35,019 nucleotides of DNA from Truepera sp. bin119 (lineage in GTDB: Bacteria > Deinococcota > Deinococci > Deinococcales > Trueperaceae): positions 1 through 35,019 of the forward strand of contig MPNL01000033.1 of NCBI GenBank assembly GCA_002239005.1. Direction: 5' to 3'. Positions 1 through 35,019 of the stretch are shown piece by piece. Below the pieces are notes generated by a model. It searched no databases, was not told the origin of the DNA, and saw nothing but the letters and a program-made list of their open reading frames with translations. The position numbers were made by a program, and so were the translations under genes. Position 1 is the stretch's first letter. The number at the start of each line of letters is the position of its first letter.

Positions 1-52
1 CTACCGGAAGCAGAAACAACTGCGACTGATCACGCTCTACGAACTTCCCCAT
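1..52 (-). mobile_element. IS1182-like transposase, N-terminal 17 codons (cut by window edge)
   Basis: Reading leftwards from an ATG at 52-50, the frame gives MGKFVERDQSQLFLLPV and then leaves the window. An F-x-E-x-D-(R/Q)-x-Q-x-x-LLP opening is typical of IS1182-family (IS4/IS5-superfamily DDE) transposases. A good ribosome binding site, AGGAG, lies 7 bases before the ATG. A -10-like TACAAT sits at 89-84 on the same strand. Only the first residues are visible, so the family call rests on this opening alone, and whether the element is complete cannot be judged. The terminal inverted repeat was not identified; it should lie between here and the PEGA gene that ends at 167. Confidence 0.6.
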
Positions 53-166
53 CAAAGGACTCCTGACCAAGGCCAACGTCTTGATTGTATAATCTCAAGT
101 CTCACACAAAGTCCGACAGGCTGCTAACCACTCCCAAACCATACAGACGATCCGGTCCTCGAACCC

Positions 167-1279
167 TCAGTGGACGTAAGGGATGAGCTCGCCCGTCTCC
201 AGATCGAGTTCGAATGCGCCCGACGCAGGCACCTCTCGGATATCGCGCAGGACCACCCCACCGCGGCGAACCTCAATGACGACCAGACCGCCGGTGAGAT
301 CCGTCACGAATCCATCGGACTGCAGCACATCGTCGAAGAATACCAAGGTTTCTGGTGAGGCGTGCCAGAAGACCAGTGGATTTGTGGCAGGCTCGAGCCG
401 CTCCTCTAACCGGGTCACCCGGTAGTTCCTGACGGAAAGAGGGACCCTTTTCGTATAGAATCCCCCACGAGTTAGTGAGACGGTGTGATCGCCGGGCAGG
501 GCTGGAAAGGCGACCGGAGTCACCCCCTGCGGTTGCCCATCGAGGAGCACGTTCGCTTCAGGCTCCGCATCGACCTGGATTATTCCACCCGAGATAGGGC
601 TGAGGACGACGTGGACGAACCGGGTATCGGAGTCGTGAAGCTCCACCGTCCTGGTCTCGAGCAGGAAACCCTCCTTGCGCAGTTCGATCTCATACCGACC
701 CGGCGCAAGCATGAGGATCCCAGCCTCTGAAGTCTTCCCCACGGAGGATCCGTTCACAAAGATATCGGCCTCGCTAGGCTGACTGGAGATAAACAGCACC
801 GAATTTCCCCGTGGCAGAGCGGGTTCCGGTCGGGTGAAGTTCACGATGACCTCTGCGATCTCTCGTGCGATCTCGGCAGTGCCCTCAGGGCGGAGTGGTC
901 TGTTGATCAGATCGGTCGACCGCCCCTCCCTAGCGTCGAGGACAATGAGATTGATTCGGAACGGCTCTGGCGTCCCCTCGGGCCCGACCCTGGCTATCTC
1001 GCCCGACACGGCGAAGCGCACCCCTTCCAACTCGGCAATGAATACCGCCGACTCAGGATCGAGGCTACCCGCGATTCCCGGAGTGATCAGGTCTGCCTCG
1101 GCTACGTCAAGGCCACCAACATCCCGGACGCCGGCACGGAGAGCAATCGCGAACTCCTCCACGAGGGTGGGGGGAACATCGCCTCGGGTCCCAAACCGGG
1201 GGATGGCGACCTGAGCCCAAGTCGATGAGACGAGCACCGCCACGAGGAAGAGTGGGGCGATACGTCCTACCCTGGGCAT
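167..1279 (-). CDS. Secreted PEGA-domain protein
   Basis: 370 aa. Residues 1-22 form a signal peptide (basic start, hydrophobic core, cleavage likely after TWA), so the protein is exported. Residues 23-150 look like a TolB-N/CsgG-type alpha/beta domain, opening VAIPRFG. Two PEGA domains follow (about 158-227 and 231-285), recognisable by the S-x-P-x-(A/G)-x-(I/V)-x-(V/L)-(N/D)-G pattern and the later PG-x-(Y/H)-x-(I/V) strand. A third, degenerate copy covers about 300-350. PEGA domains are small beta-sandwiches thought to act in surface or cell-wall contacts. The start is well supported: TATACT (1291-1286) stands 6 bases before the ATG, so the mRNA is probably leaderless. The gene stands alone. 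The role is inferred from the fold only. Confidence 0.85.
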   Translation of the reverse strand: MPRVGRIAPLFLVAVLVSSTWAQVAIPRFGTRGDVPPTLVEEFAIALRAGVRDVGGLDVAEADLITPGIAGSLDPESAVFIAELEGVRFAVSGEIARVGPEGTPEPFRINLIVLDAREGRSTDLINRPLRPEGTAEIAREIAEVIVNFTRPEPALPRGNSVLFISSQPSEADIFVNGSSVGKTSEAGILMLAPGRYEIELRKEGFLLETRTVELHDSDTRFVHVVLSPISGGIIQVDAEPEANVLLDGQPQGVTPVAFPALPGDHTVSLTRGGFYTKRVPLSVRNYRVTRLEERLEPATNPLVFWHASPETLVFFDDVLQSDGFVTDLTGGLVVIEVRRGGVVLRDIREVPASGAFELDLETGELIPYVH

Positions 1280-1285
1280 CGCCTA

Positions 1286-1291
1286 AGTATA
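1286..1291 (-). promoter_or_regulatory. -10 element of PEGA gene (leaderless)
   Basis: TATACT followed by 6 bases (TAGGCG) and then the ATG. This is the arrangement repeated at many genes in this window. No convincing -35 element is seen. Confidence 0.6.
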
Positions 1292-1835
1292 GCCCCTCCT
1301 GCGGGCGTCGCCGAACAACGGTGGTATCGTAAATGCCCGATGCGGCACCCCCTCCCCAGTCAACACTGCAACTCCGAGGCCGCCCTCGGGCAGGTGGCCT
1401 AGAGGCGGTACGACCATGCGACCTTCTTAGCTGACTCGGTAGGCTACCAGCCCGAGATGGAGCGGCCGGTGATATGCCCTGAGAATTCGACTACGTCTCT
1501 GGAAGCCATAGCGGCCCCCCTCCCTGGCTACGGTCGACGGGTCGCGAACGACCATAAGCGAGAGGGAGCGGCAAAGAGCCGGGACAAAGGAGATCGTTGC
1601 GCCCATTACGCAGAGCGACTCCCGGCAGCAGGTGCCGACCACCCGAGGCTGTTCGGAGGGCATATCAGTTCAGCCATGAGACTGCGCATAATGCGTGACC
1701 GCTGGACAGATCGGAGCACGCTCTAGAACTTCCGCAGCATCGCTAGGCCGAAGTTGGCTCCTAGGAGCAACCCGCCTCCCCAGGGTCTTCACGGTAGTCA
1801 ACGGGGCACACGATCACCACCGAAAGGAGTATGCG
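1292..1835. other. Intergenic stretch without a supported gene
   Basis: About 540 bases between the PEGA promoter and the ribosome binding site upstream of holB. Open frames of up to about 90 codons exist on both strands, but none resembles a known protein, has a start signal of the kind used elsewhere here, or keeps convincing codon bias. No tRNA arm, SRP RNA core or RNase P motif was seen. It may be decayed sequence. Confidence 0.4.
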
Positions 1836-1913
1836 TTGATCAGCGTCCAGAGACTTGTGAAGGAATCCAGATACCCTGAAGTGCCGACCTCCAGGCTAGC
1901 CGGCAGCAAGTGA
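1836..1913 (+). CDS. Possible small ORF or leader peptide coupled to holB
   Basis: A TTG at 1836 is preceded by an excellent ribosome binding site, AAAGGAG (1823-1829), at 6 bases spacing. It opens a 25-codon frame reading MISVQRLVKESRYPEVPTSR and a few further residues. The stop TGA shares bases with the GTG start of holB (GTGA, 1910-1913), the overlap also used by truD, ylmH and cdaR in this window. holB itself has no good site of its own, so this ORF may deliver ribosomes to it. The peptide matches nothing I know. It could be a true leader peptide, the tail of a lost upstream gene, or chance. Confidence 0.3.
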   Translation: MISVQRLVKESRYPEVPTSRLAGSK

Positions 1914-2848
1914 CCATCCCCAGGGTCGTCGGCCAAGATCGGGCGGTAGCAACCGTGTGCCGTCTCAGCGCCCACACCCTCCTCTTTACCGGACCGGATG
2001 GTGTAGGAAGGCGAACGCTCGCCCGCTGGTACGCTGCCCTGCTCAACTGTCAGCTCGGGGAGGAGCGTCCGTGTGAGGGCTGCGACAGCTGTTTGGCCTT
2101 TGCATACGGACATCCAGACTACTTAGAGGTCAGACCAGAATCTGCTACCGCAGCAGGTCGACGGGCTCGTCGACCCGAGATCAGGATCGGCGACCTGGTA
2201 CCTAGGCCGGGAGGGAAGCAACTGCCACTGTCGAGGTGGCTCGAGCAGAGGCCCAAGTTTCAGCGGAGGGTCGGCGTCATCGACGGCGCACACTCCCTTA
2301 CCCACAGCGCAGCAAATGCCTTCTTGAAGATGCTCGAGGAACCTCCAAGCTACGCTGTAATCATCCTGATCGCCCCAAGTCAGCCGTCGGTACTCCCCAC
2401 CGTGGCTTCGCGTTGCACCCCAGTCCATCTCGGCCCGGTCGACACCTCTGGCTTCGAGGATCTCTCCTACCTACCTGCATTCCGCCTCGGACATATCGGC
2501 CCACTACTCCAGGCTCGTGCAGACCCCAAAGCGGCCCGGGAGCTCAGGGATCTGGTGGAGGCCTACGTAGCCGCCACCAAGCACGACCTGGAGGCCTCAT
2601 TCGAGGCTTCAGACCGGTTGGAGAAACGGTGGCTGAACGGCGATGAGAACCTGTTCGGGGTGTTGCTAGAGAGGTTGCGGCAGGCGCCTCCAGTCACCTA
2701 CTTGGCCGCCTCCGATGCGCTCGACAGATGCCAGGGGCGACTGGAGGCCTACACCCCCTCTTCCCTAGCCTTCCTGGAGCTAACGCTTGCCCTGAGAAAC
2801 CTGCTGCGCCCTTCCTCAGGTCTCGTGGCGACCGGGGAGGGATCGTAA
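1910..2848 (+). CDS. holB: DNA polymerase III delta' subunit
   Basis: 312 aa, an AAA+ clamp-loader subunit that helps load the beta sliding clamp onto DNA. The opening reads V-V-G-Q-D-x-A. A P-loop-like GPDGVGRRT (28-36) has arginine where an ATP-binding lysine would stand, which fits the ATP-independent delta' role. A zinc-binding cysteine set lies at C47, C55, C58 and C61. LKMLEEPP (139-146) and the SRC motif (167-169), which supplies the arginine finger to neighbouring subunits, are present. The GTG at 1910 is the only start between an upstream in-frame TGA and the conserved N-terminus. The gene ends 2 bases from the convergent ricT stop. In many bacteria holB and ricT are co-directional neighbours; here they face each other. 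Confidence 0.93.
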   Translation: MTIPRVVGQDRAVATVCRLSAHTLLFTGPDGVGRRTLARWYAALLNCQLGEERPCEGCDSCLAFAYGHPDYLEVRPESATAAGRRARRPEIRIGDLVPRPGGKQLPLSRWLEQRPKFQRRVGVIDGAHSLTHSAANAFLKMLEEPPSYAVIILIAPSQPSVLPTVASRCTPVHLGPVDTSGFEDLSYLPAFRLGHIGPLLQARADPKAARELRDLVEAYVAATKHDLEASFEASDRLEKRWLNGDENLFGVLLERLRQAPPVTYLAASDALDRCQGRLEAYTPSSLAFLELTLALRNLLRPSSGLVATGEGS

Positions 2849-2850
2849 GC

Positions 2851-3660
2851 TCATCCCCGAGCGCCGCCCCCGCGGATCCGCTCTACCTCGTCTGCTCGAT
2901 ATTCTTCCGTGCCTCCCTCATCTCGGCGAAGTTCCACGGTCCCCTTGAGCGGGTTCAGATTGACGATGCGACCGCACACCCCGGACTCCTTATGACAGGC
3001 GCGGCTGCCCTTCTTCGGCATCCCCCTAAGAAGCTCCTTGTAGCTCTCGTGTTCGTACTGGAGGCAGCACTTCAAGCGCCCGCAAGGACCGCTGATCTTG
3101 CTGGGATTCAGAGGGAGTTGTTGGTCACGGGCCATGCGGATGCTTACGACATTGAACGACTGAAGCCAAGTCGAGCTGCACGAACTTTCGCCGCAGACAC
3201 CAAGTGTGCCGAGGATCCTCGCCTGATCGCGCGGTCCGACGTTCAGGAACTCGATCCTGGCCCTAGTGTACCCCCGAAGGATCTGAGCAAGCAGGCGCAG
3301 CGACACCTTTCGCTCACTGGCGTAGTTCACGAGCAGGACCTTCTCATCAAGGGTGAATTCAAGGGAGACGATCTTGACCTTTAGACCCTGCTGCCGGGCC
3401 CTGGCACGGACAAGCCACTTAAGACCTTCCACCTTCGCAAGTAGGTCCCGATAGCGTAGCAGGTCCTCCTCTTGGGCGCCACGGACGAAATACCCCCTCG
3501 GGGCAGGGTGATCTACAGGTTCGGTGCGGACGCGACCGAGTTCAAGACCCCGGCGGGTGCTGACAACGCAGTGGGTCCCCAGCGCGGGAGCGACAGGCGG
3601 GGCCTCCACATAGTGGATCTTCGGACCGTTATCGAATCTCACTCCGATGCATTCAGACAT
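2851..3660 (-). CDS. ricT: PSP1-domain iron-sulfur protein RicT/YaaT
   Basis: 269 aa from the ATG at 3660, chosen because GGAGG precedes it by 7 bases and MSECIGVRF matches the usual family start; the frame stays open further upstream. RicT belongs to the Y-complex that in Bacillus directs RNase Y maturation of mRNAs and affects phosphorelay signalling. The PSP1 core (about 60-145) precedes the Fe-S cysteine region: C156, C161, C193, C198 and C199. Most relatives have C-x4-CC at the first cluster; here it reads CGESSCS, so one cysteine is serine. The gene lies 49 bases downstream of rnhB on the same strand and is probably co-transcribed with it. Identification is firm; function in this lineage is inferred. 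Confidence 0.9.
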   Translation of the reverse strand: MSECIGVRFDNGPKIHYVEAPPVAPALGTHCVVSTRRGLELGRVRTEPVDHPAPRGYFVRGAQEEDLLRYRDLLAKVEGLKWLVRARARQQGLKVKIVSLEFTLDEKVLLVNYASERKVSLRLLAQILRGYTRARIEFLNVGPRDQARILGTLGVCGESSCSSTWLQSFNVVSIRMARDQQLPLNPSKISGPCGRLKCCLQYEHESYKELLRGMPKKGSRACHKESGVCGRIVNLNPLKGTVELRRDEGGTEEYRADEVERIRGGGARG

Positions 3661-3709
3661 AACCGATCCTCCATACCCTGGGACGGGCAAACGCACGCAT
3701 GTCCCCATT

Positions 3710-4363
3710 CTACGGGGAGAAGAGGTTATCCTGGCGCACCGGACGAAACGAACGCCTGTGGATATCCGAGGGGCCGTGATCGTGCAGTGCCTTCAGGTGA
3801 TCCCGAGTGCCGTAACCCTTGTTGCGATCCAGGCCGTAGGCGGGATAGGTCTGGGCGAGGTCTTTTAGCAGCCGGTCCCGGTAACACTTCGCCAAAATGC
3901 TCGCCGCAGCCACCTGTAGGCTGATCCTATCCGCCCGCGCCGGAGCGAGGACGGGCACCGCCAGATCCAGACAGAGTCGATCTGTAACGAGTCCCCTCGG
4001 TTCTATCGCAAGGGGGGCAAGTGCCCTTGTCGCTGCGAGATGGGTCGCACCGAGGACATTGAGTGTGTCGACCTCTCTGGGAAGTGCAAGACCGATGCCC
4101 CAAGCAACTGCCTCGCGACGGATGCGGTCGGACCACACCTCCCGCTGGGAGACCGATACCTGCTTGGAATCTCTATAGGGGTAAGGACCGTAGGGAAGGA
4201 TCACCACCGCGACCACCACCGGCCCGGCGAGTGCACCCCTGCCCACCTCGTCCACACCAGCAACCGGTGTGGCCCCCAAGCGCCACACCCTCCTTTCGAG
4301 GGACCAGTCAGCGCTAGATCTTCGCGACGGTAACATCTGGAGAGCGCACGGTCGTACCCACAC
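3710..4363 (-). CDS. rnhB: Ribonuclease HII
   Basis: 217 aa. RNase HII cuts the RNA strand of RNA-DNA hybrids and removes single ribonucleotides left in DNA. GVDEVGRG (36-43) carries the first two acidic catalytic residues (D38, E39). D128 and D163 (within AKCYRDRLL) supply the other two. NKGYGTRDH near the C-terminus is typical of the family. The start is uncertain: GTG 4363 and ATG 4336 both lack a good ribosome binding site, and conserved sequence only begins near SLERRVW (residue 21). Either start overlaps the end of a possible small gene at 4314-4640. ricT follows in the same direction. Confidence 0.92.
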   Translation of the reverse strand: MWVRPCALQMLPSRRSSADWSLERRVWRLGATPVAGVDEVGRGALAGPVVVAVVILPYGPYPYRDSKQVSVSQREVWSDRIRREAVAWGIGLALPREVDTLNVLGATHLAATRALAPLAIEPRGLVTDRLCLDLAVPVLAPARADRISLQVAAASILAKCYRDRLLKDLAQTYPAYGLDRNKGYGTRDHLKALHDHGPSDIHRRSFRPVRQDNLFSP

Positions 4364-4640
4364 CTGCGAGCTTAGCGAAGTAGGGGGGTCCCTCCCATCT
4401 CACCTTCGATCCGACTCGGCCCCGGCCCCACACTCCCCCATACCGACTTTGCAGCAAGCCGCCGATGCCGTAGCGGTTGCACACGGCACGGGAGGGTTTC
4501 TCGAAGGTGCTAAAGACCCGCTTCGGACCCCCGCCTTCGACATCGCTCAGAACTTCGCTGACCGGCACGGGTCGGGTGACAACCCCCTGTACCCCAGCTG
4601 GCCGGCGCAATGAGGCGCAGTGAGCGGGGCTCTCGATCAT
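4314..4640 (-). CDS. Possible small protein, unknown
   Basis: A 108-codon frame whose last 60 residues have coding-like codon use and composition (for example GPPYFAKLAGVG and RSPDVTVAKI). I do not recognise it. The ATG at 4640 is preceded by TATGAT (4654-4649) at 8 bases, close to the leaderless pattern seen at neighbouring genes. It overlaps the rnhB start by 23-50 bases in another frame, as expected for a tightly packed operon. No ribosome binding site or known domain was seen. It could also be chance; a homologue search would decide. Confidence 0.35.
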   Translation of the reverse strand: MIESPAHCASLRRPAGVQGVVTRPVPVSEVLSDVEGGGPKRVFSTFEKPSRAVCNRYGIGGLLQSRYGGVWGRGRVGSKVRWEGPPYFAKLAGVGTTVRSPDVTVAKI

Positions 4641-4753
4641 GCGAAGGCATCATACCAACTCGACAGGGGAGCAAAGTGGGGGAGAGTCGCATCACCTTGC
4701 ACTGGGCGGATCGTCCGGCCGCCCAACTAACCCGACCCGACGCGCTCCCTTGT

Positions 4754-4759
4754 TACCCT
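4754..4759 (+). promoter_or_regulatory. -10 element of the VWA gene (leaderless)
   Basis: TACCCT, then GAACCC, then GTG at 4766. This supports starting the VWA protein at 4766 rather than at the in-frame ATG 4610. It lies about 100 bases from the opposing TATGAT at 4649-4654. Confidence 0.5.
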
Positions 4760-4765
4760 GAACCC

Positions 4766-7198
4766 GTGGCGCTCCCGTTCGACCTCGAGTTCTCTCTCCC
4801 CTGGGCCTTCCTCGCTCTCCCCCTCCTCCTCATCCTCCCCCGGAAACGGACTTGGGTCCTTCGCTGGCTCTCGCTCACCGCCCTGATCGTCGCTCTGGCC
4901 CAACCTATGATCGGGCGCCCCAGCAACGATGTTGTCATCCTGGTCGACGTCTCGAGTAGTGTAGGAGACCTCGGCCGCGAGGCTGCGGGGCGCTTCGACC
5001 TCTCAGTTCTGCAGACAGAGCCCCAGATCTTCTTCTTTGCCGGAGACAGTGTACGTGTCGACGCCCTGGATGCCAGCGTCCCCGGGGTATTGGATAGGGC
5101 AAGCACCGACCTCGCGAGGGCGCTCCAGGTCGCCGGGGCTTCGGGGGCACAGAGGATTCTCGTCGTCAGCGACGGGGCCGAGAGCAACGGCGAGGCGCTC
5201 CTGGCCCTCCCCACCGCCCCCGTGGACATTCTGGTCATAGAGGGTCTCCCGAATGCCCGACTCATGGACCTGCTCGCCCCAGAGCAGGCCAGCGCCGGCG
5301 AGACGATAGAAGTTGTGGCGATCGTCGAATCCGACCAAGCCACTCGGCTCACCCTCCGACCCGAGGCCGACGGTGAACCCCTGGAGCCGATCACCGTCGC
5401 TGTGCCCTCAGGGAAGTCCTCCATACCCTTCCTCCTTCAGGTCGAGGGCGGGGGTACGGTGCGAATCAGCAGCGCGATCAGCGTGGATTACTCCCAACCT
5501 ACCGCAGATGACGGCCTGGACATTGAGGTCGCCGTGAGCGACCGCGATCCGGTTCTGGTTCTCGGCGATCCCGCCATGATCCGCCTCCTGAGGACCCAGG
5601 GGTTCGAGATTGTCGAAGGAAGCGTTGCCGACGTCACGACTCCCCTCCCCTTCAGCGGAGTCGTGATCCGGGAGAGCGCGGCCCAGTTCACCCCGGGACA
5701 ACTCGAACTCCTGAAGAGCTTTGTGGAGAATGGTGGGGGCCTCATGATGACCGGCGGCCCCTCAAGCTTCGGGTTCGGCTCCTGGTACCGAACCCCGGTC
5801 GAGAAAATCCTCCCTGTGAACACCGACCTCAGGACCGAAGTCGACCTCCCGCTTGTCGCTATGGTCATCGTTCTGGACCGATCCCAGTCGATGAGCACGG
5901 GAAACCCAAGCAAGATCGACCTTGCCAAGGAGGGTGCCATCAGCGTCGTGGACCTCGCCTATCAGGAGGATCTCCTAGGACTGATCGCCTTCAGCGACGA
6001 GAGCTCCACGGAGTGGATCTTCGAACTCCGTCCCGCCACAGAGCGGGGCAAGCGGGTCATGCTGCAGAGCATACTCGGCATCGGAACGCGGGGAGGAACC
6101 GTCCTCAGACCGGCCTACCAGCAGGCCCTAAGTGCACTCGCGCAGACCCCTGCCTCCGTCAAGCACGTCATCATCCTCTCTGATGGCAAGCTGTACGATG
6201 GCCAGGGCCCCTTCGCCGATAGCCAGGATGCAGACTTCACTCTCCTCGCCGCCCAAGGGTTCGGAGCACGCATCACCACTTCGACCATCGCCATAGGTGG
6301 GACGGCCGACTTCGCCCGACTCGAAGAGATCGCCCAGGCTGGTGGTGGGCGCTACTATCAGGCTCTCAACGTCAACACCCTGCCTCAGATCTTCACCAAC
6401 GAGGCCCTGACGGCAACCCGGTCGCTCCTGCGGGAGGAGGCCTTTCGACCGATCGGCCGCCAGCACCCCCTCGCTCCAATCTCAGGGGTGATCCCGACTC
6501 TCGACGCCTATGTAGCTAGCACCCTGAAGGCCGATGCAGAGGTGATCATCGAAGGCATCAGCGATGAGCCGATCCTGGCCGTGAGGCGCCAGGGTCTAGG
6601 TCGCACGGCGGCTCTGACTACGGACCTTAATCTCTGGGCCGGTGACTTCGGGACCTGGGATCAACTCCCGTCGCTCCTCAGCACGGTCGTCCGCTGGCTC
6701 CAGGCAGGGCCGACCGACTTCAGCGCGAGCGCGACCCACGACGGCAATCGGTTACATGTGGTCGTCGACGCGGTGAAGAATGGAGAGTACATCAACAACC
6801 GTCAACTCGAGGTTCGCCACCTAGGTACCGAACGGCCCCTGGAACAGGTGGCCCCAGGACGCTACGAGGGTTGGCTCCCTCTCACCGGTAGTGGGGGGAC
6901 GCTACTCGTCATCGACGGCGACGAGGTGGTAGCCCGGACGCGCATAAGCGCACCTGCACCGGAGTTCGACACCCACGGGGCTGCCCAACGCCTGCACGAG
7001 ATCGCCCTAAGGACCGGCGGGACGATCCTGACCGAGCCTGGCCCATACGCACCCACAACACGGTCGGCGACCCAAGGCATCTGGATATACTTTGCGCTGG
7101 CAGGGATCATACTGTTCCTGGCAGAACTGATCCTGCGGCGGTTTGGCCGCCCAGCACCGACTCGGCCGGTCTCAGTCGGTTCGCCCGGTCGATCCTGA
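4766..7198 (+). CDS. Membrane protein with two von Willebrand A domains
   Basis: 810 aa from the GTG at 4766; the frame opens at 4610, but the first 52 codons look non-coding and a -10 stands 6 bases before the GTG. Two membrane segments lie at about 5-50 (FLALPLLLILP, LSLTALIVALAQP). A first VWA domain follows with DVSSS at about 64-68. Next comes a glutamine-amidotransferase-like segment with VENGGGLMMTGGP, and then a second VWA domain with a full metal-site motif DRSQS near residue 371. A C-terminal membrane helix (about 776-795) ends the protein. This layout, membrane-anchored with both VWA domains held outside, is known from poorly characterised bacterial membrane proteins. Partner and ligand are unknown. 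The last 27 bases overlap the convergent truD. Confidence 0.8.
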   Translation: MALPFDLEFSLPWAFLALPLLLILPRKRTWVLRWLSLTALIVALAQPMIGRPSNDVVILVDVSSSVGDLGREAAGRFDLSVLQTEPQIFFFAGDSVRVDALDASVPGVLDRASTDLARALQVAGASGAQRILVVSDGAESNGEALLALPTAPVDILVIEGLPNARLMDLLAPEQASAGETIEVVAIVESDQATRLTLRPEADGEPLEPITVAVPSGKSSIPFLLQVEGGGTVRISSAISVDYSQPTADDGLDIEVAVSDRDPVLVLGDPAMIRLLRTQGFEIVEGSVADVTTPLPFSGVVIRESAAQFTPGQLELLKSFVENGGGLMMTGGPSSFGFGSWYRTPVEKILPVNTDLRTEVDLPLVAMVIVLDRSQSMSTGNPSKIDLAKEGAISVVDLAYQEDLLGLIAFSDESSTEWIFELRPATERGKRVMLQSILGIGTRGGTVLRPAYQQALSALAQTPASVKHVIILSDGKLYDGQGPFADSQDADFTLLAAQGFGARITTSTIAIGGTADFARLEEIAQAGGGRYYQALNVNTLPQIFTNEALTATRSLLREEAFRPIGRQHPLAPISGVIPTLDAYVASTLKADAEVIIEGISDEPILAVRRQGLGRTAALTTDLNLWAGDFGTWDQLPSLLSTVVRWLQAGPTDFSASATHDGNRLHVVVDAVKNGEYINNRQLEVRHLGTERPLEQVAPGRYEGWLPLTGSGGTLLVIDGDEVVARTRISAPAPEFDTHGAAQRLHEIALRTGGTILTEPGPYAPTTRSATQGIWIYFALAGIILFLAELILRRFGRPAPTRPVSVGSPGRS

Positions 7199-8287
7199 GG
7201 CAGGCTCTCCTGTAGGCCTAGGAGTGTCGAGATCGGTCTTCATGACCTCGCGCAGCAACGATGTGGCGTAAGCGCCCTTAGGCAGGGAGAACCGAACGAT
7301 GAGATCGTCCCCCTCAGCCTCCACCGTCGCCCCCAGGGGCACTACTCTGGTCATCCGCCGGTCACCCCGGCGGGAGTGGAAATCGGTCCAAGCCAGCCCG
7401 AGTTCACTGAGCGCCATACGTTCGAGACGCCCCGCTTCGTCCTCCGAGAGCCTGACCCTTCGCCCATACAGGGGCAACGTCGCACTGATCTCGAGCCGTT
7501 GCGCCCGCTCAACCTCTCCAGCGCCACAGACGAGGAAAGTCCCCCCGGTATCATGTTTCCTGGCCCAGTCCCCTATGACGACCCTCTCAAACAGGCCGTG
7601 TCGAATCCGGCGCGACAGGAGTCGGTTAAAGTGCAGACTCTGGAGGGCCGCGAGGAAGAACCGTTTCAGCCGATGCCCGCCCGGGACCCACTCACCGCGC
7701 GTGAGCCGGAACCCCTCTACCGCATTGCGACCGAATCGACCGAAACGCTGGGGACCGAAGTAGTTGGGCACTCCACAGGCTTCGAGGGCCTGCAGGGTAG
7801 CCCTAGCATGCTCGACCGCGGCGGGATTGACCTGGCGGATGCGCACTTCGAATCGGTTCCCCCAGAGGTGTCCTAGGGCGAGCTTGTTCCTGTGGCGAGA
7901 GCTCTCGAGAATCTCGACCCCCTCCAACTCTTCGAGGGCTTCGACGGCTCTGGCGCTGCGGTTGGGAAGGCTGAGCCACTGCTCGGTGACGGCCCTCTTA
8001 TCCTTCAACCCGGCCACACCGATCTCACGCTCCGAGGTACCGCCCCGCACAAGGGCCAGCACAAGATCGCGGGTTGTAAGGTTCCTCTTCCGGACCCGGA
8101 GGTACAGGTGCGACCCACACCCCTCCGGCATGTAGAGGGGAATCTCAAAGACTCTAAAATCCTCCGGGGTCTGCCGAAGCTTCCCTTCGGTACCCGCCAG
8201 GGCCGGCGTGACGGTCGGATGGTCATTCCACCGGAAGAGCAACGGGTCGTAGGGGTCGGAGTTGGGATTCGAGGCAGATCTCGTCAC
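7172..8287 (-). CDS. truD: tRNA pseudouridine(13) synthase TruD
   Basis: 371 aa. TruD isomerises uridine 13 in the D-arm of some tRNAs to pseudouridine. The catalytic aspartate D96 sits in AGLKDKRAVT (92-101). Other family hallmarks are EDFRVFEIP near the N-terminus, HRNKLALGHLWGNRF, and GVPNYFGPQRFGRFGRN in the middle. The GTG start (8287) shares four bases (GTGA) with the stop of the upstream LON-domain gene, so the two are translationally coupled. The C-terminus overlaps the end of the convergent VWA gene by 27 bases. Length is normal for bacterial TruD. Confidence in the family is high. Confidence 0.95.
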   Translation of the reverse strand: MTRSASNPNSDPYDPLLFRWNDHPTVTPALAGTEGKLRQTPEDFRVFEIPLYMPEGCGSHLYLRVRKRNLTTRDLVLALVRGGTSEREIGVAGLKDKRAVTEQWLSLPNRSARAVEALEELEGVEILESSRHRNKLALGHLWGNRFEVRIRQVNPAAVEHARATLQALEACGVPNYFGPQRFGRFGRNAVEGFRLTRGEWVPGGHRLKRFFLAALQSLHFNRLLSRRIRHGLFERVVIGDWARKHDTGGTFLVCGAGEVERAQRLEISATLPLYGRRVRLSEDEAGRLERMALSELGLAWTDFHSRRGDRRMTRVVPLGATVEAEGDDLIVRFSLPKGAYATSLLREVMKTDLDTPRPTGEPASGSTGRTD

Positions 8288-8937
8288 GAGGGACAGCTCG
8301 ACCGACCCGGCCGCAACCGTTCCAGCATCAGCTGCCGCACCAAGTGGAAACGCTGACCAAGCGTCTCCGCCTCCAGGAGGACCTGCCTCGACTCTGCAGG
8401 CAATCGGACGTTGGCACAGATGAACGAGGCCTGATAGAGTAAGTCCTCAGGTAGTGCATCCTCGATCTGGCGTTTCGCGTGGGTAGGGAAGAACCTCTCA
8501 GCGTAGACACGAAAGGTCTCCAGGGCGTCCCAGGCTGCCACCCGTTCCTGATTGGGGTCGTCACGGCCTATGGGTTCGGGGCAATCAGCGATGTGGTACA
8601 GCGGGCGACGGTGTCCGTCGAGATCTGGAATCTCCTCTCCGCGACACACCTCTATCCGGCAACGCTCACGACCGTGGGCGAGCAGGAAGAAGGTGCCGTC
8701 GGGATTCTCTTCGATCGACAGGATCTTCATGAAGGTGCCCACCGGGTAGTGCGCGGGGGGGGAGCCGTCGGAGACCTGACCCGGGGGGCGCACAAGGGCG
8801 ATGACGAAGCGTGAGTCCTCACTCTCCTTGCAGATGCGAACAAGCCTCTTGTAACGCTCCTCAAACACGTATAGTGGGATGGTCATCCCTGGGAAGACCA
8901 CGGCCTCAGGAAGGGGAAACAGGGGCAGATCCGCCAC
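8284..8937 (-). CDS. LON substrate-binding domain protein
   Basis: 217 aa, consisting only of the N-terminal domain of Lon protease, with no ATPase or protease part. LPLFPLPEAVVFPGMTIPL (4-22) and the following FEERYKRLV are the usual opening of this PUA-like fold. Stand-alone versions are widespread; their biochemical role is not established, though a part in protein quality control is often assumed. The start is a GTG at 8937 just before the conserved opening; no strong ribosome binding site is seen. An AATACT 13 bases upstream could be its -10. The gene is followed by truD with a four-base overlap. Confidence 0.88.
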   Translation of the reverse strand: MADLPLFPLPEAVVFPGMTIPLYVFEERYKRLVRICKESEDSRFVIALVRPPGQVSDGSPPAHYPVGTFMKILSIEENPDGTFFLLAHGRERCRIEVCRGEEIPDLDGHRRPLYHIADCPEPIGRDDPNQERVAAWDALETFRVYAERFFPTHAKRQIEDALPEDLLYQASFICANVRLPAESRQVLLEAETLGQRFHLVRQLMLERLRPGRSSCPS

Positions 8938-9127
8938 GCCTCACGGTACCAGTATTCCAAGGGGGGTGCTCTTGGGTCGGCATCACATGATCTGCGGGGC
9001 ACGGGCCTGAGCAGAGAGGGATAGGGCTCAGCGGAGCCGACGGAATCCCAATCCGTGACCCTATACCTGGCAGGTTATGCCACACCAAGGCTCCCCAACC
9101 CAGCCCTAGTGGCCAGCGGGAACGGTA
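8938..9127. other. Intergenic, no gene seen
   Basis: 190 bases between the LON-domain gene and the prenyltransferase gene, both leftward. It should hold the promoter of the LON gene (candidate -10 AATACT near 8950-8956, minus strand) and the 3' end of the mqnP transcript. No clear terminator with a T-run was found. Confidence 0.35.
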
Positions 9128-10018
9128 TCAAGGTCCGGCCGGGGCGACTACCAGGTCGACAACAAGGCCGACCAGAACGGCAAGACCGACGACCAGATTG
9201 GAGTTGAACGAGGCGAGTGCTGCAGAAGCGGAGCGCTTCCTGGCAAGGCGCTGCTCGAGCGCGAGGACGCATCCGACCACGACCAGGCTGGCTGCGAACG
9301 GGACACCCCTATCGGCGAGCAACAGGAGTGCAGCGAGGGAGACTACCGCCGCACCGTGGGACCACGCAGAGAGGGCGAGGGCACGCTCTTCCCCAAACCT
9401 GACGGGAGCGCTCTGCAGACCGCTCTCCCGATCGAAGTCGATGTCGAGCAGGGCGTAGATGATATCGAAGCCCGCTACCCACAGCGCTACACCTAGCCAC
9501 AGGGCGACGGCGGCCCCCGAGAACGCCCCCGCAACCGCGATCCACCCGGCCGGGGCGGCGGCGCCAATGGTAATGCCCAACCAGTAGTGGCAGAGCCAGG
9601 TCCATCGCTTGGTCAGAGGATAGAGCGCGAGGAAGAAGACAGCGACCGGGAGAAGTGCCAGGGTGAGTCGGTTTAAAGACCATGCAGCGAGAGCCAGGAG
9701 GGCGAAGCCAGCCACGACCAGTACCATGCCGTCGACCTTTCCCAGGTGTCCGGCAGGAATCTCGCGACCAGCAGTCCTTGGGTTTTGAGAGTCAATTTCG
9801 ACGTCCAGGACACGATTCAAAGCCATACTAGCGGTTCTGGCGCCCACCATGGCGAGGGTCACCCAGACGAAGGTGGTCCATCCGGGCCACCCCTCTGCCG
9901 CGAGCAGCATCCCGCCGTAGGCGAATGGGAGCGCAAACAGGGTATGTTCGAATCTAACGAAGCTCAGGTAGCTCTGCAGCGATCGCCTGCGCAACCCCTT
10001 CTGCACGGCGCTGACCAT
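9128..10018 (-). CDS. mqnP: UbiA-family prenyltransferase, MqnP type
   Basis: About 296 aa from the ATG at 10018. The frame is open to 10183, but that would overlap the upstream radical-SAM gene and the extra 55 residues show no family likeness. The enzyme is an integral membrane protein with about eight or nine helices that attaches a polyprenyl chain to an aromatic acid. Both Asp-rich motifs are present: NRVLDVEID in ALNRVLDVEIDSQNPRTAGR, and DIDFD in YALLDIDFDRESG. The FEHTLFALPFAYGG opening and MVGARTASMALNR resemble the subgroup that acts in futalosine-pathway menaquinone synthesis, which fits mqnD at 31063. The start has no strong ribosome binding site. Confidence 0.85.
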   Translation of the reverse strand: MVSAVQKGLRRRSLQSYLSFVRFEHTLFALPFAYGGMLLAAEGWPGWTTFVWVTLAMVGARTASMALNRVLDVEIDSQNPRTAGREIPAGHLGKVDGMVLVVAGFALLALAAWSLNRLTLALLPVAVFFLALYPLTKRWTWLCHYWLGITIGAAAPAGWIAVAGAFSGAAVALWLGVALWVAGFDIIYALLDIDFDRESGLQSAPVRFGEERALALSAWSHGAAVVSLAALLLLADRGVPFAASLVVVGCVLALEQRLARKRSASAALASFNSNLVVGLAVLVGLVVDLVVAPAGP

Positions 10019-10136
10019 ACCACGGTTTTGATCGCTTCGCCCCACCCACCTGACGACGGTCCGGGCGCGGGCGCTCGGCCAGGCGAGCCGAACAATCTCG
10101 GCAACCCCCCCTCCCTGAGCCAGCAGGCGCGGCAAC

Positions 10137-11546
10137 TCAGTGCTGGCGGGAGACCTCTTTAAGGGCGTGTGTCGAGTAGCCAAAGCTCGGTTCCGTCGTC
10201 GCCGGCTCGCCCCACAAGATCATCCGACCGAGCTCTCCGAGGGTCGTGCCACCAACCTCCACCCGCATCCTCAGGGCCCTGCGGAGATCGTTGAGAGTGA
10301 CATCATCGAGGAGGGTCTCTGTGCCATACCGGAGGACGTTGGGAGACACGAGCAGCAGATCGGCCTCTCCAGGTTCGATCTGGGCGAGGAAGTCGCGGCC
10401 GGCCAAGAGACCGGCGACGGTGGTTACGGAGCCGAAGGTGATGTTGTCGAGCGCCCTGACTTCCAAGTCCAGCCCGAACATATTCCGCAGCGGCTTCACA
10501 GCCGCCGCAAGGGTACTGTAGAAGAGAGAACCCGTAGCCAATAGGATCCGCCTCGGGCCCAGATGCCCCTTGGGACATGGCTGCTCTAGGAGTGGCTGCA
10601 GTGGGCCGTCCAGGAAATCCCTAACCATACCCACGCCGTTCTCGAGCATCGGGTACCCCTCGTAGGCGCTCGCCCCCGGAACGGGGAAGCCTGCAACCAG
10701 ATAGAACTCGTCGCTTAGGAAGGCGAAACGAGACCCCCTCTCCCCTAGCGCCCGACCCTGGAACCTCTCTACCCTCTCCACCACGGCCCGCGCCTCGGCC
10801 GGGTAATAGGTGCGTAATGTGGGGAGGTTACGCCTGTGCTCCGTGAGCCCGACAGGAACGACGGCCACCGCCCGGACGTTTTCCCTGCTCGCAAGATAGC
10901 CGAGTGTCGAGTCCAGTCTGTCTCCGTCGTTACGACCGGGAACAAGGACTATCTGGGTGTACAGGTCGATCGGCCCCAGCCTTTCGATCATCGAGCGAAT
11001 CTGGAGCGTCTCCGGGTCCTTCACCTTGAGTCGCCAGGGCCGCATCATCTCCCCCCTCAGACCCTGATCGGCGGAATGCACGGAGACATAAAGGGGGCTC
11101 AGGTTCTCGTCCAGTATCCGGTCGATATCCTCCGCAGTAAGGTTCGTAAGGGTCACAAAAGAGCCGTACAGGAAACTCGTCCGAAAATCGTCATCCATCA
11201 GGTAGAGGCTCTTGCGGAACCCCCGCGGCATCTGGTGGACATAGCAGAACTCACACTTGTTGGCACACAGGCGGACTCCGTCGAAGATCACGTCGTCGAA
11301 ATCCAGGCCAGGATCCTCCCACTCGACCTCGAATTCAGCCACCTGCCCTTCCGAACCCTCAAGGGTAAGGGTGGCCAGACCCTTCCCCAGTTCACGCCGG
11401 TACGCCAGGATGTCGGGAATGGCGACACCATTGACGCTGACGAGTTCCCAACCTGGACCCACCCCAGCACGGTCGGCCGGCGAACCCATCGCCACCCCCC
11501 TAACGTGCCCCCTAGGCGGTTGCACCGTTCTCGAACGCGCTCGCAT
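10137..11546 (-). CDS. PDZ / radical-SAM-like DUF512 protein
   Basis: 469 aa. An N-terminal PDZ-like segment (about 13-60; GSPADRAGVGPGWELVSVNG) is followed by a radical-SAM-like domain with the iron-sulfur triad C94-x3-C98-x2-C101 (CANKCEFCYV) and then the DUF512 domain with PNGxx-like and TG-x-L-x motifs (LLATGSLFY). The family is widespread in Firmicutes, Deinococcota and cyanobacteria, often near der; its substrate is unknown. The ATG at 11546 is preceded by TAGAAT (11561-11556) at 9 bases, slightly longer than the leaderless spacing elsewhere. mqnP lies 118 bases downstream and may be co-transcribed. The family call is firm; function is not established. Confidence 0.9.
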   Translation of the reverse strand: MRARSRTVQPPRGHVRGVAMGSPADRAGVGPGWELVSVNGVAIPDILAYRRELGKGLATLTLEGSEGQVAEFEVEWEDPGLDFDDVIFDGVRLCANKCEFCYVHQMPRGFRKSLYLMDDDFRTSFLYGSFVTLTNLTAEDIDRILDENLSPLYVSVHSADQGLRGEMMRPWRLKVKDPETLQIRSMIERLGPIDLYTQIVLVPGRNDGDRLDSTLGYLASRENVRAVAVVPVGLTEHRRNLPTLRTYYPAEARAVVERVERFQGRALGERGSRFAFLSDEFYLVAGFPVPGASAYEGYPMLENGVGMVRDFLDGPLQPLLEQPCPKGHLGPRRILLATGSLFYSTLAAAVKPLRNMFGLDLEVRALDNITFGSVTTVAGLLAGRDFLAQIEPGEADLLLVSPNVLRYGTETLLDDVTLNDLRRALRMRVEVGGTTLGELGRMILWGEPATTEPSFGYSTHALKEVSRQH

Positions 11547-11646
11547 AGACAGAGCATTCTAGCAGACAAGCGGTCGGGATGGGCCTGCCAGAGCCGGCCA
11601 CGGACCCGAGTGGGTGAAACGGCCTAGCCAGTCAGATGAGCTGCTC

Positions 11647-12099
11647 CTATCGACGAGGAGCAGCTCGCTGAGGAGCGAATGGGACGACGAAGCCGTGAAG
11701 GGGGGGAACGGAGTCAAAGCGGATCGTGACCCCCTCCTCGATGGTGTTGGGGAGGGGATCGTGAACCCCGAGCACAATGGGGATTCCCACGTCGACGACA
11801 AGGGAGTTCCCATTACGGACGACCACCTGGCCTAAGGCTCTGATCTGGCTGATGGCCAGCACCTCGAGCTCCTCAGGGGCAGGCTCGACCTGCTCAACGA
11901 TCAGCGTCGTGGCGTTGATGATAACCCTCGCCTCACCAGCGACCGACTCGTAGGGTCCGGTTCGCTCCAGAAGGCTCAGGATCACACCTCCGGCCTGACA
12001 CTCAAAGAGGGGGCTGCCCTCGACCTTCGGAAAGATACGAACGGGGGCCACGAACGGGTGCCAGCGCTGAATAAAGGCGTCGACGGAGTCTTCAAACAC
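11647..12099 (-). CDS. Hypothetical protein, unknown
   Basis: 150 aa, no family recognised. It opens MFEDSVDAFIQRWHPF and has alternating hydrophobic strands through the middle and C-terminal half (ARVIINATTLIVEQV, GQVVVRNGNSLVVDVGIPIVLG), suggesting a mostly beta fold. There is no signal peptide or membrane segment, so it is probably cytoplasmic. The start is strongly supported: TAGAAT (12111-12106) is followed by 6 bases and a GTG, the leaderless pattern of this window. It faces away from the zinc-ribbon gene. It stands alone and its stop is about 100 bases from the radical-SAM gene start. Confidence 0.7.
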   Translation of the reverse strand: MFEDSVDAFIQRWHPFVAPVRIFPKVEGSPLFECQAGGVILSLLERTGPYESVAGEARVIINATTLIVEQVEPAPEELEVLAISQIRALGQVVVRNGNSLVVDVGIPIVLGVHDPLPNTIEEGVTIRFDSVPPLHGFVVPFAPQRAAPRR

Positions 12100-12105
12100 G
12101 ACAGA

Positions 12106-12111
12106 ATTCTA
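12106..12111 (-). promoter_or_regulatory. -10 element of the 11647-12099 gene (leaderless)
   Basis: TAGAAT, then TCTGTC, then GTG at 12099. It lies 54 bases from the opposing TAGACT at 12166. Confidence 0.6.
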
Positions 12112-12165
12112 CCCCGCGTTCCCAACCTTGGTCAGGCGGACTCCGAATCCTCGACCCGCCTATGG

Positions 12166-12171
12166 TAGACT
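12166..12171 (+). promoter_or_regulatory. -10 element upstream of the zinc-ribbon gene
   Basis: TAGACT with TATGG directly before it (extended -10 character), followed 7 bases later by a GTG at 12179 that opens a 32-codon ORF. The transcript would start near 12178. Confidence 0.5.
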
Positions 12172-12178
12172 GACCCCT

Positions 12179-12277
12179 GTGAGGAATTCGCCATCTAGCG
12201 AGAGACGAACCCCGTCTGGCTACAGCCAGACGGGGTTTTCCACACAGACGAAGCCCGGTGTCGACAATGCTGGATAG
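12179..12277 (+). CDS. Possible leaderless leader peptide, 32 codons
   Basis: GTG at 12179 stands 7 bases after TAGACT. The frame runs through the hairpin at 12208-12237 and ends at TAG 12275-12277, just inside the zinc-ribbon gene. The peptide (MRNSPSSERRTPSGYSQTGF and 12 more residues) is serine-, threonine- and arginine-rich and matches nothing known. Its value, if real, would be regulatory: a ribosome starting at the 5' end would run into the hairpin. It could equally be an untranslated leader. Confidence 0.3.
   Translation: MRNSPSSERRTPSGYSQTGFSTQTKPGVDNAG
12208..12239 (+). terminator. Terminator-like hairpin in the leader of the zinc-ribbon gene
   Basis: A perfect 13-base-pair stem (AACCCCGTCTGGC with GCCAGACGGGGTT), a TACA loop, and a run of four T (236-239, two of them pairing in the stem). 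It has the form of an intrinsic terminator for rightward transcription, yet no rightward gene ends here. It lies between a candidate promoter (12166) and the start of the zinc-ribbon gene (12258/12267). It therefore looks like an attenuator or the 3' end of a short RNA of about 60 nt. Confidence 0.7.
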
Positions 12278-12965
12278 GCTCAACGATGTTCAAACCAGGG
12301 ATCTCAAGCTCGACAGCCTTCGCGGAGAGATGGACGAGGTCCCTTCAGACCTCGTAGCCGTCCGCCAGCAGAAGTCGGAACTCGAGGAGCACCTGCTGCA
12401 GAAGCGCAAGGAGCGGGAGGGGCTCCGCAGGAAGGTCAGTCAGAACGAGCTCGAGCTAGCGACCCTGGAACAGAGGCGCCGACTGACCAGCGAGGATGCC
12501 TTAAGGGCCAGCAGCCCCAAAGAGGCCTCTCAGTATCAGAATCGGGAGCTGCAGATCGCCGCCGAGCTTGAGGAGCTCGAGGAGGATACCCTCCCCCTCA
12601 TGGAGAGCCTCGACAGGGTCTCAGCGGAGGTTGGGGATCTAGAGGAAGAGTTGACCGAACTCGAACCGAACCTCCAGGCTCTAACAGAACAGGAGGAGGC
12701 GCGAATCGAGATGATCGGACAGCGTCTCGCCTCGGTGCGGGCCGAACGGGAGTCCCTCGCAGCCGCTATCGAAGCGAAACTGCTCAAGCAGTATGAGCAG
12801 GTGCGACGGGCTCGCCGAGGGATCGGCCTAGTGGAGATCCTGTCTGGCCAGACCTGCGGAGGTTGCAACATGAGACTGCCTATCCACGTAGTTCAGAAGG
12901 CGAGATCGGGCAAAGTTGTAACCCGCTGTCCCAGTTGCGGCAGGATCCTCTGGCATCGAGACTAA
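12267..12965 (+). CDS. Coiled-coil protein with C-terminal C4 zinc ribbon
   Basis: 232 aa from the ATG at 12267 (a GTG at 12258 is three codons upstream). Nearly the whole length to about residue 185 is heptad-rich, charged coiled coil (ELEEHLLQKRKER, ELEELEEDTLP, EVGDLEEELTELE). The C-terminus is a zinc ribbon with C197, C200, C221 and C224 (CGGC and CPSC). The family (zf-RING_7/CT398-like) is widespread in bacteria; nucleic-acid or flagellar partners have been suggested in some species, but no general function is established. No strong ribosome binding site precedes it. Its leader holds a promoter, mini-ORF and terminator-like hairpin. It converges with the LysM/M23 gene with a 7-base gap. 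Confidence 0.85.
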   Translation: MLDRLNDVQTRDLKLDSLRGEMDEVPSDLVAVRQQKSELEEHLLQKRKEREGLRRKVSQNELELATLEQRRRLTSEDALRASSPKEASQYQNRELQIAAELEELEEDTLPLMESLDRVSAEVGDLEEELTELEPNLQALTEQEEARIEMIGQRLASVRAERESLAAAIEAKLLKQYEQVRRARRGIGLVEILSGQTCGGCNMRLPIHVVQKARSGKVVTRCPSCGRILWHRD

Positions 12966-12972
12966 GACCTGC

Positions 12973-13968
12973 CTAGCGAAGCCGGCTCAGTGGGTCTACG
13001 GCTCGCCCCCGCTCGTGCAGTTCAAAGTGCAGATGGGGCCCTGTGGACAGGCCGGTGGAGCCCAGCGCCCCTATGCGATCACCCTGGCGAACATACTGGC
13101 CCACCTCAACGAAGATCTGGCTGTGGTGGGCGTACCAGGTCTCTTCATTACCGGGGTGGCGGATCTTGATCAGATACCCATAGCTACCCGACCAGCCCGC
13201 GAACACAACGGTGCCGCTCCGAGCCGCATGGACCGCAGTCCCATAAGGGGCGGCCACATCTAGACCGCGGTGGAACCCCGAGGTACCCATGCCAAGGCTC
13301 CGGCGGCCGAAGTAGGAGGTAATCCTCCCATGAACAGGCCACCGGTAGCGCCGCTCTTCCTCCCGAACTCTGGCCAAGCGCTCCAGCGCTACAGTCGGCG
13401 GAACCCCAGGCAGAAAGACCATCATCCCAGGCTGCACGTCGGCCGGCTCACGGATGTTGTTGGCCCGGGCTGCGACGATCGGGCTGACAGCATACTCCGC
13501 TATGAGGTCGCCTAGGCTCTCCCCCGGCCACAGTGTAACGATCAGTCCCTCAACACCAACAGGGGGGATGAGAAGCTCAACCCCTACCGGCAGCAGATCG
13601 AGAGAGGAGAGACCGGGATTCGCGCCGACGAGAGCGTTGAGAGAGATGCCGTAGCGCTCGACCACCTCGGTCAGCGTCTCGCCCTTAGCGAGAATATGGC
13701 GCCGGAAGCCAGGGGGTGGCGAGGGTGCAGGATTAGCTTGCCCACCACGCGCATCCAGGTAGGGGACCCTCAGCAGCTGGCCGGGGTGCAAGACCGTCGA
13801 CTCGAGTCCGTTAAAAGACATAAGCGCCTCGAGACCGATACCGTACCGGTCAGCAATCCCCCCCAGGGAATCACCCTCCTGGACCACGCGAAGCGCGTAG
13901 CCGTTCCCTTCAGTCAGGCTGAGGAAAAGCGTAGTGACAAGGCAGAGTAGGAAACCGCCGATCTTCAT
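12973..13968 (-). CDS. LysM/M23 peptidoglycan endopeptidase, secreted
   Basis: 331 aa. Signal peptide at residues 1-25. Three LysM repeats (about 26-69, 89-136, 142-187) bind peptidoglycan glycan chains. A C-terminal M23 domain (about 208-331) carries the zinc ligands H233 and D237 in FHRGLDVA, and H314 plus the neighbouring H312 in GPHLHFE. The metal-site residues are complete, so it is probably an active DD-endopeptidase acting on the cell wall, or an activator-type relative. The ATG at 13968 follows GCGGAG directly; a -10-like TACTGT lies about 15 bases further upstream. It stands alone, convergent with the zinc-ribbon gene. Confidence 0.92.
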   Translation of the reverse strand: MKIGGFLLCLVTTLFLSLTEGNGYALRVVQEGDSLGGIADRYGIGLEALMSFNGLESTVLHPGQLLRVPYLDARGGQANPAPSPPPGFRRHILAKGETLTEVVERYGISLNALVGANPGLSSLDLLPVGVELLIPPVGVEGLIVTLWPGESLGDLIAEYAVSPIVAARANNIREPADVQPGMMVFLPGVPPTVALERLARVREEERRYRWPVHGRITSYFGRRSLGMGTSGFHRGLDVAAPYGTAVHAARSGTVVFAGWSGSYGYLIKIRHPGNEETWYAHHSQIFVEVGQYVRQGDRIGALGSTGLSTGPHLHFELHERGRAVDPLSRLR

Positions 13969-14035
13969 CTCCGCAGGCCTTCAACAGTACGAGAGAACTC
14001 GTAACCTGATCCCGAGTGCGGGTGGAAGGAACGCA

Positions 14036-14458
14036 TCAGTTCCAGTCCCTCCACCTCTCGGGGATCGTCCGCTTGAGATACTCTACCACCTCGCGGGTGC
14101 TCGCTCCCGGTGTGAACAGTTCTCCGATGCCGAGCGCCTGCAGCCGAGAACGGTCCTGATCGGGAATGATGCCACCGCCGAACACAAGTATATCATCCGC
14201 CTGCCTAGCACGGAGGCCTTCAATCACCTCGGGGAAGTAGTGCATGTGCGCTCCTGAGAGGACCGAGAGGCCAACTGCATCGACATCTTCCTGTACCGCC
14301 GCAGTTACGATCATCTCCGCTGTCTGCCGTAATCCGGTATAGATAACCTCCATCCCAGCATCGCGAAGCGCCCGGGTCATAACCTTGGCCCCTCGGTCGT
14401 GCCCATCGAGGCCCGGCTTCGCAATGAGCACCCTGATCGGTCGCTCTAGCGACACCAT
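14036..14458 (-). CDS. Methylmalonyl-CoA mutase B12-binding subunit
   Basis: 140 aa, one cobalamin-binding domain as found in acyl-CoA mutases. The B12 signature D-x-H-x-x-G is present as DGHDRG (H20 is the expected cobalt ligand), followed by LSGAHMHYF and the FGGGIIPD turn. In Deinococcota and many archaea this domain is a separate small subunit that pairs with a large catalytic subunit to isomerise methylmalonyl-CoA and succinyl-CoA. Its ATG overlaps the stop of the upstream ORF by one base (TGATG), the trace of a coupled operon. That upstream ORF is only a C-terminal remnant of the large subunit, so this gene may be orphaned unless a second large-subunit gene exists. Confidence 0.88.
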
Positions 14459-14730
14459 CAGCAGGCGGCCGGTTCCCGATACACAGCTAAGGTCTCACAG
14501 AGCAGGTCCAACTGCTCGCCGAGCGTAGAGTAGGCCTGGGCAACTGGCACGGTGTTCCGGCTGTTAGCAGCCGCCCTCCGGTAGTCGCCCGAGGCGGCCC
14601 CTACCCGGGACCGGGGCCAATCGAACCGCCCCCTCTGAACCTGTTCGGTCCCAACCAGTTCGACGGGGACCCCACCATAGCCGCTACCAAAGGTGTTCAC
14701 CCCCACGAGAAGCCGCACACCATCTTCGGT
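14458..14730 (-). pseudogene. Remnant of methylmalonyl-CoA mutase large subunit (C-terminal part)
   Basis: The frame ending at 14458 reads EDGVRLLVGVNTF, a middle section with weak likeness, and then [20 protein letters not shown] and YREP. This follows the last 90 or so residues of mutase large subunits (VGVN-x-F, AYATLGEICD-x-LREVFGEYREP). In-frame homology runs back to about 14730, where a TAG stop interrupts it, and nothing upstream resembles the missing catalytic barrel. The large subunit is normally about 500-560 residues, so more than four fifths is gone. The 86-codon frame opens at a GTG at 14718. Conserved positions are eroded (NLMPP became NTVPV), which speaks for decay rather than a working short protein. 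Confidence 0.7.
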
Positions 14731-14837
14731 CCCCTAGCGTAGCCCGCACCACCCATCTCTCGACCTCGCCTCGGGAAAGCCGCCAAAAACCCTCTGCGTA
14801 GTCCTCGCCAAACCGGTCTTCTCCTCCTCATGCGGTC

Positions 14838-14843
14838 ATTATA
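14838..14843 (-). promoter_or_regulatory. Consensus -10 upstream of the mutase remnant
   Basis: TATAAT, then GACCGC, then ATG at 14831: a perfect copy of the leaderless start pattern. The ATG opens only a 41-codon arginine-rich frame, so the promoter appears to have outlived its gene. It would still transcribe the remnant and the B12-binding subunit. Confidence 0.6.
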
Positions 14844-15915
14844 GCGACCCTGACGACCCCCTCCGACCATCTGAACGCAAGTTCGGCCTGAACGGGAGTC
14901 TCATCCGCTTCAGCCCCGTCTCTCCGACCTCGAGCTTCGTCCCCACCGGTATATCGTGGCGCAGGACGGCGAGCCCAACGGGCCCAAAGGTAGGATGATT
15001 CAGAGTCCGCCCGAGCAGGCCGACCCGCCTCCCCTGAAAGGTGACCTCCCTCATCCCGAAAGTGGGCAGGCGGTCGAGACGGACCCCGGCTAGGCCCCGC
15101 TGAACCCTGCCGCGGGCATCGATGCGGGCCATGATCTCCTGGCCAAGGTAGCAGCCCTTCTTGAGGGATACCGCCCCCATCAACCCGGCCTCCTGCGGGA
15201 GGACTCCCTCCCCCGCCTCTGTGGCCGCCGCAGGTACCCCCGCCTCGATCCGGGCACAGTCCAGCGCGACCTCTCCCGCCAGTCTAGGCCCAGTCGCAAG
15301 GAGCCCAGCTATGAGAGCGACCAGGTCGGATATGCGTAGGTGGATGTCAAACCCCGCAAAGCCGGTGCGGGCAGCGCGGTGCACCAGCACCCGTACCCCA
15401 GCGACTTCCCCTTCGAACAGACGACCACGGTCCGGCACCGCGCCGAAGCTGGCGAGGATGTCGGGCGCACCCTCCCCTAAGAGCGCGAGGGTGGTAAGCA
15501 CTCCGGTGAGATCCTCAATCTCGACCTGATCGAAGATGATATGGCGACGGAAAGAGGCCTCCACCTCAGGGCCGCGTCCTCCATCTACCAGAGTGTACAG
15601 GTCGTCACGCCTCCGCACGACGGTCATATCAGCCGCAGCATGGCCCCGATGAGTGAGCAGAAGGGCGCGGTTTGCTCCCCCTTCCTGGAGGCCTACGACG
15701 TCGTTCGATACCTGCCCGTGCAAGAACGGAACCCGGTCCTCCCCTGTCAGCTTTAGTGGCGTCGTGGCGAGCAGCGGGACCAGCAGGGGGACCGAACGCT
15801 CGACGAGGGAACGATACTCTTCCTCCGGGCTCCCGAAGTCGCTAACGACATCTCCGCTGAACTTCGCCCCGAAATCTGCCAGGACGCTGCGCAGATCCGA
15901 TCGGTTATCGCTCAT
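14839..15915 (-). CDS. ygfZ: YgfZ/GcvT-like folate-binding protein
   Basis: 358 aa from the ATG at 15915, preceded by GGGGGT at 4 bases; the open frame runs 5 codons further. The fold is that of the glycine-cleavage T protein, but the signature K-G-C-Y-x-G-Q-E (253-260, KGCYLGQE) marks it as YgfZ, a tetrahydrofolate-binding factor for assembly or repair of certain iron-sulfur enzymes such as the tRNA methylthiotransferase MiaB. The cysteine in the motif is intact. Its last bases overlap the TATAAT promoter of the mutase remnant downstream on the same strand. Confidence 0.9.
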   Translation of the reverse strand: MSDNRSDLRSVLADFGAKFSGDVVSDFGSPEEEYRSLVERSVPLLVPLLATTPLKLTGEDRVPFLHGQVSNDVVGLQEGGANRALLLTHRGHAAADMTVVRRRDDLYTLVDGGRGPEVEASFRRHIIFDQVEIEDLTGVLTTLALLGEGAPDILASFGAVPDRGRLFEGEVAGVRVLVHRAARTGFAGFDIHLRISDLVALIAGLLATGPRLAGEVALDCARIEAGVPAAATEAGEGVLPQEAGLMGAVSLKKGCYLGQEIMARIDARGRVQRGLAGVRLDRLPTFGMREVTFQGRRVGLLGRTLNHPTFGPVGLAVLRHDIPVGTKLEVGETGLKRMRLPFRPNLRSDGRRGSSGSL

Positions 15916-15967
15916 GGTGACCCCCGGCAAGCGGCACCATCTACCGTTCGCACACCGATGCGAGCCG

Positions 15968-16245
15968 CTACCCCGTACCTACTAGGTATTCGCAGGAGGC
16001 GTCGGTGCCGCTCAGGTGGACGTGGCCGTGAAGCTTCGGGCAGCGACGGTCGAAGCGATTGAAGACCGGCACGTACCCCGCGATGGGGATAGCCGGCCCC
16101 CTCGAAGGGGCCCCTCAGGACAGTAGCGGCTGAGGAAAACATCGCAAGCTCGATCCTTCTTCACCCAGTTCCAGATCAGATGGGGTCTCGGAGTTCATAA
16201 GCTCGGTAGATTCCCCTCAACCCTGAAGATAACGACCCTGGCCAT
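15968..16245 (-). pseudogene. Disrupted ORF traces, unknown family
   Basis: From an ATG at 16245 a frame reads MARVVIFRVEGNLPSL, meets a TGA, and continues in frame through IWNWVKKDRACDVFLSRYCP. At a G-run near 16090 a neighbouring frame takes over with PIAGYVPVFNRFDRRCPKLH and LSGTDASCEY, ending at TAG 15970-15968. Codon use in these pieces is coding-like and both parts are cysteine-containing. A TATGAT lies 4 bases before the ATG. I do not recognise the family. One stop and one frameshift suggest a dead gene. A competing frame (MNSETPSDLELGEEGSS) also looks protein-like, so the reading is uncertain. Confidence 0.3.
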
Positions 16246-16515
16246 CTCGATCATATGACCGTTCTCACAACTCCCCGACAGTCCGGGGTGCCCCCTCGGG
16301 TACCCACCCCTCCCCGAGGGGTGGCAACCTCCGACTCGATGGTTATGAGCGCTGAGGAGACCCGGCATAGCAGCGGCATCAAAACACTAGCTCTGAAGGG
16401 GGCAGCTACCCTAGGAGACTCGCGGAGAAGATAGCGAGCGGTCCGGAGCCGATGACAGCTGAGGATCCTCAGGAGACTGCCCCCAGCTGCACAGAGCGAT
16501 TCGAGAGAACCGGGC
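16246..16515. other. Intergenic region downstream of prfB with two GC-rich hairpins
   Basis: No supported gene. Two adjacent inverted repeats stand out: CCCCG/CGGGG at 16273-16288, and CCCCTCGGG/CCCGAGGGG at 16292-16300 and 16313-16321 with a 12-base loop. They lie about 200 bases past the prfB stop and have no T-run, so termination of prfB is possible but not shown. Confidence 0.4.
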
Positions 16516-17605
16516 TCAATCCCGAGACCGCTCACGCGCCCGCCACTCGAGTCCAGCCCAGATGAGGCTTCCGATATCTCCGTCGAGCACCCGATCTGGA
16601 TCGTGACGCATCTCCCCTGTCCGGTGGTCCTTCACGTACCGCTTGTCCAGGACGTAGCTCCGGACCTGAGAACCCCACTCAATGGCCTTCTGTTCACCCC
16701 TCGCTCGCATCTGCTCCTCGAGGCGCCGCCGCTCTTCACGCTCCCAAAGCCTGCCCCGGAGCACGGTCATCGCCCTCTCTCGATTCTTAATCTGTGACTT
16801 TCCGTCCTGGCAGGTAACGACGACCTCATCCTCGGTGCCCCCCCGGTAGACGATCCGAACCGCCGAATCTGTCGTATTGACCGACTGACCACCCGGTCCG
16901 CTGGAGCGAAAGACATCGACCCGAAGGACCTTCGGGTCGATGTCGATCTGGATCCTGTCGTCGAGCTCCGGCAGGACCTCGACGGAGGCGAAGCTCGTGT
17001 GACGCCGTTTCTGCGAGTCGAACGGACTCACTCTGACGAGCCTGTGAACCCCTCCCTCGACATTGAGCAGGCCGAAAGCCCTATCGCCACGGACGATCAT
17101 CTGGGCATGGTCGACCCCGCCGGGTGCATCGCCGTTGGGCACGAGATCGATAATCTCGACACCGAAGCCCTGCCGCTCGGCGAAGCGCCGATACATGCGC
17201 AGGAGCATTCCGGCCCAGTCAGAAGACTCCGTTCCCCCCGCCCCGGGCTTCACGGTCACGATCGCGGGGCGGATGTCATGCGCTCCGTAAAAGAGGGTCT
17301 CCCGGTAGAGGGTACCGAGCTCCCCTTCGATTCGCGCCTGTTCGGAAGCGAGCTCCCCTTGCTCCTCGTCCGACGCGATTGCGAGGAGTTCCTGCAGACC
17401 CTCCACATCGTTCTCGAGGGTACGAAAGCCCTCGACAACCCGGCGCAGGCGGGTCGCCTCCTGGGTAAGAACCTTAGCCCGGTCGGGATCGTTCCAGAGC
17501 CCGGGGTCGTTCAGGAAGGAGTCGAGCTGTTCGAGTCGCGACTCCCTGCCGGCAAGGTCAAAGGTACCCCCGGAGTGCGTCGAGTCGTTCGATGATCTCA
17601 TGCAT
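16516..17605 (-). CDS. prfB: Peptide chain release factor 2, with programmed +1 frameshift
   Basis: RF2 reads UGA and UAA stop codons and triggers peptide release. The true start is the ATG at 17605, preceded by GGTGAGGTGA. The first 15 codons read MHEIIERLDALRGYL and end at an in-frame TGA (17560-17558). Slipping +1 on CTT-TGA-C continues with DLAGRESRLEQLD to the stop at 16516, giving a 362-residue product. The site GGGGGTACCTTTGAC matches the classical RF2 recoding site, including an internal Shine-Dalgarno-like GGGGG. The SPF codon-recognition tripeptide (about 193-195) and the catalytic GGQ (about 238-240) are both intact. The site provides autoregulation by RF2 level. Divergent from cdaA. 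Confidence 0.95.
17557..17571 (-). promoter_or_regulatory. RF2 programmed +1 frameshift site
   Basis: GGGGGTACCTTTGAC on the minus strand: Shine-Dalgarno-like G-run, spacer, CTT slippery codon, in-frame TGA and a following C. All elements of the Escherichia coli type site are present, with one synonymous difference (TAC instead of TAT). Confidence 0.93.
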
Positions 17606-17728
17606 CAGGTCACCTCACCCAAAAGCCTACCAAATCGCAGGTGACCGGGTAAACCTGCAGGCGACCGATCGCGAATAAAGTCCGATCAGGATAGGAAAAA
17701 CACCACCCGAGACCTGCCCCGCCTGTGG

Positions 17729-17734
17729 TATCTT
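17729..17734 (+). promoter_or_regulatory. Candidate -10 of the cdaA-der operon
   Basis: TATCTT preceded by TGTGG (extended -10). Transcription would start near 17741 and leave a leader of about 75 bases before cdaA. No -35 of good quality and no known riboswitch fold was recognised in the leader. Confidence 0.4.
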
Positions 17735-17815
17735 AAGCTCAAGATCGGTTCCGGTTTGTCGCCGACATGAAACGACACCCTAATCTGACCTGGTCTCGAA
17801 GGGGGCTCTCTGGAG

Positions 17816-18550
17816 GTGTTTCAATCCTTCCGTCCACTCGATCTGGTGGATATCCTCATCATCTCCATACTCCTCTATCAGGGCTACAAACTCCTCATCG
17901 GCACCCGGGCCTGGAATGTCCTTCGAGGTCTCGCCGCCCTCGCCGCCCTCTGGCTTGTCGCAGCCCAATTCCAGCTGGAAGCGACGAAGTGGATCTTCGA
18001 CCGGGTCGCCCCGGTCGGGTTCATAGCGCTCATCGTAGTCTTCCAACCAGAATTCAGAGCCGCCCTGGAGAGGGTGGGCAGGGGTCGATTCGGAAGATCG
18101 CCGAGTTCGGATCCGATCCAGGAGATCATGGCGACGGTCCGCGAACTTGCAACCCAACGCCGGGGTGCCCTCATCGCCATCGAGCGGGGGACCCCGCTGC
18201 GCGAGTACGGATTAACCGGAACTGCGCTGAATGCACCGGTCACATCGGCTCTCCTCCAAACCATGTTCGCCTCCAAGGGACCCCTCCACGATGGGGCTGT
18301 GATCATCCAGGGGGACCGGGTGTCCTTTGCAGGAGCCATCTTCCCCCTGTCGGACAAGCACGAGGGGTGGAGCGTTAGCCACGGAACGCGGCACAGGGCC
18401 GCGCTCGGCCTGTCCGAGGTCACCGACGCCCTGATCGTGGTTATCAGCGAGGAGCGAGGTACGGTAAGCCTGGCCAAGGAGGGGCAGCTCCGCTCCGATA
18501 TCGCCCCTGCGGAGGTCCTCGAGGTACTACGCGAGGTCTATGGGCAGTGA
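17816..18550 (+). CDS. cdaA: Diadenylate cyclase CdaA
   Basis: 244 aa. Joins two ATP into cyclic di-AMP, a second messenger for osmotic and cell-wall balance. Three N-terminal membrane helices (about 10-75) are followed by the DAC domain (about 95-215) with the DGA motif (159-161, LHDGAVII) and the RHR motif (192-194, GTRHRAALGLSE). Both catalytic motifs are intact. The GTG at 17816 has AAGGGGG about 10 bases upstream. Its stop overlaps the cdaR start by four bases (GTGA). It heads the operon cdaA-cdaR-def-fmt-der. Confidence 0.94.
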   Translation: MFQSFRPLDLVDILIISILLYQGYKLLIGTRAWNVLRGLAALAALWLVAAQFQLEATKWIFDRVAPVGFIALIVVFQPEFRAALERVGRGRFGRSPSSDPIQEIMATVRELATQRRGALIAIERGTPLREYGLTGTALNAPVTSALLQTMFASKGPLHDGAVIIQGDRVSFAGAIFPLSDKHEGWSVSHGTRHRAALGLSEVTDALIVVISEERGTVSLAKEGQLRSDIAPAEVLEVLREVYGQ

Positions 18551-19485
18551 TCAGACGAGCCACCCAGACCGTGACCGATCTCCTGAGTCGCCTCATCGAT
18601 CACTGGCCTATGAAGCTCGGTGCGGTGGCGATCTCCGGCCTTATATGGCTGTTCGTCTCGAACACTACCGTTACCGTCACCCAGCGCAGCCTCCTCATCC
18701 CCACCACCACCGTGGGGATGAGCAGCCATCAGGTGGCCAGCGGTATTCCCGACTTTGTGGAGATCACCGTGTCGGGCCCAGACAACCGGGTCGACCGCCT
18801 GCGCTCTGAGAGCTTCGACGCAACCATCGATCTTTCGGGAGTGAGCGGCCCCTTCGAAGAGATCATTCGGATATCGGGGCCTGAGGATATCGCCCTCAGA
18901 GGGGTCTCGCCTTCAGAGGTGATCGGGGCTGTGGAATCGGTCACCACCCGGAGGGTTCCCGTCGTCGCCCTCCTCACACATCCTCTCCCCGAGGGGCAGA
19001 CCCTCCGAGCCGTGGTGAACCCCGAGGGGGTCCTCGTAAGGGGCCGAAGCGCCGTGCTCGACCAGGTGGAGGGGGTGGTGGCCCAGGTAGCGGCCGAAGC
19101 CGGGTCGCACGAGGTTGCCATCTTCGCCACCGACGCAGCGGGGCTCCCGGTCTCCAACACCTCCGTGCAACCTGAGACCGTCACCGTGACGGTCGAGGCG
19201 GAGCCAGTCCTCATTCGGCGCTCGCTCCCCCTACTTCTCGAAGAGCCAGAGGCCAGAGGGCTGTGGGCCACCACCTCCGCCAGCCAGGACACCGTGGCGC
19301 TCGCGGGACCTGTGCACCTGCTGACCGAGTTGGAATCCGTGACCGGCAGGGTGAGGTTCACTACCCAACCACCGGAGCCGGGCGAGTATACTCTGCCCGT
19401 CACCTTAGGGTTGCCGGATGGGATCGTCGCCCTCGAAACCCCTACGGCGCTCGTCCGGCTCGAACGTCCTTCCCTCAAGCAGTAG
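18547..19485 (+). CDS. cdaR: YbbR-domain regulator CdaR
   Basis: 312 aa. A short N-terminal region and one membrane helix (about 22-42, MKLGAVAISGLIWLFVSN) are followed by three to four YbbR repeats, seen as recurring TVTVTV-, EITVSGP- and VALAGPV-type strands on the outer side of the membrane. CdaR binds CdaA and adjusts its c-di-AMP output, which explains the coupling by GTGA overlap. It is an extracellular beta-rich protein with no catalytic residues expected. In Firmicutes the next gene is glmM; here it is def, so the operon differs. Confidence 0.9.
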   Translation: MIRRATQTVTDLLSRLIDHWPMKLGAVAISGLIWLFVSNTTVTVTQRSLLIPTTTVGMSSHQVASGIPDFVEITVSGPDNRVDRLRSESFDATIDLSGVSGPFEEIIRISGPEDIALRGVSPSEVIGAVESVTTRRVPVVALLTHPLPEGQTLRAVVNPEGVLVRGRSAVLDQVEGVVAQVAAEAGSHEVAIFATDAAGLPVSNTSVQPETVTVTVEAEPVLIRRSLPLLLEEPEARGLWATTSASQDTVALAGPVHLLTELESVTGRVRFTTQPPEPGEYTLPVTLGLPDGIVALETPTALVRLERPSLKQ

Positions 19486-19503
19486 CGGACAGGAGCCAAA
19501 ACT

Positions 19504-20151
19504 GTGATCTATCCCCTTCGCTACTTCGGAGACCCGATCCTGCGGCAGGTCGCCCGGCCCGTCACGAAGTTCGGTCCGGCACTGGACGAGTTCGCCCAGA
19601 ACATGATCGAGACGATGTACGATGCAAATGGACTCGGCCTAGCCGCCCCCCAGATCGGACTATCCCTGCGACTCTTCGTAGCCCTAGAGACCGAGCCTGT
19701 ACCGAACGGTGGTGGAGACGGTGGTGGCGAAGAGATGGACAGCGACACTCTCTCGCCTGAGGAGAAGCGGGAGCTGTGGGGTGTGACCGCGGTGCATGTG
19801 CTGGCGAATCCCGAGATCACCCGACGGTCCGGCGTGCAGACTGGGCAGGACGGATGCCTCAGCGTTCCGGGCCTCTATATCGACGCCCTGGAACGGGACG
19901 AGAGCATAACCTTGCAGTATCAGGATCTCACCGGGAGACAGCGGACCCTCGACGCCTCGGGGCGCTTCGCCCACGTGCTGCAGCACGAGCACGATCATCT
20001 GGAGGGGATCCTCTTCTTCGACCGACTCCCCACGGCGGAGCGGCGCGAGTTCATGGCAACCCACAGAGCGGAGCTTGCGGAGATCCAGAGGAATGCCAAG
20101 GCGTTGCTGAGATCGCTAAAGCGATCGGTCGGCACAGCCAGCGGACGCTGA
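19504..20151 (+). CDS. def: Peptide deformylase
   Basis: 215 aa. Removes the formyl group from the initiator methionine of new proteins. Motif 1 GLGLAAPQIG (43-52) and motif 3 with the metal ligands H161-E162-x-x-H165 are intact. Motif 2 reads DGCLS (116-120) where EGCLS is usual; the metal-binding C118 is kept, but the preceding acid is shortened by one carbon. A glycine- and acid-rich insertion (about 66-95) separates motifs 1 and 2; longer inserts here occur in some bacterial lines. GTG start with AGGAG at 8 bases. The pairing with fmt just downstream is the classical formylation/deformylation unit. Confidence 0.94.
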   Translation: MIYPLRYFGDPILRQVARPVTKFGPALDEFAQNMIETMYDANGLGLAAPQIGLSLRLFVALETEPVPNGGGDGGGEEMDSDTLSPEEKRELWGVTAVHVLANPEITRRSGVQTGQDGCLSVPGLYIDALERDESITLQYQDLTGRQRTLDASGRFAHVLQHEHDHLEGILFFDRLPTAERREFMATHRAELAEIQRNAKALLRSLKRSVGTASGR

Positions 20152-20163
20152 GGCGGCTCCGTC

Positions 20164-21096
20164 GTGTCCGGCTACAGGATCGCCTTCTTCGGGTCCCCTG
20201 CCTTTGCAGTCCCAGTAGTGAAGGCGCTTGCCCGAGCGCACCATGTCGTCCTGGTCGTTACCCAGCCCGACAAACCCTCCGGGAGGGGACTTGCGACCTC
20301 CTCCCCTCCGGTCGCCGAGTGGGCAAAGAGTTCTGGGGCACCCCTCGAGCAGCCGGCATCCCTCCAGAGCAATCCCGGGTTCGAGGCGAGGCTAGCGGCA
20401 GCGGACATCGACGTCGCGGTCACAGCGGCCTACGGGAAGATCCTCCCGGAGACACTCCTCGCCGTTCCGGCCCACGGCTTCCTCAACGTGCATGCGAGCC
20501 TGTTACCAAAATACCGCGGTGCGGCCCCAATCCAGTGGGCCCTGATCTGTGGTGAGAGGGAGACCGGAATCACCATCATGACGGTGGAGGCAGGGCTCGA
20601 CACCGGACCCATACGCCACGTAAGGAGGCTCGCAATCCACCCGGAGGAGACGGCCCCGATGCTGTTCGAGCGCCTCTCCCATCTCAGCGCCGAAACGCTG
20701 CTCGAGGCCCTTAACCTCCTCGCGGCCGGGAGGTTAAGGGTAGAACGCCAAAACGATATCGAGGCGACCCGCGCCCCCCTACTTACCCGGGAGGACGGGC
20801 GGATCGACTGGAGCCTACCAGCCCGCGCTATCTACGACCGCTACCGCGGGGTCCTGATCTGGCCGGGGAGCTGGTGGGCGTTCGCGGGTTCGACCGTGAA
20901 GGTAGAGGGCATGGGCCTTGCCGCTGGCGGAGGAGCGCCCGGGGAGGTCCTCACCGTCGCCCCTTCCGGGGTCGCTATCGCCACGAGCGACGGGGCTATC
21001 ATCCTTAAGCAGGTGAAGCCTGCCGGCCGCACGACGATACCCGCCTACGCCTGGGCGCACGGCTACGGAGTTACCGAGGGCACGATCCTTGGCTAA
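20164..21096 (+). CDS. fmt: Methionyl-tRNA formyltransferase
   Basis: 310 aa. Transfers a formyl group from 10-formyl-tetrahydrofolate to initiator Met-tRNA. The N-terminal Rossmann-like domain has FFGSPAFAVP (8-17), the catalytic set N108-V-H110 with SLLPKYRGAAPIQWA (112-126), and the GLDTGP loop with the catalytic aspartate. A C-terminal OB-like domain covers about 205-310. The GTG start lies 12 bases after def. The stop overlaps the TTG start of der. Length is normal. Confidence 0.95.
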   Translation: MSGYRIAFFGSPAFAVPVVKALARAHHVVLVVTQPDKPSGRGLATSSPPVAEWAKSSGAPLEQPASLQSNPGFEARLAAADIDVAVTAAYGKILPETLLAVPAHGFLNVHASLLPKYRGAAPIQWALICGERETGITIMTVEAGLDTGPIRHVRRLAIHPEETAPMLFERLSHLSAETLLEALNLLAAGRLRVERQNDIEATRAPLLTREDGRIDWSLPARAIYDRYRGVLIWPGSWWAFAGSTVKVEGMGLAAGGGAPGEVLTVAPSGVAIATSDGAIILKQVKPAGRTTIPAYAWAHGYGVTEGTILG

Positions 21097-22408
21097 GGTA
21101 GCTATTGTCGGGCGACCGAACACCGGTAAATCGACCCTCTTCAACAGACTTGTGGGGGGGCGCGAGGCGATCGTCGCCGACCGACCTGGGGTCACCCGGG
21201 ATGTCAAGGAGGGGATCGTCAGCTCCGATACCGGGCACTCCTTCACCCTACTCGACACGGGGGGAGTCTGGTCTGGAGACCGCTGGGAGATCCCGATCCG
21301 AGAGCGTATCGAAGCCGCCCTGGAGGCTTGCGATCTGATCCTCTACTGTGTGGATGGCCGGGAGGGGCTGACGCCGACCGATCACGAGGTGGCCGACTGG
21401 CTCCGGAGGGCCCGGGCACCGACGCTCCTGGTGGCCACGAAGCTCGACGACCCGCTCCACGAGGAGACGGTCGAGATGTACGAACTCTACAGCCTAGGTT
21501 TCGGGGACCCCTGGCCGACCGGGGCTGAGCACGCCCGGGGAACGCACGAACTGGTCGACGAAATCGTCAGCCGCTTGCCAGAAGAGGAGGGGGAGGCGGA
21601 TGAAGAGGTGGTACGGATCACCATTATCGGCAGGCCGAACGTCGGCAAGTCGAGCCTCCTCAACGCCCTGGTCGGCGACGACCGAGTCATCGTCTCCGCC
21701 GAGCCGGGGACCACCCGGGACAGCGTCGACATCCGGTTCCACTTCGCCGGACGAGCCTTCGTTCTAGTCGACACGGCGGGGATCCGCCGGAGACCGAACG
21801 AGCGCCTCGAGCACTACAGCAGACTCCGCTCTGAGCAGGCTATCGACCGGGGAGATGTGACCGCGCTGGTGGTCGACCCCTTCGAACTCGGCGACCACGA
21901 ACTCCGACTCGCCGGCCTCGCCTATCAAGCTGGGAAACCGGTCGTCGTGGCGGTCAACAAATGGGACCTGGTCAGCGACGACATCCTCAGCGAGAGACGG
22001 CGCGCTGTAGAGCAGGCGCTCGACCACATCCGCTTCGCCCCGAAGGTCTTCACGAGCGCAGCGACCGACTTTGGACTGCACGAGTTGCTCAGCACGGCGG
22101 CCCACCTGTACGACGTCACCAGGAGGAGGGTCTCGACCGGCGAACTGAATCGCTGGATCGAGGCCTGGACGCAGCGGCAGCCCCCCCCAAACTTCAAGGG
22201 GCGCCCGCTCAAGCTCTTCTACGCGACCCAAGCCGACGTAGCCCCACCCACATTCGTGATCAGCATCAACAACGAGCGTTATGTCACCCGGGCCTACGAG
22301 CAGTACCTCCGCAACCGGATCCGCGAGGATCTCGGACTTACCGAGGTGCCCGTCAGACTGGTGTTCAAGGCCCGCGGCCGCGACGGCGGAAAGCGGGTCA
22401 GACTGTAG
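21089..22408 (+). CDS. der: Ribosome-assembly GTPase Der (EngA)
   Basis: 439 aa with two tandem GTPase domains and a KH-like C-terminus, needed for maturation of the 50S subunit. First P-loop GRPNTGKST (7-15; most relatives have V instead of T), DTGG (G3), TKLD (G4). Second P-loop GRPNVGKSS (about 180-188), DTAG (G3), NKWD (G4). The C-terminal domain covers about 355-439. The TTG start at 21089 overlaps fmt by eight bases. The last 11 bases overlap the convergent S4-domain gene. Last gene of the cdaA operon. Confidence 0.95.
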   Translation: MAKVAIVGRPNTGKSTLFNRLVGGREAIVADRPGVTRDVKEGIVSSDTGHSFTLLDTGGVWSGDRWEIPIRERIEAALEACDLILYCVDGREGLTPTDHEVADWLRRARAPTLLVATKLDDPLHEETVEMYELYSLGFGDPWPTGAEHARGTHELVDEIVSRLPEEEGEADEEVVRITIIGRPNVGKSSLLNALVGDDRVIVSAEPGTTRDSVDIRFHFAGRAFVLVDTAGIRRRPNERLEHYSRLRSEQAIDRGDVTALVVDPFELGDHELRLAGLAYQAGKPVVVAVNKWDLVSDDILSERRRAVEQALDHIRFAPKVFTSAATDFGLHELLSTAAHLYDVTRRRVSTGELNRWIEAWTQRQPPPNFKGRPLKLFYATQADVAPPTFVISINNERYVTRAYEQYLRNRIREDLGLTEVPVRLVFKARGRDGGKRVRL

Positions 22409-23105
22409 CCCTCTCTACCTCGAGGGTGATCTTCAGGTTTCCCTTCCGGGTCTCGCCGAGCACAGCCACCACCCGAAACCTGCCCAGTCCGGCGGCGTAG
22501 ACCTCGTCGGCCTCCTTCACCGCAGCCGCCTTGCCGACCGCCGACCCGTTCACCATCACATTTCCCGCCTCAATCCCCCTCCTGAAGAACGATCGCGACA
22601 CCCGGAAGGCCTTCGCCCCTACGGCGTCTACCCTGAGCGAGGGAACCACGGCGTCGAAACGCTGCACCGACGCCGCCCTCAAGAGCTTCAGGTCGATCTC
22701 ACGACCAGAGATCTGGCGCCCCCTCACCGGAACCGGTTCCAGGAGGCTGTCGTCGGGGGGGGCGAGACAGACGAGTGCGATGCCGTCTGAATGGCTGACG
22801 AGGTCGCCTACGATCCCAGGTTCGATCCCCTGGGCTGCGATGGCGGCCCCCAGCAGTCCCGGCTCCCCAACCCCCCGGTAGTACAGGGCGGCGAGGGGAG
22901 TGGTCGCCACCGGCATGTGCGACGGATAGGCTGTGACGACGGAACGGCGGGCACCCGAGTAGCCTCCCGACCGATTGTAAACCACCCCCGCCTCCCGCAA
23001 ATCCGCCAGGATCCGGTCGGCCAGATCCGGCTCCAAAAAGGGGGTGTGGGCGACTCGACCGGCGAGGGCGGCCGCGATCAGCAGGCGGGGGTCTGGACGT
23101 ATCAC
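22398..23105 (-). CDS. YlmH-like RNA-binding S4-domain protein
   Basis: 235 aa. The C-terminal third is an S4 RNA-binding domain (about 168-230, with GNVMVNGSAVGKAA and the ADEV-x(7)-GRF turn). The N-terminal part follows the YlmH/Sll1252 family, including GRQISGREIDLKLL and ASVQRFDAVVPSLRVDAV. YlmH-type proteins bind stalled large ribosomal subunits and have been linked to ribosome-associated quality control in Bacillus. The GTG start shares GTGA with the stop of the upstream CBS-ACT gene. Its end overlaps convergent der. I am sure of the domain, less of the exact role. Confidence 0.85.
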   Translation of the reverse strand: MIRPDPRLLIAAALAGRVAHTPFLEPDLADRILADLREAGVVYNRSGGYSGARRSVVTAYPSHMPVATTPLAALYYRGVGEPGLLGAAIAAQGIEPGIVGDLVSHSDGIALVCLAPPDDSLLEPVPVRGRQISGREIDLKLLRAASVQRFDAVVPSLRVDAVGAKAFRVSRSFFRRGIEAGNVMVNGSAVGKAAAVKEADEVYAAGLGRFRVVAVLGETRKGNLKITLEVERATV

Positions 23106-23731
23106 CTGCGGATGTCGACGACATCCACCCCACGCTCTCGCAATCGGGTGACGAACGCGTCCGCCTCCTCTCCAACCACCCTGAGGATCAACTCCCTGCG
23201 CCGGCTGGGCTTCACACCCCCGGTCGCGACGGAGACGATGTTCGAAGGCGGCCCCGCCTCAGCCACGCGGGCCAGAGTCCCCGGGGTGTCAGGGAGATCG
23301 ACCGTAACCCTGGTACCACCCTCTCGGAGGCCCAGGGCGACCACCAACGCCCGCAGCAGGTCGGTGATGGTCAGGATCCCGGTAAGCTCTCCAGCTAGCA
23401 GGACGGGGAGCCCCGACACCCTGTTCTCCGCCATCAGCAGGGCGGCCCACTCCACCGGATCGTCGGCATTCACCGTGATCGGCGGTCCCTTCACGACGTC
23501 GCGGACCAGGAGTTTGCTCAGCAGGTAGTTCAGTTCGTAGATGGAGAGGGTCGTGACCTTAGGCGACGCCTCTTTCAGATCCCGGTCCGTCACGATACCG
23601 ACCAGGGAACCATCCTCTACCACGGGCAGGCGCCGGTAGTGAACCCCCCCCAACAGCTGCATGGCCTCCATCACCGGGGTAGAGCCATCGACCGTGGCGG
23701 GACTCGCTGTCATCCATTCACCGACCAGCAT
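23102..23731 (-). CDS. CBS-CBS-ACT domain protein (AcuB-like)
   Basis: 209 aa. Two CBS domains (about 7-60 and 77-130; GIVTDRDLKEA and GILTITDLLRAL) form an adenosine-nucleotide-sensing pair, followed by an ACT-like domain (about 140-209; VTVDLPDTPGTLARVAE). The layout is that of AcuB-type regulators, whose targets are largely unknown. The ATG at 23731 has a strong site (GGGAGGGG at 4 bases), so this gene is leadered, unlike many neighbours; a TAGAGT near 23748 may be its -10. It is translationally coupled to the S4 gene downstream and divergent from dxr. Confidence 0.88.
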   Translation of the reverse strand: MLVGEWMTASPATVDGSTPVMEAMQLLGGVHYRRLPVVEDGSLVGIVTDRDLKEASPKVTTLSIYELNYLLSKLLVRDVVKGPPITVNADDPVEWAALLMAENRVSGLPVLLAGELTGILTITDLLRALVVALGLREGGTRVTVDLPDTPGTLARVAEAGPPSNIVSVATGGVKPSRRRELILRVVGEEADAFVTRLRERGVDVVDIRR

Positions 23732-23836
23732 GCACCCCTCCCGGAGACAACTCTATCACCAGCCACCTCCGGGCAGATCCAGGGGGGCACCGCCGGAAGC
23801 AGCACCGCGCCTAGAAAGATGGGAGAATGGGCTTAG

Positions 23837-24964
23837 GTGAAGGCGATCACGGTCCTCGGCTCGACCGGCTCGATCGGACGCCAGACGCTGGAGGTGGCGA
23901 CCTGGCGGGGGTACCGCATCGTCGGACTGGTGGGGGGGCGGGACGCCAGAACTCTCCTGGACCAGGCCCGACGGTTCCGCCCGCCGCTGATCTGTTGCCA
24001 CCCGGAGACAGCTGCAGCCGTGCGCCCCCACCTGCCGGTCGGCACCCACCTGGTAACGGGTGTGGAGGGCAGCCACGAGGTGGCCACAATGGAGGCGGAC
24101 AGGGTGGTGGCGGCCATACCCGGCTTCGCCGGACTGGCCCCGACCCGAGCAGCCCTGGCCGCAGGCCGCCACGTCGCCCTGGCCACCAAGGAGGTCATGG
24201 TCGTAGCCGGACCCCTCATCTGGGAGGTGGCCAAGGAGTCCGGTGGGCAGATCACACCTGTCGACTCCGAGCATTCCGCCCTGTTCCAGTGTCTCCAGGG
24301 GGAGGATCCCGCCGCTGTCGATGCGCTCGTGCTCACCGCCTCTGGCGGGCCGTTCCGGGAAGGACCCGACGACCTGTCCTCGGTAACCCCGGAACAGGCC
24401 CTTCGGCACCCTACCTGGTCGATGGGCCCCAAGGTCACGATCGACTCCGCTACCCTCTTCAACAAGGGGCTCGAGGTCCTTGAGGCTCACTTCCTCTTCG
24501 GCACCGACCTGGCGCGGATCGAGGTGGTCATCCACCCGCAGTCACTTATCCACGGCCTCGTCCGATTCGTAGACGGGAATATCAAGGCCCAGGTCGGCCC
24601 GCACGACATGCGCCTGCCTATCCAGGTCGCGATCGAGCACCCCGAGCGCCCCGCGACCCCGCTAGCACCCCTGCCCCTCAGCGGCGTCTGGGAGTTCCAG
24701 GAGCCGGACCAGAAGCGGTTTCCCTGTCTGGACCTCGGCTACCGGGCCGGGCGCTCAGGGGGACTCGCCCCGACCTACCTCAACGCCGCCGACGAGGTCG
24801 CCGTCGCAGCGTTCCTGTCCGGCAAGGTCCCCTTCACAGCCATCCCCGAAATCCTCGAGCAGGTCCTGGACCGGTGTCCCCAGACCAGGCTCAGTTGGGA
24901 CACGCTCGAGCTAGCGGATCTGGAGGCACGAGCTGAGGCCGAGCGGTACACCCTCAGGCGCTAG
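23837..24964 (+). CDS. dxr: 1-deoxy-D-xylulose 5-phosphate reductoisomerase
   Basis: 375 aa. Converts DXP to MEP with NADPH, the committed step of the non-mevalonate isoprenoid route, which also feeds the menaquinone side chain. The NADPH motif GSTGSIG (8-14), the metal site PVDSEHSALFQ, HPTWSMGPKVTIDSATLFNK and NKGLEVLEAHFLF are all present. The usual LANKE motif reads LATKE, with threonine in place of asparagine. GTG start; GAGAAT lies 8 bases upstream, near the leaderless spacing, and there is no ribosome binding site. rseP lies 267 bases downstream, a common pairing. Confidence 0.95.
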   Translation: MKAITVLGSTGSIGRQTLEVATWRGYRIVGLVGGRDARTLLDQARRFRPPLICCHPETAAAVRPHLPVGTHLVTGVEGSHEVATMEADRVVAAIPGFAGLAPTRAALAAGRHVALATKEVMVVAGPLIWEVAKESGGQITPVDSEHSALFQCLQGEDPAAVDALVLTASGGPFREGPDDLSSVTPEQALRHPTWSMGPKVTIDSATLFNKGLEVLEAHFLFGTDLARIEVVIHPQSLIHGLVRFVDGNIKAQVGPHDMRLPIQVAIEHPERPATPLAPLPLSGVWEFQEPDQKRFPCLDLGYRAGRSGGLAPTYLNAADEVAVAAFLSGKVPFTAIPEILEQVLDRCPQTRLSWDTLELADLEARAEAERYTLRR

Positions 24965-25191
24965 TCAGACTCGGCAGCGGGCCCCGACCCGGCTCAAGAC
25001 AGCTCAAGCCGCCCCTCGGCAACGCCGCCCGGCAGGAGGCCCGATCCCCGGTCGGGGCGCTGCCGGTCAGGCAATTCCGGTCCCCGGGGCAGTCTACCGG
25101 TCCGGTGGGAACCCTACCGTCAGCCCTCCTTAACACTTACTGTTCAGAGCGGAAAGAGGGGCACGCCAGGTGCAGCAGCCGACCCCCCCTA
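24965..25191. other. Intergenic between dxr and rseP
   Basis: No gene supported. GC-rich with short palindromes (for example CCCCGGTCGGGG near 25050) that might end the dxr transcript; no T-run. Confidence 0.35.
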
Positions 25192-25219
25192 ATGGCACCG
25201 TCTGCCATACTGGTGCCAT
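25192..25219. promoter_or_regulatory. Inverted repeat across the rseP -10 (possible operator)
   Basis: ATGGCACC (25192-25199) and GGTGCCAT (25212-25219) are perfect 8-base arms, 12 bases apart. The candidate -10 CATACT (25206-25211) lies between them, immediately before the right arm, which covers the likely transcription start. An arrangement like this suits a repressor site or a 5' hairpin. Confidence 0.4.
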
Positions 25220-25231
25220 GGAAGGTGTCTC

Positions 25232-26317
25232 GTGCTGACGGCGTTAGTCTTCCTCATCATCCTCCTGAGTGCCGTCTTGGCACACGAGTTGGCGCACTAT
25301 CTCAATGCCAGGAGTGTCGGGCTCCCGGTGCGGGCGTTCAGTGTGGGGATGGGGCCCGTCCTCTTCCGTCACACCTGGCGCGGGACGGAGTGGCGCTTTT
25401 CGCTCTTTCCCATAGGCGGGTACGTCGACCTCCCCGGAATGGCCCCCACCGTAGACGCGGACGGAAACCTCCAACATCCGACCGGGGGGATGGCCGAGAA
25501 GCCCCTCACCCAGAAGCTCTGGGTCCTTTTGGGGGGGGTGATCGCCAACTTCCTCCTCGGTGTAGTCCTGATCACGGCCGTCATCCTGATCGCCCCCGGC
25601 TATCGCCAGATCACGTCGAACGTGACACCGACCGAGGAGGGGGCCGTGATCGCCGACGTCATCCCCGGATCGGCAGCAGCGGGGGCGGGGCTGCAGGTCG
25701 ACGACCAGATCATAGCCATCAACGGCCACAAGGACCCCGACCGCGAAAGGGTGATCCGCGAGATCAGGGGCGCCGACCGGCTAGAACTGAGCCTGCTCCG
25801 AGGTGACGCCAGGGTCGAGATCGCCCTCCCCTGGCCTCCGGAGGGGTCGGAGGAGAGACCGCTGCTCGGGGTCCAGCTCAGGCCGCTGTCGATCGAAGAC
25901 CTCGGGGTCGGGGTCGGCCAGGCCTCGGGGGAGGCCCTCTGGTTTAGCATCCGCCTCCTTCCGGAGGCGGTGCAGGGCTTCGCCCGGGGCTTCGCGGCGA
26001 CGCTCGTCGGTCGCCAGAGCGAGGAGGTGGCGGGACCGGTCAGGATCGTCTCCCTCGTCAACCAAGCGACCCGGATCGGGGTCGCGCCCGTCCTGCTCCT
26101 GGCCGCGGTGATCAACCTGTCGCTAGCGATCTTCAACCTCCTCCCCATCCCCGGCCTCGACGGGGGCAGAATGCTGCTCGCTACCGTGGTCTCCTTGCGG
26201 GGGCGCCCCTTTAGACCGGGTCAGGAGGAGAAGTTCCACTTCCTCGGGATCATGTTGGTCCTCGCGCTCATCGCGCTGATCACCTTCAACGAGATCAGTG
26301 ACCTCATTCGCGGTTGA
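25232..26317 (+). CDS. rseP: Site-2 metalloprotease RseP
   Basis: 361 aa. Intramembrane zinc protease that releases anti-sigma factors and clears signal-peptide remnants. The HELAH motif (18-22) lies in the first membrane helix, a PDZ domain covers about 125-185 (VIADVIPGSAAAGAGL), and the second active-site motif is LDG in LLPIPGLDGGRML near residue 300. There are four membrane segments. The GTG start has GAAGGTG at 4 bases and sits inside a six-codon leaderless frame beginning at ATG 25218 and stopping at 25238. It overlaps the next gene by 20 bases. Confidence 0.93.
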   Translation: MLTALVFLIILLSAVLAHELAHYLNARSVGLPVRAFSVGMGPVLFRHTWRGTEWRFSLFPIGGYVDLPGMAPTVDADGNLQHPTGGMAEKPLTQKLWVLLGGVIANFLLGVVLITAVILIAPGYRQITSNVTPTEEGAVIADVIPGSAAAGAGLQVDDQIIAINGHKDPDRERVIREIRGADRLELSLLRGDARVEIALPWPPEGSEERPLLGVQLRPLSIEDLGVGVGQASGEALWFSIRLLPEAVQGFARGFAATLVGRQSEEVAGPVRIVSLVNQATRIGVAPVLLLAAVINLSLAIFNLLPIPGLDGGRMLLATVVSLRGRPFRPGQEEKFHFLGIMLVLALIALITFNEISDLIRG

Positions 26318-26996
26318 GCGGAGCGGAGGCACCCTGGCGCCGCCCGATGCGGACCTGACGGGAGACTGCGGCCTCCTCATCCCTGCGTTCGACGAGGAGT
26401 CGAGGGTAGGCGCCGTGGTCCAGACCGCACTCGAGGCCGCTATCGGGCCTGTCCTGGTCGTCGACGACGGCTCCACCGACGGCACGGCCAACCGGGCCTT
26501 GGCAGCGGGTGCCTGGGTACTCTCGCTGCCGAAGAACCGGGGCAAGGGTGGGGCGGTGGCTGCAGGGGCGGGGGCGCTTCGCACAGATTATCTCCTCCTC
26601 GTCGACGCCGACCTCGTCGGTCTGACGGTCGAGCACCTCATCTCCCTGGCCCGGCCCGTACTCTCCGGAACGGTCGACACGACCCGAGGGATCTGCTACG
26701 GCAGCCGCTGGCAGACCACGGCCGCCCAGCACCTCTCGCCACAGCTCAACGGCCAACGCGCCCTTCGGCGCGAGGCACTACTGGCCATCCCCGGCCTCGC
26801 CGAGAGCCGCTACGGCCTCGAGATACTGATCACGAACGCCGCCCGAAGGGAGGGCTGGCGAACCTTGGACATCCCCTTGAACGGGGTCGCACAGGTGATG
26901 AAAGAGGAGAAGCGAGGCCTCCTCGCGGGTCTAAGGGCGCGAGCGGGTATGTACCGCGACATCCTGATAGCCCTGCTGCGCCGCGACACTCCCTGA
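26298..26996 (+). CDS. Family 2 glycosyltransferase
   Basis: 232 aa, GT-A fold. LIPAFDEES (27-35), VVDDGSTDGT (about 54-63), a KNRGKGGA loop that contacts the nucleotide sugar, and the metal-binding DADLVGL (about 99-105). The layout is that of dolichol- or undecaprenyl-phosphate sugar transferases lacking a membrane tail. Substrate unknown; lipid-linked glucosyl or mannosyl transfer is likely. The GTG start overlaps rseP by 20 bases, so the two are one transcript. Confidence 0.85.
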   Translation: MTSFAVERSGGTLAPPDADLTGDCGLLIPAFDEESRVGAVVQTALEAAIGPVLVVDDGSTDGTANRALAAGAWVLSLPKNRGKGGAVAAGAGALRTDYLLLVDADLVGLTVEHLISLARPVLSGTVDTTRGICYGSRWQTTAAQHLSPQLNGQRALRREALLAIPGLAESRYGLEILITNAARREGWRTLDIPLNGVAQVMKEEKRGLLAGLRARAGMYRDILIALLRRDTP

Positions 26997-27062
26997 GCCT
27001 CGGCGGCCAGCAGGGGCAACGGAGTAGCAGCAAACTCCCCACTCAACTAGCAGCGCCGAGGC
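26997..27062. terminator. Structured convergent region between glycosyltransferase and hisD
   Basis: GCCTCGGCG (26997-27005) pairs perfectly with CGCCGAGGC (27054-27062). Inside, GGAGT and ACTCC (near 27021-27039) can pair around an AGCAGCAA loop. Lying between two convergent stops, it may act as a two-way terminator, but it lacks T-runs. Confidence 0.4.
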
Positions 27063-27076
27063 GACCTCCTCCCTCC

Positions 27077-28363
27077 TCAGCTGCCAGCCCGCCCGCCGCC
27101 GAGCCGGACCTCGATCGCCCGGGCGTGGGCCTCGAGGCCCTCCGCGCGGGCCATCCGAGCCGCCGCCGGACCGATCCTGGCTACCACCTCCGGCCCCAGG
27201 CCCACGACCGGAACGACCTTCTGGAAGTCGCGGAGGTTCACAAAGCTTGCAAAGCGGGCCGTTCCCGAGGTCGGCATGACATGACTCGGGCCGACGATAT
27301 AGTCGCCGAGGGCCTCAAGGCTGTGGTCCCCGAGAAAGACCCCACCCGCGTTCTCGACTCTGGCTAACAGCTCCCAGGGATTCCGGGTCAACAGGCACAG
27401 GTGTTCAGGTGCGTAGTGGTTGGCCACCTCGAGTCCCTCCTCAAGGTCGCGCACCAGCACGATCAGCCCCCGCTCCCGGAACGACTCCTGAGCGAAGGTG
27501 GCGGTCGGCAGGTCGCCAAGGGCCTCCGGGAGGCGCGCCTGCACCGCCGCCGCCAACTCCGGGCTGGTCGTCACCAGAACCGGCTGGGCCCCGGCGTGCT
27601 CCGCCTGGGCGAGGAGGTCGGCTACGACATACTCCGGATCCGCCTCGTCGTCCGCCAGCACGAGGGTCTCGGTCGGCCCGGAGAGGGCCTCAATACCCAC
27701 ATCGCCGAAGACTTCGCGTTTGGCCAGCACCACGAACCGGTTGCCGGGGCCGACCACCTTGTCGACCCTGGGCACCGTCTCGGTCCCGTAGGCCAGGGCG
27801 GCAATCGCCTGGGCCCCACCTAGCCGGAACAGCTCGGTGATGCCGAGCTGCCCGGCGGTATAGAGGATCTCGGCAGCCACCTCCCCGTCGGGGCCGGGGG
27901 GGGTGGCCACCACCAGCTCCCGAACGCCCGCGACCTGGGCGGGGAGAGCCAGCATCAACAGGGAACTGAACAGGGGGGCAGAGCCGGCCGGGACATAGAT
28001 ACCCACCCGCGAGATCGGCCTCACGATCTGGCCGAGCAGCGCCCCGGACTCGGCGTTCAGGAAGCCACCCGCGGGCTGGAGACGATAGTAGGCGCGGATC
28101 CGGTCAGCCGCCTCCGCGATCGCCCCTTTTAGTCTCCGGTCCACCCTCGCCGCCGCAGCTTCAAAGGCCTCCGCCTCGACCTTCAGCCCTTCGAGCGCAA
28201 CGCCGTCGAAGCGACGTGTGAGGTCGCGGAGGGCCGGGTCGCCACCGAGACGGACCGCCTCGAGGATCGCCCGCACCGCCTTCCGGTCGGCCTCAGTGAA
28301 GGTCGCCGCCCCGCGGGTGTGGAAGGCGGCCCGAGCGGCCTCGGCGCCACGGATCAAGCGCAT
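27077..28363 (-). CDS. hisD: Histidinol dehydrogenase
   Basis: 428 aa from the ATG at 28363. The frame opens four codons earlier at 28375, but that ATG lies inside the -10 element (TATGAT, 28376-28371), which leaves 7 bases before ATG 28363; the leaderless start is therefore preferred. The enzyme oxidises histidinol to histidine in two NAD-linked steps, the last of the pathway, with a zinc ion. Recognised by VPAGSAPLFSSLLMLALPA, GPTETLVLADD, NHYAPEHL and GPSHVMPTSGTARF. No other his gene is in the window, so the pathway is scattered in this genome. Confidence 0.95.
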   Translation of the reverse strand: MRLIRGAEAARAAFHTRGAATFTEADRKAVRAILEAVRLGGDPALRDLTRRFDGVALEGLKVEAEAFEAAAARVDRRLKGAIAEAADRIRAYYRLQPAGGFLNAESGALLGQIVRPISRVGIYVPAGSAPLFSSLLMLALPAQVAGVRELVVATPPGPDGEVAAEILYTAGQLGITELFRLGGAQAIAALAYGTETVPRVDKVVGPGNRFVVLAKREVFGDVGIEALSGPTETLVLADDEADPEYVVADLLAQAEHAGAQPVLVTTSPELAAAVQARLPEALGDLPTATFAQESFRERGLIVLVRDLEEGLEVANHYAPEHLCLLTRNPWELLARVENAGGVFLGDHSLEALGDYIVGPSHVMPTSGTARFASFVNLRDFQKVVPVVGLGPEVVARIGPAAARMARAEGLEAHARAIEVRLGGGRAGS

Positions 28364-28370
28364 GGGGCCC

Positions 28371-28399
28371 ATCATAGCGAATCCCGCAGGCGGTAGAAT
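28371..28399. promoter_or_regulatory. Overlapping divergent promoters, hisD and oxidoreductase
   Basis: TATGAT (28376-28371, leftward, 7 bases from the hisD ATG) and TAGAAT (28394-28399, rightward, 5 bases from the oxidoreductase ATG) are separated by 17 bases. Each -10 sits where the -35 region of the other would be, so RNA polymerase could occupy only one at a time. Confidence 0.55.
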
Positions 28400-28404
28400 G
28401 CCTC

Positions 28405-29541
28405 ATGGAGGCGGTCGTGGTGGGTGCCGGGATCGTAGGGGCGAGTTGCGCCTTCCAACTGGCCCACCGAGGTGCTAAGGTAACCGTCCTCGAGCGCGCC
28501 CCGCAACCGGCCACGGGGTCGACGGCGAAGTCTGCTGCCGGCCTCAGGCACCAGTTCTCGCACCCCGTGAACGTGCGCATGTCGCTACACAGCTCCGACT
28601 TCCTCCGCAGGTTCCGCAGCCTCACCGGGCACGACCCGGGCTTCCGGGAGTCCGGCTACCTCTTCCTGATCCCGCCAGACCTGCTTGGGGAGTGGGAGGG
28701 CCAGTGGGAGCTGCTGAGGGAGCTGGGCGCACCGGTCGAAGTCCTGGACCCGGATGAACTCCAGCGACGCTTCCCTTACCTCATGAGCCGTGGGCTCGCC
28801 AGCGCCAGCTTCGGCCCCCAGGACGGGGTGGTCGATCCCCACGGGATCACCCTCGGTCTCCTGGCCGCTGCCCGGGAGCGTGGGGCCGAGTTGGTTCTTG
28901 GCTGCGAAGTGGTGGCCGCGAGGTGGCGACGAGGCCGCTGGGAGGTCGAAACGACCCTCGGAAACCACACTGCCGACCTGCTGGTCAACGCCGCCGGACC
29001 CTGGGCCGGGGAACTGGCCTCCCGGGCCGGCCTCGAGCTCCCCGTCGTCCCCGTGAGGAGGATGGTCTTCGCCACCGCCCCCTTCCGACCCTTCCCTCAC
29101 CCCACCCCCCTGATCGTCGACCTCGACACCGGCATCTACCTGCGGAGTGAGGGGGAGCGGTTCCTGTTCGGCAGGTCGAACCCCGACGAACCGCCAGGCC
29201 TCCAGTTCGCCATCGACTGGTCCTGGCTCGATCAGGTCATCGAGCTCGCCCTGCCCCGCTTCCCCTTCCTGGAGCGTGCGGGCCTGGACAGGCGAGCCTG
29301 CTGGACGGGCCACTACGCGATCACGCCCGACCACCTCCCTATCCTGGGGAGGGTGCCAGGGGTGGAGGGGTTCATCAACGCCTGTGGCTTCTCGGGGCAT
29401 GGGGTCCAGCACGCCCCGGCGACCGGGCTGATCGTGGCGGAGGAGGCGCTCGACGGTCGGTCGACGAGCTTCGACCTGACCGACTTCCGTATCGAACGCT
29501 TCGCCTCAGAGAGGGCAGCCCGCGAGGCGAATATCGTCTAG
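28405..29541 (+). CDS. FAD-dependent amine/amino-acid oxidoreductase (DAO family)
   Basis: 378 aa. The FAD-binding Rossmann motif VVGAGIVGASCAFQLAHRG is at the N-terminus with an ER at its second strand end. GSTAKSAAGLRHQF, VNAAGPWA and the C-terminal GFSGHGVQHAPATG are typical of the D-amino-acid oxidase family, closest in outline to the sarcosine oxidase beta-subunit / glycine oxidase group. Substrate not deducible. Leaderless start (TAGAAT plus 5 bases, ATG). No signal peptide or membrane segment. It stands alone, convergent with rplT. Confidence 0.85.
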   Translation: MEAVVVGAGIVGASCAFQLAHRGAKVTVLERAPQPATGSTAKSAAGLRHQFSHPVNVRMSLHSSDFLRRFRSLTGHDPGFRESGYLFLIPPDLLGEWEGQWELLRELGAPVEVLDPDELQRRFPYLMSRGLASASFGPQDGVVDPHGITLGLLAAARERGAELVLGCEVVAARWRRGRWEVETTLGNHTADLLVNAAGPWAGELASRAGLELPVVPVRRMVFATAPFRPFPHPTPLIVDLDTGIYLRSEGERFLFGRSNPDEPPGLQFAIDWSWLDQVIELALPRFPFLERAGLDRRACWTGHYAITPDHLPILGRVPGVEGFINACGFSGHGVQHAPATGLIVAEEALDGRSTSFDLTDFRIERFASERAAREANIV

Positions 29542-29596
29542 CCGGGGCCCCGACCTGCGGGCCGAAGGTTGAGGGCGGAGTCGGAGCCTGAGGGGG

Positions 29597-29947
29597 CTAA
29601 GCGGAGCGGGCCTGTTCCACCAGGGCGCGGAACGCCGCAGGTTCACGCACCGCCAGATCGGCCAGCATCTTCCGGTTGATCTCCACCCCGGAACTCCTCA
29701 ACCCGTGGACGAAGGTCGAGTAGGTGAGGCCCTCGCGCCGGGCAGCGGCGCTTATCCGCGCAACCCAAAGCCTGCGGAAGTCGTTCTTGCGGTCCCGGCG
29801 GTCCCGGTAGCGATAGTCGGCGGCGTTGAGCAATGTCTGGTTCGCGGTCTTGAAGTTTCTCGAACGGCGCCCCCAGTAGCCCCGGGCACGCCTGAGGACC
29901 TTCTTGTGGCGGGCGTGACGGACCGTCCCCGTCTTCGATCTCGGCAT
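29597..29947 (-). CDS. rplT: 50S ribosomal protein L20
   Basis: 116 aa. Binds 23S rRNA early in large-subunit assembly and, in several bacteria, represses its own operon. [20 protein letters not shown] and KGYWGRRSR-like opening ([15 protein letters not shown]), then [15 protein letters not shown] and GLTYSTF are textbook L20. The ATG has AGGA upstream and follows rpmI by 9 bases. Confidence 0.97.
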
Positions 29948-29956
29948 GCTCGGGTC

Positions 29957-30154
29957 CTAATCGTAAGGCAGCAGCGCCTTCAGGCGCCGCGCATCGGGCC
30001 CAGCCACTATCAGGTCGGTACGGCCCTGGCGGATACGCTTGCCGGACTTCTTGTAGTTCAGGTGACGCTTGCCCGAACGCATCCCCTTCACCTTACCGCG
30101 CCCGGTGACCTTCACCCGGGCTCTGGTCCCCTTATGGGTCTTTAGCTTCGGCAT
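29957..30154 (-). CDS. rpmI: 50S ribosomal protein L35
   Basis: 65 aa, basic throughout. MPKLKTHKGTRARVKVTGRG, HLNYKKSGKRIRQ and the C-terminal LKALLPYD match L35. Start ATG preceded by AAGGAG at 4 bases. Middle gene of infC-rpmI-rplT. Confidence 0.97.
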   Translation of the reverse strand: MPKLKTHKGTRARVKVTGRGKVKGMRSGKRHLNYKKSGKRIRQGRTDLIVAGPDARRLKALLPYD

Positions 30155-30202
30155 ACTACTCCTTCGCTTCCGGTAGCAGGGAGCGGACAGCGCAAGTTCG
30201 GC

Positions 30203-30745
30203 TCAGGCCCGCTCCGCGACCGGCCTGAGCATCATGTTCATATCCATCCCGGCGAGGGTCGGCGGGGAATCTACCGTGGCCAGTTCAGCGACGTCCCGGG
30301 CCACGCGGTTGAGGATCTCCTGACCCAGTTCCGGGTGGCTGCGTTCGCGACCCCGAAACATGATGACGATCTTAACCTTGTGCCCACTCTTGAGAAATCG
30401 GCGGATGTGGTTCACCTTGGTCTTATAGTCGTGGCCTTCGATCTTGATGCGAAACTTGATCGACTTCATCTCCTGGTGCTTGGCCCGCCTGCGGGCCTCT
30501 TTGACCTGCTGCTGCAACTCGTAGCGGTACTTGCCGTAATCCATCATCCGTGCAACCGGTGGCTGGGCATTCTCACCAACCAACACTAGGTCAAGGTCCT
30601 GCTCGCGTGCACGCCTCAGCGCCTCTCTGACCTCGATGATGCCCTGCTGCTGGCCGTCCGACCCGATGAGCCGGACCTGACGCGCGCGAATCTGATCGTT
30701 GACCTTTAGCTCCCTCGCTATGAACTCCACCTCCAGATCCCTCAT
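30203..30745 (-). CDS. infC: Translation initiation factor IF-3
   Basis: About 180 aa. Keeps ribosomal subunits apart and checks initiator tRNA and start codon. N-domain VNDQIRARQVRLIGSDG, linker PPVARMMDYGKYRYE, C-domain KSIKFRIKIEGHDYKTK and GHKVKIVIMFRGRE. The start is open to debate. ATG 30745 follows a leader hairpin by 5 bases and has no ribosome binding site. GTG 30730 has AGGG about 8 bases before it. An ATA at 30721-30719, directly before ARELKVN, follows GGAGGTG by 6 bases; rare AUN starts are a known feature of infC autoregulation. Coordinates here use the most upstream credible ATG; the frame itself stays open to 30997. Confidence 0.94.
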   Translation of the reverse strand: MRDLEVEFIARELKVNDQIRARQVRLIGSDGQQQGIIEVREALRRAREQDLDLVLVGENAQPPVARMMDYGKYRYELQQQVKEARRRAKHQEMKSIKFRIKIEGHDYKTKVNHIRRFLKSGHKVKIVIMFRGRERSHPELGQEILNRVARDVAELATVDSPPTLAGMDMNMMLRPVAERA

Positions 30746-30750
30746 GCGGC

Positions 30751-30772
30751 CTGCCGACCTCCCGGTCGGCAG
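30751..30772 (-). promoter_or_regulatory. Hairpin in the infC leader
   Basis: CTGCCGACC-GGGA-GGTCGGCAG, a perfect 9-base-pair stem with a tetraloop, ending 5 bases before ATG 30745. There is no T-run, so it is more likely a translational or processing element than a terminator. Confidence 0.55.
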
Positions 30773-30795
30773 CGCCAAGACTACACAGCGACCAA

Positions 30796-30824
30796 GTGTA
30801 GCAGAACAGGGTGCCCCTGTCCAT
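30796..30824 (-). promoter_or_regulatory. infC-rpmI-rplT promoter
   Basis: On the minus strand TGGACA (-35), 17 bases, then TACACT (-10), close to the housekeeping sigma consensus. The transcript would begin about 50 bases before ATG 30745 and include the hairpin, so this operon is leadered, in contrast to many neighbours. Confidence 0.55.
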
Positions 30825-30874
30825 CGGACCGGAACCAACGGGGTAGCCGATGGGTATGGGGGTATTCTGTTCTT

Positions 30875-31072
30875 ATGACCGCGCCGGATCTCGAAGAGGC
30901 TCCAGGTTTGGTAGCGGCGTACGGCGGGCGATCCCGAGACCTCCTGGGGCGACTGAACCGCTCGACCGGGAGTCCGACCTCGACGCGGTCCCCACAACGA
31001 CCGCAGCGGCCGAGGTGGGCGCCGGCCAGGGGCTCCTCACCGGAGCCGGCAAGGTCGAGCGCATGGCGCTAA
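30875..31072 (+). CDS. Leaderless small ORF, perhaps frameshifted, upstream of mqnD
   Basis: ATG 30875 follows TATTCT (30863-30868) by 6 bases. The first 27 or so residues look protein-like (MTAPDLEEAPGLVAAYGGRS, then DLLGRL), after which the frame turns into a serine/proline/arginine-rich run typical of out-of-frame reading in GC-rich DNA. From about 30955 the mqnD frame instead looks coding (DRESDLDAVPTTTAAAEVGA) up to the mqnD ATG. This suggests a single original gene with a frameshift, or an N-terminal extension of mqnD. Not recognised. It ends inside mqnD. Confidence 0.35.
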   Translation: MTAPDLEEAPGLVAAYGGRSRDLLGRLNRSTGSPTSTRSPQRPQRPRWAPARGSSPEPARSSAWR

Positions 31073-31899
31073 AGACCGCCCTCACCCTGGGCTATTCCCC
31101 CTGCCCGAACGACACTCTGATCTTCTACGCCCTAGCCCATGGCCGGGTGGGGGCCGGGTTCGAGTGGAGGGTCCGGCTCGACGATGTCGAGGCCCTTAAC
31201 CGATCGGCCCTCCGCCGGGAGATCGACCTGGTGAAGGTGAGCTATCATGCCTACGGGCACCTGGCCGACAGCTACGTCATGCTCGCCTCAGGCGGAGCCC
31301 TAGGGCATGGCGTGGGCCCGCTGATCGTAACCCGCGATCCCCTTGAGGACCTCTCCGGACGCAGGGTCGCGACACCGGGAGGTCTCACGACAGCCCAACT
31401 CCTGCTGAGGCTGTCACAGCCGCCAGAGATCGAACTGGTTCAGCTCCGCTACGACACCATCATGGCGGCGGTGGCGAAGGGTCAGGTCGATGCGGGACTG
31501 ATCATCCACGAGAGCCGGTTCACCTACCCCCACTTCGGCCTCCACAAGCACCTCGATCTCGGAGAGTGGTGGGAAGGAGAGACCGGCCGGCCCCTCCCCC
31601 TCGGCGGGATCGCAGCCCGGCGCAGCCTGGGCCAGCCCCTCCTCGAGGAGCTTCAAGGGGTTGTGCGTGAGAGCCTCGAGTACGGCCTGAGCAACCGGGC
31701 CGAGGCCGAGCCCTACATCGCCGAGCATGCCCAGGAACTGAGCCCGGAGGTCCGGCAGCGGCATATCGACCTCTACGTCAACGAGTTCAGTCTCGAGCTA
31801 GGCCCCGGCGGGCGCGAGGCCTGTCAGGCGCTGCTCGGGCTCGCTGCCCGCTCCGGTCTCATCCCCCCCCTCCGGGAGGAACTCTTCCTGGCTGGGTGA
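31063..31899 (+). CDS. mqnD: 1,4-dihydroxy-6-naphthoate synthase MqnD
   Basis: 278 aa from ATG 31063, where family likeness begins; the frame is open to 30850. MqnD cleaves cyclic de-hypoxanthine futalosine to 1,4-dihydroxy-6-naphthoate in the futalosine route to menaquinone. It is a periplasmic-binding-protein fold enzyme. Recognised by LTLGYSPCPNDTLIFYALAH, the KVSYHAYGHL segment, SGGALGHGVGPLIV and GLIIHESRFTY. An AAGG lies about 9 bases before the ATG. A prenyltransferase that could act later in the same route is at 9128-10018. Confidence 0.93.
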   Translation: MALKTALTLGYSPCPNDTLIFYALAHGRVGAGFEWRVRLDDVEALNRSALRREIDLVKVSYHAYGHLADSYVMLASGGALGHGVGPLIVTRDPLEDLSGRRVATPGGLTTAQLLLRLSQPPEIELVQLRYDTIMAAVAKGQVDAGLIIHESRFTYPHFGLHKHLDLGEWWEGETGRPLPLGGIAARRSLGQPLLEELQGVVRESLEYGLSNRAEAEPYIAEHAQELSPEVRQRHIDLYVNEFSLELGPGGREACQALLGLAARSGLIPPLREELFLAG

Positions 31900-31927
31900 G
31901 CCCCGGGGACGGCGTGGGGCTCGGTGG

Positions 31928-31933
31928 TATAAC
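31928..31933 (+). promoter_or_regulatory. -10 element of the Yip1-like gene (leaderless)
   Basis: TATAAC followed by 7 bases and GTG 31941. It decides the start of the Yip1-like protein in favour of 31941 over the GTG at 31896. Confidence 0.5.
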
Positions 31934-31940
31934 CGCTAAC

Positions 31941-32489
31941 GTGGACGGCCCACTAACCTCCCTCTGGCAGGTGATGACCTCGCCGAAGCGCTTCTTCCTC
32001 CGGCACACGCCGCGGCGGTCGACCCTGATCCGGGCACTCATCGCTGCGGCCAGCTCAGGGATGGTCGGGCTCTTGGCGGCAGGGGTCGCGCTCGTCCGGG
32101 CGCTCGGCAGCGACGACGCCTTCACGATCATGGCGCTGGTCATCCTGGGAGGTCTACCCTACCTCGCCCTGCTCTGGCTGCTCGGCGGCTTCGTCCTGAT
32201 GAGGCCTGCGGCGCTGGACCTCAGGGCCTGGGAGATCACTGCCTGGGCCTGGACACCGGCGGGGCTGGTCGGTCTGCTCCTCTCCCCGCTAGCCTGGTTC
32301 GTTCCCCTCGCCGGGCTGGTGCTCGGCTCGGTGGCGCTCCCGCTCTGGCACCTCATGGTGGTAAACGGTGCCCTCGGGGCCTGGTCCCCCACCCGGGCCC
32401 AGACCGCCCTCTTCTGGTACTTAGCGGCGATCTTCGCCCTCCCGACCGCCCTCCTGGCGGGGCTCTTCGCCCTGTTCACCTCCTCATAG
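31941..32489 (+). CDS. Yip1-family membrane protein
   Basis: 182 aa. The opening SLWQVMTSPKRFF is the usual amphipathic start of bacterial Yip1-domain proteins, followed by about five hydrophobic helices (around 35-55, 62-82, 95-120, 122-145, 155-180). The family is found in many bacterial inner membranes; its function is unknown. The longer frame from 31896 would overlap the mqnD stop and pass through the -10 TATAAC, so the leaderless GTG 31941 is taken as the start. It ends a few bases before ridA. Confidence 0.75.
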   Translation: MDGPLTSLWQVMTSPKRFFLRHTPRRSTLIRALIAAASSGMVGLLAAGVALVRALGSDDAFTIMALVILGGLPYLALLWLLGGFVLMRPAALDLRAWEITAWAWTPAGLVGLLLSPLAWFVPLAGLVLGSVALPLWHLMVVNGALGAWSPTRAQTALFWYLAAIFALPTALLAGLFALFTSS

Positions 32490-32499
32490 AATGGGGGAT

Positions 32500-32907
32500 A
32501 TGGACCGCACGACCTTCCGCTCCGGCTCGCCGTGGGAAGAGCTGGCGAGCTACTCTCGAGCCCTGCGGGTGGGCCCACAGATCTTCGTCGCCGGGACCAC
32601 CGCGACCGACGAGGAGGGCAACGTCGTCGGCCAGGGGGACGCAGCGGAGCAGACGAGGCGAATCTTTGAGAAGATCGAGCGGGTGCTGAAGCGGGCCGGC
32701 GCCGAACTGAGGGATGTGGTCAGGACCCGGATCTTCCTTACCGACATCTCAGCCTGGCAGGAGGTCGCCCAAGTCCACGGCGAGATCTTTCGGGATATTC
32801 GCCCGGTGGCGACGCTCGTTGCGGTCACCGCCCTGGTCGACCCGGAGATGCTCATCGAGATCGAAGTGGACGCCGTCGTGACCAGCGCGGATCTGGGCGC
32901 TGGCTAG
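32500..32907 (+). CDS. RidA-family (YjgF) protein
   Basis: 135 aa. RidA proteins hydrolyse reactive enamine/imine intermediates from amino-acid metabolism. VFVAGTT-like strand (IFVAGTTATDEEGNVVG), RIFEKIERVLKRAGAELRDVVRTRIFLTDI and the C-terminal PEMLIEIEVDAVV match the family. The arginine that RidA uses for the substrate carboxylate is probably the one in VVRTRIFLTD. The ATG at 32500 follows TAGAAT (32487-32492) by 7 bases. The ATG at 32491 lies inside the -10 and is rejected as start. Confidence 0.9.
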   Translation: MDRTTFRSGSPWEELASYSRALRVGPQIFVAGTTATDEEGNVVGQGDAAEQTRRIFEKIERVLKRAGAELRDVVRTRIFLTDISAWQEVAQVHGEIFRDIRPVATLVAVTALVDPEMLIEIEVDAVVTSADLGAG

Positions 32908-32910
32908 TAC

Positions 32911-32953
32911 AGCCGCGCTTCGTGAGCTGGGTCCGCCTGCTCACGCTTGGCTG
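32911..32953. terminator. Imperfect inverted repeat after ridA
   Basis: AGCC-x6-CGTGAGC (to 32927) and GCTCACG-x3-GGCT (from 32939) form a core stem of 7 base pairs with an 11-base loop plus outer pairs. It starts 4 bases past the ridA stop, so it is a likely transcript end, although no T-run follows. Confidence 0.4.
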
Positions 32954-33098
32954 AATCGGGTCGCTTCCGCCGACGCTGCAGCTAATCCGCACACGAGCCA
33001 TGAAGGCCTGCTGCCCTATTCAGCGTCGCCAAGGTCCCTGGATCATTGCAGCAGGTCGCCGAGTCCCCGAGCCGACTGGGGATTTAGACAGGTCGCGG

Positions 33099-33104
33099 TA
33101 GAAT
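33099..33104 (+). promoter_or_regulatory. -10 element of the 33111 gene (leaderless)
   Basis: TAGAAT, then GCAGCC, then ATG at 33111. It is an exact instance of the window's main start pattern; no -35. Confidence 0.6.
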
Positions 33105-33110
33105 GCAGCC

Positions 33111-34049
33111 ATGAGCAACCGTCGAGTGAAGTCCGACCACAGCCTAACGGGGAGGGATCAGGAGAACCCCGATCCGCTGGAGCCTGCCCGCCCCCCGACC
33201 AGGGCCGAGCGAGTGGAGCAGCTACTACTGGTCGGCGGTCTCTTGCCAGCTGGCATCCGGGCTCGGCTTATCGAAGAGGGGATCGTGACCCGGGTAAGTC
33301 TCGCCACCGTCGAGCGCGACATCGAGGCTGTGCTGACGCGGTGGCGTTCGAAGGCGGCCGTGTCGGTCACCGACGCTGCGCTGCGACACCTGGGGCGCTA
33401 CCGTGACCTCTACCAGCGGGCGTTGGCCGTCGCCGACAGCGCCGCCTCCCCCCGTGAGGTCCTCTCGGCACTGGCGCTGGCGGGGAAGTTCAGCGATTCC
33501 GAAGCGAAGCTGCTGGGTGCAGTCACCCCCAACACCAGGCACGATTGGCTGTCGAACGAACTCGAGGCGCGGGAGAGGGCACTCGAGGCGCGGGAGAAGG
33601 CGGAGGCGGCAAAGGTTGAGCGCGAGCGGACCCAGCGCCACAATCAGACCTTGGCCGAGTGGGAGAGCAGGTTTGAGGAGCAACTCGGCAGCCACCTCGA
33701 AGCGACGTTCGAGGGCGAAGAGGCGGCCTTCAAGCAGCTGAGGAGGGCGGTCTTTCGGGCCATGAGCGAGCACGACCCCCTGGAGATCGAGGTGCCCGAG
33801 GACGACCCCTGGAGTGAGGGGTATTGGGGCGAGACCGAGTTTGCGTCGGAGCTCGACCCACGGACCGTCTGGTCTGCCGTGGCTCGAGAGAGCTTTGGCG
33901 AGGGGCCGCTGCTGGAGCGGCTGCAGGAGGCGCTGAGGCGCTTCGTCGAGCCGCCGGGCTATCCGGGACCGTGGCAGCCACCGCCTACGCAGGATATTGA
34001 GGACATTTTGTCCTCCCGAGAAGGGCCGCTCCTCGGATCCTTCAACTAG
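33111..34049 (+). CDS. Helix-turn-helix / coiled-coil protein, unknown
   Basis: 312 aa, not recognised as a named family. Residues about 30-85 form a helix-turn-helix region ending in VSLATVERDIEAVL, resembling the recognition helix of ArgR/DeoR proteins. Residues about 145-195 are coiled coil built on a duplicated heptad (ELEARERALEAREK; the DNA repeat CTCGAGGCGCGGGAGA occurs at 33561-33576 and 33582-33597). The C-terminal part is acidic with tryptophans (EDDPWSEGYWGE) and ends in a proline-rich stretch. It may be a phage or plasmid type DNA-binding protein, but no partner gene proves that. Leaderless start. Lies between housekeeping genes and an IS. Confidence 0.65.
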   Translation: MSNRRVKSDHSLTGRDQENPDPLEPARPPTRAERVEQLLLVGGLLPAGIRARLIEEGIVTRVSLATVERDIEAVLTRWRSKAAVSVTDAALRHLGRYRDLYQRALAVADSAASPREVLSALALAGKFSDSEAKLLGAVTPNTRHDWLSNELEARERALEAREKAEAAKVERERTQRHNQTLAEWESRFEEQLGSHLEATFEGEEAAFKQLRRAVFRAMSEHDPLEIEVPEDDPWSEGYWGETEFASELDPRTVWSAVARESFGEGPLLERLQEALRRFVEPPGYPGPWQPPPTQDIEDILSSREGPLLGSFN

Positions 34050-34166
34050 GCCGCGTCCAACTGAAGATCGATAGAGAGAGCGGCGCGGGCTGGCCTCGCG
34101 ATAGGCTGTTGCCGTGATAGGAGTGCGGCAGCGGCCCAGCCTACCAGCTTGCTCAGCGTGAATGCA
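34050..34166. other. Short intergenic between the two HTH genes
   Basis: No gene seen; ends in the promoter of the second HTH gene. Confidence 0.35.
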
Positions 34167-34172
34167 TAAAAT
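34167..34172 (+). promoter_or_regulatory. -10 element of the 34179 gene (leaderless)
   Basis: TAAAAT followed by CCGAGA and ATG at 34179, again 6 bases. Confidence 0.55.
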
Positions 34173-34178
34173 CCGAGA

Positions 34179-34607
34179 ATGCCCGGCTATTTCCCGACCA
34201 AGTCCGGCCCCCGGCGGCGCTATCAGGACCGCCTCGAGCAGAAGATCGCTCGGGATGCCCGGCGCCTGCGCCTCCTGCAACTCATCGGTTCCGAGTCACT
34301 AGTCCGCCGCGCCATGGGCTACTACCGAGGTACCGACAAGTTGCTCGGGCTCGGTGGGTCGGGCGGGTACTCGCAGGCGGAGTTAGCACAGCTCCTCTGG
34401 CGGGAGGGTCACCGCGGTCGCGATGGCGGTCCGGTCTCGCAATCCACAATCAGCCGAGACCTCTGCCTCCTGATGCGTTGGGCAAAGCTCGGTAGCCTAA
34501 GCACGCCTCCTCCCCCCTCCTTATCCGAAGAGTCCGGCCCCGTGTCCCCTCTCACCTCTGGAGCGGCTGGCGCGGTGCGATTGACGGAGGAAGGTCAAGG
34601 ATCTTAA
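34179..34607 (+). CDS. Helix-turn-helix protein, unknown
   Basis: 142 aa. The basic N-terminus (residues 1-35) is followed by YSQAELAQLLWREG and VSQSTISRDLCLLMRW (about 65-100), a two-helix DNA-binding motif of the ArgR/DeoR kind. A proline/serine-rich tail follows. It shares V-S-x-(A/S)-T-(V/I)-x-R-D-(I/L) with the preceding gene, so the two may bind related sites or derive from one another. No sensor domain is present. Leaderless start. Function unknown; a mobile-element origin is possible given the IS next door. Confidence 0.6.
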   Translation: MPGYFPTKSGPRRRYQDRLEQKIARDARRLRLLQLIGSESLVRRAMGYYRGTDKLLGLGGSGGYSQAELAQLLWREGHRGRDGGPVSQSTISRDLCLLMRWAKLGSLSTPPPPSLSEESGPVSPLTSGAAGAVRLTEEGQGS

Positions 34608-34913
34608 GGCTTGGGGATCTGCGGACTCTGGTGCTCGCCGCACTGTGGACATGACAAGACAGGGTCGCTGTAGCTCGCTTTCTGGGCAGGTTGCCGACCC
34701 GGACCCGAAGCGAAGACAAGCAATAACGGACTCTACGGGTCTACGGGCCCAACGAAGCCGTCTTTGTCTGATCTTGAGTCCATCCTTGGTAGCAGGCCCC
34801 GGTAGGGGCTTGAGCCAGTCGTCGCTAGAGACGAGTATCGTGAGAAGCAACTCTGCTAGCTTATCCTGGTAACAGGGCTGGGGGATTCATGAACGGAATG
34901 AGCGGTTACGGGC
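34608..34913. other. Non-coding flank before the IS1595-like element
   Basis: About 300 bases without a supported gene. Frames of 75 codons (+) and 109 codons (-) exist but match nothing and lack start signals of the local kind. The left end of the IS probably lies within 34870-34913, which has ATTCATG repeated at 34886 and 34929; the exact terminal repeat was not resolved. Confidence 0.35.
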
Positions 34914-34942
34914 TTGACTTTTGAGCCCATTCATGCCACAAT
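34914..34942 (+). promoter_or_regulatory. Promoter of the IS1595-like transposase
   Basis: TTGACT (34914-34919), a 17-base spacer, and CACAAT (34937-34942), followed by AAGGAC and the ATG at 34949. This is the best -35/-10 pair in the window and again gives a 6-base leaderless spacing, though AAGG could also serve as a weak binding site. Confidence 0.6.
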
Positions 34943-34948
34943 AAGGAC

Positions 34949-35019
34949 ATGAACATCGTGTCAGTTTTCAAGAGTTTTCCCGACCAGCACGCCTGTATCG
35001 CGCACCTGGAGCGGGTACG
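34949..35019 (+). mobile_element. IS1595-like (ISXO2) transposase, N-terminal 23 codons (cut by window edge)
   Basis: The frame reads MNIVSVFKSFPDQHACIAHL followed by ERV and runs off the end. The pattern of a short hydrophobic/aromatic opening, F-P-(D/T)-x-x-(A/S)-C-x-x-(H/Y)-L-E-x-(V/L)-R is the usual start of IS1595/ISXO2-family transposases, just before their zinc-ribbon. The catalytic part is outside the window, so integrity is unknown. Confidence 0.7.

Follow-up and report, generated by a model that had tools for sequence, protein, structure and literature searches.

A predicted leaderless mini-ORF and terminator-like hairpin conserved ahead of a CT398/HP0958-family zinc-ribbon gene in Trueperaceae

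A large share of genes in Deinococcota is leaderless, and leaderless transcripts of Deinococcus deserti were reportedly predicted, in work by de Groot et al. in 2014, to encode attenuation leader peptides. In D. radiodurans, -10 motifs located 6-7 bp ahead of ORFs drive leaderless expression (PMC12340547). For mycobacteria, Shell et al. 2015 (PMC4633059) describe a coupled leaderless small ORF in which the primary sequence drifts while initiation and linkage are kept, and the polycysteine leaderless short-ORF attenuators reported by Canestrari et al. 2020 and described in PMC9031893 form another mycobacterial example. A search of the literature on leaderless expression in Truepera found nothing relevant. 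The locus considered here lies in a contig of Truepera sp. bin119 (MPNL01000033.1, assembly GCA_002239005.1), of which the whole 35,019-nt stretch was analysed and is referred to as the window, and its features are collected in Table 1.

The leader in the window carries the Deinococcus-Thermus-type signature of a leaderless start, TAnnnT 6-7 bp ahead of ATG or GTG, with no convincing -35 element upstream of its extended -10. The original prediction had described a -10, a GTG 7 nt further on, a 13-bp stem with a T4 tract and an ORF running into the next gene, and all of these are present and correctly placed. The hairpin closes on a TACA loop (12221-12224), and the mini-ORF reaches 8 nt into the zinc-ribbon ORF before it stops. 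In sequence the element is a predicted intrinsic terminator, a GC-rich hairpin with a U-tract directly after it, and its absence from a generic terminator scan is explained by the threshold of that scan, which demands five T in eight. For the leader a folding energy of -44.5 kcal/mol was obtained (z = -4.6), which none of 200 shuffled sequences equalled. Perfect stems of at least 13 bp with a loop of 3-8 nt occur only twice in the 35 kb, the other one lying at 16912-16944 (the CATCGACCCGAAGGACCTTCGGGTCGATG region) within a peptide-chain release factor gene, whose coding sequence must accommodate it.

Table 1. Features of the zinc-ribbon leader and its flanking genes in the window
Feature	Position	Strand	Details
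Divergent neighbour gene	11647..12099	-	Unnamed, conserved; leaderless by signature (TAGAAT 12111-12106, GTG 12099)
Extended -10	12163..12171	+	TGGTAGACT (TG-G-TAGACT); TG 12163-12164, TAGACT 12166-12171
Predicted transcription start site	12178-12179	+	GTG 12179 is the predicted transcript 5' end
GTG start codon	12179..12181	+	7 nt (GACCCCT) past TAGACT
Predicted leaderless mini-ORF	12179..12277	+	32 codons, then TAG 12275-12277; passes through the hairpin
Hairpin	12208..12237	+	12208-12220 AACCCCGTCTGGC / 12225-12237 GCCAGACGGGGTT; 13 perfect pairs
T4 tract	12236..12239	+	Terminator-like tail; two of the four T inside the stem
Zinc-ribbon protein gene, CT398/HP0958 family	12267..12965	+	PF24481 + PF02591; sits behind the leader

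A strict form of the signature, TGnTAnACT-N6,7-GTGA, has four copies in the 3.2-Mb genome that contains the window. Two of them begin ORFs of 385 and 410 codons, one begins a 9-codon mini-ORF and one is the zinc-ribbon leader; the signature therefore marks leaderless starts. The 9-codon case (L179, G000:C32 ~32237-32255, minus strand), a second predicted leaderless mini-ORF in this genome, has a TGA that overlaps the following start codon (ATGA), and no hairpin lies between the two ORFs.

Conservation was assessed in the regions upstream of the zinc-ribbon gene in 37 Trueperaceae species. A common layout is present in 36 of the 37, from at least 15 genera, in which TAnnnT is followed after 6-8 nt by the start codon, typically GTG, after another 23-42 nt by a strong hairpin with a T-rich tail, and 17-90 nt later by the zinc-ribbon ATG. 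Its conservation over 36 species excludes chance for the layout. Both the TG and TAnnnT elements are near-invariant in these leaders, and the start codon is RTG in every one of them, with 34 GTG and two ATG (L030 and L098); when a single leader per genus is counted, GTG is found in 15/15. Positions 2 and 3 of the start codon each carry 2.0 bits across the 36 leaders, most spacer positions carry less than 0.5 bits, and the fourth base, directly after the start codon, is A in 29. Because the leaders were found by a pattern that itself includes RTG, the fair claim is that 36/37 regions contain the RTG layout; at other TAnnnT motifs in these regions, used as a control, RTG stands at the same spacing in 6 of 43 cases. 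The sole species without the layout, represented by L029 of genus g9, retains the -10 (TAGACT) and offers a natural knock-out for comparison.

A covariance model of the leader returns the leader locus as its top match in each genome that possesses one. The weaker full-length matches that were inspected (few, at E ~1e-3 and above) mostly belong to unrelated genes with an ordinary leaderless start, which have the -10/GTG part in common with the leader, and the idea of a dispersed repeat or regulon element was rejected on this basis. Among the families examined the leader is confined to Trueperaceae, where it always precedes the zinc-ribbon gene. In L163 and L182 of genus g6, a leaderless-type GTG ORF lies between the promoter and the secA start; it is found at these two loci of close species in one genus and not family-wide, and serves as a partial negative control, the start of secA having been recognised at no more than about half of the loci. 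Upstream of a gene that resembles tyrS, a name read from its translation only, L166 has a promoter with TAGACT, a TTG ORF that may be leaderless, a hairpin and, before the gene, a Shine-Dalgarno sequence, a layout resembling that of the zinc-ribbon leader.

The hairpin is conserved as a structure. Over 35 aligned leaders, 86.6% of the cells in a stem of 12 pairs are paired, and double compensatory changes are found at 11 of the 12 pairs. Cells with such double changes number 82, as compared with 25 in shuffles, none of which reached the observed count in 500 trials, and 17-24 in slid controls. Compensatory changes in the stem and retention of the GTG in relatives had been put forward with the original prediction as ways to check it, and both are strongly borne out. 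In the 12 nt past the stem the mean T content is 50%, and in the spacer it is 19% (Wilcoxon p 2e-7), with tails that are poor as terminators in a few leaders, such as L026 and L013. A spacing from GTG to hairpin in multiples of three (33, 36 and 42 for CTCCG-type hairpins) was considered and dropped, as the distance is 34 in L009 and off by one in L008.

The spacer and the loop are not conserved in sequence among the 36 leaders, which bears on what kind of RNA the locus could produce. The original prediction had left two possibilities, an attenuator or the end of a small RNA of about 60 nt, and a promoter and a terminator spaced ~60 nt apart could indeed delimit a separate gene for an RNA that ends at the hairpin and acts in trans. 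Such a gene is very improbable in view of the unconserved spacer and loop, the fixed position and orientation relative to the zinc-ribbon gene, which it always precedes on the same strand, and the Rfam search, which gave no match above gathering score in the entire window. Of the two possibilities the attenuator is favoured, and a terminated RNA of ~60 nt would be a by-product of attenuation. The hairpin likewise does not belong to a gene upstream. As had been proposed, no rightward gene ends at it: the upstream neighbour is transcribed leftward and is divergent in the window genome and in 36/36 relatives tested, so that the hairpin cannot terminate an upstream gene in any of the 37 genomes, and this role was rejected. 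The divergent gene encodes a product of 150 aa that is present in all 37 Trueperaceae tested, shares 29-51% identity with the relatives' proteins, has no Pfam or NCBIfam match and always adjoins the zinc-ribbon gene.

The zinc-ribbon protein belongs to the CT398/HP0958 family, having both a coiled-coil hairpin (PF24481, CT398-like coiled coil) and a C4 zinc ribbon (PF02591), and in profile comparison it matches the solved HP0958, CT398 and MSMEG_4306 proteins, with 3na7, 4ilo and 5y05 at E ~1e-17. It scores under the cut-off of the NCBIfam CdsZ model. Comparison with all relatives sets the start of the gene at ATG 12267; the GTG at 12258 chosen by the ORF finder is not conserved and was rejected. 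No GGAGG-type Shine-Dalgarno sequence precedes this ATG in the window species, and in most Trueperaceae species the gene has a Shine-Dalgarno sequence of its own.

Homology to HP0958, CT398 and MSMEG_4306 raises the question of autoregulation, in which the zinc-ribbon protein would set termination in its own leader through the hairpin there or through RNA polymerase. HP0958 binds flaA mRNA, and RpoN and core RNA polymerase have been found together with CT398, so that both RNA and polymerase interactions are reported for the family (PMC5947703), and the hairpin always precedes this one gene and is not an element of a regulon. Against this, the stem and the loop vary in sequence from genus to genus, with hairpins such as CCCCGTC, CTCCGTTCG, CCCTCGCCC and GCCGTTTGG, which makes sequence-specific recognition of the stem unlikely, though this variation is compatible with an effect of the protein on termination in general. 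On balance, we regard autoregulation by the protein as improbable.

The conservation of the mini-ORF is largely that of its beginning. Each of the 36 mini-ORFs either runs through the hairpin or stays open until at most 12 nt before its base; 32 of them pass its centre and the other four end 1-12 nt before its base. This openness exceeds chance only weakly, with P 0.04 against shuffled sequences for one leader per genus and 0.002 for all leaders, and in the 36 leaders frame 2 is nearly as free of stop codons as frame 0; for these reasons openness is weak as proof of translation. The stop codon lies between -2 and +17 nt from the zinc-ribbon ATG in 29/36, a figure to be read beside another frame that is open about as often. 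Substitutions are spread evenly over the three codon positions (36:32:34), and single changes within genera comprise 37 nonsynonymous and 15 synonymous ones, on which grounds a conserved small protein was rejected. Given the similar openness of frame 2 and the even substitutions, sequence evolution does not demonstrate translation past the start codon. The start codon itself is invariant, save that its first base may be G or A, and the peptide drifts, which suggests that leaderless initiation has been kept under selection and the peptide has not.

These properties also bear on a classical leader-peptide attenuator, in which ribosome stalling would sense one specific amino acid or tRNA. The order of the parts, from short ORF through terminator to the gene behind them, is indeed the usual one. 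The 36 leader peptides, however, share no codon runs, their substitutions are even by codon position, the spacer pairs with either arm of the stem no better than a shuffled spacer does, leaving no antiterminator above chance, and the zinc-ribbon gene is not biosynthetic. With neither peptide nor spacer conserved and with no regulatory codons or antiterminator, the leader is not of the classical amino-acid type, a reading to which we give hardly any weight.

We favour, with a probability of about one half, a cis-acting 5' leader of the zinc-ribbon gene whose hairpin is opened by a ribosome that then passes on to the zinc-ribbon start. Transcription would begin at the GTG, a 70S ribosome would start at the 5' GUG without a Shine-Dalgarno site, and the intrinsic terminator would form ~30 nt downstream of this GUG. 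If no ribosome follows, the polymerase would halt near +60 and release a short RNA, and a ribosome translating the mini-ORF would occupy or melt the 5' arm of the hairpin and thereby allow the polymerase to read through. As it would end the mini-ORF at or near the zinc-ribbon start, the ribosome could then re-initiate there, which would matter most in the window species because its zinc-ribbon start has no clear Shine-Dalgarno sequence. What counts would be the act of translation and not the peptide. Such a mechanism fits a start codon that is kept, a peptide that is not, and ORFs that reach or cross the hairpin, and the leader is probably a built-in switch on the amount of zinc-ribbon protein. 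The transcription start site, termination at the hairpin, translation of the mini-ORF, its coupling to read-through and re-initiation are all predictions from the DNA sequence.

Timing is the main demand that this mechanism makes. With the terminator complete ~60-65 nt from the start, and no conserved pause hairpin seen in the leaders, a ribosome would have only a second or two in which to load. If none loads in time, the hairpin acts as a throttle of fixed strength, and the role of the start codon is limited to translation of the full-length mRNA. The leader would then be a plain partial terminator that constitutively reduces the output of a strong promoter into the zinc-ribbon gene, with mini-ORF translation irrelevant to read-through and the GTG kept because ribosomes that load at the 5' end stabilise the mRNA or are delivered to it in this way. 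The kinetic difficulty of translation-coupled antitermination so near the start points in this direction, as do the lack of an antiterminator and a hairpin and U-rich tail that are conserved as structure and not as sequence. A throttle alone leaves the invariant start codon unexplained, given that the zinc-ribbon gene has its own start and mostly its own Shine-Dalgarno sequence, and we consider it rather unlikely that this is all the leader does.

Should translation indeed control the hairpin, the leader would point to tight control of a CT398-family protein and would be a simple natural reporter of leaderless initiation in Deinococcota. As only the 5' start codon and the terminator are conserved, and no peptide, codon or ligand, it is conceivable, if rather unlikely, that what the leader senses is leaderless initiation as such, with zinc-ribbon expression reporting how easily 70S ribosomes start on leaderless mRNA. 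If so, the ancestral leaderless start of the gene has been turned into a sensor.

This origin is suggested by the orthologues outside Trueperaceae, which come from Thermus, Meiothermus, Calidithermus and relatives in the same order, with no Deinococcus among the named relatives. At 52 of these 54 loci, TAnnnT-N5..8-RTG directly begins the zinc-ribbon coding sequence, and no hairpin was seen between signature and coding sequence in the sequences read. The direct leaderless start in these relatives indicates that Trueperaceae kept the ancestral start while the gene moved behind the hairpin. On the simplest account, the leaderless start would have become the start of the mini-ORF in the Trueperaceae ancestor, with the coding sequence displaced behind the hairpin.

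Regulation of a downstream gene by a leaderless short ORF is known already in mycobacteria and is reportedly predicted in Deinococcus deserti. The D. deserti leaders belong to the same phylum, reportedly have the same leaderless start signature and have likewise been proposed to act by attenuation. Attenuation of the trp type shares with the Trueperaceae leader an ORF and an intrinsic terminator ahead of a gene, and the Trueperaceae leader differs from it in having neither an alternative antiterminator helix nor sensor codons. The coupled or overlapping leaderless small ORFs of mycobacteria (PMC4633059) are alike in their leaderless RTG, in a peptide that drifts while initiation is kept, and apparently in a short ORF that closes at or just within the downstream coding sequence, read in a different frame; unlike these, the Trueperaceae leader has in its short ORF an intrinsic-terminator hairpin with a U-rich tail, and throughout the family it is tied to a single gene. 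In the polycysteine attenuators, as described in PMC9031893, a leaderless short ORF similarly controls the gene behind it, whereas the Trueperaceae leader has no regulatory codons or conserved peptide and its downstream gene is not a biosynthetic operon. What sets the Trueperaceae leader apart is a predicted terminator fixed inside a leaderless ORF that has no regulatory codons, that precedes one gene throughout a family and that derives from the ancestral start of that gene, a conserved case in which an ancestral leaderless start has been kept for a mini-ORF and the real coding sequence has moved behind a terminator.
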